Assembly (NCBI GenBank): GCA_029263415.1
Contig: JAJCXN010000056.1
Location: forward strand, 1-64,000
Origin: Acidobacteriota bacterium
GTDB taxonomy: Bacteria > Acidobacteriota > Thermoanaerobaculia > Multivoradales > Multivoraceae
DNA: 64,000 nucleotides
Direction of reading: 5' to 3'
Below the pieces are notes generated by a model. That model did no database searches. It was not told the DNA's origin and saw nothing but the letters and a program-made list of their open reading frames with translations. Both the position numbers and the translations under genes were made by a program. Every line of letters begins with the position of its first letter. Within the stretch, counting starts at the first letter, position 1. Positions 1 through 64,000 of this stretch are shown here, in pieces.

Positions 1-64
1 GGGCGGAGCTCTCGTAGTAGTCGGAGCACGGGAAAGCCGTGTACATGGCAAAGGGGAGCAGTCG

Positions 65-427
65 ATGAGTAAAGTTTCGAGGCCGCCGGGGAAAGCCATG
101 TATGTGGCATCGACTGCCGATCGGCAGTGGCTCTGGAGCGAGCAGCGAAAGCTTTACCTGCGCAGTTGGGAAAAGTCTGACTACGTTTTCGAGAAACTGT
201 GGGGTCTAGTTTGTGACCCACGGAATCTTCGATGTGCGTTAGCGCGCGTAGCCAGCAACCGCGGCCGGAACAGTCCGGGCGTGGACAAGGTAACGGTCAA
301 GGGAATTGTTGCTCGTGGAGTCGTTGAGTTTCTGCTCAGGCAGCAGACAGGGGTGTGGATCGAATCGGCAGGGGGTACTGACGTCCAACAAGGGCTTCGA
401 AGAGTGGGGCCACATCCTTGGGGATGA
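65..427 (+). pseudogene. Group II intron reverse transcriptase, N-terminal fragment
   Basis: The first ~80 residues read like the N-terminus of group II intron-encoded reverse transcriptase/maturase. A W-x-x-EQRKLY segment is followed by a YVFEKLWGLVCDP stretch and then NRGRNSPGVDKVTV, the family's conserved 'NRG..T.GVDG' region. The frame then runs into unrelated sequence and stops at 427. Full-length proteins are about 400-600 residues with a YADD motif, absent here. The ATG at 65 is preceded by GGGGAGCAG, a reasonable ribosome-binding site. The fragment cannot be a functional reverse transcriptase. Homology seems to end near 305, where the IS21-derived part begins or is close. Confidence 0.6.
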
Positions 428-617
428 GGTGATGGCAGCCGCCTTGATCGACCGGGTGCTGCACCATTGCCACCTCGTCAACATCCGCGGCAACAGCTAC
501 AGGATGCGAAAACACGCTGACCTTCTACGAGCTCCAAAGGCCTCGGACTCGGCTCTGCCTCGCCCTCGGACTTCCGCTGCCAGCAGAAGATCCAAGGGAG
601 GAAAGAAGACCAAATAG
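375..617 (+). pseudogene. istB: IS21-family helper ATPase IstB, C-terminal fragment
   Basis: Translated from about 375, the frame gives TSNKGFEEWGHILGDEVMAA, ALIDRVLHHCHLVNIRGNSY and RMRK. This is the conserved C-terminus of IstB, the AAA+ helper ATPase of IS21 transposition. The Walker A and B regions, normally 150-200 residues upstream, are missing, so this is a dead fragment. The stop at 615-617 is followed within 25 bp by an IS21-type terminal repeat region, the expected order at the right end of such an element. The reading frame is open further 5' to 306, but that part does not resemble IstB. Confidence 0.7.
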
Positions 618-640
618 GGGCTGGTTACCCAACCGCGGGG

Positions 641-690
641 TGGGACATTTTCAACCGCCATGGATGGGACATTTTCGGTCGGCGTTGACA
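641..690 (+). repeat. IS21-type right terminal repeats
   Basis: Two copies of TGGGACATTTTC occur at 641-652 and 665-676, the second followed by GGTCGGCGTTGACA ending at 690. Multiple internal terminal repeats of this form next to an istB stop codon are typical of IS21-family ends. The outer boundary is placed at about 690. No target duplication can be checked because the left end is outside the window. Confidence 0.55.
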
Positions 691-869
691 GTCTGGGTAT
701 CCTTCGGAGTACGCATGGTAGCCGGTCGCAATGCTCAGACTGCGGAGTGTGTTTGGAGATATGCCGAAAAAGCCGAGTTGCAACTATTGCTGTGAGGGTT
801 CAGGTATTCTGACTGAGAAGGAACTTCGATGGTCGCGGACCGCCGATGGGATCTAGGGAGAAAGTGGAT

Positions 870-1730
870 ATGAAAGGAACTAGAAAGTTGAAATCAGGAA
901 CGTGCGCGCAACTAGCTCTTGCTAGCCTCTTTGCAGTAGCTGTTGCCGGGTCAACGTTCGCCGCCTCAGATCGGGCAGATGTCTTCTATGACGGATCCGG
1001 ACGGAAGTTCCCAATTTGGGTTTCGGCGAAGCACGCCATTTCGGCCAGCGGTATCAAGAAGTCCTATTTCTCAGAGGCCGATAGGAACCAGATCGAAGAT
1101 CAGATCCGTTTCTATAGTGAACTTCTCGGAACCGCTAGGTCGAAGGGGCTATCGCAGGGGCAGATTCTCTCTACCGATGAGCACTGCGGAGTGTCATTGT
1201 TGACGCTTGACGGTGCTATGAACGAGTCGGTTGATGACAGTCTGAGTACTAGCTTTGGTGTGGCTCTGAAACGCTCTAAGGCTGCGATACTCGGATCGGT
1301 CGATCGTGTGACAACTGGTTTTTACCGGGGAAGACCGGCATTGTTGCTCTCCCTGTCGGTTGACGAACACCTGTCGGAAAGCGAACTCTATACGCCAGCG
1401 TTTGATGTGAGCCTAGTCGTACCAACGGCTCGGTTCGTTCACAGAGACGTAGTCTTTTGTGGCTCCAAGGGTGACTCACTGGCGCTGATTCCAAAAGTTG
1501 GTGACCGATACTTGTTGCTGCCTGCGCTTGCGCCGCCTGATCGGTTCGGTGAGGTTGTGGTTGCTAGGTCGGGAGAACTCTTTATGATCGGCGAGGAAAA
1601 CAGTGTTGTCTCAGTCTATGAGCCTGACTTGAGACTCCCCACGGTTGCGGAAATCAAGTCAAGCTTGTCGCACCGTGACGAAACAGATGCTCGAAAGAAA
1701 AGTGATCACCCGGGCCTGGAGCAAGAGTGA
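870..1730 (+). CDS. Exported protein of unknown function
   Basis: This 286-residue protein begins at the ATG at 870, chosen because AGGGAGAAAG lies just upstream and because the first residues then form a Sec signal peptide: a basic KGTRKLK n-region, a hydrophobic LALASLFAVAVAG core and a TFAAS cleavage region. The mature part has no motif that I recognise. It has two cysteines (in EHCGV and VFCGS) that could form a disulfide and a basic/acidic tail (DARKKSDHPGLEQE). Its TGA overlaps the GTG of the next small gene (GTGA), implying translational coupling. An in-frame ATG at 846 would add eight residues and is less likely. Confidence 0.6.
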   Translation: MKGTRKLKSGTCAQLALASLFAVAVAGSTFAASDRADVFYDGSGRKFPIWVSAKHAISASGIKKSYFSEADRNQIEDQIRFYSELLGTARSKGLSQGQILSTDEHCGVSLLTLDGAMNESVDDSLSTSFGVALKRSKAAILGSVDRVTTGFYRGRPALLLSLSVDEHLSESELYTPAFDVSLVVPTARFVHRDVVFCGSKGDSLALIPKVGDRYLLLPALAPPDRFGEVVVARSGELFMIGEENSVVSVYEPDLRLPTVAEIKSSLSHRDETDARKKSDHPGLEQE

Positions 1731-1972
1731 ATATTGCAAAGAGACTTCCGTGCGTTATCTTCGCGAGTTTCCTGCTCAATGCGAGCCTGGCCGGGGCGCA
1801 AGTCGTCACAGCTCAAGAGACTACGTGCGCCCCTCATTGGGGTGGCTTCAACGTTGGTGGGCTTTCGGTGGAGGCAGGCTCTGTGAAGGTGCAGGTCAAG
1901 CCCAATGATCGAAGGATCAGCACCGTAGCGGCCGCGCCACAACGCGTCACTAAGGATGAGCACAAGAGGTGA
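1727..1972 (+). CDS. Small exported protein, probably 3'-truncated by a recombination junction
   Basis: The GTG start overlaps the stop of the upstream gene (GTGA). Residues 1-25 form a clear signal peptide (MNIAKR, then VIFASFLLNASLAGAQ). The mature part begins with VVTAQETTCAPHWGGFNVGG. From about nucleotide 1880-1900 the strand is the antisense of a permease gene truncated on the other strand. The last ~25 residues (NDRRISTVAAAPQRVTKDEHKR) are therefore probably not native, and the original C-terminus has been replaced. No function can be assigned. Whether the fused product is made or stable is unknown. Confidence 0.45.
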   Translation: MNIAKRLPCVIFASFLLNASLAGAQVVTAQETTCAPHWGGFNVGGLSVEAGSVKVQVKPNDRRISTVAAAPQRVTKDEHKR

Positions 1973-2677
1973 ACCGCGCATCTCCTCCGGATTGAAAGCC
2001 CTTCCCAGCGCCGGATGAATACCGAGCAATCTGAAGTAGCCAGTGGAAATTCTAGATCCTTGAACGCGTTCAGGATCTTCGCCGGGATCTGTGAGGGTCA
2101 AGGTGGCCCCGCCAATCAAGGCCATGTCTGCCATCGAGCGAGTGCCTTCGGACCAGTCGAGAAAGGCGCCGCCTGTGGTCCGAAGGGGTGCACCGCTCTC
2201 GAGTGAGCGGTCCTGCAGAACCACGAGCCGATCCGAGTCTTCATAGGCCAAGGGACGAAGGAGTACGGCGTAAAGCACAGCAAACAGGGAAGTCGTCACC
2301 CCGACTCCAAGAGCCAGAGTCACCACCGCGACCCCTGCTGAAGTTCTGTCTCGGCGTAGCCCCCTCGCTGCGTACCACGCATCCTGACCAAGCCCGCGAA
2401 GCCATGCACCTTTCTCCGATCGCACTTTGGCGCCTTGTGCAAGGGCCTCACCTCCGGACAGGTGGGCGGCCACGGCGTCCGGCACGATGTCCAGCAAGCA
2501 CCTAACGAGATAGATGGCAAGGGCCCAACTCCCGCGCCTGTTGAACTCGTGCTCGGCTCCGCACCAAAAGGTGTCGAGCAGACCCGTTCCGAACTCGCTT
2601 CGAAAAGCTGCTGGATAGACCCGGATGGCCCGCTGATAGATGCGGCGCGCAAACTTCACTTCGCGAAGGGAGTTCAT
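1880..2677 (-). pseudogene. ADOP-family ABC transporter permease, N-terminal fragment
   Basis: The first ~260 residues match the N-terminus of acidobacterial duplicated orphan permeases (FtsX/MacB type). An ARRIYQRAIRVYPAAFR prefix is followed by a linker, a first transmembrane helix (VAVVTLALGVGVTTSLFAVLYAV) and the start of the periplasmic MacB_PCD domain (DRLVVL, WSEGTRSMADMA, LSDALWRGRYGADPSIIG). Family members run to about 800 residues with FtsX domains and a duplicated second half, all missing here. After about residue 260 the frame continues as unrelated sequence to 1706. The start overlaps the upstream PadR gene by 4 bp (ATGA), the usual arrangement. The deletion removes every pore-forming part, so the transporter is not functional. 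Confidence 0.7.
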
Positions 2678-3027
2678 GGACCGCTCCTCAGGCCTACCGC
2701 TTCGGCACTTATGACGGCCTGAGACATGCGCGCCACCTCCGCCGCGGCAACCTTTCGACCGCGCTTGGTGATTCTGTACACGCGGCGGCGCGCTTCCGAT
2801 ACCGAGGGTTCTTGGTGATCCTCGTTGTGCTCAGCAATCCAACCGTCTTGAAGGAGTTTTGCCAACCTGCGGTACAGCGGTCCTGGCCGCAAAACCAGCT
2901 GGCCCGACGACAATGCCTCCACTTGACGGAGAATCGCGTATCCATGATTCGAATCCTTCGCTAGTGCAGTGAGAATCCAAAAAACATCTGGTTTGAGTGG
3001 CGGCGGGTCAGCGTGGGAGTTCCGCAT
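2674..3027 (-). CDS. PadR-family transcriptional regulator
   Basis: A 117-residue winged-helix regulator. It carries the family signatures DVFWILTALAKDSNHGYAIL, the wing segment LRPGPLYRRLAKLLQDGWI and the RRVYRITKRGRK strand. The ATG at 3027 is preferred over the TTG at 3051 because GAGGAAC lies 6 bases before it. The gene is followed, with a 4-bp overlap, by the truncated ADOP permease. PadR proteins in this setting normally repress their own operon and the linked transporter, so here the regulator may have outlived its target. Inverted GTAC-rich repeats just upstream of the start are the likely operator. Confidence 0.85.
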   Translation of the reverse strand: MRNSHADPPPLKPDVFWILTALAKDSNHGYAILRQVEALSSGQLVLRPGPLYRRLAKLLQDGWIAEHNEDHQEPSVSEARRRVYRITKRGRKVAAAEVARMSQAVISAEAVGLRSGP

Positions 3028-3045
3028 CTTGTTCCTCGTTGATAG

Positions 3046-3075
3046 GTACAACTTGTACTATACACAAACTGTACA
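3046..3075 (-). promoter_or_regulatory. Probable PadR operator/promoter region
   Basis: GTACAACTTGTAC at 3046-3058 is a 6-bp inverted repeat around one base. It overlaps a second symmetric pair, TGTAC at 3054-3058 and GTACA at 3071-3075. These dyads lie 20-50 bp upstream of the padR start codon, where PadR autoregulation sites are usually found. Assignment to this regulator is inference from position and symmetry. Confidence 0.5.
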
Positions 3076-3641
3076 CTCAAGGCAATCGTGAATGAGCTGC
3101 GTGCTCACACTCACGCTCAGGACGTCTTTGTCAACGCGTTGTGAAGCTCTAGCCTGGATGGGTTCAAGGTAGACGAAGACGTAGATGAGATTGCGGACGC
3201 GTCGGAAAAAGCACAACCGCTTTTGGATCTGGCGAGGCGAATCGTGGACTTTCTTAGCAATGGTCCCCGTCGGCTTCTTCACTCTCGCAAATCACGCCGT
3301 CGAGCACGATTGATGATGCTGAGAAGAGCAGCGCTGACCGAGTTAGAAGAATCCGGAAAACGCGGGCCGAGCGCCAATATCCTGCGCTTTCTTAACGCCT
3401 CCCGCACTCCAAGCAGCGATTCGGCGTCGAAGTGCACGGCCGGGCCGGTGTGTTCAGCAAAAACGAACCGGGTTCAATCAACACGATTCTCCCGCACTCC
3501 TTCGGACCGGCACGTCCGCTTTGACTGACCAAGGAGATCTGTACTAGTGAGCCTGCCTCGCATCGAGCGAACCTGGCTCAATGTTCCTGGAAGCGCGTGC
3601 ATCCATGGGGCCACCATCAACCTGAAACTCAGGAGCACATC
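3076..3641. other. Intergenic stretch without a supported gene
   Basis: About 565 bp. An open frame from 3145 to 3528 on the plus strand starts with acidic, helix-like residues (VDEDVDEIADASEKAQ). It has no good start or ribosome-binding site and becomes Arg/Ser-rich without family resemblance. I see no RNA gene or repeat. It may hold decayed coding sequence. Confidence 0.4.
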
Positions 3642-3917
3642 ATGTCCGACGGCAAACGAATCAGCGGTCAAGTCACCTCGTCCGGTTCCCCAACGACCGG
3701 CAGTAAGTACACGATCTCTCAGAGCACAACCGGGCTAGTTGTCGGTTTCAACTCCGTGTTCAAGAACCAACCGGTGGCCGTGGTGACGGCCAGTCCATCG
3801 AACACGACCGCAATTCAGACGGTCGTCGACAGCCAACATCTCGAGATTAACTGGGACGGCAGCGCACCCGACTTTCTCACCTTCTATGTGACCGACCAGG
3901 GCCTTGGCTACTACTAA
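3642..3917 (+). CDS. Small beta-rich protein, lectin/tail-fibre-tip-like
   Basis: A 91-residue protein from the ATG at 3642, with AGGAG at 3631-3635. It has no signal peptide. The sequence is Thr/Ser/Val-rich, and alternating strands such as GLVVGFNSVFKN and QPVAVVTAS resemble the H-type-lectin or tail-fibre-tip pattern 'G.y.V.F...F...PaVvvt'. The product ends in FYVTDQGLGYY. It stands alone between two non-coding stretches. The fold suggestion rests on pattern only, so function is unknown; carbohydrate binding is one possibility. Confidence 0.5.
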   Translation: MSDGKRISGQVTSSGSPTTGSKYTISQSTTGLVVGFNSVFKNQPVAVVTASPSNTTAIQTVVDSQHLEINWDGSAPDFLTFYVTDQGLGYY

Positions 3918-4582
3918 AGATAACCTGGACGAACGGTGGCCAACCAGTGTGTTGGCTGCCGATCGCAGCTACTGGGCAGGGGCTACCTCGACACCTCCGG
4001 GCTGCGAATAGGCACAAGGAAGAGGAGGGACCTCTCACTGGCCACGCATTGAACGATTTGGGCCGATCGTCTGGTGGACGACCCTCATCCTTCTCAGGCT
4101 CTGCTCATGAACCGCCAGACCGCACCCCTTCTCATCAGACTTCTCTTCCAACATTCATCATGACTAGCGCATCGGCATACCACCTGCCGACCGCTCGATT
4201 GTCGTTGTCACCTGCAACCTAGCGGTGGCTGTCCAGTCGTTCGGCAGCAACATCGAAAGCCTGAGCAAACCATGCAGTTTGGTCCGCCAACTCCGGTCGG
4301 TCCAGTATCCCGGCCGAAGCGCTGTGCCAAATCGCCTAGGACGAGCATCGCGGCACTGCCTTTGCCCCACTATCGTTGCCGGAAAGCTGGGCGATTGTCC
4401 GGTGACGGTGCAGGCCAGATCGCGATTCGAGTGCCGGGAAACCGCACGCTCGCGAGGAATAACGTTCCTCGCCCGCAGCTTCGAATCAGCCAAGCTTCAT
4501 GATGGAACTATCTCCGCACTTTTGAACTGGGAGCGACTGAGCTTGGCCAGCCCACACCCCGAGAAGTTTGTGACGCCTCCTA
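3918..4582. other. Intergenic stretch, nothing recognised
   Basis: About 665 bp between the small beta-rich gene and the convergent VOC gene. Several open frames on both strands overlap each other and lack signal peptides, family motifs and ribosome-binding sites. I see no hairpin followed by a T-run, no tRNA-like T-loop and no obvious repeat. Confidence 0.4.
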
Positions 4583-5341
4583 CTAGTCTCTAGAAGCGGA
4601 CCCGACTAGTGGGGAGAACAGCTGGAGAACGTTCCCCTCCGGGTCTTCGAGCTGAAGAATGCGAATCTCGTGCGGCGGAAAGTCCACGATCGTTGGGAGC
4701 TCTCCGGTGAGTTCCGCTACCCGCCGGGCGATGGCGTCCACGTCATCTACCGCGAATCCCACCTTAAACAACCCGAACGGTCTTGGTGTTGCTTGTGAGC
4801 GGGAGTCCTCAACGATCTCGATCGCAAAGTGCTCGCTGCGGAGATTCACAATACGCCAACGTCCGTCCTCTGCCTTGCGCTCATCCAGCGGCTCGACACC
4901 AAGAATGCTCTGGTACCACTCCGTCACGCTGTCAACCGACTGGACTCGGATCGCGAAGTAGTACTGGGGTGCCAAGCTTGCCTGGACAATTGGCGATTCG
5001 CCGTCGACTGGTTCCTGGCCGTAGAGGCCTCCCGGAACGGTGAAGCACTGGACTAGACAACCTACAAAGAGCCCTATCGAGAACGTGGCATTGTCTAGGA
5101 ACGAGCGAACGCGCGCAAACCTAAGCGGCAGCTTGAACTCAGGCGAACACTTCGTGCCAGCAGATTCGGACCCGCGCCGCAGCGCAATGGACGACCGGGA
5201 AGCTTCAAGTGACGTCGCGCTATGAACATGCCTTTGACGGCCTGGGCGGCCCTCGAACCGATCCTGATCCGAAGGGTCACATTGCCGCCGCGACTGTACC
5301 GCAGCGTGCCCCACAAGGCCTTGATCACCGCTGAAGCTCAT
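4583..5341 (-). CDS. VOC-superfamily (glyoxalase/bleomycin-resistance-like) protein, probably exported
   Basis: The C-terminal ~125 residues form one vicinal-oxygen-chelate domain of two beta-alpha-beta-beta-beta modules. The first begins QYYFAIRVQSVDSVTEWYQ. The second begins KVGFAVDDVDAIARRVAEL and ends with the characteristic DPEGNVLQLFSP. Members bind a metal or small hydrophobic ligand as dimers; the substrate is not predictable. Residues ~78-108 (SFLDNATFSIGLFVGCLVQCF then LYGQ) resemble a signal peptide, so the true start is probably near 5110-5131, where I see only CTG. The 5' end given is the longest open frame and its first ~70 residues look non-native. The start is uncertain, the domain secure. 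Confidence 0.6.
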   Translation of the reverse strand: MSFSGDQGLVGHAAVQSRRQCDPSDQDRFEGRPGRQRHVHSATSLEASRSSIALRRGSESAGTKCSPEFKLPLRFARVRSFLDNATFSIGLFVGCLVQCFTVPGGLYGQEPVDGESPIVQASLAPQYYFAIRVQSVDSVTEWYQSILGVEPLDERKAEDGRWRIVNLRSEHFAIEIVEDSRSQATPRPFGLFKVGFAVDDVDAIARRVAELTGELPTIVDFPPHEIRILQLEDPEGNVLQLFSPLVGSASRD

Positions 5342-5496
5342 CGCCTTGCTCCGTCATGGTTGCCGGTCCTCGGTGGGTCAAGCCATTGATAGTGATCAAA
5401 CTATCCACACAACCGTCGCCTTGCTTACCTTCGTCATTGCCCATTTGGTTCGAACTTACCTCTGATCTGCCGCACCACAGCACGTGGCGATAAGAC

Positions 5497-5772
5497 TCAA
5501 TTCGGCTTCTTGCTTTCCGAGCTACGCCAACCTCTCGCAGACGGATCAATCAGCATCTGGGCTCCTTCACGCGTTAAGCGCGAGACCATCGCCGGGGCAT
5601 TGTGCGCACCATGCTTTGGGATCAGCATGCCTTCGACTTCTGCTGCATTGGTCGCGACTCCAACACCGTCACTCAGTTCGACGTGCAGGCCTGTCTCGTG
5701 CGTAGCAGTGCCATCTGCTCGATCGAACTGCCACCGCTCTTGCCATCTAAAGTGCTTGGACGCCATTGACAC
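5497..5772 (-). CDS. Small hypothetical protein
   Basis: A 91-residue frame starting at GTG 5772 or ATG 5766, with AAAGGA 5-10 bases upstream. The product contains KHFRWQERWQFDRADGTATH, THETGLHVELSDGVGV and VEGMLIPKHGAHNAPAM, which read as plausible globular protein. It has no signal peptide, transmembrane segment or recognised domain. It lies about 155 bp upstream of the VOC gene on the same strand. Support is the ribosome-binding site and protein-like composition only. Confidence 0.4.
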   Translation of the reverse strand: MSMASKHFRWQERWQFDRADGTATHETGLHVELSDGVGVATNAAEVEGMLIPKHGAHNAPAMVSRLTREGAQMLIDPSARGWRSSESKKPN

Positions 5773-6251
5773 ATCGTCCTTTCAGGATCCCGCTCCTGCT
5801 CTTGCAAGAGCCAGCGTTGAATCCTTGTCGAAGGGGTGGGAAAAAGATCGAAGTCTGCCCAGGAGTCTAACCAGGATCTAGCCGCGATAGGCCGATCGTG
5901 GCGAGATCGCGTCTCCCGCACCAACTGCCAACGATCATTGCTGTCGCACTAGAAGACAGCGGACTCAAAACGACGGCCCGAATCAAGCGCCGCCTTCGGA
6001 CATGAGCATGTAGAACCAATCGGCAAACTCCCTGAGGAACAGCCCACCGAGATTGGGCAGGAGCGATTCGCAGGTTTAGAACATCGGCAGACGACTGGAC
6101 GAACTCCTCTGACTCCCACTTCCTTCACTTCTGGTATCGACTCGGCCGCGCGCGCTCGCTGCACTCAGACCCGGCTTCGTGTACTGAATGAGTCGGCTCT
6201 CAAAGCGATTTGTGGCTCTGTAACTTGGTTCACCAAGCTACTTCCCACCAA
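5773..6251. other. Intergenic stretch, nothing recognised
   Basis: About 480 bp between a small minus-strand gene and the PadR operator at 6252. Short overlapping frames occur on both strands without motifs. The right end presumably contains the promoter of the PadR operon. Confidence 0.4.
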
Positions 6252-6290
6252 CTACTAGCAACTTTCTAGTAGCTCTTTCGTACTAGAAAG
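6252..6290 (+). promoter_or_regulatory. Probable operator of the PadR-HAAS operon
   Basis: CTACTAG at 6252-6258 and CTAGTAG at 6266-6272 form a perfect 7-bp inverted repeat with a 7-bp spacer. CTTTCTAGT (6262-6270) recurs inverted as ACTAGAAAG at 6282-6290. The cluster is 50-85 bp upstream of the padR start, matching the usual position of PadR autoregulatory sites. Which protein binds is inferred from adjacency. Confidence 0.6.
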
Positions 6291-6337
6291 CCAAAGGCGC
6301 TCCAAACGCATGCCGAGACCACCCGGAACCCCAAAAT

Positions 6338-6763
6338 ATGAAAGCACACGACATACCGACCGCACTGGCCAAGATCCAACGGCAGCTCAATGCCGGCTCG
6401 GTGAGCGTTGCACTGCTCGCTCTGCTGGCGCGGGCAGACAAACCACTCTACGGCTACAAGTTGTCGAAGATCCTCGAAGAAGTCACCCGTGCCCCGCTTC
6501 CAATGAAGCAAGGCACCCTGTACCCCGTCTTGCGCTCCCTCGAACGTGAGGGGCTCCTGTCTAGCTCGCTTGAGCCCTCAGATTCCGGACCATCGAGGCG
6601 CTACTACCGAGTCACCAAGCTCGGCCACGACGCGCTTGAGCTGGTCGAACGAGCCTGGACAGATACACGGAACTTCGTCGATCGAGTTCTCGCTGGCGGC
6701 GACGAGATCCGCAGCGCTCTCGAGGCTTCGCAAAACGACTCCAATCAGAAGAGGAACTCATGA
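6338..6763 (+). CDS. PadR-family transcriptional regulator
   Basis: A 141-residue PadR regulator. The winged-helix core is SVSVALLALLARADKPLYGY, KLSKILEEV and MKQGTLYPVLRSLEREGLL. It is followed by the wing residues RRYYRVTKLGHDALE and a C-terminal helix for dimerisation. The stop overlaps the start of the following membrane-protein gene (ATGA at 6760-6763), so the two are translated together. PadR-HAAS pairs are a known arrangement in which the membrane HAAS protein is thought to influence or be controlled by the repressor. A strong inverted repeat lies just upstream. Confidence 0.88.
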   Translation: MKAHDIPTALAKIQRQLNAGSVSVALLALLARADKPLYGYKLSKILEEVTRAPLPMKQGTLYPVLRSLEREGLLSSSLEPSDSGPSRRYYRVTKLGHDALELVERAWTDTRNFVDRVLAGGDEIRSALEASQNDSNQKRNS

Positions 6764-7638
6764 CCCTAATCAAGACCACCGACCAGTACCGAAACGCGAT
6801 TCGGTTTGCCCTCGCCGCAAGCGATCCGGCCATGGTCCAAGACGCGCTCTACGACGCTGACGAGTTCCTGCGCAGCGAGCGCTCGGCAGCACTCGGCGAC
6901 CTCTCGGAGCAAGAGCTAGTCGATCTCGCAATCGAGGGATTCGGCTCACCCGAAGAGGTCGCCGCCTCATACCGGGAGACTGAAGTCACTGTCACTAGGG
7001 CACTTGCAACTCCAGCACCAGCGTCCGATTTCCTCAGTGGTGTCTTCGGGGTACTCCTCGATCCACGGGCCTACGGCGCACTGTTCCTGATGCTGTTCAG
7101 TCTCTTGACCGGAATCCTCTACTTCACGTGGGTGGTGGTCGGCGCTTCCATGTCGATCGGTTTCAGCATTCTCATCATCGGCATTCCATTCCTTGTCGGA
7201 TTCGCCGTTTCACTGCGCATGCTGGGCCTCGTTGAAGGACGACTGCTCGAAGCTCTGATCGGTGTTCGCATGCCGCGGCGACCTGCATCACTTCCTACAA
7301 ACGCTGGTTGGATGGCGAAAGCCAAGTACTGGATCACCGACCCACGCACCTGGTCGACCTTGCTCTACTGCATTCTCTCCTTGCCACTTGGCGTGCTCAC
7401 TTTTGCCATCGCTATCACCCTGCTCAGCCTGGCACTGTCCTTCTTTGCATCCCCATTCGTGCAGTTGTTCACCGACATGCCGATGATCACAATCGGCTCG
7501 TTCGAGTGGTACGTGCCTTGGTGGGTCTTTCCCTTCTTCTGGATGCTCAGCGTGTTCATCGGCCTCGGCTTGCTACACCTTGCGAAACTGTTCGGCAAGG
7601 TGCGCGCCGGACTCGCTAAGGCGCTGCTAGTTGCGTGA
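6760..7638 (+). CDS. HAAS-like/Sensor-domain membrane protein partnered with PadR
   Basis: A 292-residue protein. Residues ~5-75 are a helical cytoplasmic domain (YRNAIRFALAASDPAMVQDA, EQELVDLAIEGFGSPEEVAA) of the HAAS/DUF1700 type. At least four hydrophobic segments follow (FLMLFSLLTGILYFTWVVV, SIGFSILIIGIPFLVGFAV, LLYCILSLPLGVLTFAIAI, WVFPFFWMLSVFIGLGLLH) arranged as in the 'Sensor' domain (PF13796-like) of actinobacterial kinases. There is no kinase domain, so any signal would pass through the HAAS region or the co-encoded PadR repressor. The gene follows padR with a 4-bp overlap. Family assignment is from pattern recognition. Confidence 0.72.
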   Translation: MTLIKTTDQYRNAIRFALAASDPAMVQDALYDADEFLRSERSAALGDLSEQELVDLAIEGFGSPEEVAASYRETEVTVTRALATPAPASDFLSGVFGVLLDPRAYGALFLMLFSLLTGILYFTWVVVGASMSIGFSILIIGIPFLVGFAVSLRMLGLVEGRLLEALIGVRMPRRPASLPTNAGWMAKAKYWITDPRTWSTLLYCILSLPLGVLTFAIAITLLSLALSFFASPFVQLFTDMPMITIGSFEWYVPWWVFPFFWMLSVFIGLGLLHLAKLFGKVRAGLAKALLVA

Positions 7639-7929
7639 GTTTCAAGCGGCGGCGGCGGGCTGGCGCGGCAGGCGGCAGGATACACAGGATGCCCAAATAC
7701 TTCAGGCCGTTGGAGAGGCGGCGGCTATAAGGAGGCATCGAAGGCGGTTCTACTTCTGTTGGTTGCTCCGAGAGGCCGGTCCTAAGGAGAGGTGGAGACT
7801 GCCTCAGGGAGTCTTCTAATTGGCTCTCGGTGGTTCTGGGTGGTTCTGGGTGATAGTCAGCAGGCTTGCCCGGCGGCTAACTACTTCCAGCCTGCACCTC
7901 CTGCGGTCATCAAGCCTACAAAGAGCCAC
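7639..7929. other. Intergenic stretch between convergent genes
   Basis: About 290 bp. No terminator-like hairpin with a T-run is visible. GGTGGTTCTGG is repeated around 7830-7850 (GGTTCTGGGTGGTTCTGGGTG), a short imperfect tandem repeat. Nothing else is recognised. Confidence 0.4.
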
Positions 7930-8502
7930 TCACTCTGCCCGGGTGGCAACGAAGGTGTAAATCCCTTCGTGCCAGGAACTTGTTGATTCGTCGTACCGGT
8001 CGAGCCGCAAAGAGAATCCCTCAACACTGATATCCGACCAGATCACCCGGTTGCGACCGGGGCGCCCGCCGAACATCTGGCCGGTTTGCTCCATTGTCGC
8101 GGCGTTGCCCGAGAATTCACCATCGAGTTGCTTACGATTGCCCAAGGAGTTGATCGAAGAACCCTGTAGCGACGTGCCGTCGCGACCGAGAAATAGGATG
8201 GTGACCTCGGTGTATTCGGGACGCCCCTCGACCAACGGATTCTGTCGCTCATGCAGTCGAATCCCGCGGCCGTCGAGAATGGGATGCACGTCCAGTCTTC
8301 CGGCACCCTGCATGGTTGTGCCATCGCCAACAGAGACCTCTGTTTTCAACTGCCAACTGCCAACTAGCTGATCGAGGCCAGAGCTTTGCTTGTCCGCCGA
8401 TTGGCCTGCGGCAGCAGGGTACGTGACAGCTCCAACGAGAAGGCCTGCAACCAGCAAGGCGCCGCAACGAATCGGATGCGCTACTTTTCCAAACGACTTC
8501 AT
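7930..8502 (-). CDS. Exported DUF1579/lipocalin-like protein
   Basis: A 190-residue exported protein starting at ATG 8502, which overlaps the upstream stop by 4 bp. Residues 1-33 are a signal peptide (MKSFGKVAHP, then CGALLVAGLLVGAVTYPAAAG). The mature part opens with LDQLVGSWQLKTEVSVGDG and contains GRLDVHPILDGRGIRLHERQ, a pattern seen in small secreted lipocalin-like proteins of the DUF1579 group ('lvG.W....' then 'lgG.w...'). No catalytic residues are evident. It is the last gene of a PadR/membrane-protein operon and is presumably induced with it. Ligand and role are unknown. Confidence 0.65.
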   Translation of the reverse strand: MKSFGKVAHPIRCGALLVAGLLVGAVTYPAAAGQSADKQSSGLDQLVGSWQLKTEVSVGDGTTMQGAGRLDVHPILDGRGIRLHERQNPLVEGRPEYTEVTILFLGRDGTSLQGSSINSLGNRKQLDGEFSGNAATMEQTGQMFGGRPGRNRVIWSDISVEGFSLRLDRYDESTSSWHEGIYTFVATRAE

Positions 8503-9281
8503 AGTGATCTTCCTTGTTCTACGCTGTAAGCGAACGATCTCGAGACTCCATGGCTCCATGCCAGCCCGGCCATCAAGGTGGCGGCCACCAGTGACGGCCC
8601 GAGATCGGTCAAGGTTAGGCCCGCCCCGCCCATTGCCAACTTGGCCGCTGCGACCAAATGGATCGAACGCGCGTCCAGACCGATGACCACAATCAGCTGA
8701 ACTACCAGGGTCAGAGCCCAGAAGCCGATCACGCTGGTGATCAGTCCGCCAATTCGCTGCCTCCATCCCAACGCTCTGCCTCCAAGGCTCGCCCATCGAG
8801 CGGCTATGACCATCGAAATCAATGCTGCCATGACGGCCACCAACACCACGCTCCATCGGACCCATCCGGCACTCGGATCTTCGGTGAATCGTGGCCACCA
8901 GAATCGGAAGGAGATCCCCTCGATCGCGAGCCAGGCCCATAGCCACCAGGGCAACGGTCGAAACAAGGATCGCCTTGCGTTCCTATGTCGCCAGCACCGA
9001 ACCGGCTCGCGCAAATCATCGGCAGCGCCGAACCGTTGCAAGGCGCGGCTAACCGAGACCTGAACGCTGAAACCCTTCCGCGTCTCTAGGAGGGCCGCCG
9101 TACTGAGATGGTGAACCCACTCTTCGCACACCTGCGCTCGTCGCTTGACTGGGACGCCAGCTGCGGTGACTAGTCGGTCGACTTCTGACTCGATCGATGC
9201 CTCGATCCGCTTCACCACTTCCTTGTCGGTGTCGTCTCCACGATCGATCACGGTCTCGCTTGCTTGATCTTCAGATCCCAT
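8499..9281 (-). CDS. Membrane protein with permease-prefix/HAAS-like N-terminus
   Basis: About 260 residues. The cytoplasmic N-terminus (IEASIESEVDRLVTAAGVP, EEWVHHLSTAALL, VSRALQRFGAADDLREPV) resembles the helical prefix found on ADOP permeases and in HAAS proteins, with its 'a...FG....l' signature. Four likely transmembrane helices follow (LPWWLWAWLAIEGISF, VVLVAVMAALISMVIAA, ITSVIGFWALTLVVQLIVVI, LVAATLMAGLA). ATG 9281 is preferred (AGGAG nine bases before); 9305 is an alternative. It sits between padR and a secreted protein gene with a 4-bp overlap downstream. A regulatory partnership with PadR is inferred from context. Confidence 0.65.
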   Translation of the reverse strand: MGSEDQASETVIDRGDDTDKEVVKRIEASIESEVDRLVTAAGVPVKRRAQVCEEWVHHLSTAALLETRKGFSVQVSVSRALQRFGAADDLREPVRCWRHRNARRSLFRPLPWWLWAWLAIEGISFRFWWPRFTEDPSAGWVRWSVVLVAVMAALISMVIAARWASLGGRALGWRQRIGGLITSVIGFWALTLVVQLIVVIGLDARSIHLVAAAKLAMGGAGLTLTDLGPSLVAATLMAGLAWSHGVSRSFAYSVEQGRSL

Positions 9282-9359
9282 CGTCCATCGCTCCTGCTTC
9301 GACATAGACCACCGCTACGACATAGGTCACCGCGTTTCTCTCCGGCGCATGCACGTTGA

Positions 9360-9701
9360 CTAGACCGGCTCCACTACGAGGTTCATGGCCTTTACCAAAC
9401 TCCGCCAGCCCTGTAGGCGGCGCTGGCGGTAGAGCTCGCCTTCCGGCGTCACTCGGTACAACTTTAAGCGCCGTCCGGAATCTCCCTTCGCCCACTGCCC
9501 AACAATGTGGCCCTCGTCTTCGAGACCGTAGAGCAACGGATAGACAGTCCCTTCCTTGAAAGCGAGATGCCCCTCGCAACGCTCCGCGAGCTCTCGAACC
9601 AAGCGGTATCCGTGCATCGGGCGCTCGGAAAGTAGCGACAGGACAAGGAGAGTCGTGGTGCCCTTCGCAAGCTGGCGATCCGGTGTTTGGGTTCTGACCA
9701 A
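9360..9701 (-). CDS. PadR-family transcriptional regulator
   Basis: A 113-residue PadR protein with LAKGTTTLLVLSLLSERPMH, GYRLVRELAERCEGHLAFK and EGTVYPLLYGLEDEGHIVG, then the GRRLKLYRVTPEGE wing. The start is a TTG at 9701 preceded by a strong CCGAGGAGT ribosome-binding site nine bases away. It leads an operon with the membrane protein and the DUF1579-like protein. TTACCTWGG direct repeats 45-80 bp upstream are candidate binding sites. It is the third PadR module within 7 kb, and the three sequences are clearly different. Confidence 0.87.
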   Translation of the reverse strand: MVRTQTPDRQLAKGTTTLLVLSLLSERPMHGYRLVRELAERCEGHLAFKEGTVYPLLYGLEDEGHIVGQWAKGDSGRRLKLYRVTPEGELYRQRRLQGWRSLVKAMNLVVEPV

Positions 9702-9747
9702 GTCTCTGGACTCCTCGGAGCGGGCTGTGTTTCCGTCTGTTCAAGCA

Positions 9748-9779
9748 TTACCTTGGTCATCATACTATTTTTACCTAGG
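9748..9779 (-). promoter_or_regulatory. Candidate PadR operator repeats
   Basis: TTACCTTGG at 9748-9756 and TTACCTAGG at 9771-9779 are direct repeats 23 bp apart upstream of the TTG start of padR. An A/T-rich CATACTATTTTTACC lies between and over them and could hold a promoter for either strand. Assignment is tentative. Confidence 0.35.
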
Positions 9780-9923
9780 GATACCAGCGCACCGCAAGGA
9801 TCGCCGCCCCCTCTAGCGCTGACGCCTCGACGTTTCCAACCGATCCAGCTTAGACTTGTGTCTCGCCAGTCCCAGATTCCAGACGCCTTCCGACACTCGT
9901 TCTTGCACTTGGAGGTGCCCATA

Positions 9924-11705
9924 ATGATTCGTACCGCCGCATCAGTTGCCATTTGGTTCGCCCTCGGCCTCGTCACAGTCGCCAATGCTCAAAAGAGTGA
10001 CTTCGTTAGCACTTCCTTGCAGGCAACTTCGGTGCAGCGAGCCAGCGAAAACGTCAATATTGACATCGCTGATGGCCTCCCAACTCTGGTGACCCAGGCG
10101 CTCGACGCCGACGACTCGACCTACAATCGACAGGTAAGTGGCTGCGGGGGCCTGTCTGGCATCGGCACCAGCGTCTTCTACGACACCGTCACTCTGACCA
10201 ACACGTCTGGGGTTCAAGCTTCGATCGAGCTCACCACAAGCGATGTCGGGGACCCCTCGAGCTGCACCCTCGGGGATACCCATATGTCGGTCTACTCTCC
10301 GACCTTCAACGCCGTTGATCCTCTCACCAACTGCGTTACCTCGAATGACGATAGCGGCCCTGGCGCTTGCAGCGCCGTTGACTTCGATCTAGGCGTAGGG
10401 GAAACGGCGGTAGTTGTCACCACCTCGTTCGGTAACGGAGCCCAGTTCCCGTTTCAGCTCAACATTGATTCCGACAGCTGCAACGACGGTTTGGTGTACG
10501 ACGATGGCACCATCGAAAGCGCTCTGCAGGGCCCCATGGGCACCGCTACGGTCGAACTCACTCAAAAGTTCGACCTGCCGCTGATCGGTGCCGCCGGCGC
10601 AGCGCCGAAACGGGTTTGTGCATGTTTTTCAAGGACTGTCTCGGCAACCGACGACTTTGAGGTCAATTTTGTTGTCCGTCGACCTGACAGCTCTGGCGAC
10701 GCGCCTGGTGCGCGACTGAAGACCGAAGCCAAGATGATCATGGACGTCCCCAACTTCCCAGCTTGTCGCTACTACGCTCTCGATGTTACTGACGCAGACT
10801 TCACTACTGACCGGATCTTCATCGGCGTTGAGTGGGATCAGGCCTCCAATCCACAATTGCTCCTGGGCAACGACACCAACGGGCCCACAACGCAGCCGGG
10901 TTTCTCCACCGCAAACGGCGGGGCGTCCTGGAATAGTGTGACGGTGCAAGATCCCGCCCACCGAAATCTTGCGTTGCGGTCGACCTTCGACGAGCCCTTT
11001 ACACCTCTGTCCAACGCATCAGCACTGGTTGTGCCCGGCTACCAGATTGATCTTGCCGACCCGAGCGGCCCAACAACACTGTTTGCGGCCCGCAACACCA
11101 CCGACGACAATGTCGAAGTGAACGTCGAATTCCACGGACAAGAAGCAACGCCGACGCCCCTGCGCGTCGACGGCCAAGCCCTTGCTGCCAATGACACGAT
11201 GTCGGTCAACATGCGCGATGACACCAGCAGCCTCGACCCGGACGGGGACGATCTGGCCGCCGGGCTGGCCCTGATCTACCGGACCGACACGGGCACCCAT
11301 GCGGGACTAGAGGGGGACTTCCTCAACGTCGACGCGGCTAATGACTTCGCAGGTGGTGATCGCTTGTTCAAGTTACCCGAAGATCTCTGCAACCTGATGG
11401 AGGTTCGTTTTCTCAACTTTGGTGCCGGTAGCAACTTCTCCGTGGTCGTCGATCAACCCCAAGGCGACGTGAAGTCCACCTACTCCTACGAAGCGTACCG
11501 CCAAGACGGCACGCTCCTTGGATCGGGCGACTACTTCACCAACAAGCATTTCGAAGTGATCGCCGCTCAAGAGTTCGCCGGTATGGGCAACAACTTCGGC
11601 ACCGTTGTATTCGATTTCTCCAAGGCTGGAGGCGGCCGTGTGATCGGCCAGTATTCAGCCTTCGGCCGCTTCTCCGTAGAAGTCGCGGGAGCATGTCGCG
11701 ACTGA
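9924..11705 (+). CDS. Large exported protein of unknown function
   Basis: A 593-residue protein from ATG 9924, with GGAGG at 9911-9915. A signal peptide covers residues 1-23 (MIRTAASVAIWFALGLVTVA then NAQ). The mature protein is Asp/Thr/Asn-rich and poor in Lys, typical of secreted beta-sandwich proteins. An early region (SIELTTSDVGDPSSC, LTNCVTSNDDSGPGACSAVD, FDLGVGETAVVVTTS) resembles bacterial pre-peptidase C-terminal-type domains, with several Cys pairs probably forming disulfides. There is no C-terminal anchor motif; it ends VAGACRD. No enzyme motif is seen, so a surface or extracellular structural role is possible. It is monocistronic. Confidence 0.68.
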   Translation: MIRTAASVAIWFALGLVTVANAQKSDFVSTSLQATSVQRASENVNIDIADGLPTLVTQALDADDSTYNRQVSGCGGLSGIGTSVFYDTVTLTNTSGVQASIELTTSDVGDPSSCTLGDTHMSVYSPTFNAVDPLTNCVTSNDDSGPGACSAVDFDLGVGETAVVVTTSFGNGAQFPFQLNIDSDSCNDGLVYDDGTIESALQGPMGTATVELTQKFDLPLIGAAGAAPKRVCACFSRTVSATDDFEVNFVVRRPDSSGDAPGARLKTEAKMIMDVPNFPACRYYALDVTDADFTTDRIFIGVEWDQASNPQLLLGNDTNGPTTQPGFSTANGGASWNSVTVQDPAHRNLALRSTFDEPFTPLSNASALVVPGYQIDLADPSGPTTLFAARNTTDDNVEVNVEFHGQEATPTPLRVDGQALAANDTMSVNMRDDTSSLDPDGDDLAAGLALIYRTDTGTHAGLEGDFLNVDAANDFAGGDRLFKLPEDLCNLMEVRFLNFGAGSNFSVVVDQPQGDVKSTYSYEAYRQDGTLLGSGDYFTNKHFEVIAAQEFAGMGNNFGTVVFDFSKAGGGRVIGQYSAFGRFSVEVAGACRD

Positions 11706-11738
11706 CTCCGCTTGCAGCATGACAATCGATAACCCTTA

Positions 11739-11769
11739 GGATCAAAAGAAGGATCAAAAGAAGGATCAA
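11739..11769. repeat. Short 12-bp tandem repeat
   Basis: GGATCAAAAGAA is repeated exactly at 11739-11750 and 11751-11762 and followed by a partial third copy, GGATCAA. It lies in the intergenic region just after the stop of the large exported protein gene. No function is apparent. Confidence 0.8.
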
Positions 11770-11972
11770 CCGGCTTCGGGTGAGGGATGTGCCTGGCGTT
11801 TCCCTTTGCCCCGAGGTCGCGACTCCTGAGTTACGCCCAACCCTCGAAGTCGAGTTCGTCGGCCTTTTCTGAGTCTCTTAAGTCTCTGCGGGGTTGGTCT
11901 TTGACAATTGCCTTGCTGTGTAGTGTCGTCAATCGCTTCCTCTCGGTGGAGGACAATGCTTGCGAGACGGGC

Positions 11973-13931
11973 CTAGTCAATATAGCCAAGGGAACGAAGC
12001 CTTCGGACCATCTCCGGATCAAGCTCAGAGTCATCCACCTCCGGCGCGGCAACGCTCGTCGAAGACAAGGATGCTAGCTGGGTCGCGAAGAATAGGGCTC
12101 CGATCGGCCGCTCCAACAAAACGTTTGTCGTCTCCTCCGGATCATTGACCAGATCGTAGAGCGTAGTCCGTCCACCCATCGACTGTCCTTCAGTGTCTAT
12201 GTACCTGAGATCCGCAGTTGTAAGTGAGGTTCCGAAGAATCGATCGATACCAACGTGGGACACCACAGCCCGCGGTCCGCAGTTTGTGCAAAGAATGCTC
12301 TCGCCTGGCAACCCGGGTAGCGGTGGCAGACCAAGGTAATCGAGCAGAGTCGGCAAGAGGTCCACATGTTGGGTCGTTCGTTGAACCCGCCCGGCGGCGC
12401 AGTCCGGCAAGTAAATGACGAACGGTACGTCGAGCACTTCGGTGTGTAGGCTCTTGCCGTGTTCCCAGCGTCCGTGTTCAAGGAATTCTTCTCCGTGGTC
12501 TGAAACAACGATGACCACGGTGTTCTCCAGGCTGGGATCTCCCAGAGTCTCGAGGAGATCACCAAGCGCGGCGTCGTTCTCTGCAACCTCAGCGTCGTAA
12601 AGGAGTTCCATTTCCCGCCGAACCGTTTCCAACTCCCTCCCTTGCTTGGATCTGAGGCCTTGCATGAACTTACGTTTGTAGCGTTCAGGATTCTCGACCT
12701 CGGACGCGAATCGCCGAGCGAACGGTGGAGCCGGTTGGTATGGAGCGTGAGGTTCTACCGTGTGAAGGTACATAAAAAACGGCTTTGCCGAGTCTCTTTC
12801 CGCTATCCATTGCTCGGCAGTTTCGCTCACTGCTTTTGCGGAGGCGCCCTTGCCGCTCAACGTCACGTATCGATCAAAGCCTTGTCGAAGACCGTACTTT
12901 CCCGAAGCGTTGGGATTCGTGACGAATCCAACCGTCGCGTACCCCTGCGCCGAAAGCACCTCGGCGAGCGTCAGAAATTCGGATGCCAGGGCACTCTTTC
13001 TTCCCACTACTCCGTGAGCGAGCGGCGTGAGTCCAGTCATCAGAGAAGCCACCGATGGTCTGGTCCAAGGAGACTGGGCTACCGCCTGCTCAAGGACAAG
13101 CGACTTCTCAGCGAGAGCATCGAGAGCCGGTGTCAGGCCGCGAAGGTTGCCGTAGGCCCCGACGCGGTCGGCGCGCAGGGTATCGATGAGGTAGAGAACG
13201 ATGTTGGGTGTTCGAGGAGCATCTGCTTCACGGCAAGAAACTCGACTCTGAGTACTGAACCGCGTCGAGTCAGATGCGGGTCTTAGCACAGGGCCGCTCG
13301 AGTCTCCTCGATCGAATTGGAGACCGTCGGCCGCTGGATATTGATCTGGCCAGAGGCCCACGAGGAGATTCTCTGGTGGGTTACCGACTGTCCGATAGCT
13401 GAGTTTCTGCCAAAGGATGACCTTTTCGGCGGAAGGAAACGTTGGTGTACTAGCGGCCGCGTAACCAAGCTCAAGTTGAGTCGAGCCCCTGCCGGCTAGT
13501 GCCGCCGGAATGTCGAAGGTGACGGCTCCTCCACCAGCCGCAAGCCGCTGGCTTCCGATGGCCTGGCCTTCGACGGTCGCGGTGACTTCGATATCTCCTC
13601 GCAGAGGGAAGGGACGGCCCTCCAACGTGACCACCAGGGCAACGCTTTCCACGCTTGGCAGGAGAATGGTGGATTGGGCGCCCATCCCGGGAACGAAGTT
13701 TCGACCACCGCTACTCGACTCCGGAACACCCCAACCGGAGATCAGGAACGGCAGGCTCGAGGCATCGGAAAGCACCAGTTCACCGAACGTTGGCACTGGA
13801 GAGAAGGCGAAGTCCCGTCGATCCCCTGCCTCTTCAGCTGACCGGCCGCAACCTACGCAGAACAGCACCAGCCCCAGGGGCAACAGCAGCTGTTGCGACC
13901 ATAGACCTTTGATTCGCGATGGCTTCATCAT
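11973..13931 (-). CDS. Sulfatase-fold (alkaline phosphatase superfamily) exported protein, Thr-type active site
   Basis: About 652 residues from ATG 13931. The N-terminus has a hydrophobic signal (LLLPLGLVLFCVGC) ending at a Cys that may be lipidated. Residues ~85-185 form a beta-sandwich (VVTLEGRPFPLRGDIEV ... TQLELGY) like that in the second sulfatase of this window. The catalytic domain starts TPNIVLYLIDTLRADRVGAY and has a VSDHGEEFLEHG metal-binding motif. The usual CxPxR formylglycine motif is replaced by SPWTRPSVASLMTG, placing Thr (~290) at the nucleophile position, as in lipid-head-group phosphotransferases and related hydrolases. A true sulfatase is therefore doubtful. It ends RRLRSLGYID, common in such proteins. 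Confidence 0.75.
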   Translation of the reverse strand: MMKPSRIKGLWSQQLLLPLGLVLFCVGCGRSAEEAGDRRDFAFSPVPTFGELVLSDASSLPFLISGWGVPESSSGGRNFVPGMGAQSTILLPSVESVALVVTLEGRPFPLRGDIEVTATVEGQAIGSQRLAAGGGAVTFDIPAALAGRGSTQLELGYAAASTPTFPSAEKVILWQKLSYRTVGNPPENLLVGLWPDQYPAADGLQFDRGDSSGPVLRPASDSTRFSTQSRVSCREADAPRTPNIVLYLIDTLRADRVGAYGNLRGLTPALDALAEKSLVLEQAVAQSPWTRPSVASLMTGLTPLAHGVVGRKSALASEFLTLAEVLSAQGYATVGFVTNPNASGKYGLRQGFDRYVTLSGKGASAKAVSETAEQWIAERDSAKPFFMYLHTVEPHAPYQPAPPFARRFASEVENPERYKRKFMQGLRSKQGRELETVRREMELLYDAEVAENDAALGDLLETLGDPSLENTVVIVVSDHGEEFLEHGRWEHGKSLHTEVLDVPFVIYLPDCAAGRVQRTTQHVDLLPTLLDYLGLPPLPGLPGESILCTNCGPRAVVSHVGIDRFFGTSLTTADLRYIDTEGQSMGGRTTLYDLVNDPEETTNVLLERPIGALFFATQLASLSSTSVAAPEVDDSELDPEMVRRLRSLGYID

Positions 13932-14449
13932 GCTAAGTACTTTGCCCAGAAATTGGCATCGACGCGCTTCCGGCGTGCCGATCGTAGAAACGACGGACGC
14001 TAACAAGCGAGCGACGCGCGGTCACGCATTCGAGCAAATTTCCGACGACTGCACGGGACTCCGGCTACTACCCCAACCATGTAGGAGAGGCGAACCCGCT
14101 CTCACTGAGAGCCGGCTGTTCCAAGTGATAGCTCGAAGACCTGTCCCGTCGGATCGGCATTCTTCCGTGAGGGAATGGCTCACCGGGGAGCTGTCCTCTC
14201 AAGATGGACTCAGCGGCGGTGGGAGTCGCCTCCTTCTGCGCGTTGGCAAAGACGGAGAATCCCCACGTGAAGATCCAACACGATCTGCTGCGATACACGC
14301 TGGACGAGCACGGGCACCCGATGTGGAACGAACTCTTGAACTGTACTTCGAGCCCTGAAGGAGAGCTGGATACTGTCTCTCGAGTACCTGCCACGAACCC
14401 AGTCCGAGGAGCAGAGTTCGGCAAGTACCGGCGCATTAAGCAGGGGGGC
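13932..14449. other. Intergenic stretch, nothing recognised
   Basis: About 520 bp between the sulfatase-fold gene and the CHAT-protein gene, both on the minus strand. Long frames run through here on both strands (for example 14204-14518 plus), but they extend antisense into the CHAT gene and lack motifs. No clear terminator was found. Confidence 0.4.
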
Positions 14450-17400
14450 CTATTGGTAAATCTGAAAAGCTGCCCAGTAGTAGGGGTGAACCCAGGTTCG
14501 ATCGGACGGCAGATCTGAGGCCCGTAGTCCACCCACTGACCTCGTTGTACCACCAGCTTCGTTCGTGCCTGCGTCGCCTTCGACGGCCACGGTCCTTTGG
14601 GCTGCGGCAAGGGCCACATCCGGCTCTTGACCCCGACGCAGCCGGCGATAGAAATCCACCATCAGGCCACTAGTTGCCTGATCGCTGATGCGCCACAACG
14701 ATGCGACGACCCGTCGTGCACCTACCAGTCGAAATGTACGCATTAACCCGAGCAGGCCCTCACCTTCATGGAGCCTGCCTTGGGCGGTCTCGCAGGCCGC
14801 CAAAGTCACCAAGTCAGCCACCAGGGAAAGATCCTCGGCCAGCTCCCATGCTTCGACTCGACTCGACACATTGGCTTCATCAACAGCCGCCCCACCGCTG
14901 GCGGCCAAGAAGAGCGCTGAGCCCAGCGGATCGTTGGAATCGACTGTCGCATGAACAGCTAGGTGCAGGACATTTGCCGTTGGAGCCTCCCTCAGCAAGG
15001 TGTCGAGTGTCGCGCCCTCGCCGACGAAAACGCCCGCGCCCGAAAACAGCGACGCGATCTCATTCGCCTCCCGACGCGCGCCAGGGAGAGCCGGCCAAAC
15101 CGAAGGACTGCGCGGCGCGCCTGGCGAGTCGGACAACTCGACGGTGGGATCAGCCATCACCACCAGTCGCGGCTCTTCTGGCCTTGCGATCGACCGCATC
15201 TTGTGAGGTAGCGTCGACGACTCGCCAACCAATACGAAGCTTGGCGAAGCGATCTCGACCAGGAACCGAGCGTCGTCGTTCCGATCAACGACGCGCAGCG
15301 CCCCGAAAGGTACACGGTGGAGGGGCCCATCCGGCGCAATCAACAATGGAGCGATCTGGCCCTGCTGCTCAAGACGAGCCAGGGCAGGTTGCACGAGCAG
15401 CTCCCCCAACCGACGCGACGGAGCGAGGTACTCATCGGGCAACGAGGGCAGCCGCAAGGCTTGATCATGCTGCTCGACTAAGGTTTCCAACATTCTCCGT
15501 GAAATCGGCACCTCGATGGCAGTGGCCTTTCCGTCGGGACTAAGTACCAGCAACCAAGTACTTTCCTCGCCTGTGACATAGGAAAGTCTCAACCCACCCG
15601 CTGGAACTGCGGCGGCCAACTCCTTGACCGTTGGGGCACGGGGTGTCTGCAATTCAGCCAACATGGGCGCCGCGGCTCGAAGCTCTTCGAACAGCACCGA
15701 CCGCTGCTCTCGTAGCTGCTGAATCGACGCCTCAACCGACTGGAGTGCCCCCTCTAGACCCTTATCTTCTCTAACATCCTGCTTCTCTGGCGCCCGCTCT
15801 TCAGCCTCAAATGCGAACTGGGCGCGAGCAGCATCGCGCCGAGCCGATTCCCGCTCAAGAAGCGTCCGATTGCGGACTAACCGCGCACGCAGATCAGACG
15901 GTACTGCTGCCGACAGGTCGACGAAACGCTCGGCGAGTTGGGTGCGCAGCGACTGCCCTCGGAGTCGTTCCATGACCTCGATCGCGCGCCCGGCCTTGCC
16001 GCCTCTTGCTAGTACATCAGCGCACAATCGGTAGATCCTGACGTGGGCCTCTCTGAACGTCGTTCGATCGTCCTCCCACGCGCCGCTCGCTAAGGTCAGG
16101 GACTCCAGCTGATCCGTCGCACCGCAGATCAGGCTTTCGGCCGTTGCGATGTCACCTTGAAGTCGCAACACCTCCCCAAGGAACGAAGAAGAGCGCGCCG
16201 CCTTCGCTGACTTCGGAGCGAACCTCAGATTCCAGTCCAAGGACTCATTGATGACGGCTTTGGCGGCCTCGAGCCGACCAGCCTCAACCTCGATCTCCGC
16301 CAATCGAGTGAGTGCCGAGGAAACATTCACCGACGAATTCAACGACCTATAGCGCTGCAAAGCACTTTGAGCCTTCGCACGTGCTCCATCGAGATCTCCC
16401 GAGCGCCGAAGTCCGGCCGCCTGTTCATGCTCGATGAACGCTAGGTATGTGCCGTCGTCGGGCTGATGTTCAAGGAGTTCTTCCGCTTGCCGCAGCAACG
16501 CCATACCGCCCGGAAGGTCGCCCCGCAACTGAGCGAGCTGCCCCATGTGCGCAAGCAGCAGCGCCTCAGGGCCCCCTTCAGCTAGCGCCTGGTCATACTC
16601 GACTGCGGCCCGATCGTAGTCGCGACGGTTGTAGTACAGCTTGCCAAGGGCCTCGTGAGCGTCAGCCAACCTACGACTCTCAGGCGGCTCGTTCTCCGCA
16701 AGCTCGACGACCCGTCGGAGCACTACCTCAGCTTCATCGAACCGACCCCGGTTCTTGAGCACGGCACCAAGGTTAGCCAGCGATGCCCGAGCGGTATGCC
16801 CGTCCGGCACGAACTGAAGATCAAGTGCGACCGCACGTTCCAAATAGTCTTGCGCCGCCACCAGGTCGCCCTGGAAGAACGCAAGTGCACCTAGGTTGTT
16901 GAGCGACTTCGCGAATCTGGGGCTCGGCGCTCCGGATGCCTCAAGCAAATCCTGGGCCTTGGCGAAGAGTCGGTGCGCACCATCGAGGTCTCCCTGGCGG
17001 GCGGCCAGAACCCCTTCAGTGCTCAGTTGATCAACCAAGACGCGCGGTGGCGGCTCGGAGTTCTCGAGCAACCTCCGGGCTGCCGCCAGGTCATCCGCCG
17101 CTGCCCCGAAATCCCTCTTGTCCAGAGCCAACCGTGCCAGCGTCTGATGAATCCTTGCGGTCACCAACGAGCTTGGATCCTCATCGTCCAGCGCGGCACG
17201 TGCCTTTTGCAACCATGCGGCTGACGCGGTGGCGTGACCCGCATCTCGGCCCACGCGCGCAAGGGCGACGAAGGCGCTCGCGATTGTGTTCGAAGAGGCT
17301 TGCGCTAGCTCGAACCAAATCACGGTTGAATCAAGAATCGACCGCGCCTCGTCGTAGGCGCCCTGATCGCTTAGCCGTGCTCCGAGCAGGTGCCCCAACT

Positions 17401-17758
17401 GCCCGCGCCAACGATCCAGTTCGGTCGAAATCGCAGCCAGTGATGGGTCATCAGCGTTCAAGCGAAGCACACTGAGGTCTTTGATGGCCCGGTCCAGGAG
17501 CGTTGCCTCTTCATCCCAACGCCCGGCGCGCGCGGCATCGGCGGCCTGAATCTCCAACTGGCAAACTGGTGCGATGTGCGGCCTCAACTGCGCGTTCGCT
17601 GCCAAGTAGCCCTGCAAACACAAATCGCTAGAAGCGCCCGCGGGCGCTTTGGACCAAGGAGGCAGTTGAGCTCCGGCGCCCGGCGCCAGAGAGGCGCAGC
17701 ACATCAGTAGAAGCGTCGCTGGGCCTATGCCGTCCCCCGACCTTTTGATCTTGATCAT
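14450..17758 (-). CDS. Exported TPR-CHAT domain protein
   Basis: About 1102 residues. From ATG 17758 the N-terminus is a signal peptide (MIKIKRSGDG, then IGPATLLLMCCASLAPGAGA); an ATG at 17803 would add 15 basic residues. A long alpha-helical region carries repeated TPR motifs (for example SLNNLGALAFFQGDLVAAQD, DAHEALGKLYYNRRDYDRA), then a coiled-coil part with LRGQSLRTQLAERF. The C-terminus is a CHAT caspase-like protease domain: His in LHLAVHATVD (~936) and Cys in VTLAACETAQG (~989), followed by GARRVVASLWRISDQAT and HPYYWAAFQIYQ. Both catalytic residues are present. CHAT proteins are usually cytosolic, so export is unusual. The substrate is unknown. Confidence 0.85.
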   Translation of the reverse strand: MIKIKRSGDGIGPATLLLMCCASLAPGAGAQLPPWSKAPAGASSDLCLQGYLAANAQLRPHIAPVCQLEIQAADAARAGRWDEEATLLDRAIKDLSVLRLNADDPSLAAISTELDRWRGQLGHLLGARLSDQGAYDEARSILDSTVIWFELAQASSNTIASAFVALARVGRDAGHATASAAWLQKARAALDDEDPSSLVTARIHQTLARLALDKRDFGAAADDLAAARRLLENSEPPPRVLVDQLSTEGVLAARQGDLDGAHRLFAKAQDLLEASGAPSPRFAKSLNNLGALAFFQGDLVAAQDYLERAVALDLQFVPDGHTARASLANLGAVLKNRGRFDEAEVVLRRVVELAENEPPESRRLADAHEALGKLYYNRRDYDRAAVEYDQALAEGGPEALLLAHMGQLAQLRGDLPGGMALLRQAEELLEHQPDDGTYLAFIEHEQAAGLRRSGDLDGARAKAQSALQRYRSLNSSVNVSSALTRLAEIEVEAGRLEAAKAVINESLDWNLRFAPKSAKAARSSSFLGEVLRLQGDIATAESLICGATDQLESLTLASGAWEDDRTTFREAHVRIYRLCADVLARGGKAGRAIEVMERLRGQSLRTQLAERFVDLSAAVPSDLRARLVRNRTLLERESARRDAARAQFAFEAEERAPEKQDVREDKGLEGALQSVEASIQQLREQRSVLFEELRAAAPMLAELQTPRAPTVKELAAAVPAGGLRLSYVTGEESTWLLVLSPDGKATAIEVPISRRMLETLVEQHDQALRLPSLPDEYLAPSRRLGELLVQPALARLEQQGQIAPLLIAPDGPLHRVPFGALRVVDRNDDARFLVEIASPSFVLVGESSTLPHKMRSIARPEEPRLVVMADPTVELSDSPGAPRSPSVWPALPGARREANEIASLFSGAGVFVGEGATLDTLLREAPTANVLHLAVHATVDSNDPLGSALFLAASGGAAVDEANVSSRVEAWELAEDLSLVADLVTLAACETAQGRLHEGEGLLGLMRTFRLVGARRVVASLWRISDQATSGLMVDFYRRLRRGQEPDVALAAAQRTVAVEGDAGTNEAGGTTRSVGGLRASDLPSDRTWVHPYYWAAFQIYQ

Positions 17759-18455
17759 CAATGAATTATGACTCCTCGAGGTGCGCTTTCGCGGTCGAGA
17801 CATTTCCGGATCCGAAACTCACCCGAGCTTCGAGCAACCTGCCACGACTTCGAGGCTTGGGCAAAGCGCGTCTAGAGTCGATCCACTGAGCACTTTCTCA
17901 CACTTGTGCCAAGAACGAGATGGCGCTCCAAGGGACGAGACCTAGCTCCGTCGGCCCTGTGCTCTCAGTAATTCCAAACGGCAAATGCAAAGACGCACAT
18001 GGGCACGCACCGGGTAGTCAAAGCGAATGGTCTGCAGCTCAGCCGCAGCTGGGATTGTTGAGGCTCGACTCCGAAGCAACGTGCGATTCCCTCCACTGGG
18101 AGTCAGAGCAATCGACCGCCTACTTCACGCAGCAGGAGACTTCTGTGCCCCGATTGCTCGCGTGATCGCTTACGCCAAAGCCTTCACTCCGTTCTCGTCG
18201 TTCGGCCGTTGGCCAGGCATCCGCACAACCACACCAAACAAGCGCCAGCTACTCCGCCGTAGTGGTGGCCCGTGGCTTCGCATCAAGAGCAGAGAACCAC
18301 CCTGCAACAGAGACATTGTGTGCGGTGCCAGCGTCCTTGGCGTTGAAAGTCCCGTAGCGAGGGCCCGATTTCCGGGCTCACACATCACTAAGGAGGCGCG
18401 TCGTCCGTCCGGCGTTGTTGCACTTTTAGGTGACGAAGAATTCAGGAGACTCACT
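17759..18455. other. Intergenic stretch, nothing recognised
   Basis: About 700 bp upstream of both the CHAT gene (leftward) and a lipoprotein gene (rightward), so it should contain two divergent promoters. An open frame from 18027 runs into the lipoprotein gene, but its upstream part is Arg/Pro/Ser-rich without motif or ribosome-binding site. Confidence 0.4.
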
Positions 18456-18980
18456 GTGACTACTGTTAGAAGGATCGGATCGTTGACTTTCGTATTGGCC
18501 GCGTTCGTACCGTTTGCTTCGGCCTGCGCTTCGGCTCCGAAGGACCAATGCGCCATGGCCGTTGACGGTACCTCTCACCATCTGGAAAACGTCGTGGCCG
18601 TCCGCGCTCACGACCCGTTTGACTTGGACGATTCGACCCGCCTCACGAGGCTTCTCTGCTTTGAAAAACCAATTCCGAAGTCGACTGTCTCCAACGAAGG
18701 AGAACTCATGGGTTGGGTCATGCGAGAAGGCCACCAGGGTTTGGTGATCGAGGTTCGGGACAACGGCGATGTCGTGACGGCCGCAATGCTCTGGGCCGGC
18801 AAGCAAACACACTGGACCGGGACCTTTAGCGGCTTCGAAGAACTCAAGTTCTCTGGCACGAATGATGCCGAGAGGATCGCCGGCACCATCGCAACCGAGC
18901 CAGCGCTGAAGGACGAGACAGCAGGCGTGAGCGTGCGATTCGCCATCCAACTGGAGCACGATATCGACGCAACTTGGTGA
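18456..18980 (+). CDS. Putative lipoprotein of unknown function
   Basis: A 174-residue protein from GTG 18456, with AGGAG at 18444-18448 seven bases upstream. The signal peptide TTVRRIGSLTFVLAAFVPFA ends at a lipobox-like SAC followed by ASAP, so it is probably a lipoprotein. The mature part contains QCAMAVDGTSHHLENVVAVR, LTRLLCFEKPIPKS and VIEVRDNGDVVTAAMLWAGK, with no recognised domain. A long frame extends upstream to 18027 but that extension is not protein-like. A strong hairpin follows the stop. Confidence 0.65.
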   Translation: MTTVRRIGSLTFVLAAFVPFASACASAPKDQCAMAVDGTSHHLENVVAVRAHDPFDLDDSTRLTRLLCFEKPIPKSTVSNEGELMGWVMREGHQGLVIEVRDNGDVVTAAMLWAGKQTHWTGTFSGFEELKFSGTNDAERIAGTIATEPALKDETAGVSVRFAIQLEHDIDATW

Positions 18981-18994
18981 AAGAAGCTCTTGCG

Positions 18995-19044
18995 TGTGGG
19001 CGCAAGGTCGCTGAGCCCAACAACTCTGCGACCTTGCCCGCACA
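18995..19044 (+). terminator. Strong hairpin after the lipoprotein gene
   Basis: TGTGGGCGCAAGGTCG (18995-19010) pairs with CGACCTTGCCCGCACA (19029-19044) with small mismatches in the middle, leaving an 18-base loop. It starts 15 bases after the stop codon. There is no T-run after it, so it may be a factor-dependent terminator or mRNA-stabilising hairpin. Confidence 0.5.
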
Positions 19045-19168
19045 GAAAAGCATCGACAACTGAAAGAGATCTGATGCGGTGGACCGTCCGGCCAGCACAA
19101 CGCTAGCCTTGCAAGTGCCTAGTTCGCGGGTCGCGGTAGTTAGGACAACACCATCGGCAAGGGCCTAA

Positions 19169-19960
19169 TCACTGACTGGTTCTAGACGCTGGCCTTCTCC
19201 ATCGCCAACCCGACTCGGTCTTCCTCATGAAAACCTTGCCGCGGAACCGCTCATCGCCACCCTCGACGCGATACTCGACCGTAATGCGTGCTGTACGACC
19301 GGCGATCCCGGATCGCTCAAAGCATAGCCAGCGACGATGCTCCTCCGTCGTACCCACTCTTGCGGAGAATGAGCACCGTCAGGCGCTTCGTGGGTCTCTA
19401 CCCAAAGCAGTTCAAATCACCCGCCGTTCCTCGCCGGTCGCGTCAACCCTTAGTCCCGTTGGCCAAGAGATCGGGTTTCCCAATGCCTGAGTAGACCCGA
19501 GCGACGCGGAGAGATCACCGCGCCAAGCCGACGTTTCACCGACCAAAGCGCGGGCACGATCGCGCGAATACGGGAAAACAACAATCCACAGTTCCGGTGC
19601 TGCCAACCTCACCACCTCGATTGCGTCGAGCCGCCGCATCGCGTGCGGGCTGAGCTCCAAAAACCGCACGTAAGGCGTTAGTACAACCCCCCGTCGGAGA
19701 GTGGCGCCCTTGATCAGGTCCGATCGAGTTGAGCCGAATGGAAGCCTTGGATCTCTCGCTTCGTTGAGAGTAAGCGGCGCCGCGCCATGATCTTTCGTGG
19801 CGGCCTCGATGCGTTCCCTTGCCAGCGGCTCTTCAATGGGCAACGCGTCTTGGCGAAGTCCTGAAGTTGCTGCTGACACTAAGAGGATCCACAACAGAAC
19901 CATCCCACGCAACATAGACGGCCATCGGGTTTGCCTGACCGGAATGCATGTTGACTGCAT
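19169..19960 (-). pseudogene. Exported protein gene, probably broken by two frameshifts
   Basis: Translation starts at ATG 19960 with AGGAG five bases upstream, giving an exported protein with signal MLRGMVLLWILLVSAATSG and a body including PYVRFLELSPHAMRRLDAIE and VVRLAAPELWIVVFPYSR. It stops with TGA at 19412-19414. Just before that stop, another frame continues protein-like (ELLWVETHEAPDGAHSPQEW). From ~19357 a third stretch (HRRWLCFERSGIAGRTARIT, VEYRVEGGDERFRGKVFMRK) runs to 19169. The three read as one protein of ~260 residues interrupted by two frameshifts. Alternatively the intact gene is just 19412-19960 and the rest is chance. No family was recognised. Confidence 0.5.
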
Positions 19961-19973
19961 CAGAACTCCTGTA

Positions 19974-20009
19974 TTCCTCACCACTGTTCCTCACCACTGT
20001 TCCTCACCA
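19974..20009. repeat. 13-bp tandem repeat, 2.8 copies
   Basis: TTCCTCACCACTG occurs at 19974-19986 and 19987-19999, and a partial TTCCTCACCA at 20000-20009. The array sits immediately upstream of the ribosome-binding site of the minus-strand exported-protein gene, so copy-number changes would alter its leader. Confidence 0.9.
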
Positions 20010-20251
20010 AGTTCAACGATCCACACAGCCCAACGACGCAGCCTCCTCGAGCACACACGTTTAGCTGCGAACCGGTATCCACCCGTTCTCAGCCTTAGTT
20101 CACATCGGTTGTGCGCTGTAGCGCAGCCGGTGCGTTGACCCCAACGTCGGCGGACTTCAACGTCATGGACCGAGGCATCAGTGGACCGAAGCGCGCGCGC
20201 GGCTGGCCCACCGGGCCAACGCCCTTCCCGCACTCATAAGGGAGCTCTACC

Positions 20252-21706
20252 GTGGATTCAGTTAGGAACAGAACTTCAATCGTGGCACTAGGAGCGATGG
20301 CTGCGCTTTCCTTCGCCGTCGGTTCGGCTCCGGCTGACTCACAGCCGAACCAACTCCAACTTCTCGTCGAGATCAACCCCGGAGAAGCAGACGGTCTCGC
20401 ATTCTCCAGCAATGAGTTCTTTACTGGCGGATCAAAGATCTACTTCAAGGGTTGTCAGTCGGCCACCGGGTGCGAGCCTTGGGTGTCAGACGGAACCGCG
20501 AGCGGCACCTTTATGCTTGCGGACGTCAGGCCAGGGAGCGAGGGCACGCTGATCTTCTACCTCGGGTACACCGACAATGGAATTCTTCTTTTCGATGCAG
20601 ACGACGGGGTCACTGGCCGCGAGTTGTGGCGGAGTGACGGGTCACCTGGAGGCACCTATCAAGTTGCAGATCTACGCCCTGGAACCTCAGGCTCAGGCCT
20701 CCTGGAGTCCAACTTCGAAACGCTCGGAACGCTGGCGATCTTCCAAGCAAAGACAGCAAGCTCCGTGACCGAACTGCTGGTCTATGACACCGCAGTGCCT
20801 GCACTACCACCTCAATCACTGCTCGGTAGCGCTGGTCGACCGCTAGGCCGTCTTGGTGACACGCTCAATGAGATTGTGGTGACGAATTCGCCGCCGGGTG
20901 GAGGCATCGGTCGCGAGCCCATGCGCACCGATGGAGCGACCGTGACTCTGATCCTTGACCACAATCCGGGGCCTGCTGATGGCGTGCACCCTCTATCTGA
21001 GAGATCAGCGACGTCGCAAGGTCGAGTCTTCTTTGTTGGTAGCGATGGCCTTGGTGAGGTCCATGAGATGTTCTCCACCGATGGAATAGGAATCCGATCG
21101 CACGGCGTGGTGGCCCCGGGCCCGGGAGACGGAGACATCGGAGACCTGGTGGCGCACAATGGTGGTGTGACCTTTACCGTGGATGCTGGAGTCTCAGCCC
21201 GGGAACTCTGGTTCGCGCCAGCGATGGGTGACGCGATCCCGGTGCTGGTGCCTGGAGCCGGACAACCGTCTCCCGCTAGCTTCGTTGAGGGCACCAACTT
21301 CGTTTACTTTCGAGGAGACGCGGGTGGAACAGGACAAGAGTTGTGGCGGACGGATGGAACGGTCGCTGGAACGTTCGCCATTGACCTTCTCGCAGGCGCT
21401 GGCGGGTCCAACACGACCCTCTACTCCGAATACCTCGGCCGCTTCTACTTCAAGAGTCGAGATAGCGACTCAGCGGACTTTGGACTCTGGCGAACCGATG
21501 GCACTCTCGCTGGCACCGAACCGGTCCTCGTGGACTACGACGAAGCGTTCACTGGCTCTTGGAGCGGTGTTGCCGGTGGTGTCTTGTTTATTGCCGTCGA
21601 CACGCCCGAACTAGGACTGGAGCTGTGGACTCTCGATCTGAGTTCGATCTTCACCAGCGGTTTTGAAGCGGGTGATCTCTCTTCTTGGTCAGGTGCGAGC
21701 CCGTGA
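20252..21706 (+). CDS. Secreted ELWxxDGTxxGT-repeat protein with a GFEAGD-type C-terminal tail
   Basis: A 484-residue protein from GTG 20252, with AAGGGAG upstream. The signal peptide is IVALGAMAALSFAVGSAPA. The mature protein is a series of ~45-50-residue repeats built around ELWxxDGTxxGT: EPWVSDGTASGTF, ELWRSDGSPGGTY, ELWRTDGTVAGTF, GLWRTDGTLAGTE, plus weaker copies. The repeats probably form beta-propeller or beta-helix blades. It ends IFTSGFEAGDLSSWSGASP, a tail common to secreted proteins in this kind of bacterium that may serve in export or surface attachment (inference). The gene stands alone. Binding rather than catalysis seems likely. Confidence 0.8.
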   Translation: MDSVRNRTSIVALGAMAALSFAVGSAPADSQPNQLQLLVEINPGEADGLAFSSNEFFTGGSKIYFKGCQSATGCEPWVSDGTASGTFMLADVRPGSEGTLIFYLGYTDNGILLFDADDGVTGRELWRSDGSPGGTYQVADLRPGTSGSGLLESNFETLGTLAIFQAKTASSVTELLVYDTAVPALPPQSLLGSAGRPLGRLGDTLNEIVVTNSPPGGGIGREPMRTDGATVTLILDHNPGPADGVHPLSERSATSQGRVFFVGSDGLGEVHEMFSTDGIGIRSHGVVAPGPGDGDIGDLVAHNGGVTFTVDAGVSARELWFAPAMGDAIPVLVPGAGQPSPASFVEGTNFVYFRGDAGGTGQELWRTDGTVAGTFAIDLLAGAGGSNTTLYSEYLGRFYFKSRDSDSADFGLWRTDGTLAGTEPVLVDYDEAFTGSWSGVAGGVLFIAVDTPELGLELWTLDLSSIFTSGFEAGDLSSWSGASP

Positions 21707-21897
21707 CCGCAACTCGACCCCCGGCTCCGGTCGAGATCGCTTGCATGGAACTGCGCATTGCGGAATATCCACAGTAGCCCCCACGATCGAACCACCGTTG
21801 CAGGCGGCGCGCCTCAATAGCACAGCCGCTCGGCGGAGTTCCCGACAGACACTGACACCATCAACCCCCACCGGAACGTCTCAAACGGGCTGAGCAG

Positions 21898-24279
21898 CTA
21901 CAGATAGCCCAGGGCCTCGAGTGCCTTGCGTGTCTGTTCGTCGATAGCCGCCGGCCTTGACTCTCCCCTGGCACCCGCAAGCTTCAAGCGAATCATGGAT
22001 GCCAAGTAGCCGGTGCGGATCGGAAACTGACCCGAGAGCTCCGCGGTCTCTTTTGGGTCCTGGGCAACATGGTAGAGCCGTGGGCGGATCAGCTGCCCGT
22101 GTTCGATCCGCTGGATGAGCTTCCATCCGTCATCGACCACGCTGGCCCGGGCTGGACCATCGAGATGAAGGTACGAGAAAGCTGACGGAGCGCTCTCGCT
22201 GGTTGGTGAGTCGTTCGTTTGGCCAGCGATCAACGGCAATAGACTTCTCCCCTCCGCGGCGGAACTCCCCGGCAAAGACAAGGCGTCGAGGATTGTCGGC
22301 AGTAGGTCGACCTGCTGCACCCGCTCGCTCACCCGGCGACTGTTGCTCGACCCCGGCAATTTGATGATGAGCGGCACTCCGATCGACTCAGCGTGCAGCG
22401 CTCGGCCATGCTGCCAATTTTCGTGGTCGTGAAACTCCTCGCCGTGGTCCGAAAGCAGGATCACGAGGGTGTCGTGTAGCAGGGCTCGCGCGTCCAGTTC
22501 ATCGAGCAAGGCGCCGAAGGAGTCGTCGTTGTAGGCGATCGAAGCCTCATAGAGCGCCTCGAGTTCGCTGAGGATCTCGTTGTCGAAATGTCTTCGACCC
22601 GCTTGTAGATCGTTGAGAACTTCGAGCGAGCGCCGACCTAATCCAGGATCGACTCCCGGGGCCAAGCGGCGGTTGAACGCGTCGGGCGCAACGTAGGGAG
22701 CGTGAGGGTCTAGGGTATGCACCCACAGGAAGAACGGATCCTGGCTAGAACGGGCCTCCAGCCAATCGACGACCTCCTCGTTCACGGTGTCCGAACCGGC
22801 TTCCTCACCGAGGTATTTGAATTCGTCAAAACCCCGATCGAAGCCGAAGGTGGAGTTGACGTTGGGATTGGTGACGAACGCGGCGGTCTCGTATCCTGCC
22901 GCCCGCAACCGATCCGGCAGCACCTCGAGGTCCGCGCGCAGCACGTCGTCACGCCCGTTGGCGCCGTGAACCAGGGGCCACAGACCGGTGAAAACTGAGG
23001 CCATGGAGGCGCGAGTCCAAGACGAGTTCGCAACGACTTGCTCGAACAGCACAGCATCCTGGGCGAACGCGTCGATGCGAGGCGACACCGGGCGTGGATA
23101 TCCGTAGCAACCCAGGCGATCTGCTCGCAGTGTGTCGATCAAATAGAGCACTATGTTCGGCCGCGGGCCCGAATGCGATCTGTTCGCGTCGAGAGCGGCC
23201 GCCGGGTTGGACGCGAAGTCCGACGTAGCATCCGCGTTCAGCTCGGCAGGTGGCCTCGCCGATGGCTCACCGGGTGATTCGGCAGGCGGCGCGCCGGATG
23301 ACCGATCGGGTGCCTCCTCAAGCGGTGACCAGACGGAGGGCGCGCGTAGCTCGATACCGCTTCCTGGTGGACTGTCTTGAGATCCAAAGGCTCGTAAGGC
23401 CAGGCGGACAATGCGAGCAGTTTCACCGGGCAAGTGAAACGTCGACCGTTTCCCGGTTCCTCTAAGTTCGGCGATTGGAACCGGGCTCGCGCCCTCCGCT
23501 TGCAGTTCCACCTCAAGCCGCTCTGAGGCGCCACCAGCAGTTCTTCTCCATGCCCAGCCGTCGAGTTGGAGAAGGCTGTGAGGTTTCACCGCAAGGTAGT
23601 AGACGACCTCCGAACCCGCCGGCACGAACAGTCGAGGGGTCACGCCAAGCGCCGACCGAGCGGAGTTTGCAGAGGTCACCTCGCCAACACCGAAGTCGAT
23701 GGCGTACCAGGCCACCGCAAGCGACCGCCTGTCGTTGGCGCCTGAGACCAGTCGCGGACTGCGGTTCCAGCGATACGACAACTCTAGGCGGTTGCCCCCC
23801 GCTAGCAAGTGCTCCTCGGGCACAGGCAGTGTGTAGCTTGTGAGCTCAGGTTGAAGCTCCACCGCTCCTACCGAAGAGCCGTTCACGGACACCGTCACGA
23901 TCTGAGTTGGTGCATCCGGCACGGTGAACGGCCGCCCCTCAAGGCGCAGGTCGAGAGCGCGGGGCGCCAATAGGTGAAAATCGACGCTCGAAACCTCACC
24001 TTGTCCCCAGGAGAAGTTCCGATCTAGCTGCTCGTCGCGTTCGAAACGCGACCAGCCGGAGCGTAAATATCGCTGCTCTTCTCGGGAGGTGAAGGTGATC
24101 GCCGTCAGTTCGGACAGGACCTCGGCTGCTGGCAACAGGTTCGCGAGATCATGGGTCGGCTTTAGGCTTTCCCGACCGGCGACATCGCCACAGGCTGGCA
24201 AAAGCAAAAAGCACAGCAGGGTGACGATCCCGGGCACGCTCGGCGTGTGCATCCTCGCGGGGCTTTGGTTCTGAAGCAT
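21898..24279 (-). CDS. Sulfatase-fold lipoprotein with N-terminal beta-sandwich, Thr-type active site
   Basis: A 793-residue protein. The signal peptide ends at a lipobox (LLLPAC, Cys30). Residues ~95-320 are beta-rich with a galactose-binding-like pattern (LRLEGRPFTVPDAPT, LLAGGNRLELSYRWN), followed by a Pro/Ser/Ala-rich linker to ~370. The hydrolase domain begins RPNIVLYLIDTLRADRLGCY, has Thr422 in NSSWTRASMASVFTG where sulfatases have the formylglycine Cys, and has LLSDHGEEFHDHENWQHG for metal binding. It ends KALEALGYL. The architecture equals that of the protein at 11973-13931. It is probably a periplasmic or surface phosphoester/sulfoester-acting enzyme; the substrate is unknown, and a sulfatase name should be used with care. 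Confidence 0.78.
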   Translation of the reverse strand: MLQNQSPARMHTPSVPGIVTLLCFLLLPACGDVAGRESLKPTHDLANLLPAAEVLSELTAITFTSREEQRYLRSGWSRFERDEQLDRNFSWGQGEVSSVDFHLLAPRALDLRLEGRPFTVPDAPTQIVTVSVNGSSVGAVELQPELTSYTLPVPEEHLLAGGNRLELSYRWNRSPRLVSGANDRRSLAVAWYAIDFGVGEVTSANSARSALGVTPRLFVPAGSEVVYYLAVKPHSLLQLDGWAWRRTAGGASERLEVELQAEGASPVPIAELRGTGKRSTFHLPGETARIVRLALRAFGSQDSPPGSGIELRAPSVWSPLEEAPDRSSGAPPAESPGEPSARPPAELNADATSDFASNPAAALDANRSHSGPRPNIVLYLIDTLRADRLGCYGYPRPVSPRIDAFAQDAVLFEQVVANSSWTRASMASVFTGLWPLVHGANGRDDVLRADLEVLPDRLRAAGYETAAFVTNPNVNSTFGFDRGFDEFKYLGEEAGSDTVNEEVVDWLEARSSQDPFFLWVHTLDPHAPYVAPDAFNRRLAPGVDPGLGRRSLEVLNDLQAGRRHFDNEILSELEALYEASIAYNDDSFGALLDELDARALLHDTLVILLSDHGEEFHDHENWQHGRALHAESIGVPLIIKLPGSSNSRRVSERVQQVDLLPTILDALSLPGSSAAEGRSLLPLIAGQTNDSPTSESAPSAFSYLHLDGPARASVVDDGWKLIQRIEHGQLIRPRLYHVAQDPKETAELSGQFPIRTGYLASMIRLKLAGARGESRPAAIDEQTRKALEALGYL

Positions 24280-24622
24280 AGGTACTGACTCGGCTGGTTA
24301 CATGCAGTGAGGCACTGGGTATCGAACCGCCGCCAAACTCTCTCCTGCGGAAGGCTAGGGCATGGCCTTAGCAATAAGCAAGTCTAGACTCCCCTGATCC
24401 GAATCCCCTTTTTGCCGGAAGGCCGGAACCGAGGCCAAGACCTGAAGAAGCCGCAGGACTAGGTTGCTGAGTGAAGTGCTCAGAAGGTGGAAGTTTCATT
24501 CGCACAACAACGCTCGCAATTCGCCCGCTGTGCAACCCGTGATTCCGGCAAGGCACGTTGCACCAGTCGACATCAACAAGCGATCCGAGGATCGCGCCAG
24601 CCCGTTCAGACCGCAGTGGGCG
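24280..24622. other. Intergenic stretch, nothing recognised
   Basis: About 340 bp between two minus-strand genes. It should hold the promoter of the sulfatase-fold lipoprotein gene at its left end. No protein motif, repeat or RNA signature was found. Confidence 0.4.
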
Positions 24623-25204
24623 TTACCCGAAGAAGTCCTCGACACCGGTTAGAAACATCTGGATCGAAATGGCCACGAGCACCATACCCATCAGGCGCTC
24701 GATTGCGATCAATCCGCGCTTGCCCAACCGTGCAACGAACTGGCTGCCAAGCAAGACGATAACCGCGGTCGCCAACCACGCGATGAGCACCGCTATCAGC
24801 CATGTCGACCAACGCTCCGGCTCTTTGCTCATTAGCAGGAGTTCAGCAGCAAGGACCGAGGGGCCGGCGACATAGGGGATTGCAAGCGGCACGATGAATG
24901 GCTCGCCTTCGATGTCCTCCTGCAGACTCGTCGTTGGCGGGAACATCATCCTGACCGCGATCAGGAACAGAATCACACCGCCTGCGATCGTCAGCGCCGG
25001 GTCTGAGATGCCCAGCGCTCTTAGCATCTGCTGGCCAAGAAACAAGAATCCCACCATGACAGCCAAAGCGATCATCAACTCGCGGATCACTACAAAGCGA
25101 TGCCGCGCGGGTTCCACCTGATTCAGCGCCGCAACAAAGAAGGGAATGTTGCCGAATGGGTCGATCACCAAGAAAAGCAAGACGACAGCGGAGGTTAAGG
25201 TCAT
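24623..25204 (-). CDS. MarC-family inner-membrane protein
   Basis: A 193-residue polytopic protein of the usual MarC/YhgN length. Hydrophobic segments alternate with conserved family features: LLFLVIDPFGNIPFFVAAL (the DPxGNxP motif), GQQMLRALGISDPALTIAGG, ILFLIAVRMMFP and VPLAIPYVAGPSVL (the PLaiP motif). It ends in GLIAIERLMGMVLVAISIQM. Six transmembrane helices are expected. The family's biochemical role is unsettled: MarC was once linked to multiple antibiotic resistance, which is not supported for the family as a whole. The gene stands alone. Confidence 0.9.
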   Translation of the reverse strand: MTLTSAVVLLFLVIDPFGNIPFFVAALNQVEPARHRFVVIRELMIALAVMVGFLFLGQQMLRALGISDPALTIAGGVILFLIAVRMMFPPTTSLQEDIEGEPFIVPLAIPYVAGPSVLAAELLLMSKEPERWSTWLIAVLIAWLATAVIVLLGSQFVARLGKRGLIAIERLMGMVLVAISIQMFLTGVEDFFG

Positions 25205-25343
25205 GAACTGTTCTCAGCAAAAGTGGTCATTGGGGCCAATCCTGCCACGAAGGCGTTGGCTGGCGCATGGACCCTATAGCGAGGGGCTCAGCCGAAGCGT
25301 ATTGACCGCTCCCGCGGTGACCATCCGACTTCGCGTGAGAGCC

Positions 25344-25407
25344 CTCCGGACCCACAGACTCCGGACCTACACACTCCGGGACCTACCAGACTCCGGGACC
25401 TAACAGA
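25344..25407. repeat. Degenerate 15-17-bp tandem repeat, four copies
   Basis: Four head-to-tail units start with CTCCGG: two 15-mers (25344-25358, 25359-25373) and two 17-mers (25374-25390, 25391-25407), followed by a broken fifth. They lie in the 418-bp gap (25205-25622) between the MarC gene and the AraC gene, in which no other feature is recognised. Confidence 0.85.
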
Positions 25408-25622
25408 CTCCCGATCTTCGGCCTAGACACCTTCGACCATCAACCGGGTATCGGACAGTTTCCTTAGATGAGGAATCGCAAGGTGCCCCCAGAACTCGGA
25501 CTTCAGGAGTTGGAGTGCTCTAGCGTTCGACCACCTTCCCCGCACTGAGAAGCGCCACGCTTACCCCGCTTCTTGCAGAATCGCGCGAACCGCCTTCCCC
25601 AGGAATCCTTAGGAGCACCAGC

Positions 25623-26378
25623 TCAGCCAACCTCCCCTCTTGTACCTAGCGCCCTGAATTCTGAGGGCGTCCTCCCTGCACTCCGTCTGAACTGGCGAGT
25701 GAAGGCACTCTGGTCCGAATAACCACAACCCATAGCGACTTCCGCAATGGGGAGCGTCGATGCGAGCAATTGGTGACAGGCATGATCCATGCGGAGCTTC
25801 AACAGCCAGCGACCGGTAGACAACCCGAACAAGTGCTTCATGCGTCGATCCAACTGGTAGACGGACATCGACGCAACCTCGGCCAGTTGCTTCACTGCAG
25901 GAGGCCGAGACAACCGCGACTCCGCGTGGGCGACCGCATTTGCAACGTCGCTAGATCCGGCCGTTGCATCAATCGCTGGAGCGAGATCTCGTGACACGCC
26001 AACAAGCCCAACGATCTCACCGGTTGCGGCTCGAAGCGGCAGCTTCGTGGTCAAGCACCACCCTGTCTTGCGCGGTTGATAGACGTGCAGCTCCAGCTTG
26101 TCCTGCAACTGCCGCCCTGATCGGATCACTTCACGATCCTGCACCTCGAAGCCTCTACCAAGATCCTCTCCGAAGATGTCCGAGGGTGTGCAACCCAGCA
26201 GTTCAGACTTCCGCTGCTTACCACTCCGCACAACCAGGGTCTGGTTCACGCAGACATAGCGGCCGTCACTGTTCTTGATGAAGAACACCGTGTCCTCCAT
26301 CTGGTCAAACAGCGCCTCTGCGGTAAAGGGCTCGGCCAGGCGCAAGAGCAAGGCGCTCACCAGTGGTTGTTCTTCCAT
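25623..26378 (-). CDS. PAS-AraC transcriptional regulator, probable hydroxyproline-operon activator
   Basis: A 251-residue protein. Residues ~20-130 are a PAS domain (LFDQMEDTVFFIKNSDGRYV, SELLGCTPSDIFGED, EIVGLVGVSRDL). Residues ~145-245 are an AraC/XylS helix-turn-helix pair (QLAEVASMSVYQLDRRMKHL; IAEVAMGCGYSDQSAFTRQF then RRSAGRTPSEFR). ATG 26378 is the start. It is transcribed divergently from a hydroxyproline catabolic operon, so it is the obvious candidate to sense hydroxyproline or an intermediate through the PAS domain and activate the operon. Two 11-bp direct repeats 30 bp apart lie in the shared promoter region. Ligand identity is inference. Confidence 0.85.
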   Translation of the reverse strand: MEEQPLVSALLLRLAEPFTAEALFDQMEDTVFFIKNSDGRYVCVNQTLVVRSGKQRKSELLGCTPSDIFGEDLGRGFEVQDREVIRSGRQLQDKLELHVYQPRKTGWCLTTKLPLRAATGEIVGLVGVSRDLAPAIDATAGSSDVANAVAHAESRLSRPPAVKQLAEVASMSVYQLDRRMKHLFGLSTGRWLLKLRMDHACHQLLASTLPIAEVAMGCGYSDQSAFTRQFRRSAGRTPSEFRALGTRGEVG

Positions 26379-26388
26379 TCTCTGATTG

Positions 26389-26429
26389 TGCCAAAACTCC
26401 AGTTCAAAATTGACTGCATGCCAAGACTC
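26389..26429 (+). promoter_or_regulatory. Direct repeats, probable AraC-type operator
   Basis: TGCCAAAACTC at 26389-26399 and TGCCAAGACTC at 26419-26429 differ at one base and are exactly 30 bp apart, about three helical turns. They sit between the divergent PAS-AraC regulator and the hydroxyproline operon. Same-face direct repeats are the usual binding arrangement for AraC/XylS activators. Confidence 0.6.
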
Positions 26430-26517
26430 GAAGGTTGAATATTCGTATGCTAGGAAACGTCAGATACCGTCTCTACGCTGACTCGTCCTGTGCCATATCC
26501 CGACCGAGGTAAACGTG

Positions 26518-27465
26518 ATGATCGCTAGTCCTTCAGTCTTCTCAGGTTGCATTCCAGCCCTCATGACGCCGTGTGACGCTCAGGGTCGGCCAGACTTTGA
26601 CGCGCTGGCTGACAAAGGTGTGGAGCTGATCGCAAAAGGCATGCGAGCCGTCGTCTATTGCGGATCCATGGGTGACTGGGCGCTGCTCGACGACGCGCAA
26701 CGCATGCAAGGCGTCGACCGCCTAGTCGCTGCGAAAGTGCCGACGATCGTGGGAACGGGAGCACAAAACACCAAGCGAGCGGCGGCGATCGCGTCACATG
26801 CCGCCAAGGTTGGGGCCGATGGGCTAATGGTAATACCCCGTGTGCTCTCGCGCGGGACTTCGCCGGCCGCTCAGCGGCTGCACTTCGCGAGCGTCCTTGA
26901 TGCAGCCCAAGAGCTTCCCTCGGTCATCTACAACAGTCCCTACTATGGATTTGAAACCAAAGCCGATCTGTTCATGCAGCTCCGCAACCGTCATGCGAAC
27001 CTGATCGGGTTCAAAGAGTTCGGCGGCGCCGCCTCTCTGTCCTACGCCGCTGAGCACATCACTAGCGGCGACCCAGAACTGACACTGATGGTTGGCGTCG
27101 ACACACAGGTGGTCCATGGGTTCGTGCGCTGTGGGGCTGTTGGCGCGATCACCGGGGTCGGGAACGCGCTGCCCGGGCCGGTCTTGCGGCTCGTTGAGCT
27201 CTGCGAGCAGGCTGCCGAAGGCAATGCCGAATCGTTGCGTCTCGCAAATGAACTCGACGGAGCACTCTCCGTACTATCGACGTTTGACGAAGGGCCTGAT
27301 CTGGTCCTCTACTACAAACACCTCATGGTGCTGGAAGGTAGCGAGGAATACGGTCACCACCTCAACCCGGAAGATCGGTTGAGCCCACAACAGAAAGCGT
27401 ACCTAGAGGCCCAGTGGAAACAGTTTCGGGGTTGGTGGGACAGTTGGCTCGGCGCCAACACCTAA
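26518..27465 (+). CDS. hypD: 1-pyrroline-4-hydroxy-2-carboxylate deaminase (DapA family)
   Basis: A 315-residue TIM-barrel of the dihydrodipicolinate synthase/N-acetylneuraminate lyase family. The Schiff-base lysine is K166 in NLIGFKEFGG, and the catalytic tyrosine Y138 is in SVIYNSPYYGF. In hydroxyproline breakdown the enzyme deaminates and dehydrates pyrroline-4-hydroxy-2-carboxylate to 2-oxoglutarate semialdehyde. The pathway role comes from the operon: epimerase, FAD dehydrogenase and semialdehyde dehydrogenase follow at once (6-bp gap to the next gene). The ATG at 26518 (GAGG nine bases upstream) or the GTG codon before it is the start. On sequence alone it could be another DapA-family enzyme. 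Confidence 0.85.
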   Translation: MIASPSVFSGCIPALMTPCDAQGRPDFDALADKGVELIAKGMRAVVYCGSMGDWALLDDAQRMQGVDRLVAAKVPTIVGTGAQNTKRAAAIASHAAKVGADGLMVIPRVLSRGTSPAAQRLHFASVLDAAQELPSVIYNSPYYGFETKADLFMQLRNRHANLIGFKEFGGAASLSYAAEHITSGDPELTLMVGVDTQVVHGFVRCGAVGAITGVGNALPGPVLRLVELCEQAAEGNAESLRLANELDGALSVLSTFDEGPDLVLYYKHLMVLEGSEEYGHHLNPEDRLSPQQKAYLEAQWKQFRGWWDSWLGANT

Positions 27466-27471
27466 ACGCCT

Positions 27472-28425
27472 ATGAAGATGCATGTCATCGACTCGCACAC
27501 CGAAGGCGAACCGACCCGAGTGGTACTAACAGGCGGACCCGAACTGGGCGAAGGCCCGTTATGGGAACGTCGCCAACGATTCGCCGATGAATACGACCAT
27601 GTTCGGCGCCGTTTGATTCTTGAACCCCGAGGCTCTGAGGCAATGGTCGGCGCTCTACTCTGCGAGCCCACCCGTGACGATTGCGACGCGGCAGTGATCT
27701 TCTTCAACAACGCGGGGTTTCTTGGCATGTGTGGTCATGGGATGATCGGTGTCGCAGTGACGCTGTCGTACCTGGACCGACTCTCACCCGGTGAGATCCG
27801 AGTCGAAACTCCGGTAGGAGTGGTCGCAGTCGAGCTGACTAGCCCCAATGAGGCAACCGTTGAGAACGTGCCAAGCTACTCCTACCTCCGCGACGTCACC
27901 GTGCAGGTGGAGGGCCTGGGTGAAGTCACCGGCGACGTGGCCTGGGGTGGGAACTGGTTCTTCCTGACTGAGAATTCTCCGTGCGAGATCGTACTGTCGA
28001 ATGCCCAAGAACTGACGCGTGCGGCAAGCAGCGTCCGTACATCCCTGGCCGAACAAGGAATCACCGGCCCTAACGGAGAAGAGATCGACCACATCGAGTT
28101 CTTCTCTGCGCCCGGGGAACCAGAGGCACCAGAAGTACTACAAGCGCACAGCCGCAACTTTGTTCTCTGCCCCGGCAACGCATATGACCGATCACCCTGT
28201 GGCACTGGAACCAGCGCCAAACTTGCCTGCCTGGCTGAACGCGGCGCACTCGCTGCGGGCGAGACATGGGTGCAAGAGAGCGTGATCGGCAGCCGGTTCG
28301 TGACCAGCTACCGCACCAATGATGCTGGTGAAGTCATAGCTAGGATCTCGGGGCGTGCCTTCATCTGTAGCGAGAGCACACTGGTGTGGCAACCCAACGA
28401 CCCCTTTGCCAACGGAATCGCTTGA
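27472..28425 (+). CDS. hypE: 4-hydroxyproline 2-epimerase (proline racemase family)
   Basis: A 317-residue proline-racemase-fold protein. Both catalytic acid/base cysteines are present: C87 in GFLGMCGHGMIG and C243 in SPCGTGTSAKLACL. That argues for a two-base epimerase rather than the Thr-containing 3-hydroxyproline dehydratase branch. It would convert trans-4-hydroxy-L-proline to cis-4-hydroxy-D-proline, the first step of the pathway. HVIDSHTEGEPTRVV at the N-terminus is typical. It is cytoplasmic, six bases after hypD and two bases before the dehydrogenase gene. Proline racemase activity is the main alternative, but the neighbours favour hydroxyproline. Confidence 0.9.
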   Translation: MKMHVIDSHTEGEPTRVVLTGGPELGEGPLWERRQRFADEYDHVRRRLILEPRGSEAMVGALLCEPTRDDCDAAVIFFNNAGFLGMCGHGMIGVAVTLSYLDRLSPGEIRVETPVGVVAVELTSPNEATVENVPSYSYLRDVTVQVEGLGEVTGDVAWGGNWFFLTENSPCEIVLSNAQELTRAASSVRTSLAEQGITGPNGEEIDHIEFFSAPGEPEAPEVLQAHSRNFVLCPGNAYDRSPCGTGTSAKLACLAERGALAAGETWVQESVIGSRFVTSYRTNDAGEVIARISGRAFICSESTLVWQPNDPFANGIA

Positions 28426-28427
28426 CT

Positions 28428-29678
28428 ATGTCATCGAGCAGCGACGTGATTGTGATTGGCGGCGGAATCGTCGGTATTGCGTGCGCGCACTACTTAGCCA
28501 AGGAAGGCTATGGCGTCACGGTGATCGATCAAGCCACCATCGGGGCTGGTTGCTCACACGCTAACTGCGGCTTCGTCTGTCCAAGCCACGTGTTGCCGCT
28601 GAACGAACCGGGCGCTATTGGTGACGGGATCAGATCCCTGCTTAATCCCAGCGCAGCGTTTCGAATCAAGCCGCAACTGCGGCCAAACCTCTACCGGTGG
28701 TTGTTCCAGTTTGCTCGGCGATGCACCCATCGCAAGATGCTCGAGTCTGGGGCCAACCTTTTGCCCCTATTGGAGTCGTCGATCGTCGAGTACCGGACGC
28801 TTGACAGCGAACTCCGCTCTGCCGGCGAGTGGAAAGAAAATGGATTGCTCTACGTGTTTCGCTCAGAAGCGGGCCTCGACAAGTTCGCGCACACTGATGG
28901 TTTGCTCACCGAAAACTACGGCGTTTCTGCGCGGCGGATCGATGGTGCCGACCTACCAGAGTTCGACTCAGCCTTGAAGCACGGCTTGGCAGGCGGTTTC
29001 TTCTACCAAGACGATGCCTCTGTGCGACCCGACAAGCTGATCCGCAATTGGAGTACTCACCTCGCAGAAGCAGGTGTTCGTTTTGTCGAGCACTGCCAAC
29101 TTGAAGGCGTGCACCGATCTGGAACCCACATTTCGGAACTCCACACCTCAACGGGAACCATGACAGCACAGCAGTACGTCATTGCTACCGGAGCTTGGTC
29201 AGGCGAACTGTCTGCACAGTTGAACTGTCGCCTACCGATCGAGCCCGGCAAGGGCTACTCAGTCACCATGAGTCGGCCTGAGCGCTGCCCAGAGCACCCG
29301 ATGCTATTCCCTGAACATCGCGTTGGTGTGACTCCGTTCGAGGATAGCTATCGCATTGGTTCAATGATGGAGTTCGCAGGTTTCGACACCACCATACCCG
29401 CCCGAAGAATCCGCCAACTCCGCGATTCGGCGGCCCCCTACCTCGAAGCCACGACCGCAACTGCCACCGAAGAGACCTGGTATGGATGGCGACCCATGAC
29501 GTGGGACAGCCTGCCGGTGGTAGGCCGAATTCGAGGGCTGGATAACGCACTCGTCGCGACCGGTCACAACATGCTGGGATTGACGTTGGCGCCAGCGACC
29601 GGTCGATTGATCGCGGAGCTGGCGTCAGGCCAACCCACCCATATCGGCATCGACGCATTCTCACCAAACAGATTCTGA
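28428..29678 (+). CDS. hypO: D-hydroxyproline dehydrogenase (FAD-dependent DadA/DAO family)
   Basis: A 416-residue flavoprotein from ATG 28428, chosen because it follows the upstream stop by two bases. The N-terminal dinucleotide-binding motif is DVIVIGGGIVGIACAHYLAK. The C-terminus has WYGWRPMTWDSLPVVGRIRG and LVATGHNMLGLTLAPATGRL, the DadA-type FAD-contacting end. In this operon it would oxidise cis-4-hydroxy-D-proline to pyrroline-4-hydroxy-2-carboxylate, passing electrons to the respiratory chain or a carrier. It is a single-subunit form rather than the three-subunit type found in some pseudomonads. Confidence 0.87.
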   Translation: MSSSSDVIVIGGGIVGIACAHYLAKEGYGVTVIDQATIGAGCSHANCGFVCPSHVLPLNEPGAIGDGIRSLLNPSAAFRIKPQLRPNLYRWLFQFARRCTHRKMLESGANLLPLLESSIVEYRTLDSELRSAGEWKENGLLYVFRSEAGLDKFAHTDGLLTENYGVSARRIDGADLPEFDSALKHGLAGGFFYQDDASVRPDKLIRNWSTHLAEAGVRFVEHCQLEGVHRSGTHISELHTSTGTMTAQQYVIATGAWSGELSAQLNCRLPIEPGKGYSVTMSRPERCPEHPMLFPEHRVGVTPFEDSYRIGSMMEFAGFDTTIPARRIRQLRDSAAPYLEATTATATEETWYGWRPMTWDSLPVVGRIRGLDNALVATGHNMLGLTLAPATGRLIAELASGQPTHIGIDAFSPNRF

Positions 29679-29693
29679 GTAGCCTAGGCTACT
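29678..29693. promoter_or_regulatory. Perfect 16-bp palindrome between hypO and hypH
   Basis: AGTAGCCTAGGCTACT begins at the last base of the hypO stop codon. With no room for a loop it is more likely a protein-binding site than a terminator. It lies 53 bp before the aldehyde dehydrogenase start and could mark an internal regulated promoter. Confidence 0.4.
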
Positions 29694-29745
29694 TTCCCCA
29701 CCTGTCACTAGACACCCCAACTGCCCCTACACGGACGGAGCCCAA

Positions 29746-31257
29746 ATGCTAAATGGACAACACTTGATCGCAGGAGAATGGGTGACTGGAGAAGGAGAAC
29801 TCCGTTCGAGCCCCGCCACTGGCCCGTCTCACACGTTCTCGAGCGGAACGGCCCAGATCGCAAACCAAGCGGCCGACGCTGCCGCAGAAGCGTTCAAAGT
29901 GTTCGGGGTCAGTAGCCGGTCCGAGCGAGCGACCCTGTTGCGCACAATCGCAGCGGAGCTCGAAAAGAACTCAGGCGAAATCGTCGAACTGGCCAGTGGT
30001 GAATCTGGTCTTCCAGTCGGGCGCATTCAAGGTGAGCTGGGCCGAACCACTGGGCAACTCCGGCTCTTCGCTGACCACATCGAAGACGGCGACTACCTCG
30101 ACCGCCGCGTTGCCAATGCCCTACCCGAGCGTGAACCCTTGCCGCGTCCCGAGCTGAGGACGATGATGCGGCCGCTCGGGCCGGTTGCCGTCTTCGGAGC
30201 CTCCAACTTCCCACTGGCCTTCTCCACCGCAGGCGGGGATACCGCGGCAGCGTTGGCAGCTGGGTGCCCTGTCGTCGTCAAGAGCCATCCTGCACATCCG
30301 GGCACCGGCGAACTCGTCGCACAGGCCGTCCTAGCCGCCATGCGAGAGACAGGAACCCATCTCGGGACCTTCTCCTTTCTCCAAGATGCTGGTCACACCG
30401 TAGCAACGTCTCTAGTTCAGCATCCGGCGATCAAGGCAGTTGGCTTCACCGGCTCGTTGACCGCAGGACGCATCTTGTTTGATCTTTGTGCAGCGCGAGC
30501 TGAGCCAATACCCTTCTTCGGAGAACTGGGGTCTATCAACCCCTGCTTCGTTCTGCCTACCGCGCTTGCGACCGGCGCTACTCGCATTGGAGCTGAGTGG
30601 GCCGCTTCACTAACACTCGGCGCAGGTCAGTTCTGCACCAGCCCGGGCGTGATGTTCGTCGTTGATGGGGATGGAGCAGATTCCTTCATCGAAAGCACGC
30701 TGGCTGCGCTGGGCCAGGTCGACAAGCAGACAATGCTGACAGACGCGATCGCGAGTACTTTTCGCACGGGGGCCGAACGGCTGGCTGGAACTGACGGAGT
30801 GCACAGACGATTCGGAGAGCAATCCTTCCAAAGATCCGTGACCCCCTACCTCTTTGAAACAGACGGGGAAACGTGGAATCGCCATGCCGAACTCGCAGAA
30901 GAGGTCTTCGGCCCCTTGGGCATTGTCGTGCGCACTCGATCGTTCGACGAGCTGCTCGCCTGTGCCCAGTCTTTGAGCGGTCAACTGACGGCTACCTTGC
31001 ACTTCGAGCAAGCCGATGACGAAGCCGCCTTGCAACTCTTGCCGGTACTCGAACACAAGGCCGGCCGCCTCCTGGCCAACGGGTTCCCTACCGGTGTTGA
31101 GGTTGACCCTGCGATGGTGCACGGTGGCCCCTATCCCGCGGCCACCAACCCCGCAGCCACGTCGGTGGGCACGTTAGCCATTCGCCGTTTCTTGCGCCCG
31201 GTGTGCTATCAAAACCTGCCTCAACGGTTGTTGCCAGCGGATCTACAGGACGCCTAG
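29746..31257 (+). CDS. hypH: 2-oxoglutarate semialdehyde (2,5-dioxovalerate) dehydrogenase
   Basis: A 503-residue aldehyde dehydrogenase. It has the oxyanion-hole Asn154 in FGASNFPLAFS, cofactor Lys179, general base Glu260 in FFGELGSINPCF and nucleophile Cys297 in GAGQFCTSPG. The GELGSINP and LGAGQFCT signatures belong to the 2-oxoglutarate semialdehyde dehydrogenase group. It oxidises the deaminase product to 2-oxoglutarate with NAD(P)+, feeding the TCA cycle and completing hydroxyproline degradation. It is separated from hypO by 67 bp, so it may have an extra promoter. The same enzyme could serve sugar-acid breakdown, but no such genes are nearby. Confidence 0.9.
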   Translation: MLNGQHLIAGEWVTGEGELRSSPATGPSHTFSSGTAQIANQAADAAAEAFKVFGVSSRSERATLLRTIAAELEKNSGEIVELASGESGLPVGRIQGELGRTTGQLRLFADHIEDGDYLDRRVANALPEREPLPRPELRTMMRPLGPVAVFGASNFPLAFSTAGGDTAAALAAGCPVVVKSHPAHPGTGELVAQAVLAAMRETGTHLGTFSFLQDAGHTVATSLVQHPAIKAVGFTGSLTAGRILFDLCAARAEPIPFFGELGSINPCFVLPTALATGATRIGAEWAASLTLGAGQFCTSPGVMFVVDGDGADSFIESTLAALGQVDKQTMLTDAIASTFRTGAERLAGTDGVHRRFGEQSFQRSVTPYLFETDGETWNRHAELAEEVFGPLGIVVRTRSFDELLACAQSLSGQLTATLHFEQADDEAALQLLPVLEHKAGRLLANGFPTGVEVDPAMVHGGPYPAATNPAATSVGTLAIRRFLRPVCYQNLPQRLLPADLQDA

Positions 31258-31376
31258 GAGGGAAGGCGCTCTTCTCCCAGAGCAGAGTTATACCCGCATC
31301 CTCTGTGGCAGCGGGAGGATGCTCTTGGATCTGGCGGGCGTCTTGCTCGACAATCAGCACCAGGCAGCGCCTTGCT

Positions 31377-32462
31377 TCAGCGACAGATGGTCCTTTGGGG
31401 AGCACCGGAAAGAGCCAGTGATTCGAGAATGCGATGCTCCTTCGTGCGGACTGCTTCGCAGATCAACGTGGTTGCGGTGTATGCAGGCTGCCGTGGCGGA
31501 GTGCTTGAATTCTTCTGAGTTTCGAAACTCAGCAAAACCACATCGCCCGATGGCACCGTCAATTGGGCTGCGATTGCATAGCGAGAAGAGAAGATGCGTC
31601 CCGCAATCGACTCCCTGCCTTCTCGGTCGAGCGCGACCGAGAGTTCGGTGATCTCAAGCACACCGCGGAGAGCTGAATCTTTGGCCTCAACGCCTATCAC
31701 GGTCAGGTCTTCGTGCAGAGCGTCTAGCTGTTCGCGAACGCTGTGATCGAAATCTGCGGGAAGCTGCACTCCAGCTCCAGGTCGGATGGTGAGTTGCAGC
31801 TCGATTTCCGGTTTGTGGAGAGCCGGTGCGACGAACTCCATTGCGCGATCCAATCTGATCGCCTTGAGGCCGGGTTGATCGGTCTGGATGCGCAGAAGAA
31901 GAGCGACGGGTTGATTGTTGATGGTGACAGTAGAACCGCTGTATCCACTCCTAATAACGGAATCCCTGGGGTCTAGAACGACCAGTTCGGTCTCAACCCG
32001 GCTCACAAAGACCCTGTTCCGCTCGAGCACGTCGAGGGCTTGAGTGAGAACCACTGCTTCCGCACTAGAACCCAGCAATTTGGCGACCGGCACAGGATCG
32101 ATAGTAGCTCGTGCACATTCCGGGCTCGGGTCTAAGCGAAGCAAACTGAGGTCAGTCTCATGCTCCGCGTCAGAGGCGATCCCTGCACCCAGAGTCCAGA
32201 AAGGCTCGCCCGTCGCCCGACGGCCACTGGGAAAGGTGACCTCGAACTCCGAGTAGAACGTGTCGAGGACGTGGGCAGGAGCAAGAACGAAACACTCTTG
32301 ACTGGTACCGATCGCCAGGCCGTGTCCCGACGTCTGGCCACCAGCGATATGGACGGGAATGGTCTCCGCTAACGCTTGCGTGGCAAGGCCGGCCAACACG
32401 ATGACAGCCAGGGTCGAGGGGCGGCCAATGCGTTTCAGTCGGTTCTTCACTCTAGGGCTCAT
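31377..32462 (-). CDS. Exported trypsin-fold serine protease, fourth gene of an envelope operon
   Basis: About 361 residues from ATG 32462 (a GTG at 32477 adds five). The signal peptide is STLAVIVLAGLATQALA. The N-terminal half is a chymotrypsin-like domain: H64 in FVLAPAHVLD, D104 in ETDLSLLRLD and S175 in IRSGYSGSTV, an intact triad with Tyr replacing the usual residue before Ser. The C-terminal ~160 residues form an extra domain with no recognised family (VREQLDALHEDLTVIGVEAK, VALDREGRESIAGRIFSSRY). The start overlaps the preceding gene by 11 bp. Partner genes are a two-TM protein and two exported proteins, suggesting a periplasmic sensing/proteolysis module. Target unknown. Confidence 0.72.
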   Translation of the reverse strand: MSPRVKNRLKRIGRPSTLAVIVLAGLATQALAETIPVHIAGGQTSGHGLAIGTSQECFVLAPAHVLDTFYSEFEVTFPSGRRATGEPFWTLGAGIASDAEHETDLSLLRLDPSPECARATIDPVPVAKLLGSSAEAVVLTQALDVLERNRVFVSRVETELVVLDPRDSVIRSGYSGSTVTINNQPVALLLRIQTDQPGLKAIRLDRAMEFVAPALHKPEIELQLTIRPGAGVQLPADFDHSVREQLDALHEDLTVIGVEAKDSALRGVLEITELSVALDREGRESIAGRIFSSRYAIAAQLTVPSGDVVLLSFETQKNSSTPPRQPAYTATTLICEAVRTKEHRILESLALSGAPQRTICR

Positions 32463-33732
32463 TTGCTTTTCCGCCACTAAGACGATGGCGGAAGGTGGCG
32501 AAGTTGATCAGCAACGCAAGAATGCCGGTAACCAGCGGCGTGATGGCGACAAAAAGCTGGGACAAGCGGTCGCTCCTCAAGAACTCGGTGAGTGTGAGTC
32601 GTGGAAACAGGAGCCAAGCACCGGGCCGTCTGATCTCCACCATCTCCCCGAAATACCGAGCATCCGCGGGCGCACAAGGACCAGCAGATGCTTGGCTGTC
32701 GGCGGAGCCCTGAGTGACTCGTGCGACTAAGCCGATAGCCTCACCATCGACCAACCGCAGCATGCCGCTCACGGCGCCTTTGAGTACCAGCTGCTCGCCC
32801 ATCATCACATCCGTCCTCTTGAGTTCGTGTCCTTGTCTGTTGGCTTTCCAGCCTTGTCTGAACGCGACCGTTCCACCAATGAGATGGTGTCGCCATTGAG
32901 CAGCGTTGGTGGCCGAATCTCCCACCTGTAGACACGTCGCGTCGAAATAGAACGCCAGGTTGCCACGTGATCCCTCTTGCTCCTTGATGTCCACTTCGAA
33001 GCTAGAAATCCGGGGTCCCGTCGTACTGTCCTTGCTGTCCTTGCTGTCCTTCGTGTCCTTGCAGTCCTCTTTGGCTTCCGTGGAACCAAGCGCCGGTTCC
33101 GGCTCTGGCTCAACGTTCTCACTCTGAAGAGTTGCGCTCTTGCAGTCAGCGCACGGTCTGCATTCCACTTGCAAATCCCCGCCGTCAGTCGCGTTCGAGA
33201 TGATGTCTAGCAATAGAGGACCGCCCGCCGTCTTGCTCAGCTCAATACGGGACTGGTCGGGGATATGCACAAAGACATCCTCGCCCGAACAAACGGACCC
33301 CAGCGAAAAATTCGACGGACCACACTCACCCCAACCCGTTTCGTCCGTCCAATCATCCTCGGCTACCCCCCTAACGTCGTTCCCCAGGAACCACAGCTGC
33401 TCGCCCTCGACCTCAATCCGCGCGAACTCGGTCTCGACAGTCGCCACATAGCTACGGATGGCTGTGCAGTATCGGTGCAACAGCATCCCGGTGAGTGTGG
33501 TAGCGGCGATACCAGTGATCAAGAGGTAGCCGCCAGTGCGCCGCTTGGCTGCCGGAATCTCGCCAACCCGGGTTCTCAGCTGCTGATAGGACTGAGTCAG
33601 CAGGTGCACTACCGCCCGGCCCAGGCGAGCCACGACCGACGTGATCTTGATCGCAGCAGAACTACCGAACCGGCGTGCAACACGCAACGCTCGGTTGGCC
33701 CGGGTACGCCACGAAGGGGTGGTCTGATTCAT
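32452..33732 (-). CDS. Two-TM membrane protein with large periplasmic domain and KDS-rich linker
   Basis: A 426-residue protein. The basic N-terminus (~65 residues) is cytoplasmic; TM1 is ~68-86 (YLLITGIAATTLTGMLLHRY). A periplasmic part of ~280 residues consists of two beta-rich regions (ARIEVEGEQLWFLGNDVRGV and GNLAFYFDATCLQVGDSATN) joined by a charged linker with PEPEPAL and KDTKDSKDSKDS. A C-terminal TM is SQLFVAITPLVTGILALLIN. Several CxxC-like cysteines (ECRPCADC) could bind metal or form disulfides. No family was recognised. It is translationally overlapped with the protease gene downstream, so the two products probably work together at the membrane. Confidence 0.6.
   Translation of the reverse strand: MNQTTPSWRTRANRALRVARRFGSSAAIKITSVVARLGRAVVHLLTQSYQQLRTRVGEIPAAKRRTGGYLLITGIAATTLTGMLLHRYCTAIRSYVATVETEFARIEVEGEQLWFLGNDVRGVAEDDWTDETGWGECGPSNFSLGSVCSGEDVFVHIPDQSRIELSKTAGGPLLLDIISNATDGGDLQVECRPCADCKSATLQSENVEPEPEPALGSTEAKEDCKDTKDSKDSKDSTTGPRISSFEVDIKEQEGSRGNLAFYFDATCLQVGDSATNAAQWRHHLIGGTVAFRQGWKANRQGHELKRTDVMMGEQLVLKGAVSGMLRLVDGEAIGLVARVTQGSADSQASAGPCAPADARYFGEMVEIRRPGAWLLFPRLTLTEFLRSDRLSQLFVAITPLVTGILALLINFATFRHRLSGGKANEP
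33026..33066 (-). repeat. 9-bp coding tandem repeat
   Basis: The unit CTGTCCTTG occurs at 33026-33034 and 33035-33043, then with single changes at 33044-33052 and 33053-33061, and partly after. Read on the minus strand it encodes repeated Lys-Asp-Ser. Slippage would change linker length in threes of codons without breaking the frame. Confidence 0.85.
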
Positions 33733-33802
33733 GCTAAGTCACCGATCAGCCGTTGCCCAAAAACACCACAGGGAAGGCGGCTTGTACGAGACCCAAGCCG
33801 CG

Positions 33803-34678
33803 TCACCGTTGCCCTCCCCCCGTGGGGCTGGGCTCGCAGCTAGGCGAAGGGAATCTGATGGCTATCGGTGGAACAGAGTCCACACGACGACCGGCACGAA
33901 AGCGTACCTGGACCTCGTCGTTGCAGTACCAATCACCCGTCGCTTGGTCAGGACTCAACTGGCATCGATGCGAATATCGATTGAAGTCTAGCCCCGAGAG
34001 TTCGAAGCAGTTCACCGGTGTTCCTACCCGTTGCAAGCGAGCTTGGCTGATGCCGGCCGTGACGCCATTCACCAGCAGAACCAGTTCGGACAGCGTCGCG
34101 CTTCCCAGCTCCGTCGCAGTCGCTTCGGCCTCAACCCAAACCACGGGAAGCAACACAGGCGATGCCTTGGCGCCCGACTCAATGCTTCCGCAATCTGTCG
34201 AAGCGATGGCGAGAACTCGCACTGCGAGATCATCTGGCTTGTACCTACCCAGTCTCTGCTTGAGGCTCTCTCTGCTAGCTGCCCTCCGTGGTTTTGGCAG
34301 CTCAAGCCTTACCCACTGACCCTCTGCCTTTGGGGGGCCCAATAGGTGGTACGGGCCTTCCCCTCGGTAGGCACCTTCCTTCGAAGTAACGAGCGCGCAC
34401 AGTGTCTTGAAACCCGCTGGAACGAAGGCGACCACTTCGTGCGATCGGTTGGCAGCGACGTTGGTCGTTGTGAGATAGGCACCTCGCAGGGCCCCGACGG
34501 AAGCCACTGGAAGTTCTTCTAGGTAATGCGCTTCAAACGAGGCCTCAAGCAGTATCGGGGGATCCTCTGCCACAACGATGCTGGGGGTGATCATGGTCAC
34601 CAACAAGGCTGCGCGAATCAACGGTGGCCTCGCGCATCCAGCTACCTTGAGGGATCTTGAGGGCTGCAACGTGCCCAT
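33803..34678 (-). CDS. Exported protein of unknown function, second gene of the envelope operon
   Basis: About 291 residues from ATG 34678, one base after the upstream stop; an in-frame start at 34699 overlaps that gene. A signal peptide is formed by ARPPLIRAALLVTMITPSIVVA. The mature protein (PPILLEASFEAHYLEELPVA, NRSHEVVAFVPAGFKTLCAL, LVLLVNGVTAGISQARLQRV) has an Ig-like beta pattern and four or more cysteines near the C-terminus (NCFEL, RCQLS, WYCNDE). No family was recognised. It is separated from the two-TM protein gene by 70 bp on the same strand. Confidence 0.55.
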   Translation of the reverse strand: MGTLQPSRSLKVAGCARPPLIRAALLVTMITPSIVVAEDPPILLEASFEAHYLEELPVASVGALRGAYLTTTNVAANRSHEVVAFVPAGFKTLCALVTSKEGAYRGEGPYHLLGPPKAEGQWVRLELPKPRRAASRESLKQRLGRYKPDDLAVRVLAIASTDCGSIESGAKASPVLLPVVWVEAEATATELGSATLSELVLLVNGVTAGISQARLQRVGTPVNCFELSGLDFNRYSHRCQLSPDQATGDWYCNDEVQVRFRAGRRVDSVPPIAIRFPSPSCEPSPTGGGQR

Positions 34679-34679
34679 T

Positions 34680-35480
34680 TCAAATGACCCCAAGTTCAAC
34701 TACCGTGCTTCGGCCGATGTCCTTGGTCTGTTCAACCAGTCGACACGAGCTAGTTGTCGCATTCACAATGAAGCACTTGAGGGAACCAATGGGTCGTTTG
34801 TGCAGAATGATCTGACCACTATCAGGGTGTGGAATGCGTTCGAACTCCACTGCTGTCAGTGTGCTGCGTTTGGACAGCCCATCATTCTTGCCCAGATCCA
34901 CCACCAGTTCATCTCCTCGGCTTTGCACCACCATGCCCTGGGCGGGCAGCTTACGGCGAATGGATACCTCCAGCCGCTTAACTGCCGCCTCGATCGAATT
35001 CATCTCCTTGAGCTTCACTTTTCGCAACAGTGCGTTGAAGGCTCCAGCAGTGGTCAAGACATGCTCAACATTGCCGCCCAAATCGACCAAGCGAACGGTG
35101 ATTCCGTACTGCTCTAGCGGCTCTCCGTCCTTTTCTCCGATCTTGAATTCGTAGGAGATCAGTCCTTTGTAGGCAGCAACTGTAATCTCGGGCGCATCGA
35201 GCGTGCCAAGGGTTTCTCCGAGAATTCTCTCGTCGATCACCCGCTTGAGTTCTTTGCGCTCGACCGTCTTTGCTCGTCCCGATTGTTCAAAAGCACGAGT
35301 GACCGCGTTCAGTACGCGAGTGTCGCGTTGATGCCTGCCTGGGCTTTCGAGCTCGAGACTCAGGATTCGTGTTTGGCCAGGCGCTGCGCCCGCAAACGCA
35401 ACTATGAAAAGAAGCCCAAACGCAGCCCGCAGTTCGAGCGGGACTTTGTGTAGGTCTAACCGCCATGTGCGACACGTCAT
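34680..35480 (-). CDS. Exported CsgG/FlgT-like protein, first gene of the envelope operon
   Basis: A 266-residue protein. The signal peptide is LRAAFGLLFIVAFAGAAPGQ. The next region (LNAVTRAFEQSGRAKTVERK, ELKRVIDERILGETLGTLD, YKGLISYEFKIGEKDGE) follows the CsgG/FlgT middle-domain pattern: a conserved ER/RK..L..VL-type helix, then strands. The C-terminus (GMVVQSRGDELVVDLGKNDG, then RSTLTAVEFERI) resembles the SH3-like FlgT C-terminal domain. Relatives act in outer-membrane secretion (CsgG) or flagellar motor assembly (FlgT). No curli or flagellar genes are nearby, so a role in a distinct envelope complex is suggested. It heads the four-gene operon. Confidence 0.6.
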   Translation of the reverse strand: MTCRTWRLDLHKVPLELRAAFGLLFIVAFAGAAPGQTRILSLELESPGRHQRDTRVLNAVTRAFEQSGRAKTVERKELKRVIDERILGETLGTLDAPEITVAAYKGLISYEFKIGEKDGEPLEQYGITVRLVDLGGNVEHVLTTAGAFNALLRKVKLKEMNSIEAAVKRLEVSIRRKLPAQGMVVQSRGDELVVDLGKNDGLSKRSTLTAVEFERIPHPDSGQIILHKRPIGSLKCFIVNATTSSCRLVEQTKDIGRSTVVELGVI

Positions 35481-35847
35481 GCCTTAGACCCCCTGGGCCG
35501 TCGAAAGGTGAGCGAGCGAAGCATTCCATTGTTCCAATCTTGATTGGCAGTATAACCCTGGCGAGCAAATGGACAATTGGCAGCGACTGCCAGAGTCAAG
35601 ATCAAAAGTGCTGTTGACCGCGGTTTGCCGCGAGGCCTAAGGGCGAATACGGGCAGTACGGATCGTGGTGATGGGTAGGAATGGTACCCATCCCGATGCC
35701 CGTTCCCCTACCCGTGCAGAGTTCACCACGCTGCCACGCTCACTGAGCCAACCTAGATAGGTCGTGCTGTCCTCTCACCTACAGTATCGTTGCAGCACGA
35801 AATCCAAAACGCGGCACCCGCGGCGGTTCTTGACGAAAAGGCGATCG
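35481..35847. other. Divergent intergenic region with inverted repeat
   Basis: This gap separates the divergent envelope operon and HTTM gene and should hold both promoters. GATGGGTA (35670-35677) and TACCCATC (35685-35692) form a perfect 8-bp inverted repeat with a 7-base spacer, a possible operator. There is no T-run, so a terminator is unlikely. Confidence 0.4.
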
Positions 35848-37281
35848 ATGGCACGCAAAGGTATGAGCGGCAAGGGCAAGAAACGCCAAGGTGGGAATGA
35901 CCGCTGGCAAGGGAACAGTGCGGTATTGCTAGCTCCGTTGGAAGATGCCCACCTAGGATCCTGGTGGCGATCGATCGGTGGTATCAGGCATCGCCTGGCG
36001 CAGCCCGTTGCCGCAGATTCGTTTGCGTTCTTCCGTTGTGCCTACGGTCTGATGATGGCTTGGACCATGACCTACTATCTCTTCGGTGGGCGGGCTGAGC
36101 GTTTGCTGTTTGGCACCATCGTCAAGTTTCGCTATCAAGGCTTCGAGTGGGTGCCGGTCTTCGGCAAGACCGGTTCGCTGACTCTTTGTTGGATCGCGTT
36201 CTTAGCGGCGCTCGCCCTGGGCCTGGGCGTGCGCTATCGCACGGCTGCCGCTGCGTTCGCGACATGCTACGGAGTCATGTTCTTTTACGACGTCAGCAAC
36301 TACAACAACCATGACTACCTCGTGGTGATGTTCGGTTTCATCTTCGCGCTCGTACCGCACAGTTCAGTTGCAACGATCGGTCGATCAACGAGCCCAAGGA
36401 GCATCCCGACTTGGGGCTTGTGGTTGCTCATGTTCTCGATCGCTCTGCCCTACTTCTTCGGTGGCTTGGCCAAGCTCAACTACGACTGGCTCGTGCTTCA
36501 CGAACCGATGACCGTCTGGTTTAGCCAGGGGCGGGTCGAGGGCTTAGATCGCACGGTGTCGAATCCCGAACTCTGGGGTTCCTTGTTGAGTCTGGGTGGA
36601 CTTGCTTTTGACCTCTTAATCGTGCCTCTGCTTCTATGGCGGCGCACACGGGTTGTGGCCTACCTAGCATGCGTCGCCTTTCACGTGGCCAACTCCCAGC
36701 TATTCAACATCGGTCCCTTCCCCTGGCTGATGATCGCAGCGACCCCAGTCCTCTTTGCCCCCGCGTGGCCACAGCGCTTCCGGCTAACAAAGCGGATCCC
36801 CTTGCCGTCGTCCCATCCGCTGCCACCGCTGGCCCCATGGGTAACAATTCTTCTTACCGGCTGGCTCATCTTGCAACTAGTCCTGCCCTTTCGGCACCTG
36901 CTCTATCCGGGCCCTGTTCATTGGAACGAGGAAGGCGCGCGATTCGCATGGCGGATGAAGCTTCGCGACAAAGTTGCGACCACGATATTCCATGTCTCAG
37001 AAGGAGAGGGTCCATGGACAAGGGTCGAAGGCCTTGACTTCGCTTTGACCAAGCGTCAGATCCGCAAGATGGAACACAAACCCGAAATGGTTCGGCAGTT
37101 TGCGACCTTCCTCGGCAACAAGCTAGATCCGACGGGGACAAAACAACTCAGGATTCGAGTCGACTACTCGGTCTCTTTGAACGGACGCAAGGCCCAGCCG
37201 CTGATCGATCCGGCCATCGACTTGCTCAGCCTCGAACGTAGGGTTCCCTCTTCCAAGTGGCTTCTTCCCTTAGCGCAGTAG
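35848..37281 (+). CDS. HTTM-domain membrane protein (vitamin K-dependent gamma-carboxylase-like)
   Basis: About 477 residues from ATG 35848; a GTG at 35764 would add a basic tail. The N-terminus is Lys/Gly-rich. The body is a polytopic HTTM domain: FAFFRCAYGLMMAWTMTYYL, FFYDVSNYNNHDYLVVMFGF and LPYFFGGLAKLNYDWLVLHE, the last matching the gamma-carboxylase 'GL.KL..DWL' region that holds the active-site lysine. The C-terminal ~130 residues are soluble (WRMKLRDKVATTIFHVSEGE, LRIRVDYSVSLNGRKAQPLI). Bacterial relatives are mostly uncharacterised; vitamin K-linked carboxylation or quinone chemistry is possible but not shown. No substrate gene is adjacent. Confidence 0.82.
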   Translation: MARKGMSGKGKKRQGGNDRWQGNSAVLLAPLEDAHLGSWWRSIGGIRHRLAQPVAADSFAFFRCAYGLMMAWTMTYYLFGGRAERLLFGTIVKFRYQGFEWVPVFGKTGSLTLCWIAFLAALALGLGVRYRTAAAAFATCYGVMFFYDVSNYNNHDYLVVMFGFIFALVPHSSVATIGRSTSPRSIPTWGLWLLMFSIALPYFFGGLAKLNYDWLVLHEPMTVWFSQGRVEGLDRTVSNPELWGSLLSLGGLAFDLLIVPLLLWRRTRVVAYLACVAFHVANSQLFNIGPFPWLMIAATPVLFAPAWPQRFRLTKRIPLPSSHPLPPLAPWVTILLTGWLILQLVLPFRHLLYPGPVHWNEEGARFAWRMKLRDKVATTIFHVSEGEGPWTRVEGLDFALTKRQIRKMEHKPEMVRQFATFLGNKLDPTGTKQLRIRVDYSVSLNGRKAQPLIDPAIDLLSLERRVPSSKWLLPLAQ

Positions 37282-37359
37282 CGGCCTTGGTCCCTCCGAC
37301 CCACTGCCAGGAAAACGCCTGCACGGCGACCACCACCGCTAGTGCTCTCAAATCAACAC

Positions 37360-37638
37360 CTAGTTCGAAGACAGATACTCGCGCGCCGCAGCTGGGCGAC
37401 CCAGGAGGAAGCCCTGAGCCAGCTCGAACCCAACATCGGTACAGGCCGACAGTTGCTCTTCGGTTTCGACGCCTTCCGCAACGGTGACGCACTTCAAGGA
37501 ACGATCGACTTCACCTTGAGCTCCGGCTGTTTCACCGCAAAGCTCGAAACTGTCTCGCGCTCTCTCCTCGCGGTCACGGGGCTCGGTCTCCTGGATCGCA
37601 ATCTCAGACCATCTAAGGCAGAGCAGACGCTTGGCCTC
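37360..37638 (-). pseudogene. EAL-domain (c-di-GMP phosphodiesterase) C-terminal relic
   Basis: Minus-strand translation gives LKCVTVAEGVETEEQLSAC followed by VGFELAQGFLLGRPAAA. This is the conserved end of an EAL domain ('vvAEGVET..Ql..l...g.d..QGf.l.rP'). It stops at 37360-37362. Upstream the frame stays open to a stop at 37639-37641 but no longer resembles EAL, and a second frame (ELKVKSIV) abuts the relic, suggesting a frameshift. There is no start codon of ATG type, and the EAL motif itself and the metal-binding residues are missing. It is therefore a decayed fragment of a signalling gene. Confidence 0.6.
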
Positions 37639-37843
37639 CTAAGACCCCATGTCAGTGGTAGTAGGGCACCCTTGCTGCCTTCGATCGCCCTTAGTTGATC
37701 CGTTCATCTCCGCATGATCCCGCCGCAAACAGTTGGGCCCAACCAGGCCCAACCGAATTCACTCGGCAGGCACCCTCACTCAGCTCACCGTCATAAGCGA
37801 AGAGCGGACTGCCAAGAGCGGCGATTACGCCGCACCCTGCGCA

Positions 37844-38491
37844 CTAGCGCTCCACTAAGTGGCCGCCCCTTAGCTCGAGGTGTCGGTCAGTGACTAACCG
37901 TACGTTCTCGGGTTCATGGGTGGTCACGATCAGGCCGATGTCGTCTTCGGCAAGAGCCCCCATTAGATCCAGAGTCTTGGCCTTGGAAGTTGCGTCGAGA
38001 CCGACGGTCGGTTCATCTAGGAAGAGGAATCTCGGCCCAAGAACACGCGCCCTAGCGAGCGCAAGTCTCTGGCGCTCACCACCGGACAGCCGGCGGGCGT
38101 TGCGTTGTGCAAGCGACTCCAGACCGGACCACTTCAATGCTTGAGATACGGTTTCATCAACCACATCGTTCGCTTCGCCACGACAGCGAAGCCCGTATTC
38201 GAGGTTGTCCTTCACTGACCGATCAAACATGTACGGCGCCTGGTGGAAATAGACCGTGTCGCGGAGCAGTTGGTCCCGGACCTTGAACCAAGAGAGCGTC
38301 GTCCCGTCGACCTCGAAACGAGCGGACTTGGGTCGCAACAGCCCCGACAGAATCCTGAGCAGAGTCGTCTTCCCAGAACCGTTGGGCCCCGTCAGCAGAA
38401 CCGACTCGGCGGAATCGAGCGAGAGTTCCTCGATATGTAGGAGGGACCTCCGCTCAAGCTCGTACAGTAGCGACCGAATCGTTAGCTTCAT
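37844..38491 (-). CDS. tupC: Tungstate-type ABC transporter ATP-binding protein
   Basis: About 215 residues from ATG 38491, ten bases after the permease stop (an upstream start at 38521 would overlap). It has the full ABC ATPase set: Walker A LLTGPNGSGKTTLLRILSGL, Q-loop YFHQAPYMF, signature RRLSGGERQRLALARA, Walker B FLFLDEPTVGLD and the switch His in VTTHEPE. It powers the adjacent permease. As the third gene of tupA-tupB-tupC order, tungstate (or molybdate) import is the likely role, supplying cofactors for tungsto- or molybdoenzymes. Specificity rests on the binding protein and permease. Confidence 0.85.
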   Translation of the reverse strand: MKLTIRSLLYELERRSLLHIEELSLDSAESVLLTGPNGSGKTTLLRILSGLLRPKSARFEVDGTTLSWFKVRDQLLRDTVYFHQAPYMFDRSVKDNLEYGLRCRGEANDVVDETVSQALKWSGLESLAQRNARRLSGGERQRLALARARVLGPRFLFLDEPTVGLDATSKAKTLDLMGALAEDDIGLIVTTHEPENVRLVTDRHLELRGGHLVER

Positions 38492-38501
38492 CAATACGAG
38501 C

Positions 38502-39203
38502 TCACGTTCGCAAGGACCCACGCCCCTGAAGCCAGATCAGGGAAATGTTGAGCACCAAGGACAGCGAAAGAAGGACCAAGCCGAGGGCGATGCCCTGGGC
38601 GAAATCGCCCTTAGAGGTTTCCAAAGCGATCGCAGTGGTGATATTCCGCGTTGAATGCAAGATGTTGCCGCCAACCATTAGAGCGCTTCCGACCTCGGCG
38701 ATGATCCGGCCGAAGGCCACAACGAATGCAGCCATCAGGCCGAAGCGCACCTCATACATGAGTGTGCGAGCCGCCTTGAACCGACTGGCACCGAGCGTGC
38801 GCGCCGTTTCCCAGGCGCGCACGTCAGCGCTCTGCAGGGCAGTATGCCCAAGCGCCACCAGAACTGGAAATGCCATCAGAAACTGGCCGATGATCATCGC
38901 ACCCTGTGTGAACAAAAGACGTAGCTCGCCGAACGGACCGCTGCGCGAGAGGCAAAGATAGACAGTCAAACCGATGACCACGGCAGGTACTGCGAGCAGC
39001 GTGTTGAACAGCGCGATCACCAGCCTCCGGCCGGGAAAACGGCCGAACGCAAGCGCAAAGGCGCAAACAAATGCCGGGATGGTGGCGCAAATCAACGCCT
39101 TCAAAGAGACGCCAAACGAGATGCCAACGATCTCCCACAAACCAGGGTCACCTGACAGCAACAGGCGGAATGCGTCGGCCGTAGCGCTCCAAAGAGAAAG
39201 CAT
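38502..39203 (-). CDS. tupB: Tungstate-type ABC transporter permease
   Basis: A 233-residue permease with five or six transmembrane helices (LKALICATIPAFVCAFALAF, VIALFNTLLAVPAVVIGLTV, GQFLMAFPVLVALGHTAL, LMAAFVVAFGRIIAEVGSAL, ALGLVLLSLSLVLNISLIWL). The cytoplasmic EAA-type loop is ETARTLGASRFKAARTLMYE, which contacts the ATPase. The 'AFGRIIAEVGSALMVGGNI' stretch is characteristic of TupB proteins. It lies 30 bp after the binding-protein gene and 10 bp before the ATPase gene, forming one operon. Confidence 0.87.
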   Translation of the reverse strand: MLSLWSATADAFRLLLSGDPGLWEIVGISFGVSLKALICATIPAFVCAFALAFGRFPGRRLVIALFNTLLAVPAVVIGLTVYLCLSRSGPFGELRLLFTQGAMIIGQFLMAFPVLVALGHTALQSADVRAWETARTLGASRFKAARTLMYEVRFGLMAAFVVAFGRIIAEVGSALMVGGNILHSTRNITTAIALETSKGDFAQGIALGLVLLSLSLVLNISLIWLQGRGSLRT

Positions 39204-39233
39204 GGATAGATCAACAACGCCCCTCGAGCGCTA

Positions 39234-40058
39234 TTAGGGCAAATCCTGAGTGGTGGGATGAAACAGCACTTCCCCATCGACCGTGAAGTCACCGATTAGC
39301 CGCTGCGCGTTCGGCGACGTCAGCCAATCGATGAATCGCTTCGCCATCGGGTAGCCGATACCCGCGTACTTCGCGGGATTCACCGCAATGACCCCGTAGC
39401 GGTTAAACAGGCGTGAGTCACCCTCAACCGCAATCGATAAGTTGCTCAGCCTGGACTTCATCGCCAACCACGTTCCGCGATCGGCCAGCGTGTAAGCGTC
39501 GAGCTCCTCCGCCATTTGAAGGATCCTCCCCATGCCCTGGCCAGCCTCTCGGTACCACCTGCCATGGGGCAGCATAGAAGCGGTCTTCCACAGCTCTCTC
39601 TCCTTTAGGTGGGTCCCAGACTCGTCGCCTCTGGACACAAAGGTCGCCCTTTCCTTGGCCAATCTTGCCAGCGCCTCAACGGCGTTCGTCTGACCACGGA
39701 TCCCGGCAGGATCTGAGTTGGGGCCCACAATCACGAAGTCGTTGTACATCACCGCCCGATGGTCAACGCCGTGGCCCGCTTCGACAAAGGCTCGTTCGAG
39801 AGCGGGGGCGTGCACTAAAACGACATCAACATCGCCCGCTTCACCGAGTTCCAGTGCCTTGCCCGTGCCGACCGCAATCGCCTGAATCTCGACACCGGTC
39901 TCTTCGGTGAAGCCCAGCAGGACCTTGGCCAGCAGGCCCGAGTCTTCGATGCTCGTCGTCGCCGCTAGCCGGAGAGGATCGGCACTAACGATCCCGCCTG
40001 CGAGCAACACCACGCCAGCGAAGCCGCAGCAAATCCGCCACAGCCAAGAACAGTTCAA
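39234..40058 (-). CDS. tupA: Tungstate-type ABC transporter substrate-binding protein
   Basis: A 274-residue periplasmic binding protein starting at a TTG with AAAGGG eight bases upstream. The signal peptide is FAGVVLLAGGIVSA. The mature N-terminus LRLAATTSIEDSGLL carries the ATTS form of the oxyanion-binding TTTS motif of TupA proteins. The second part of the site is SRGDESGTHLKERELW, another family hallmark. It captures tungstate, possibly molybdate, for the TupBC importer. No molybdenum cofactor or tungstoenzyme genes are in this window. Confidence 0.87.
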   Translation of the reverse strand: MNCSWLWRICCGFAGVVLLAGGIVSADPLRLAATTSIEDSGLLAKVLLGFTEETGVEIQAIAVGTGKALELGEAGDVDVVLVHAPALERAFVEAGHGVDHRAVMYNDFVIVGPNSDPAGIRGQTNAVEALARLAKERATFVSRGDESGTHLKERELWKTASMLPHGRWYREAGQGMGRILQMAEELDAYTLADRGTWLAMKSRLSNLSIAVEGDSRLFNRYGVIAVNPAKYAGIGYPMAKRFIDWLTSPNAQRLIGDFTVDGEVLFHPTTQDLP

Positions 40059-40234
40059 CGTCGGACCCTTTCTAATCGGTAGGCATCTTCGCGATTGGCT
40101 ATTCTAGGAGATTCCTAGGACAAACAAATCGCCTCGATCCGGATGCGCAAGATCGGAATAGTCACTCGATGTCGGCAAAGGCTCGGTTCATCAACGCATG
40201 AATCGTCTGCAAGCGGTCGCGATCTAAGCCTCTG

Positions 40235-40894
40235 CTATTCGTAGCTCGCCCCGAACTCATCCAGATACGCCATCTCAGACACCCGGCGTCGTTTGATCGG
40301 ACCGTGGCCACCGCTAACCGGATACCCGATCGGCACGACGGCACAGGTACCCCATGCCGCAGGAATCTCGAGTAGTTCCTTCACCTCCGCCTCGCGATGA
40401 CATAGAAGTGTGGTGATCGTGCAGCCAAGGCCTTCAGCACGGCAGGCAAGTAGGGCGTTCTGCACGGCCGGAAAGACCGAGCCACCGCCGACCACCGAGG
40501 GCCGGTCTAGCTTGAGATCAGTGATCGCCATCAGCCCCGGGTGAAAGCAGAAGACCAACAGCACCGGCGATTGATCGAAGTTCTCTGCCAGCGTGTCTCC
40601 GGCTGCGATGACACGGCTCTGCTTTGCGGCCTCATCTGCGCTCATGTGATTCAAGCGCTCCGCGTATCCCTTGGAGAACGTTTGCCATTCGGGTTGGTAG
40701 AGATCTCGCAGTCCCTGCTTCTTGGCCGGGTCCTTCACCACCACAACCCGCCAAGGCTGCAGGTTACCGCCTGAGGGCGCCCAGATAGCCGCTTCGAGCA
40801 CGCGCTCCAAGACATCGTCTGGAATGGGATCGGGCCGCTGCCGTCTGACGGCTCGCAAAGTGCTCATGGCCTCATACAGGTCGATGCTTGTCAT
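40235..40894 (-). CDS. Nitroreductase-family FMN oxidoreductase
   Basis: About 219 residues from ATG 40894. GTG codons at 40906 and 40921 are alternative starts within a 15-bp duplication (GTGAGCAAAGA twice) just upstream. Family features are the FMN-binding LRAVRRQRPDPIP and WAPSGGNLQPWRVVVVKDP, GSVFPAVQNALLACRAEGLG, and an LCHREAEVKELLEIP and AVVPIGYP end. The enzyme would reduce a nitro, quinone or enone-type substrate with NAD(P)H. It is last in a minus-strand group with a crotonase-fold gene and an acyl-CoA-dehydrogenase-like flavoenzyme, so a role in a shared catabolic route or in supplying reduced flavin is possible. Confidence 0.82.
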   Translation of the reverse strand: MTSIDLYEAMSTLRAVRRQRPDPIPDDVLERVLEAAIWAPSGGNLQPWRVVVVKDPAKKQGLRDLYQPEWQTFSKGYAERLNHMSADEAAKQSRVIAAGDTLAENFDQSPVLLVFCFHPGLMAITDLKLDRPSVVGGGSVFPAVQNALLACRAEGLGCTITTLLCHREAEVKELLEIPAAWGTCAVVPIGYPVSGGHGPIKRRRVSEMAYLDEFGASYE

Positions 40895-40946
40895 CTCTTT
40901 GCTCACGCTTTCTTTGCTCACGTTTTCTCTCGTTCGACCGCAATGA

Positions 40947-41744
40947 CTACCGGCCGGTGAAACTCGGTGCGCGCTTCTCGCGCAGCGCATTGAGCGCCTC
41001 AGCATGATCCTCACTCTTGAAGGTCACGATCTCAAGCGCGGCAGCGACATCAAACGCTGTGTTGAGCGCAGTCTTGACCTGCTTATTGACGGCTTGCTTT
41101 GTGTACTGAATCGCAAGGGGCGCGCCCGCGGCAAGCCTCTGGGCATAGGCCATTGCTCCGTCGGCCAATTCATCCTCAGGCAACACGAAGTTGACTAGGC
41201 CCAGCCTTTCCGCTTCCTGCGCCTCGATCGACTCCCCAGTGAGCAGGTAGTGCTTTGCCCGCGCAGGGCCCAGAACAAGAGGCCAGATTGCGGTACCACC
41301 ATCGCCGGCAACAATTCCGACCTTGACGTGAGGATCGCCGATCAGCGCCTTCTCCGAGACGAAGATGACATCGCACAAGAGCGCGATCGAAGCGCCAAGC
41401 CCCATCGCGTGTCCGTTCAAGGCGCAGACGATCGGCAGATGCACATCGAGCAGATTCCAGATCATGTTCTTAGCATCGAGACGCAGGTGTTCGAGGCGCC
41501 CCGCCTTCTGAAGCTCTGGAAACCAGTCAAAGTCACCGCCAGCTGAGAATGCCTTGCCACTCCCGGTCAGGACAACGACTCGGGCATCACGCTCTCGCTG
41601 TAACCTTGGGAACAGCCGTGTCAACTCGTCGTGAAGTTGCTCATTGACCGCGTTTAGCGTGCTATCTGGGCGATCAATCGTGACCAGCAGAACATTCTCT
41701 TGCCGCTCGAAGCGCAAATACTCGAATCGGTCCCGATCAATCAA
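40947..41744 (-). CDS. Crotonase-superfamily (enoyl-CoA hydratase/isomerase) protein
   Basis: About 265 residues, probably from TTG 41744 (AGAGG five bases upstream); a longer frame reaches 41801. It has the crotonase oxyanion-hole features KAFSAGGDFDWF and LNGHAMGLGASIALLCD. The two catalytic glutamates of true hydratases appear to be missing: Glu144 is replaced by Ser in GLGASIA and Glu164 by His in GDPHVKVG. An Asp is present in VAGDGGTAIW. A standard 2-enoyl-CoA hydratase reaction is therefore unlikely, and an isomerase, decarboxylase or hydrolase activity fits better. Operon with a flavoenzyme and a nitroreductase. Confidence 0.82.
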   Translation of the reverse strand: MIDRDRFEYLRFERQENVLLVTIDRPDSTLNAVNEQLHDELTRLFPRLQRERDARVVVLTGSGKAFSAGGDFDWFPELQKAGRLEHLRLDAKNMIWNLLDVHLPIVCALNGHAMGLGASIALLCDVIFVSEKALIGDPHVKVGIVAGDGGTAIWPLVLGPARAKHYLLTGESIEAQEAERLGLVNFVLPEDELADGAMAYAQRLAAGAPLAIQYTKQAVNKQVKTALNTAFDVAAALEIVTFKSEDHAEALNALREKRAPSFTGR

Positions 41745-41787
41745 AGCGCACCTCTTCGCACACTGGCGGGCTCTCGGCCTATGACAC

Positions 41788-42918
41788 TCACAGTTGAGCA
41801 ATGTGGGTGTCGAGACCCAGGGTCTTGCGCCCGATCATCTCGTAGGTGCGGGGCGCTACCATTCCGTGTGTAGCTGCAACCTGAACATCGCGGGCTAGGC
41901 GCTGCAGCGGGCACCGCTCATAGACCGACGTGCCACCAGCCAGTTGGAACATGCTGTCCACGACTGCGACCGCGTTGCGCATGCCAAACGTAGCGGCCAT
42001 TCTCAGTCGTCTGCGCTGTTCGAGGGTGACGGAATCTTGATCGGACCCAAGGCACGCCTGCTCTACCGCCTGATCAACAAACGCCCGCGCCGAGTACAAG
42101 CGTGCCTCAGCCTCCGCCACGGTGGCCAACACCATCGGGCGATTCGAAATCGCACGACTACTGCCGACATACTTCTTTTGCTCCGCGATCTCCTTGAACT
42201 CGTCAATCGCACGCCGAGCGATCCCGAGCCCCACCACCGTCACGCCGACCGCAAGCAAGCCAAACGTCGGGAACTGGTAGAGCGAGCTGGCCACGGTTGC
42301 ACTCCGATCTACGTTCAGCCGTACCCACCGCCCCTCAGGCACAAACGCCTTCACCACTCGATAGTCCGTGCTGCCGGTACCCTTGAGTCCGGTAACGTGC
42401 CAAGTGTCCAGTAGCTCCACTTGCTCACGCTCAAAGAACACAAACACCGGGGCGGCCTCACCCTCGACTCGGCAACCCGCGCCTATCCAGTCGCTGTGAA
42501 ATGTGCCGCTTCCCCACGACCAAGTTCCCTCGACTTCCAAGCCTCCGTCAACCGCGCGTGCAATACCCCGAGGTTCGGCAACACCGCAGGTGATGACCCG
42601 AGGGTTGTCGCCATAAATGGCCCTGGCGTGCTTTTCCGGAAGGAACGCTGATTGCACCGCCGTGGTGGCGGAGATCATCGCGCACCATCCGATCGCGGAA
42701 TCCCAGTAGCTCAGCTCTTCAATCAGCGCGAGGCCTTGTGCGACGGGAAGTTCGTGACCGATGTAGCGTCTAGGGATCCAGCAGCGCAGAACGTCGAGAT
42801 CGAGCAGTGCCTCGGTTACATCTTCGGGCAACTGTCGCAGCTGTTCGAACTCGGCACTTCGAGCCGCGAACGAAGGACCGATCTCCCTAAGCGCTGCGAT
42901 AGAGGGTTGAGTCGTCAT
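41788..42918 (-). CDS. Acyl-CoA dehydrogenase-fold flavoenzyme (HsaA/HpaB-like)
   Basis: A 376-residue protein from ATG 42918, preceded by AAGGAGCAGCAC. It has the acyl-CoA dehydrogenase fold (SYWDSAIGWCAMISATTAVQ, LEVEGTWSWGSGTFHSDWI, LKGTGSTDYRV). The C-terminal helical domain ends ATHGMVAPRTYEMIGRKTLG, as in group D flavin-dependent monooxygenases such as HsaA. It lacks an obvious acyl-CoA dehydrogenase catalytic Glu motif, so hydroxylation of an aromatic or steroid-like substrate with reduced flavin is more likely than acyl-CoA oxidation. The downstream crotonase and nitroreductase may process the product or supply reduced flavin (inference). Confidence 0.75.
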   Translation of the reverse strand: MTTQPSIAALREIGPSFAARSAEFEQLRQLPEDVTEALLDLDVLRCWIPRRYIGHELPVAQGLALIEELSYWDSAIGWCAMISATTAVQSAFLPEKHARAIYGDNPRVITCGVAEPRGIARAVDGGLEVEGTWSWGSGTFHSDWIGAGCRVEGEAAPVFVFFEREQVELLDTWHVTGLKGTGSTDYRVVKAFVPEGRWVRLNVDRSATVASSLYQFPTFGLLAVGVTVVGLGIARRAIDEFKEIAEQKKYVGSSRAISNRPMVLATVAEAEARLYSARAFVDQAVEQACLGSDQDSVTLEQRRRLRMAATFGMRNAVAVVDSMFQLAGGTSVYERCPLQRLARDVQVAATHGMVAPRTYEMIGRKTLGLDTHIAQL

Positions 42919-43179
42919 GTGCTGCTCCTTTGCCAATGCAATACCGTCTGAGCGCGCTGGCCCCCGCGTGCCGAAGGCAGCTGAGAACCTCGAGGCCTGT
43001 TGACCCAGTGCCCTTCAAAATCAGCCACCTCGAAATCCGGCTGGATCGCTCACAAGGGCCCAGGCGGCAACCCGCCTTACCGTACGCCGATCTTCTCCAC
43101 TCGGAAGGCAACTTCCGTCCGTTATCCGCGTCGGAAACGAATTGCCGTAGAAAGACTCGCCTCGGTCTCCTTCCTGCTG

Positions 43180-44055
43180 CTAGCCAGACTTCTTGCCAAA
43201 GATGGATTGCAAAGAGCCGGCCCCAGTGGGATCGGAGGCTTCCACTTCGGTGTAGCCGGCAGGGACTTCGAAGGTGGTCGCAGGCACGGCTTCCTTGCGC
43301 AAGGTGGTCACCTCCATCGAGCTGGTGCTCACCTGCTCCTTGCCCTTTTTGTTGATCAACCTCGACGTCGCCTCCAGTTTGAGCGCTAGTCCATCTACCC
43401 GGTTCATCTCAGCCTTGATCAGCTGATCAAAATCCTCGTCTCCGGTCGAGGGTGCGGCCTTCAACCAAACGAACATGCCCGGTGCTTCGATGTCATTGGT
43501 GACCCAAACATCCTGCTCTGACTTCACGCTCCACGATCGGCGCATGCCGACCACCTTGACTTGAATCCCATAGCCGGTGGCTGATCGCACGTGGCGAGTA
43601 CTCATTCCCAGTACTTCCGGGCCCGCTTCGTCTTGCAGCACCTCAGTTGAGAGATCAGTGAAGTCAACGTTTACGAGTCCATCCATGCCTTGGATCACCG
43701 AGCCAAATGAAGCGAACAGGGCCTCTAGGTCCCAACGCGAATAGGTCCTCTCCTTGGGATCAACAACCAAGATCTCAGTACCCCCATCCTTGGTAACCAT
43801 GAAGCTGCCCTTGGGAAAAATGGGACTCGTTGAGTCGAGAAACTCAACTTTCGCCGAAGAGCCGTCAACCCAGCCTCTGACCCGCCACTGAGTCTGTGCA
43901 TTCTTCTTCTTGGCATCGACCACCTTTTGGACGGCTTCGTAGTAGACGCCCTCAGCGATGATTGCAGCAGGAGCGAGAGCGGCCAGAACGAATCCGGCAA
44001 AGATGGCCTTGGTGGCAAAGGACTGAGTAGTGGCGCGCGAGAGAGAAGAAAACAA
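43180..44055 (-). CDS. Exported DUF4412-like protein
   Basis: A 291-residue exported protein starting at a TTG with AGGAG eight bases upstream. The signal peptide is KAIFAGFVLAALAPAAIIA. The mature part (VYYEAVQKVVDAKKKNAQTQ, WRVRGWVDGSSAKVEFLDST, FMVTKDGGTEILVVDPKERT) is the pattern of DUF4412/outer-membrane-lipoprotein-carrier-like proteins, which form a half-barrel that shields lipid or hydrophobic ligand. The C-terminus (VSTSSMEVTTLRKEAVPATT, FEVPAGYTEVE) matches such proteins. It stands alone, and its ligand is unknown. Confidence 0.7.
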   Translation of the reverse strand: MFSSLSRATTQSFATKAIFAGFVLAALAPAAIIAEGVYYEAVQKVVDAKKKNAQTQWRVRGWVDGSSAKVEFLDSTSPIFPKGSFMVTKDGGTEILVVDPKERTYSRWDLEALFASFGSVIQGMDGLVNVDFTDLSTEVLQDEAGPEVLGMSTRHVRSATGYGIQVKVVGMRRSWSVKSEQDVWVTNDIEAPGMFVWLKAAPSTGDEDFDQLIKAEMNRVDGLALKLEATSRLINKKGKEQVSTSSMEVTTLRKEAVPATTFEVPAGYTEVEASDPTGAGSLQSIFGKKSG

Positions 44056-44345
44056 AGGTGAGACTCCTATTTCCGTCGGGACGAAGCGGTGGAATATGAA
44101 CTTCGAGGTAAGGGGATGGCACGGGCTGGCAAATCGCAGATCTCATCAAAATCGGATTCAACGAGCATAAGCTGTCACCTGAACCCACCGACCAGTGAGC
44201 ACGAACAGTACACCGCGTGTATCTTGGTTTACGTGACAAATAGAGTGCCCTCTGCCCATCGATGCGATCGTACCCCACCGGGTCCAGGAGTCCTTCGTGT
44301 TCATCAGGCAAGTACGGGCCCCGGCGTCAACGAGGCAACCTCCGT

Positions 44346-45254
44346 ATGATTGAGTACCTCGAAAAACCTCAGAAAGGCCCCCTCGAAGACACGTTGGAGT
44401 GCCTGTGGATCGCGCACACGCCTAAGCCGCTTGAACCGCGCGAAACACAACGGATCGTTCCAGATGCGTGCCCCGAGCTCTTGATTCATCTCGGTGATCC
44501 ATTCGAGCGCTGGAGCGATGGCAGCTGGCACACCCAGCCGAGGGAATTCCTCGCGGGCACCCTTGCAGCCCCGTGGCTCCTTCGCCCGGGCTCTCAGGTC
44601 AGGACGATCAGCGCACGCTTCCGACCCGCTGCGATATCAAGGGTCTTTACCATCGACATGAAGACGGCGGTCGACCGCGAGGTGCCGCTGGTCAGCGTAG
44701 CGGGAGAGACCAGCGGGGCCGAACTAGTCGCTGCGCTCAACGCCTCGGAGACCACGGAACAATTGTTCGCTCAGTTCGAGTCGTGGTTGCTCGAGCAGCA
44801 GATCGCAAGATCCTTGCTCAGCGTGAATCCACTGAGCAGACGCGCGGTTGAGCGCGTCCTTGCCGTACACGGCTCGATCAGCATCGTCGAACTAGCGAGA
44901 GAGCTTGACTGTCATCCGCGCACTCTCGAGCGTGCGTTCAGCAAAGACCTCGGAATCTCGCCGAAGCGCTATGCTCGCATCGTTCGGCTCAACGCCGTCC
45001 TCGCCAGTCTCGACGAGATCGAACGAAACCAAAGCGTCGACCTGGCCATCACTATGGGATTCTTCGATCAAGCGCACATGCTCAGGGATGCAAGATTGCT
45101 AGCGGGCCGGAAGCTCTCCGCCTCAAGGAATGACGATGGAAGTCTCGGCAAGCATTTCACTGCACCGGAACGTCTTCGCCAGTTGTTGGCAAGTGCTTAC
45201 CACGACGACGGCGTGTCGCATTCTTCCAAGCTCTCAACTGACACGTGCACATAG
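44346..45254 (+). CDS. AraC-family regulator with DUF6597-type sensor domain
   Basis: About 302 residues from ATG 44346. The N-terminal ~125 residues (LECLWIAHTPKPLEPRETQR, IVPDACPELLIHLGDPFERW, RTISARFRPAAISRVFTI) form the DUF6597/cupin-like domain common in AraC regulators of soil bacteria. The C-terminal HTH is ISIVELARELDCHPRTLERA and VDLAITMGFFDQAHMLRDAR. It is followed 55 bp later on the same strand by a DUF6265 exported protein, the likely target or partner. Effector unknown. Confidence 0.82.
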   Translation: MIEYLEKPQKGPLEDTLECLWIAHTPKPLEPRETQRIVPDACPELLIHLGDPFERWSDGSWHTQPREFLAGTLAAPWLLRPGSQVRTISARFRPAAISRVFTIDMKTAVDREVPLVSVAGETSGAELVAALNASETTEQLFAQFESWLLEQQIARSLLSVNPLSRRAVERVLAVHGSISIVELARELDCHPRTLERAFSKDLGISPKRYARIVRLNAVLASLDEIERNQSVDLAITMGFFDQAHMLRDARLLAGRKLSASRNDDGSLGKHFTAPERLRQLLASAYHDDGVSHSSKLSTDTCT

Positions 45255-45309
45255 CCTTGACGGGTACGGTCAAGACCGACTGCTACACCCCTTCCAAGGA
45301 GCTTCTCTG

Positions 45310-45780
45310 ATGCGCAACCGTCCCATTCTGTTGACCGCCATTCTTCTGATCGTCCCCGCTGCAGCCCACTCGTCAGAGCCGGTCGAGGCCAACGCTCTCT
45401 CCTTTCTTAAAGGAATCTGGATCGGAGAGGAGAACGGTGTTCGCAGCGAAGAACACTGGACATCGAGCGACGGCAACGCCCTGCTTGGCATGCACAAAGA
45501 CGTCCACAACGGGACCATGGTCTCATTCGAGTACCTCCGCATCGGCTCCAGTGCCGACGGAGTCCTGACCTACTTCGCGAGCCCGGGAGGCAAAACCCCT
45601 ACTCCTTTTCCAATCAGATCCTCAGCTGAGCATCGTGCAGTCTTCGAGAATCTCGACCACGACTTTCCTCAGCGCATCATCTATTGGCTCGATGACCAAG
45701 GACGCCTGGGTGCGCGCATCGAAGGGGCCATCGATGGTGAGCCTCGCGCGATGGAATGGAGGTGGACAAAGCAACACTGA
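45310..45780 (+). CDS. Exported DUF6265-family protein
   Basis: A 156-residue protein from ATG 45310, with AAGGAG eight bases upstream. The signal peptide is RNRPILLTAILLIVPAAAHS. The mature part has the family's features: LSFLKGIWIGEENGVRSEEH with a Trp near the start, then FEYLRIGSSADGVLTYFASP, GGKTPTPFPI and FENLDHDFPQRIIYWLDDQG. DUF6265 proteins are small lipocalin-like secreted domains without a known function. Placement behind an AraC gene suggests co-expression. Confidence 0.8.
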   Translation: MRNRPILLTAILLIVPAAAHSSEPVEANALSFLKGIWIGEENGVRSEEHWTSSDGNALLGMHKDVHNGTMVSFEYLRIGSSADGVLTYFASPGGKTPTPFPIRSSAEHRAVFENLDHDFPQRIIYWLDDQGRLGARIEGAIDGEPRAMEWRWTKQH

Positions 45781-45801
45781 AGCCTTATGGCTGCCTACCT
45801 C

Positions 45802-48639
45802 CTAGCGACCAACCAACTGACGTCGAGCGAGCGCAACCTCGACCCGCTCGTGCAGAGGCAGAGCTTCGAACCGCGCCAGCTGCTTCCTGAGGTCAGCAGC
45901 AGAGCCTGGCGCCAGCCCGTAAGCAGCGCGCGCGCGAAGAAAGGAGAGTTCTATGACGATCGGATGCTCGGCCGGCATGCTTCCTGTCGCATCAAAGAGT
46001 GCCGTTTCCGCGACTTCGAGAGCGCGTGGGAAACGGCCGTGGGCAAGCAAGAGTTTGATCAACATGGCCCGAGCTCGGCTGGGATAAGGGTCATCGCCGC
46101 CGACACGAATCCGGTCGAGGGCTGAGACTCGCTTCTCGGTAGTGTCAATCGATGCCGAAAGGTCCAAAGGACCGCCCGCGCGCCCGTTCATGTAGGCAAT
46201 CTGGATCTCAATGTAGGACTGATTGCGCTCGTCCACGGGAAGATTCGATCGCAAGCCTTCGAACAGTTCTGTCGCCTCCCGGTAGCCCCCAGCGAGCCCG
46301 GTCAGCATCGCCAAGTTGCGAGCCGAGTTCACTGTCGCCCGCGAGCCCTCTCCGTACAGAGATCTCAAGAGACCGACCGACCGGCGAAACGCCTCGAGCG
46401 CCTCGTCGATCTCACCCATCCGCGCGAGGTGTTCACCGACGGTATTGAAACTGCGCGCAACAGCGGCCGAGTCACGACCGAACACGCGCTCCTGACGTTC
46501 GATCAAATCGCGCAATACCGGAAGACTTTCGGTGCGCGGCAGGAGCGTCGAAAACACATGGAGCGCGTCGAGCGTTTCAGGGTGATCTCCTCCGAGTGAT
46601 CGTTGCAGAATTGGTAGCGCTCGTTCGATGTCTGTGCGCGCGGCGGCGACCATGCCCGCCCACTTCCGAGCTTCGGCGCGCTGATCGAGGGCGCGAGCCA
46701 CCTCTATGGAGTCGTCTCCGAACGCTCCTTCTAGAACCAAAAGAGCACCATCAAGTAGAGGCAGAGACTCGGTGGGCTCGAGTGCGGCCACGAAGTCGAC
46801 CTCGACCAGGGCGGTCAGCGGGTCCCTAACACCATAATGTCTCCGATGGTTCTCGACAGACGCGCGAAGAAGTTCGGCGCCTCTAACTCCATCCACCGCG
46901 ATCGTGGCTCTTGCCACCGCATGATCGAGTTGCAGCTGTTCTGAAGGCTCGGCACCTGCGATTCGCCTCGCCGAAGCAGCTCGTTCTAGGAAAGCAACGG
47001 CGCGCTCGCCTTCGTTGCGACCGGCGTGGATTCTCCCCAAAATTCCAAACAACTGCGTTTGCAGCTCAGGATCCTCCTGCAGCGAATCAACAGCCGCTTC
47101 AACCCGCGCTAGAAACTCAGAAACCGGGATCTCATCTCCTACCGCGCCGGCTCTCGGATCTGCGGTCCCAAAGAGTCCAACTAAGGCGCTCACAACCCGC
47201 TCAGATCGTTCGGTCTGTGCTGTCGCTGTCGCTAGTGCCCGTTGGGCGCGGCCAGTCTGCACGGCCAGAAAACCGCTCAGAACTGACAGTGAAACTAGAA
47301 CGGCGGCTGCAACTACGACGGCCAGGCGATTGCGCCGCAACAACACCCGCAGTCGGTAGTTCCAAGTGTCGGGCTGCGCGAGCACCGCCTCTCCTCTTTG
47401 GAAGCGAGCAATGTCCTCGCCGAACTGACCGGCGGACGCGTATCGCCGCGAGACATCGATGTGCAGCGCCATCGCGCCGATGCGCTCAAGATCCCCTTCG
47501 AGCAGACGGCGCAATCGATCGCGAGTGGTGTCGCGATGAGATACTGCGCTCGCGGTCGCTGCAGTGGTCCACTCCTGCGTCAGAATTTCTGCTAGCCGCC
47601 GAGGAGTTCCGGTTCGAACCAGGCGCTCATAATCCGCGGCAGAACCCGAGCGTTCAAAGGGCGGCGAGCCCGTCATCAGCAGATAGTAGAGGACACCCAG
47701 AGAATAGACATCGGTAGCAGTGGTCAACGGCTCGCCGGCGTACTGTTCGGGGGCCGCAAACAGCGGCGTCATTGGCCGAGCGCTGGTTCGCGTTTCCAGG
47801 GCTGAAATGTCCAAGCGCGCCGGCTCGATCAACTTGGCGATACCGAAGTCGAGCAGTTTCACTTCTGGCTTGCCCGCTTCGCGCTCCACCACCATGATGT
47901 TCCCGGGCTTGAGGTCGCGATGAATGACCAAGCGTGTGTGCGCGAACTGGACCACATCGCACACCGTGCGAAAAAGTTCCAAACGCTCATCGACACCCAA
48001 ACGGTGATGGTCGCAATAGTCGGTGATCGGTTGGCCGTCGACGTATTCCATGACCAAGAACGGTCGACCATCGTCCATGCTGCCAGCATCAAGCAACTGA
48101 GCGATCCCCGAATGCTGCAGCTGAGCAAGCACTCGGCGTTCGAGATCGAAGCGGCGCAGAAGGTCGGCCGAAGCCTTCCGATCGGCCACGCCCATCAGTT
48201 TGATGGCCACCTTTCGATGAAACTGAGCATCATCGCGCTCAGCAAGATAGACCTCGCCCATGCCACCGCGCCCGAGCAGTTTCGTGACTCGGTACGGTCC
48301 GATCCGTCGACCAGCCAAGGGCGTTAGGAGTTCGGAAGTCTGCAGAGCCGGCGCTTGAAGCGGTTGGCCGGGCGCAGGAGCCTCAGGTAGCAGCCGTTCG
48401 ATCGCCAAGCCAGGCTCATCTTGCGAAGCAAGCATGGTCCTAACCTCTTCTTGCAAAGCCAGATCATCGGTGGATGAAGCCAGAAAGGCGGCGCGCTCCC
48501 CCGGTCTTTGTTCAAGCGCCCGAAAGAACAGCTGTTCAATCTGGTCCCAACTCGGCTCGCCCGGTGCTCCCGTCACGGATCTGGCACGGTGCCGGTCAAG
48601 GCGCCTGGCCCGCTTGTCCCGCGTCAAGGTCGGCGCCAT
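45802..48639 (-). CDS. Membrane-bound Ser/Thr protein kinase with periplasmic TPR region
   Basis: A 945-residue protein. Residues ~30-80 (WDQIEQLFFRALEQRPGERA) are the short N-terminal domain typical of acidobacterial/planctomycete kinases. Residues ~115-390 are a Hanks-type kinase with GRGGMGEVYLAE, catalytic Lys147 (VAIKLMG), HRDLKPGNIMV (Asp242), DFGIAK and APEQY, all intact. A transmembrane helix follows (LAVVVAAAVLVSLSVLSGFL), then ~450 residues of TPR-like repeats outside the membrane (GGYREATELFEGLRSNLP, RMGEIDEALEAFRRSVGLL). Its start overlaps the ECF sigma gene by 44 bp. Signal sensing by the TPR region and control of the sigma factor's regulon are inferred from this standard pairing. 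Confidence 0.9.
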   Translation of the reverse strand: MAPTLTRDKRARRLDRHRARSVTGAPGEPSWDQIEQLFFRALEQRPGERAAFLASSTDDLALQEEVRTMLASQDEPGLAIERLLPEAPAPGQPLQAPALQTSELLTPLAGRRIGPYRVTKLLGRGGMGEVYLAERDDAQFHRKVAIKLMGVADRKASADLLRRFDLERRVLAQLQHSGIAQLLDAGSMDDGRPFLVMEYVDGQPITDYCDHHRLGVDERLELFRTVCDVVQFAHTRLVIHRDLKPGNIMVVEREAGKPEVKLLDFGIAKLIEPARLDISALETRTSARPMTPLFAAPEQYAGEPLTTATDVYSLGVLYYLLMTGSPPFERSGSAADYERLVRTGTPRRLAEILTQEWTTAATASAVSHRDTTRDRLRRLLEGDLERIGAMALHIDVSRRYASAGQFGEDIARFQRGEAVLAQPDTWNYRLRVLLRRNRLAVVVAAAVLVSLSVLSGFLAVQTGRAQRALATATAQTERSERVVSALVGLFGTADPRAGAVGDEIPVSEFLARVEAAVDSLQEDPELQTQLFGILGRIHAGRNEGERAVAFLERAASARRIAGAEPSEQLQLDHAVARATIAVDGVRGAELLRASVENHRRHYGVRDPLTALVEVDFVAALEPTESLPLLDGALLVLEGAFGDDSIEVARALDQRAEARKWAGMVAAARTDIERALPILQRSLGGDHPETLDALHVFSTLLPRTESLPVLRDLIERQERVFGRDSAAVARSFNTVGEHLARMGEIDEALEAFRRSVGLLRSLYGEGSRATVNSARNLAMLTGLAGGYREATELFEGLRSNLPVDERNQSYIEIQIAYMNGRAGGPLDLSASIDTTEKRVSALDRIRVGGDDPYPSRARAMLIKLLLAHGRFPRALEVAETALFDATGSMPAEHPIVIELSFLRARAAYGLAPGSAADLRKQLARFEALPLHERVEVALARRQLVGR

Positions 48640-49204
48640 CTAGCGCGGCAAAGCCAGAGACCTCTTTGCGCAACCACGCTCGAGCGGCAATCCAGTCTCG
48701 ATGAACAGTCCGCACGGTCACTCCGAGGTGCGCCGAGATTTCCTGTACCGAGAGTCCGCCAAAGAAACGCAACTGAACGACGTTCGCGGCTCGCTCACTC
48801 ATTGTCTCAAGCCGTTCCAACGCCTCATGCAGACCGAGCACCTCTTGTGATTCTTGGTCGCTCAAGAAGGCCGTCTCTTCATCCAATGGCAAGGCCTCCC
48901 GACCGGCTCCGCGCTTCTCTCGCGATCGCGCGCGGGCATAGTCCACCAACACTCTCCGCATGGTCACCGCAGCGATCGCCAAGAACTCTGTTCGATCCCG
49001 CGCCTCGAGTCTGCGTTGCTTGAGCATGCGCAGATATGTCTCGTGAACCAGCGCAGTGGAGGTCAACGTGTGGTGCTGGCGCTCCTGTGCTCGACGACTG
49101 ATGGCTAGCTGCTTTAGCTCGTCATAGAGCAACGGCAGCAGCTCGTCTAACGCTTGCTGGTCACCGCCGTCGAGTCGGCGGAGCCATTCGGTGACTTCGG
49201 GCAT
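48596..49204 (-). CDS. ECF-subfamily RNA polymerase sigma factor (kinase-linked type)
   Basis: A 202-residue sigma factor. Sigma2 region is LPLLYDELKQLAISRRAQER and STALVHETYLRML with ATMRR-like VTMRRVLVDYARARSREKRG. Sigma4 HTH is LRFFGGLSVQEISAHLGVTVRTV and HRDWIAARAWLRKEV. This matches the ECF type that is encoded next to Ser/Thr kinases instead of an anti-sigma factor. The kinase gene begins inside its 3' end, so the pair is co-translated. The sigma factor is probably activated by phosphorylation or recruitment by that kinase (family knowledge, not seen here). Confidence 0.9.
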   Translation of the reverse strand: MPEVTEWLRRLDGGDQQALDELLPLLYDELKQLAISRRAQERQHHTLTSTALVHETYLRMLKQRRLEARDRTEFLAIAAVTMRRVLVDYARARSREKRGAGREALPLDEETAFLSDQESQEVLGLHEALERLETMSERAANVVQLRFFGGLSVQEISAHLGVTVRTVHRDWIAARAWLRKEVSGFAALDGADLDAGQAGQAP

Positions 49205-49415
49205 CTTGGATACTGGCGCGGTTGGCGATATCGATTAAAGATCAGAAGGGGACGAATCGACTGTATCGTCTCATATACAACCTCGCGGAAAGTGCGATTC
49301 ATTGAATCGTCTGAGCGAGCTGTCGGCCCATGGCCGCCGACCTCGTACTTCAGCTAGGGTCGTCGACTTGAACAGCGAGCGCAACGGGATTCTGGGGGTA
49401 AGCGGGCTTCAAGCA

Positions 49416-50654
49416 ATGAACACACTGCGCACAACACCGGTTGAGTTCGCCCCACTCTCACAAGAGTTCGCAAGAGATCCGTATCCGATCTACGCCGCGC
49501 TTCGCGGCCAACCGCAGCTCCAATACTTCGCCGCATACGACATGTGGTTGGTCCCTTGGCACAAGGACGTGTCGACGATCTTGAGCAATCCAGACATGGT
49601 GCGCTCTCTCGACCATCAGATTCCGGCAGAGGAGATTGCAGCGCGGCAGGTCAAAGACAACTGGCACGACATGCCATACCACTCTCGCTTCGTCCAGTTC
49701 AGCATGCTCGACAGTGATGGTGCGACCCACGATCGACTGCGCTCTTTGATCGCAACTTACTTTGGGCCGAGTGCGATCCACCGCATCGAAGCATCGGTCC
49801 GCGCCTTCGTCGATCAGCAACTTGGCGAACTTGCTGATGCCAATCGCATCGAGTTCGTTGAAGACTTCGCCGCTCACATCCCAGGGCGCGCAATCGGTGC
49901 CTTGATGGGCGTTCCAGCCGAAGATTGCGCGCTCCTGCGGGCGTGGTCGGAACGAATCGTTCAGTTCTTCGACATCGATCGATCCGACGAAAAGAAGGAA
50001 CTTGCCGAGCGCACAACGCGTGACTTCTACCTGTACCTCAAACAGCTCGAATCTGAACGGCGCAGGCAGCCTGCAGACGACCTCCTGTCGCGATTGGTCG
50101 GGCTTCAAGATCGGGGACTATTGACTGAAGACGAGTTCATCTCCACTTGCATGCTAATCGTGATGGCAGGACACGGATCGACTCTGGACGTGCTGGCTAG
50201 CGGCCTTCACACCCTTCTGCGCTTTCCAGGCGAGATGAACCGTCTCAGGGCAGACCCTGGCCTCATGGGCACTGCGGTCCAAGAAATGTTCCGGTTCGAA
50301 TCACCACTCCCCTTCTTTCATCGCTACGCCCGTCAGGACGCCAGCGTCCATGGTCAAGAATTTCGCTGTGGCACCCGCTTCGGTCTCTTGTATGGTTCAG
50401 CCAATCGCGACCCAACGATCTTCGCCGAACCCGACACCTTCGATGTCGCTAGGCGCCCGAACCGACACAAGGCGTTCGGCGGCGGTGCCCACTTCTGCCT
50501 CGGTAACCACCTTGCCCGCTTGAACATGGATATTGTCTTTACCAGCCTGCTCCAACGTTTCGAGACGATCGATCTTGTGAGTGACCCCGAATACAAGCGT
50601 GGCCTGTCGGTGCGTGGACCGAAGACACTCGAGATCTCGTGTTCGATCGGCTGA
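49416..50654 (+). CDS. Cytochrome P450
   Basis: A 412-residue soluble bacterial P450. It has the K-helix ExxR (EMFRFESPLPFF), the heme-binding loop HKAFGGGAHFCLGNHLARL with the thiolate Cys, and the I-helix IVMAGHGSTLDVLASGL. The I-helix acid-alcohol pair, normally E/D-T, reads Gly-Ser, so normal proton delivery for O2 activation may be altered. ATG 49416 is chosen because homology starts right after it; an in-frame start at 49302 is less likely. The 3' end overlaps the nucleoside-transporter gene by 16 bp. The substrate is unknown, and no redoxin gene is adjacent. Confidence 0.87.
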   Translation: MNTLRTTPVEFAPLSQEFARDPYPIYAALRGQPQLQYFAAYDMWLVPWHKDVSTILSNPDMVRSLDHQIPAEEIAARQVKDNWHDMPYHSRFVQFSMLDSDGATHDRLRSLIATYFGPSAIHRIEASVRAFVDQQLGELADANRIEFVEDFAAHIPGRAIGALMGVPAEDCALLRAWSERIVQFFDIDRSDEKKELAERTTRDFYLYLKQLESERRRQPADDLLSRLVGLQDRGLLTEDEFISTCMLIVMAGHGSTLDVLASGLHTLLRFPGEMNRLRADPGLMGTAVQEMFRFESPLPFFHRYARQDASVHGQEFRCGTRFGLLYGSANRDPTIFAEPDTFDVARRPNRHKAFGGGAHFCLGNHLARLNMDIVFTSLLQRFETIDLVSDPEYKRGLSVRGPKTLEISCSIG

Positions 50655-51868
50655 TCGTTGTCGCTGGCATCGGCGTGCTTTTGGGTGTTGCCATCCTCGC
50701 ATCAACCAATCGACGTGCGATCAAGGTCTCGCTGGTTGCGCGCGCGTTGCTTCTGCAAGCAGCTATCGGTGCCTTCGTGTTGTTTGTACCGCTGGGCAAG
50801 GCGGTCACTGAACTGATCAGCGATGGCATCCTGGCGATCATCGGCTATTCCTCAGCTGGCATCGAGATGGTCTTCGGAGGCCTCGCCGCGACCAATCTAG
50901 GTTTCAGTTTCGTAGTGCAGGTGCTACCAGTGATCATCTTCTTCTCGGCGCTGATGGCCGTGCTCTACCATCTACGCGTGATGCAGGTCTTGGTGCTCGT
51001 CGTTGGCGGCGCGCTGCAGCGACTGATCGGGATCTCGCGGGTAGAATCGTTGAATGCCGCAGCCAATGTGTTCGTCGGTTTGACAGAGGCTCCACTTGCC
51101 GTGAAGCCGTTCTTAAAGGGCCTCACCGACGCACAGTTCGTGTGCATCATGGTGTCGGGTGTAGCCTCGGTGGCGGGCACAGTACTCGCCGCATACTCCT
51201 TGATGGGTGTCAGACTGGACTATCTCCTGGCTGCCAGCTTCATGGCGGCCCCTGGAGGCATTGCCATGGCTAAACTACTGATGCCGGACGAGGTCACGAC
51301 CCAAGTTGCTGCATTGGAGATCGAGCCCGACCCGACCGAACACCACCCCAACGTCATCCTGGCAGCCGCCGCAGGTGCCGCCGATGGACTGAGGCTCGCC
51401 GTCAACATCGGCGCAATGCTGATCGCCTTCGTCGGTCTCATCGCTCTCTTGAACGGCTTGACTGGCGGCGCTGGCGCGTTGCTGGGCGTTGAAGGTCTCA
51501 CCATCCAGGGCATCCTCGGCACTTTGTTCTCCCCGCTGATGTTTCTGCTTGGGGTTCCCTGGCAAGAGGCAGCGACCGCCGGAGGACTGTTCGGCGAGAA
51601 GTTGGTTCTCAACGAGTTCGTCGCCTTCCTCCATCTTTCAGACTTCTTGGCTCAGATGAGCCCGCGCACCGAAGCGGTTGTTACGTTCTCTTTGTGCGGC
51701 TTCGCCAATCTGTCGGCGATCGCAGTTCTGCTCGGAGGGCTCGGAGTCTTGGTACCCGCCAAGCGTGGCCTGATCGGCCGTTACGGCCTCAAGGTGGTCC
51801 TTGCAGGCTCACTTTCAAATTTGATGAGCGCTGCCTTCGTCAGCCTCATGCTTGGGGGCATAGCGTGA
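50639..51868 (+). CDS. CNT/NupC-family nucleoside transporter
   Basis: A 409-residue integral membrane protein starting at a GTG inside the P450 gene. It follows the concentrative nucleoside transporter pattern: FVVQVLPVIIFFSALMAVLY, SLNAAANVFVGLTEAPLAVK (the conserved 'aaNvF.G.tEap' motif with ligand-contacting residues), FVCIMVSGVASVAGTVLAAY, ASFMAAPGGIAMAKLLMP, and a C-terminal LCGFANLSAIAVLLGGLG. It imports nucleosides with H+ or Na+. The overlap with the P450 gene (16 bp) and methyltransferase (GTGA) implies a single operon. Confidence 0.9.
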   Translation: MFDRLIVVAGIGVLLGVAILASTNRRAIKVSLVARALLLQAAIGAFVLFVPLGKAVTELISDGILAIIGYSSAGIEMVFGGLAATNLGFSFVVQVLPVIIFFSALMAVLYHLRVMQVLVLVVGGALQRLIGISRVESLNAAANVFVGLTEAPLAVKPFLKGLTDAQFVCIMVSGVASVAGTVLAAYSLMGVRLDYLLAASFMAAPGGIAMAKLLMPDEVTTQVAALEIEPDPTEHHPNVILAAAAGAADGLRLAVNIGAMLIAFVGLIALLNGLTGGAGALLGVEGLTIQGILGTLFSPLMFLLGVPWQEAATAGGLFGEKLVLNEFVAFLHLSDFLAQMSPRTEAVVTFSLCGFANLSAIAVLLGGLGVLVPAKRGLIGRYGLKVVLAGSLSNLMSAAFVSLMLGGIA

Positions 51869-52599
51869 CCAAGCAACGACCAATCTGGCAGCGGGCGCGC
51901 GACTTCGCGCTCTATCGTCTTCGGCCGCTGCGCGGCTGGCTCAAGCACTCGTTGCGCAACCGAATTGCTGAAGTAGAGCGATCAAGCGGACCTCTCAAGC
52001 TGCACATCGGCTGCGGCACCGAGACGCTCGACGGATGGGTAAACCTCGACATCCAAAAGCTCCCGGAAGTGGACGTCGCCATCGACATTCGAGCTGGTCT
52101 TCCCTTCAACAACGCACAGTTCGTGTTCGCAGAACACTTCCTAGAACACCTGGACATCGACGCGGCACTCGACTTCCTGCTAGACGTGCACCGTTCTTTA
52201 GGCGAAGGCGGTTGGCTACGGCTATCGACACCCAACCTCGACTGGGTTTGGGGCACCGTGTATGGCGGCGAACGTGCCGATCACAACCAGCACCTGGCAG
52301 CGGTCATCAACACCAACCGCGCCTTCTACGGTTGGCGACACCGCTTCATCTGGGATCGTGTCTTCCTCGAACACGCTCTCGCGGCGTGCGGATACAACGA
52401 GATCAGGCCTTGTCGGTATCAAGAGAGTTCAATCTCTGAACTCTCGGGCCTCGAACGTCACGCTAAATCCCCAGACACCGATGAGATCCCTCATGTACTT
52501 GTGTTCGAAGCGCGCAAGGGCCCAGCCCAACCCCATGCCTTCGCCTCGCTCAAACGTAGAGTCGCCGACGACTTCTTGAGCCATCGCGACGTGCTCTAG
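51865..52599 (+). CDS. SAM-dependent class I methyltransferase
   Basis: A 244-residue protein from GTG 51865, overlapping the transporter stop (GTGA), with GGGGG upstream. The SAM-binding motif I is KLHIGCGTETLDGWVNLDIQ, motif II includes VDVAIDIRAGLPFNN, and AEHFLEHLDIDAALDFL is the post-motif EH(F/V)LEH helix. LGEGGWLRLSTPNLDWVW follows. Such proteins (PF13489-like) often methylate small molecules or sugars. With the P450 and nucleoside transporter it could modify a nucleoside-like metabolite (inference). Confidence 0.85.
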   Translation: MTKQRPIWQRARDFALYRLRPLRGWLKHSLRNRIAEVERSSGPLKLHIGCGTETLDGWVNLDIQKLPEVDVAIDIRAGLPFNNAQFVFAEHFLEHLDIDAALDFLLDVHRSLGEGGWLRLSTPNLDWVWGTVYGGERADHNQHLAAVINTNRAFYGWRHRFIWDRVFLEHALAACGYNEIRPCRYQESSISELSGLERHAKSPDTDEIPHVLVFEARKGPAQPHAFASLKRRVADDFLSHRDVL

Positions 52600-52640
52600 G
52601 CTTTAAGGGACCGAGGACCGCTCGCGGCCTCAGACAGATC

Positions 52641-54215
52641 CTACGATCTTGGCAACTCGACTGGAAACAGTGAGTTGGGAGCGGTCTCAGCAACCAGAAT
52701 CGCGACGCCTTGGCGCACAACATCAGGCGATATACCGGCAATGTTGTCTTGCTCGTTGGGATCGATCGCGAGGTCATAGAGTTCCCACCCCTGCCACTCG
52801 GAAGGGTCTGCGTTGAGCCCTTGATGAACCAGCTTGTAGTTGCCAAAGCGAACTGCCACCTGGCCGCCATACTCAGGAAACACCCACACCAGAGGATTGC
52901 GCTCAACGACCGCTTCTTCACCCACTAGATGTGACATCAAACTGATGCCGTCGAGGTCTGTTGGCGGACTCTCTCCTAGCAACTCGGCGAACGTCGACCA
53001 CCAATCGGGAAAGTAGGTCACCTGTTCGGTCTGCGATCCGGATTCAACCCGACCGGGCCAGCGAACGATCAAGGGCACCTTAATGCCTCCCTCGTACACA
53101 CTTCCCTTGAAACCTCGCAGCCCGGCCGTGCTGTTGAAAAACGCTGAATCGACGCCACCAATACCGAGCACCGGATCGCTTCGGTGACCGTGGGTAGTGC
53201 CATTGTCGCTGGTAAAGACGACCAGCGTGTCGCCCTCAAGGTCGAGTTCTGCCAGCTTGTCCAACACCGCACCAACGTGTTGATCTAGATCGCTGATCAT
53301 GGCCGCGTAGCCTGCGCGCGGGCGCGGGTGTGGCAGGTAGGCGCCTTGTCCGCGGTATGGCCGTTGGTCCCATTCCTCGGGGTATTGATCTACCCACTCT
53401 TTCGGCGGCTGCATGGCAACGTGTGGTTCGACGAATGGCAGATATAAAAAGAAGGGCGATTCCTCGCCCTGGGTGACGCTCTGTTCGATGAAATCGAGGG
53501 CTTCGGCCAAGATCAGGTCCGGAGCATAGTTGGTCGCTTGCCAGTCCTCTAGCCGCACCTCACCGTCCGGCTGCTGCTGATGCCCGGGAATCGGCTCCTC
53601 GTTGATCACCACTTTTTCGTGGTCGGACCACAGATGAGGCGGGTAGTAGCTATGGGCAACCCGTTGACAGTTGTAGCCGAAGAAGTGGTCGAAGCCTTGA
53701 GCGTTCGGGTCGCCAGCTGAACCCACCGGACCAAGCCCCCACTTGCCCATGGCACCAGTGCGATATCCATGTTCTTTGAACAGCTCAGCGAGGGTGCGCT
53801 CACGCGCTTCCAGCGGGTGCTGCCCTTCGACGCGTGCGCCTTGGCTATCCACCGCATCCAGGTTGCCTCTGATCGATACGTGCCCTAGGTGCTTGCCAGT
53901 CATCAGCACCGCGCGTGACGGCGCGCAGACCGGCGCGCCGGAATAGTTGTTGGTGAAACGCTTCCCTTGGGCCGCAAGGCGGTCGATGTTGGGAGTCTTG
54001 ATCTTGAGCTGCCCATAGCTGCCCAGCTCTCCGTAGCCGAGGTCGTCCGCCATGATGAATACAACATTCGGAAGACGCTGTTGGCCTGTGTTAGCAGAAC
54101 GCTTCTCTGGAGCCCTCTCGCACCCGACGCTCAGGCTAATCGTCAGTAGGAGTACCGTCAGCGCGACCGTCCGACACTGCGCGATGCCGTGTTGCTGGAG
54201 TCTCTGATGGATCAC
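52641..54215 (-). CDS. Arylsulfatase-type lipoprotein with formylglycine motif
   Basis: A 524-residue protein from GTG 54215, with GGAGG seven bases upstream. The signal LTVLLLTISLSVGC ends in a lipobox-like VGC. The sulfatase core starts PNVVFIMADDLGYGELGSYG, and the FGly site is intact: SGAPVCAPSRAVLMTGKH (CxPxR). Metal-binding residues recur in VVFTSDNGTTHGHRSDPV. It should hydrolyse sulfate esters in the periplasm or at the surface, provided a formylglycine-generating enzyme exists elsewhere. It is 18 bp upstream of nothing but directly follows a sulfatase-like gene on the same strand (54234-55301). Probable substrates are sulfated polysaccharides. Confidence 0.92.
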   Translation of the reverse strand: MIHQRLQQHGIAQCRTVALTVLLLTISLSVGCERAPEKRSANTGQQRLPNVVFIMADDLGYGELGSYGQLKIKTPNIDRLAAQGKRFTNNYSGAPVCAPSRAVLMTGKHLGHVSIRGNLDAVDSQGARVEGQHPLEARERTLAELFKEHGYRTGAMGKWGLGPVGSAGDPNAQGFDHFFGYNCQRVAHSYYPPHLWSDHEKVVINEEPIPGHQQQPDGEVRLEDWQATNYAPDLILAEALDFIEQSVTQGEESPFFLYLPFVEPHVAMQPPKEWVDQYPEEWDQRPYRGQGAYLPHPRPRAGYAAMISDLDQHVGAVLDKLAELDLEGDTLVVFTSDNGTTHGHRSDPVLGIGGVDSAFFNSTAGLRGFKGSVYEGGIKVPLIVRWPGRVESGSQTEQVTYFPDWWSTFAELLGESPPTDLDGISLMSHLVGEEAVVERNPLVWVFPEYGGQVAVRFGNYKLVHQGLNADPSEWQGWELYDLAIDPNEQDNIAGISPDVVRQGVAILVAETAPNSLFPVELPRS

Positions 54216-54233
54216 AACTACCCTCCGTACAAG

Positions 54234-55301
54234 CTAGCGCAAAGAGCGCGCTAGCAGCTTCTCAAGTTCAAGCAGTACGGCCGATTCGAGCACACTGGTG
54301 GCACCGTTGGTCGTACTCTCCACTTCCACGGAACCATCGTAGATGGTCCAGCGGCAACGTGCGCTGCTTCGTCGCGACCAGCAGTCGGCCATTCCGGCGC
54401 GATCCCAGCGCACGGACAGCTGCCACCGACCGTGCCAACCGCGAACGCCGGTGACAGCGCCGTCCTCCCAAATCTCACTGAGCAACGGTCGCTTGTCATC
54501 CTCTGCCGATAAAGCTGGCGTTAGTGCAGGAGAGTTCTCAGCACCCAACTGGTGCCTGAGAGTAGCTCCAACCGACTCGAGCGCGATTAACGCGCCCGGC
54601 GGTGGCAATGGCTGCGGTTGGCGATTAGCGCCAACTCGAATAGCGATCGGCACCCGGCCTTCTGCAGATCCGTGCACTGAGGTCACTACTACCACCACGT
54701 CCTCGAGCAGCCCTCGCCCCTCGAGGGTCACGAGAACTCGATTGACCATCGCTATGGTCGCCGCGGGCCGCTTTCTGGCCATAACTTTGTACCCGAGCCA
54801 GAACACAAACGGCGCCTCCGCGACCTCAAGCGACGTCAATGCCGGCCTCAGCAACGCAAGCCTAGTCGCCCCAGGTACTAGCCGGTCCAGTTCAGGCCTT
54901 CGCCAAGTCGCCCCCAGCAACCGCGCGATGACTGCCGGCTCAAATGCCTGATCAATCGAGAGCGATCGAGTCAGAACCAAGTGATCCAGCGTTGAGATCT
55001 CGATTTCATCCAGGGCCCTCAAGCGCAGCGGCGCCACACCGCTAAAGAAACCGAGCAGCGACCGCATCGGATCTGTTGAACCGGGCACGGCACTGCCGAA
55101 CCACCACTCTCCCGAACCATCGCTGCCACGAGCCAGCCAGGTTTCGGCAACGTCCGTACGTTCGATCCCTGTCCAGCTCGGCTTATCCTCGACCGTAATC
55201 ACGACCACCGAAGCGCGACCCAACAGCTCCGTTCCGTTGCCCATCGCAGCTGATGGCAAGAACAGGGACGCCACGGCAAGAGTCAAAATGATCGGTTTCA
55301 A
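54234..55301 (-). CDS. Degenerate sulfatase-like exported protein
   Basis: About 355 residues from TTG 55301 (AGAGG ten bases upstream), which gives a clean signal peptide (KPIILTLAVASLFLPSAAMG). The layout follows the alkaline phosphatase superfamily but key residues are lost: ASVVVITVEDKPSW replaces the NVV.I..DD strand, GSTDPMRSLLGFFSG replaces CxPxR (Thr at the nucleophile), and VVVTSVHGSAEGRVPIAIRV replaces the TSDHG/N metal site. This suggests a catalytically dead or altered paralogue. It lies 18 bp upstream of the intact arylsulfatase gene on the same strand, so it could assist or regulate that enzyme. The relationship is my inference from pattern alignment. Confidence 0.6.
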   Translation of the reverse strand: MKPIILTLAVASLFLPSAAMGNGTELLGRASVVVITVEDKPSWTGIERTDVAETWLARGSDGSGEWWFGSAVPGSTDPMRSLLGFFSGVAPLRLRALDEIEISTLDHLVLTRSLSIDQAFEPAVIARLLGATWRRPELDRLVPGATRLALLRPALTSLEVAEAPFVFWLGYKVMARKRPAATIAMVNRVLVTLEGRGLLEDVVVVVTSVHGSAEGRVPIAIRVGANRQPQPLPPPGALIALESVGATLRHQLGAENSPALTPALSAEDDKRPLLSEIWEDGAVTGVRGWHGRWQLSVRWDRAGMADCWSRRSSARCRWTIYDGSVEVESTTNGATSVLESAVLLELEKLLARSLR

Positions 55302-55445
55302 CGAAGTGCAGCCTCTACACGGGTTCAGTACGGGGTCCTCGATAGCTGCGAGCATACCGACAGGACACGCGACAGGGTCGGAGGATCGGCACATTGGTAC
55401 TGCCAAGACGTCGACAAGATGGATCTGTCATGTGCCAGGTAGACT

Positions 55446-55946
55446 GTGAGATCGATGATCCGCATACCGGTAACACTCAACTTCTCCGTCTCTCTTGCGC
55501 TGTGCGCTCTCGCGTTCGTTTTCGCCTTTGCTACAGCAACGGGAGCCTTCGCACAGCCTCAAGAACTGACTCCACAAGAGCACGCCCTCCGCATCCTTGA
55601 CGACTTCATGACCGCGTTCAACGCGCGCGACACTCAGGCGTGGACCAAGACCATGCACTTTCCACACGTGCGATTTGCCAGTGGAGAGACCCGTACCGAT
55701 CGAACTGCCGACGAGATGTTGGCTCGTTTCAGCTTTGCCGATTTCGCACAGCGGTTCGACTGGCACCACAGTGCGTGGCTCAAGCGCGAGGTAGTCCAGT
55801 CGGGGCCCGACAAAGTCCATGTGGCTGTGCGGTTCGGCCGCTATCGAGACGATGGCACGCTCACCACCGCGTTTGACTCGCTCTATATCGTGGTCAAGCG
55901 CAACGGCCATTGGGGCATCGTGAGCCGTTCGAGTTTCGCGCCCTAG
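55446..55946 (+). CDS. Exported SnoaL/NTF2-like protein
   Basis: A 166-residue protein (GTG 55446 or ATG 55455). The signal peptide is FSVSLALCALAFVFAFATAT then GAFAQ. The mature part is a single NTF2-like cone: LRILDDFMTAFNARDTQAWT, MHFPHVRFASGETR, VHVAVRFGRYRDDGTLTTAF and a final YIVVKRNGHWGIVSRSSF. Catalytic function cannot be assigned from an NTF2 fold alone. It is convergent with the Nudix gene (30-bp gap). Confidence 0.75.
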   Translation: MRSMIRIPVTLNFSVSLALCALAFVFAFATATGAFAQPQELTPQEHALRILDDFMTAFNARDTQAWTKTMHFPHVRFASGETRTDRTADEMLARFSFADFAQRFDWHHSAWLKREVVQSGPDKVHVAVRFGRYRDDGTLTTAFDSLYIVVKRNGHWGIVSRSSFAP

Positions 55947-55975
55947 CAACAAGCAACTGTAATCTGAGTCAATTT

Positions 55976-56710
55976 TTAGAACCGCTCGTACTGAAAACCT
56001 GACTTAGCTAGAACCAGTCGATGACGAGCACCTGCAGCCTCAGCGTCGCTATTCTCGTAGCCAGCGTCGCCCGACCAAAGGGCCACGCGCGTGCCTTCGA
56101 CCGTCACCCCAATTCGGGTCTCATAGACATCCGGCACCAGGCCGCTCAGATGGTCGAGCAGCGGAGCCACGGAGTCGAATTGAATCATTTGATGAAGCGT
56201 GACCCAGGTCGGTGGCGCTAGATCGATCTCGCCATTGCGATGCCGTTCTAGTGCTGCCGACGGGGGAACCCACGAATGCTCCTTGATCTCACCGTCATCG
56301 ATGGTGACCACGTCGGAACGTTCGAGCCTCGCTGCAAAGAACCAAGTTGCGTACCGTCGCGGCGTCGACGACGGAGGCGTCCAGTGCGAGACTTGAACCA
56401 ACGACTGTGGCTCGATCACGATGTCTGCCTCCTCAAGCGCCTCGCGGACTGCGGCGGTGCGCGCCGCCGTTTCGAGGTCTCCATTCTCAGAGTAGTCATC
56501 GTCATCGAGCCGGCCACCCGGAAACACCCACATGCCGCCGAACGCGATCTTCGAGTTCTTGCGCAGCATCAGGGTCTCGATGCCGTGTTCGTCTGAATCG
56601 CGCAAGACGCAGACTGTGGCAGCAGGTATCGGTGCGTTCTCCGACGGCGGCGCCTCAATATCGCCGTAGATGTCGTTGCGGTGCTGCTCGTCTCGCTGGT
56701 CTTTACTCAT
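55976..56710 (-). CDS. Nudix hydrolase
   Basis: A 244-residue protein with a central Nudix domain. GGMWVFPGGRLDDDDYSENG leads into the Nudix box AARTAAVREALEEADI, whose REALEEAD helix carries the metal-binding glutamates. The spacing between the first Gly and REALEE is longer than the classical box, as in NUDT19/CoA-type relatives. The N-terminus NAPIPAATVCVLRDSDEHGI is typical of this subgroup. It cleaves a nucleoside diphosphate linked to X; CoA, ADP-ribose or a related compound may be the substrate. Single gene. Confidence 0.85.
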   Translation of the reverse strand: MSKDQRDEQHRNDIYGDIEAPPSENAPIPAATVCVLRDSDEHGIETLMLRKNSKIAFGGMWVFPGGRLDDDDYSENGDLETAARTAAVREALEEADIVIEPQSLVQVSHWTPPSSTPRRYATWFFAARLERSDVVTIDDGEIKEHSWVPPSAALERHRNGEIDLAPPTWVTLHQMIQFDSVAPLLDHLSGLVPDVYETRIGVTVEGTRVALWSGDAGYENSDAEAAGARHRLVLAKSGFQYERF

Positions 56711-56738
56711 CGATCGCGGGTCCTTCTTGGTTGAAATG

Positions 56739-57000
56739 TCAAAGCCGTCTCATCACGTCAATTGCGAAGTGCCGCAGATGGGCCCAGTGCGCAGCCTCCC
56801 GCGGGACGCCGTTGAACCCTTTGGGCGCGGGGGTTTGCGGCGCCAAAGGCACCGCCGACTCAACGATAAACCGGTGCGCAAGCCTTCCGTGGAACATCGC
56901 CCTCGGCGGCACCAGCCCCACCAGACAGTGCGCCAGCCTCCCGCGGCACGGCGGATCCCCGCGCTCAGCCGCACGTGAGTTTCACCACCGGCTGCTAGTC
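56739..57000 (-). other. Short conserved-looking fragment with possible intron-like hairpin
   Basis: A minus-strand frame from 56921 to 56739 gives a 60-residue product with MFHGRLAHRFIVESAVPLAP and AAHWAHLRHFAIDVMRRL, which reads like the C-terminus of a protein but belongs to no family I recognise. The open frame extends upstream without a start. At 56961-57000 (minus) CAGCCG and CGGCTG pair around GGTGAAACTCACGTG, resembling, but not strictly matching, group II intron domain V. It may be debris of a larger gene or element. Confidence 0.3.
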
Positions 57001-57007
57001 CCGGGGA

Positions 57008-57409
57008 CTAAGAAGTCGAGACCCTGCGGCGCGACAAGCGAAGGTTGTGCAGGTGGCCATAGATCAGCACTCCTGCGCCCATGACTGAGACCAGCGCGGC
57101 GGCGACCACTCGATCACTGACTTGTTCCATGGCACGGGCAACCACGAGAAGACTCAGCCCCACGCTGAGAGCAACAAGCACGCGCTTGGAGCGATGCCGT
57201 TGATAGCCGCGACCGAGACTGAAAGAGGCGATCACGCCTGCCAACGCGAGCAATAGCCACTCCAAGCGTTCATCACCCAGTGCAACGCCGGCAGTCGGCA
57301 GGATGCCCAGCAAGATAGGCACCATCGCGCAATGCACAGCGCAAGCGGTCGACACCAGGACACCCAAGCGATCGTACAGTCCGGCGTTGGAATTCGGTTG
57401 ACTCACCAC
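57008..57409 (-). CDS. MerC-domain membrane protein
   Basis: A 133-residue inner-membrane protein with a GTG start. It has the MerC signature DRLGVLVSTACAVHCAMVPI with the CAVHC thiol pair, then LLGILPTAGVALGDERLEWL, followed by three further hydrophobic helices (LLLALAGVIASFSLG, VLVALSVGLSLLVVARAM, VAAALVSVMGAGVLIYGH). It ends HLHNLRLSRRR. MerC relatives bind and move mercury; these short chromosomal forms lack mer neighbours and may handle other metals or have another role. Confidence 0.82.
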   Translation of the reverse strand: MVSQPNSNAGLYDRLGVLVSTACAVHCAMVPILLGILPTAGVALGDERLEWLLLALAGVIASFSLGRGYQRHRSKRVLVALSVGLSLLVVARAMEQVSDRVVAAALVSVMGAGVLIYGHLHNLRLSRRRVSTS

Positions 57410-57622
57410 GGCGGCATTCTACCGAGAGAACATCTCCTTAGTGCAGAGTGGTTTGCGACCGATTAGATCCTTGCAAGTTCGACAACTACTCGCTTACAAT
57501 GGCGCTCTCAAGTTGATCTGGTTGTCGGAGTGTAGGGTGGCACGAAGTTGTACCAGCCAGCTTGCCGATCTAGTGTTTGCGCCATCAGCCGGACTCACTC
57601 AGTCCGACTGATTCAGTTGCTC

Positions 57623-57695
57623 TGACTGGCTCAATCGATCTCGACTGGCTCAATCGAACCGACTGGCTCAATCGAACCGACCGGCTCAATCGAAC
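57623..57695. repeat. 18-bp tandem repeat, four copies
   Basis: The unit CGACTGGCTCAATCGAAC occurs at 57642-57659 and 57660-57677, with one change at 57678-57695 and a variant 19-bp copy at 57623-57641. Degenerate related sequence extends left to ~57590. It lies in the ~520-bp gap between the MerC-like gene and the M23 peptidase gene (57410-57928), which contains no gene. Confidence 0.9.
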
Positions 57696-57835
57696 CAGGG
57701 AGAGAGCCTCGGCCAAGTTGAGTCCCTAATTTCAATGGTAGGCATCGGTGCCTCCACGCGTAGCTAAGCTCCCCCGCTCCCCCGCCCTCTCCACACCCGG
57801 CCTCTCGATCAAGATGCTCTTCGTCCTATCTTCTT

Positions 57836-57877
57836 TTCTCGGCTAAATTCTTTCTCGGCCATTTCTCTTCTCGGCCA
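57836..57877 (+). repeat. 16-bp-period repeat in the peptidase leader
   Basis: TTCTCGGCTA (57836-57845) and TTCTCGGCCA (57852-57861, 57868-57877) recur with an exact 16-bp period. They lie 50-90 bp upstream of the M23 peptidase start, probably within its 5' untranslated leader or promoter. The surroundings are pyrimidine-rich. Confidence 0.8.
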
Positions 57878-57928
57878 AAGCCGCCTCTTCGATCGACCGC
57901 AGGCCAGCCTCTCAACAACAAGAGTGAT

Positions 57929-58807
57929 ATGGGTCTCAAATACCACACGATCATCTTCGTCCCCCACTCCCGAGCGAAATTCCGCAAGTGGCGGGTGAGC
58001 AACCGACAAGTCCGCTGGGCCATCGCTTGCGTCTCGGTGCTCACTATCGGTGCCATCTTCGTCAGCTGGAAGAACTTCACCACCAACGTCTCCTTGAGTG
58101 AAGTCAATCGACTCAAGCTAGAGAATCAAGAACTGCGTCAGGTCACCACCGACTTCGAACGTGATTTTCAAGCGCTGGAGCTTCAGCTCGCCACTTTTGA
58201 AGACAAGGCCAACAGCCTCGCCATCGTCGCTGGCATTGAAGACAGCGCGAGTTCGGTCGCTTTGCGCAACGGCCAAGGTGGCGGCACCGGTGGAGCACTA
58301 GCGTCTCTGCGCCCCGGCGACTTCCACCTAGCCGAGCTCGCAGCGCGAAGCCAGAGCTTGGCGGCCAGCCTCAGCGTCGTCGGGGAGCGGCTTGAGCAAC
58401 GCAAGGAGCTGATCTCTTCGATGCCAGCCATCCTGCCCGCAAAGGGAATCGTCACCAGTCGATACGGCTACCGCAGCGATCCAATGCATGGCCGGCGCGC
58501 ATTCCATTCAGGAATTGACATCTCAGCACGGCCCGGCAGCCCAGTCTATGCCAGCGCTGACGGCGTCGTAGCGCGCGCGGGGACCATTGGCAGCCTCGGC
58601 CGCGCGGTCTACTTGTCACATAAGTTCGGCCACTCCACCCGATACGGCCACATGTCGAAACTTGCGGTCCAGCCTGGCGAGCGGGTCAAGCGCAACGACA
58701 TCATCGGCTACGTCGGCAATACCGGCCGGGCCACCGGCTACCACTTGCACTACGAAGTGCACACTGCTGGCCGAGCACAAAACCCACTCGAGTTCGTCGC
58801 CCACTGA
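57929..58807 (+). CDS. M23-family peptidoglycan endopeptidase, membrane-anchored
   Basis: A 292-residue protein. A short cytoplasmic part precedes one TM helix (VRWAIACVSVLTIGAIFVSW). A coiled coil (SEVNRLKLENQELRQVTTDF, ERDFQALELQLATFEDKA) extends into the periplasm. The C-terminal lytic domain has the zinc ligands of M23 enzymes: HSGIDIS (HxxxD) and HLHYEVH (HxH), plus GYRSDPMHGRRAFHSG and YGHMSKLAVQPGERV. It cleaves peptide cross-links of peptidoglycan or, in relatives with this coiled coil, regulates division or elongation. It is followed by secA at 300 bp. Confidence 0.92.
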   Translation: MGLKYHTIIFVPHSRAKFRKWRVSNRQVRWAIACVSVLTIGAIFVSWKNFTTNVSLSEVNRLKLENQELRQVTTDFERDFQALELQLATFEDKANSLAIVAGIEDSASSVALRNGQGGGTGGALASLRPGDFHLAELAARSQSLAASLSVVGERLEQRKELISSMPAILPAKGIVTSRYGYRSDPMHGRRAFHSGIDISARPGSPVYASADGVVARAGTIGSLGRAVYLSHKFGHSTRYGHMSKLAVQPGERVKRNDIIGYVGNTGRATGYHLHYEVHTAGRAQNPLEFVAH

Positions 58808-59111
58808 ACCAAGCGAGGCAGCCAAGCGAGGCACCGATAGCGGTGCCCTTGGTGTCCAAGGGCTCTGGTACACTGTGCGTATTCGAACGGGTCGCAGGTG
58901 CGTCCCAGTTCACTAAGCAGCGCCCTCGATCCACCGGCGATCAGAGTCGGGCAACGAGGTTTTGATTCGCTAACGGATCGAATCCGCACGACAGTCCGCT
59001 CGTAGGGCCACTAGTAGACCTGCTTGTCAGGCCGCTGACTCAACGCCGCCGGCGTCCCAATCTGGGCCGCACGGCTCTCCTTTACCCAGTTCTCTTTTTC
59101 TAGCAGCTCCT
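58808..59111. other. Intergenic region upstream of secA
   Basis: About 300 bp. The start of the gap has AAGCGAGGCA twice (58811-58840), a small direct repeat. No RNA gene or hairpin-plus-T-run was found. It presumably contains the secA promoter. Confidence 0.4.
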
Positions 59112-61886
<2,775 letters not shown>

Positions 61887-61943
61887 CTGACCCTCGCTAG
61901 GCCGTGAGCAAGAACGACCAATCAGCACCCGTCGAGGTTTCCC

Positions 61944-63437
61944 ATGACCGTATCCAACACACCACCGGAAACCCCAAGCTTTCAGGTCGGCCTGACGTTT
62001 GATGACGTCCTGTTGCAGCCCGGTCTTTCCGAGGTGCATCCCAACGACATCGACCTGAACACTCGGATCACGCGAGGAATTGCGCTCAAGACACCGCTGA
62101 TCTCAGCGGCCATGGACACCGTCACCGAGTCCCGGCTAGCGATTGCCATGGCACAGTCGGGTGGCATCGGCATTGTCCACAAGAACCTTTCGATCGAACG
62201 TCAACACCGTGAGGTCGACAAGGTCAAGCGCTCTGAAGCCGGGATGATCGTCGATCCGATCACCATGAGGCCCGATCAACGCATTCATGAAGCCCTCGAG
62301 ATGATGGCTAACTACAAGATCTCGGGCGTTCCGATCACCGACGACGACGGGCACCTGGTCGGGATCTTGACCAACCGAGACCTGCGCTTCGAGACGGATC
62401 ACAACCGCCCCATCGGGGACTTGATGACGCGTCAGAACTTGGTGACAGTTCCGGTCGGCACAACTCTCGAACAGGCGAAGGCCAAGCTCCACGAGCATCG
62501 CATTGAAAAGTTGCTGGTCACGGATCCCGCGGGCAATCTCAAGGGTCTAATCACGGTCAAAGACATCCAAAAGATGCAGCAGTACCCGAATGCTTGCAAA
62601 GACGATCTCGGGCGTCTGCGCGTGGGCGCTGCGGTCGGCGTCTCGGGCGATTTCCTTGAACGAGCAGCGACCTTGATCGAGGGCAAGGCCGATCTACTTG
62701 TTGTCGATTCATCGCACGCGCATAGCCGCGGTGTCCTCGATGCCGCCGAGACGCTGCGGGATCGCTTTCCCGACGTGCAGATCCTGGTGGGAAATGTGGC
62801 AACTGAGGCGGGTGCCAGGGCACTCCTTGATCGCGGCGTTGACGGCATCAAGGTTGGGATTGGTCCTGGCAGCATTTGTACCACCCGCATCGTTACCGGA
62901 GCGGGTGTGCCTCAGATCACGGCCATCCAAGCGTGCCGCCGCGCGGTCGAAGGTACCGACGTACCAATCGTTGCAGACGGCGGCATCCGCTTTTCAGGAG
63001 ACCTCACCAAAGCCATCGCAGCCGGCGCCCACGCGATCATGGCGGGCTCGCTGCTCGCAGGTGCTGAGGAGAGCCCCGGCGAGACCATCCTCTACCAAGG
63101 GCGGACCTACAAGGCTTACCGCGGCATGGGTTCGCTTTCCGCAATGGCCGCTGGCAGTGCCGATCGCTACTTTCAAGATTCGACCGATCGCAATTTCAAC
63201 AAGCTCGTACCCGAGGGGATCGAAGGCATGGTGCCCCACAAGGGAAACGTCGAGCAGGTGCTGGTTCAGCTCACCGGCGGACTCCGACAAGGAATGGGAC
63301 TGGCTGGCTGCGCTGACATCGAAGAACTGAGAACCAAGTCCATCATGCTGCGTACGACCGCAGCAGGCCAGAAAGAGAGCCACGCGCATGACGTGGTCAT
63401 CACCAAAGAGGCGCCGAACTACTGGGTCGAACGGTAG
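61944..63437 (+). CDS. guaB: Inosine-5'-monophosphate dehydrogenase
   Basis: A 497-residue IMPDH. The TIM-barrel N-terminus has [15 protein letters not shown]. Two CBS domains (~100-215, [20 protein letters not shown] and [19 protein letters not shown]) are inserted. The catalytic loop is [15 protein letters not shown] with nucleophile Cys312, and IMP-binding glycines lie in [15 protein letters not shown] and [13 protein letters not shown]. The mobile flap has [10 protein letters not shown]. It converts IMP to XMP with NAD+ in guanine nucleotide synthesis. GAGG eight bases upstream supports this start. Confidence 0.97.
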
Positions 63438-63470
63438 CAAGCTGACCTCGACCTCGACGCGAGTTAGAAA

Positions 63471-64000
63471 CTAGAGGCCCATACTCCTGCTCCATAGCGC
63501 CAGAAACTCCTTCGGATCCAGCGCCCAAGGCAGATTGGTTAGCAAGCGTAGCTGCACCGAGCCGGTGTGATCGAGCTCGACAACGTAGAGGTCTTCGTAG
63601 CGGACGCCGAACTGACCCGGTTGATACAGCGCTGGCTCGATGGTGATCGCCTGGCCTGCACTGACCGTGCCGCCGGGGAGTTGCGCGAACTGAGCCGAGA
63701 ACGTCGGGTGCTGATGCAGTTCGCCGCCTACCCCATGCCCAAGACCGTGCACGTAGCCGGCGCCGATGCTGAGCACTTCACCATGCTCGTCGACCTGCGC
63801 ATGCCAGCCCATGCGACGGAACTCAGCGCACGCGGACTGCTGTAGAGCGAACCCTCGAACACTGCCTCGCTCACGCAGGGCTGTCTGAAGCTCCTCCACA
63901 ACCAGCGCTTTGACCGTCACAACGTCGGCCGCGGCGCGAACCAACTCACGCGCTTGGGCACTCTCGCAGCCAACGCAGAAGGTGCGCGAGCAATCACTGA
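63471..64000 (-). CDS. M24-family metallopeptidase (Xaa-Pro aminopeptidase-like), 3' part
   Basis: The reading frame continues past the right edge of the window, so only the last ~175 residues are present. SDCSRTFCVG contains the second metal-binding Asp. VHGLGHGVGGELHQHPTF carries the metal-binding His. ITIEPALY and VRYEDLYVV carry the metal-binding glutamates, completing the 'pita-bread' di-metal site together with the unseen first Asp. The C-terminus matches aminopeptidases of the Xaa-Pro/creatinase group. It removes N-terminal residues, perhaps before proline. It is convergent with guaB. Confidence 0.85.
   Translation of the reverse strand, partial: SDCSRTFCVGCESAQARELVRAAADVVTVKALVVEELQTALRERGSVRGFALQQSACAEFRRMGWHAQVDEHGEVLSIGAGYVHGLGHGVGGELHQHPTFSAQFAQLPGGTVSAGQAITIEPALYQPGQFGVRYEDLYVVELDHTGSVQLRLLTNLPWALDPKEFLALWSRSMGL

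Follow-up and report, generated by a model that had tools for sequence, protein, structure and literature searches.

We identified four open reading frames, A to D, on the minus strand of the window, the whole 64,000-nucleotide stretch analyzed here, in a genome of 6.9 Mb (60 contigs, 99% complete). The genes and features of the locus are as follows.

34680–35480, minus strand: gene A, 266 aa; exported, putatively CsgG/FlgT-like; first gene of the operon, outside the conserved core
33803–34678, minus strand: gene B, 291 aa from the ATG at 34678; exported; core component
32452–33732, minus strand: gene C, 426 aa; inner-membrane protein with two TM segments and a large beta region on the periplasmic side; core component
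33026–33068, minus strand: KDS linker repeat of C, 9-bp tandem unit, 4.8 copies, TRF score 65
31377–32477, minus strand: gene D, 366 aa, GTG start; exported trypsin-fold serine protease
32271–32273, minus strand: codon of catalytic His69 of D, kept in 18/18 operon copies
32151–32153, minus strand: codon of catalytic Asp109 of D, kept in 18/18 operon copies
31938–31940, minus strand: codon of catalytic Ser180 of D (GYSGS), kept in 18/18 operon copies and missing from two solo copies

The coordinates and tight spacing given in the initial annotation were confirmed, with gaps of 1 bp between A and B and 70 bp between B and C and an overlap of 26 bp between C and D, or 11 bp if D begins at the ATG at 32462. 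The operon is flanked upstream by a divergent HTTM gene (35764, plus strand) and downstream by a convergent dehydrogenase gene ending at 31257 (plus strand), so that A to D reads as a single transcription unit. A weak promoter-like match was found at 35576–35549, and the 2 such matches, against 1.0 ± 1.1 expected, are not above chance. The proposal that all four products are exported or membrane-bound was confirmed, with N-terminal signal-like segments in A, B, and D and a hydrophobic segment at residues 393–411 of C. The second segment of C, near residues 67–89, is weaker; it lies below the hydropathy cut-off of 1.6 and matches TM1 of the C homologues. A chance gene cluster was considered for the operon and rejected, as was recent acquisition judged by composition (GC 58.1% vs. 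59.2%). Downstream, an apparent hydroxyproline catabolic cluster (26515–31257) encodes dihydrodipicolinate-synthase-like and proline-racemase-like proteins, an FAD oxidase, and an aldehyde dehydrogenase.

Searches of A to D against Pfam and NCBIfam returned nothing useful, no PADLOC family matched at E ≤ 1, and A and D as single sequences gave nothing useful against the PDB. Single-sequence searches within the family and phylum of the window also gave almost no matches, and profiles were required. The first lead was one distant D match in another genome, beside B-like and C-like genes. A Vibrio tubiashii copy from the plasmid search, with D, B, and C adjacent, led to copies in Pseudoalteromonas, Tistrella, Cereibacter sphaeroides, Vibrio sp. 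09022, Rhizobium leguminosarum, Rhizobium sp. Pop5, and Bosea. Bacteroidota copies were identified in Flavivirga and Lutibacter, and five loci came from a scan of genome contigs with a profile built on a 5-row alignment.

B, C, and D are adjacent in the window and in 17 further loci examined, spanning Acidobacteriota, Pseudomonadota, and Bacteroidota. As a less biased test of this linkage, a search with the B profile alone recovered six loci (G377, G659, G1051, G1066, G182, and G263), and C and D adjoin B in 6/6 of them; the core therefore consists of three genes. Two of these, G182 and G263, come from a single genus, are true Acidobacteriota, and have the B-C-D order of the window. Among plasmid records, D was present in 14/14 that were positive for B, and in the sole record found by D only (Bosea), B and C adjoin D. 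The conserved unit is thus B-C-D and not the four genes together, whose joint conservation would have supported the initial annotation, A being missing from the other copies except for a divergent LpoB/FlgT_C-like gene in Flavivirga; the refuting outcome named there, that the genes are usually scattered, is excluded for B-C-D. In leave-one-out profile searches, window D scored 68 bits, window B 36.9 bits, and window C 7.9 bits (0.2 bits for the reversed control), which makes window C the most divergent of its family and the weakest by sequence; its membership in the family is supported mainly by position, topology, and alignment.

The module is rare, patchy, and mobile. We counted it in 2 of 398 Pseudomonadota, 4 of 318 genomes in the class of G377, and 4 of 247 Acidobacteriota, and among 296 Bacteroidota searched it occurred in the center genome itself only. 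Within the window's own family, none of the searched members had the module; C was not found in 59 searched relatives of the same family and order, nor were B and D in the sampled relatives of the same family and order. Many copies are plasmid-borne, including that of the standard laboratory strain Cereibacter sphaeroides 2.4.1 on plasmid pC, and searches of phages and viral contigs gave no match. In the Cereibacter plasmids CP047035, CP047041, and NZ_CP015214, B aligns in two pieces, which suggests frameshifts in B or sequencing errors. Deep nodes of the concatenated tree have low support, so no transfer route is claimed. The secure Acidobacteriota members are the window, G182, and G263. A further copy (G075), on a contig of the Acidobacteriota MAG OFTM137 (L011:1–5650), may be a binning contaminant, as the LepA encoded there looks alphaproteobacterial.

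D is indeed an exported protease of the trypsin fold, and its triad is intact and strongly conserved. The protease domain spans residues ~1–215 and a lineage-specific C-terminal domain residues ~219–366. The earlier claim of an intact Ser/His/Asp triad was borne out by His69, Asp109, and Ser180, and these residues together with the cysteine pair (Cys62/Cys121) are invariant in 18/18 operon proteases. Two D homologues that lack B and C have lost the catalytic serine; given the intact triad of the operon copies, catalysis and partnership appear coupled. One of these solo homologues, in a Bacteroidetes MAG (L024:1304–2455), has Cys in place of Ser (KFDCGT) and keeps the His, the Asp, and the Cys pair; in the other (L023:2423–3073), Ser is lost entirely. 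The D profile matched DegQ/DegP chains in the PDB (best E 4.5e-6), and the Pfam Trypsin_2 domain was matched by 5 of 12 D relatives, window D alone scoring below threshold. No PDZ domain was found in window D or in ten relatives, other domains filling the C-terminal position.

The region after the protease domain varies by lineage, with SH3_3, ankyrin, beta-sandwich repeats, an unrecognized type in the window, and in some D proteins what reads as a discoidin-like domain. Pairwise hhalign comparison of six C-terminal regions gave <1% probability between lineages, and a C-terminal domain common to the window and Flavivirga was rejected on the same measure (<1%). The C-terminal region is conserved less than the protease domain in 5/5 compared pairs, and its repeats have been duplicated recently in Vibrio sp. 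09022 (93–99% between repeats) and Lutibacter (91%). The Vibrio sp. 09022 protein (L016:8549–10549) carries four such repeats with 93–99% protein identity and up to 99% DNA identity, a very recent expansion. The C-terminal domain is thus swapped between lineages, and its variability and duplication pattern would fit a targeting or recognition domain.

B is exported, with a conserved "SxDGxY" motif and C-terminal cysteines. An AlphaFold2 model of a relative's B (pLDDT 69 from 4 sequences) gave weak Ig-like matches with Foldseek and VIA-align, and B probably consists of tandem Ig-like domains. Proteins of family C have an N-terminal and a C-terminal TM segment with about 220–280 residues between them, and their positively charged ends suggest that both termini are cytoplasmic. 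The KDS linker of window C is repeat-encoded, as had been proposed, and it is private to the window genome: it is missing from 17/17 other C proteins, so that the mechanism is unlikely to depend on it, and variable linker length is no trait of the family. The homologues further suggest that the periplasmic part of C is one interrupted region, not the two domains on a functional hinge that had been read from the linker. For the low-confidence AlphaFold2 model of a relative's C (pLDDT 67, 4-sequence alignment), no fold match from Foldseek or VIA-align could be trusted. Rhizobium sp. Pop5 encodes a fusion protein in the order C, an additional hydrophobic segment, D, and ankyrin repeats, and no other observation hints as strongly that C and D might act together.

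Gene A is missing upstream of B in the relatives and is not part of the core. The CsgG/FlgT likeness proposed for it is weakly supported: A has no match in Pfam, the CsgG, LpoB, and FlgT_C profiles included, and it gave a weak match (E 0.0022) to L006, a protein with the Pfam assignment CsgG+FlgT_C, and an hhalign E of 0.0017 at a probability of 16%. In Flavivirga, the divergently encoded LpoB/FlgT_C-like gene adjoins the module core and apparently forms an operon with a DUF6175 gene (L022:5876–7635). A CsgG/FlgT-like helper may thus mark a second flavor of the module, based on two loci. In 10 of 13 Pseudomonadota-type loci, an extra exported gene, X, lies beside the core. No X was detected in the genome of the window, and A as an X homologue was rejected for lack of similarity and because X is missing from that genome.

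We consider it somewhat probable that the products of the operon form an accessory periplasmic proteolysis complex tethered to the inner membrane, with B-C-D as its core, for which a non-housekeeping role is likeliest. In such a complex, C would anchor D and hold it in place on the periplasmic side of the inner membrane, and B would be a soluble periplasmic partner that acts as an adaptor, a sensor, or an inhibitor. The target or site would be picked by D through its exchangeable C-terminal domain (SH3, beta-sandwich repeats, ankyrin, or discoidin-like), A in the window or X in most Pseudomonadota would serve as a lineage-specific helper, and an envelope cue would lead D to cut a target protein. 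A non-housekeeping role, such as defense against invaders or competition, is the likeliest because of the patchy spread, the carriage on plasmids, and some defense or recombinase neighbors. Several loci, including the window, sit among ordinary metabolic genes, and defense genes adjoin only a minority; a defense role is plausible.

A more specific form of this explanation, which we regard as tentative, is that B-C-D with X or A is an envelope immune or competition system, in which D, as a membrane-tethered effector or activating protease whose recognition domain is rapidly exchanged, would sense or destroy incoming phage, plasmid, or rival proteins in the periplasm before they reach the cytoplasm. 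Carriage on plasmids and mobile elements and the swappable, repeat-duplicating C-terminal domains of D are consistent with it, as are Upx (256.6 bits) adjoining the Bosea copy, a type IV restriction enzyme (682 bits) upstream of the Pseudoalteromonas copy, and recombinase genes on both sides of the Vibrio p09022A copy. However, the core genes match no PADLOC model, and neither the window operon nor most other loci have recognized defense genes beside them. The Bosea gene that matches the PADLOC Upx model (L020:8179–11892) also shows a weak Mrr-type nuclease domain. DegS-like signaling, in which periplasmic cleavage of C by D would free a cytoplasmic signal, seems unlikely: C extends into both periplasm and cytoplasm, its gene overlaps that of D or is fused to it, and the nearest solved structures are HtrA proteases, but the cytoplasmic tails of C are short and without a known domain, no conserved sigma factor or regulator lies nearby, and D has no detected PDZ domain.

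We hold it improbable that the locus serves secretion or surface assembly, with a CsgG-like A and periplasmic helpers building or exporting something that D matures. The resemblance of A to CsgG/FlgT and the LpoB/FlgT_C protein adjoining the Flavivirga core speak for such a role; A, however, lies outside the conserved core, no conserved gene for a secreted substrate was identified, and no curli or flagellar genes, including csgA, csgB, csgE, and csgF, were recognized by eye among the window open reading frames. Ordinary periplasmic quality control by a housekeeping protease of the DegP kind, its operon being a product of chance, is disfavored and likewise doubtful. Its Trypsin_2 domain does relate D to DegQ/DegP, but the module occurs in about 1–2% or less of sampled genomes, D is constantly linked to two novel genes, and the D profile does not match the HtrA paralogues of its own genome at E 0.01, D itself being single copy there.

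The view of the locus as a self-contained envelope module outside any known system stood up in Pfam, NCBIfam, PADLOC, and the literature searched. B, C, and X matched no informative family in the libraries searched, and a literature search did not find a description of the module. B-C-D is a real cross-phylum three-gene envelope protease module unmatched in these sources, and it is new in that it matches no listed system; its mechanism is one that we infer. Conserved operons that recur across phyla and on plasmids, with families unknown to the libraries, are where new biology was found, and this module adds an intact periplasmic protease whose exchangeable domains may do the targeting; few systems of immunity or competition are known to work in that compartment.

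Like the HtrA proteases DegP, DegQ, and DegS, the last of which is membrane-anchored, D has an exported trypsin fold with a His/Asp/Ser triad, but it differs in lacking a detected PDZ domain and in having a conserved Cys pair and the constant neighbors B and C. The trypsin-MBL pairs of Hachiman, AVAST, and Lamassu, with proteases fused to defense enzymes and standing behind an MBL gene (PMC12799240), share with the module a trypsin-like protease whose gene context is mobile and swappable, whereas D is an exported protein linked to B and C. No MBL gene was found beside the window operon among its open reading frames, and D has no defense enzyme domain in Pfam or PADLOC. The V. tubiashii copy is followed after 145 bp by a downstream gene for an MBL-fold protein (L012:12258–13535), which recalls these pairs; D is exported there as well. 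The Trypsin/Trypco conflict systems (PMC7159879) likewise combine a trypsin peptidase with partner genes and variable domains, but no vWA, MoxR, STAND, or EAD partners were recognized here, and the components are exported or membrane-bound. To the CsgG/LpoB/FlgT family, the likeness is confined to window A and a Flavivirga neighbor gene; an A-type gene is not conserved with the core, and curli or flagellar partners were not recognized. Elsewhere in the window, we identified a large exported TPR-CHAT-type protein (14450–17803), a possible second protease of the conflict-system kind, and a gene for an ECF-like sigma factor that precedes one for a serine/threonine kinase with a TPR-like C-terminus (45802–49204).
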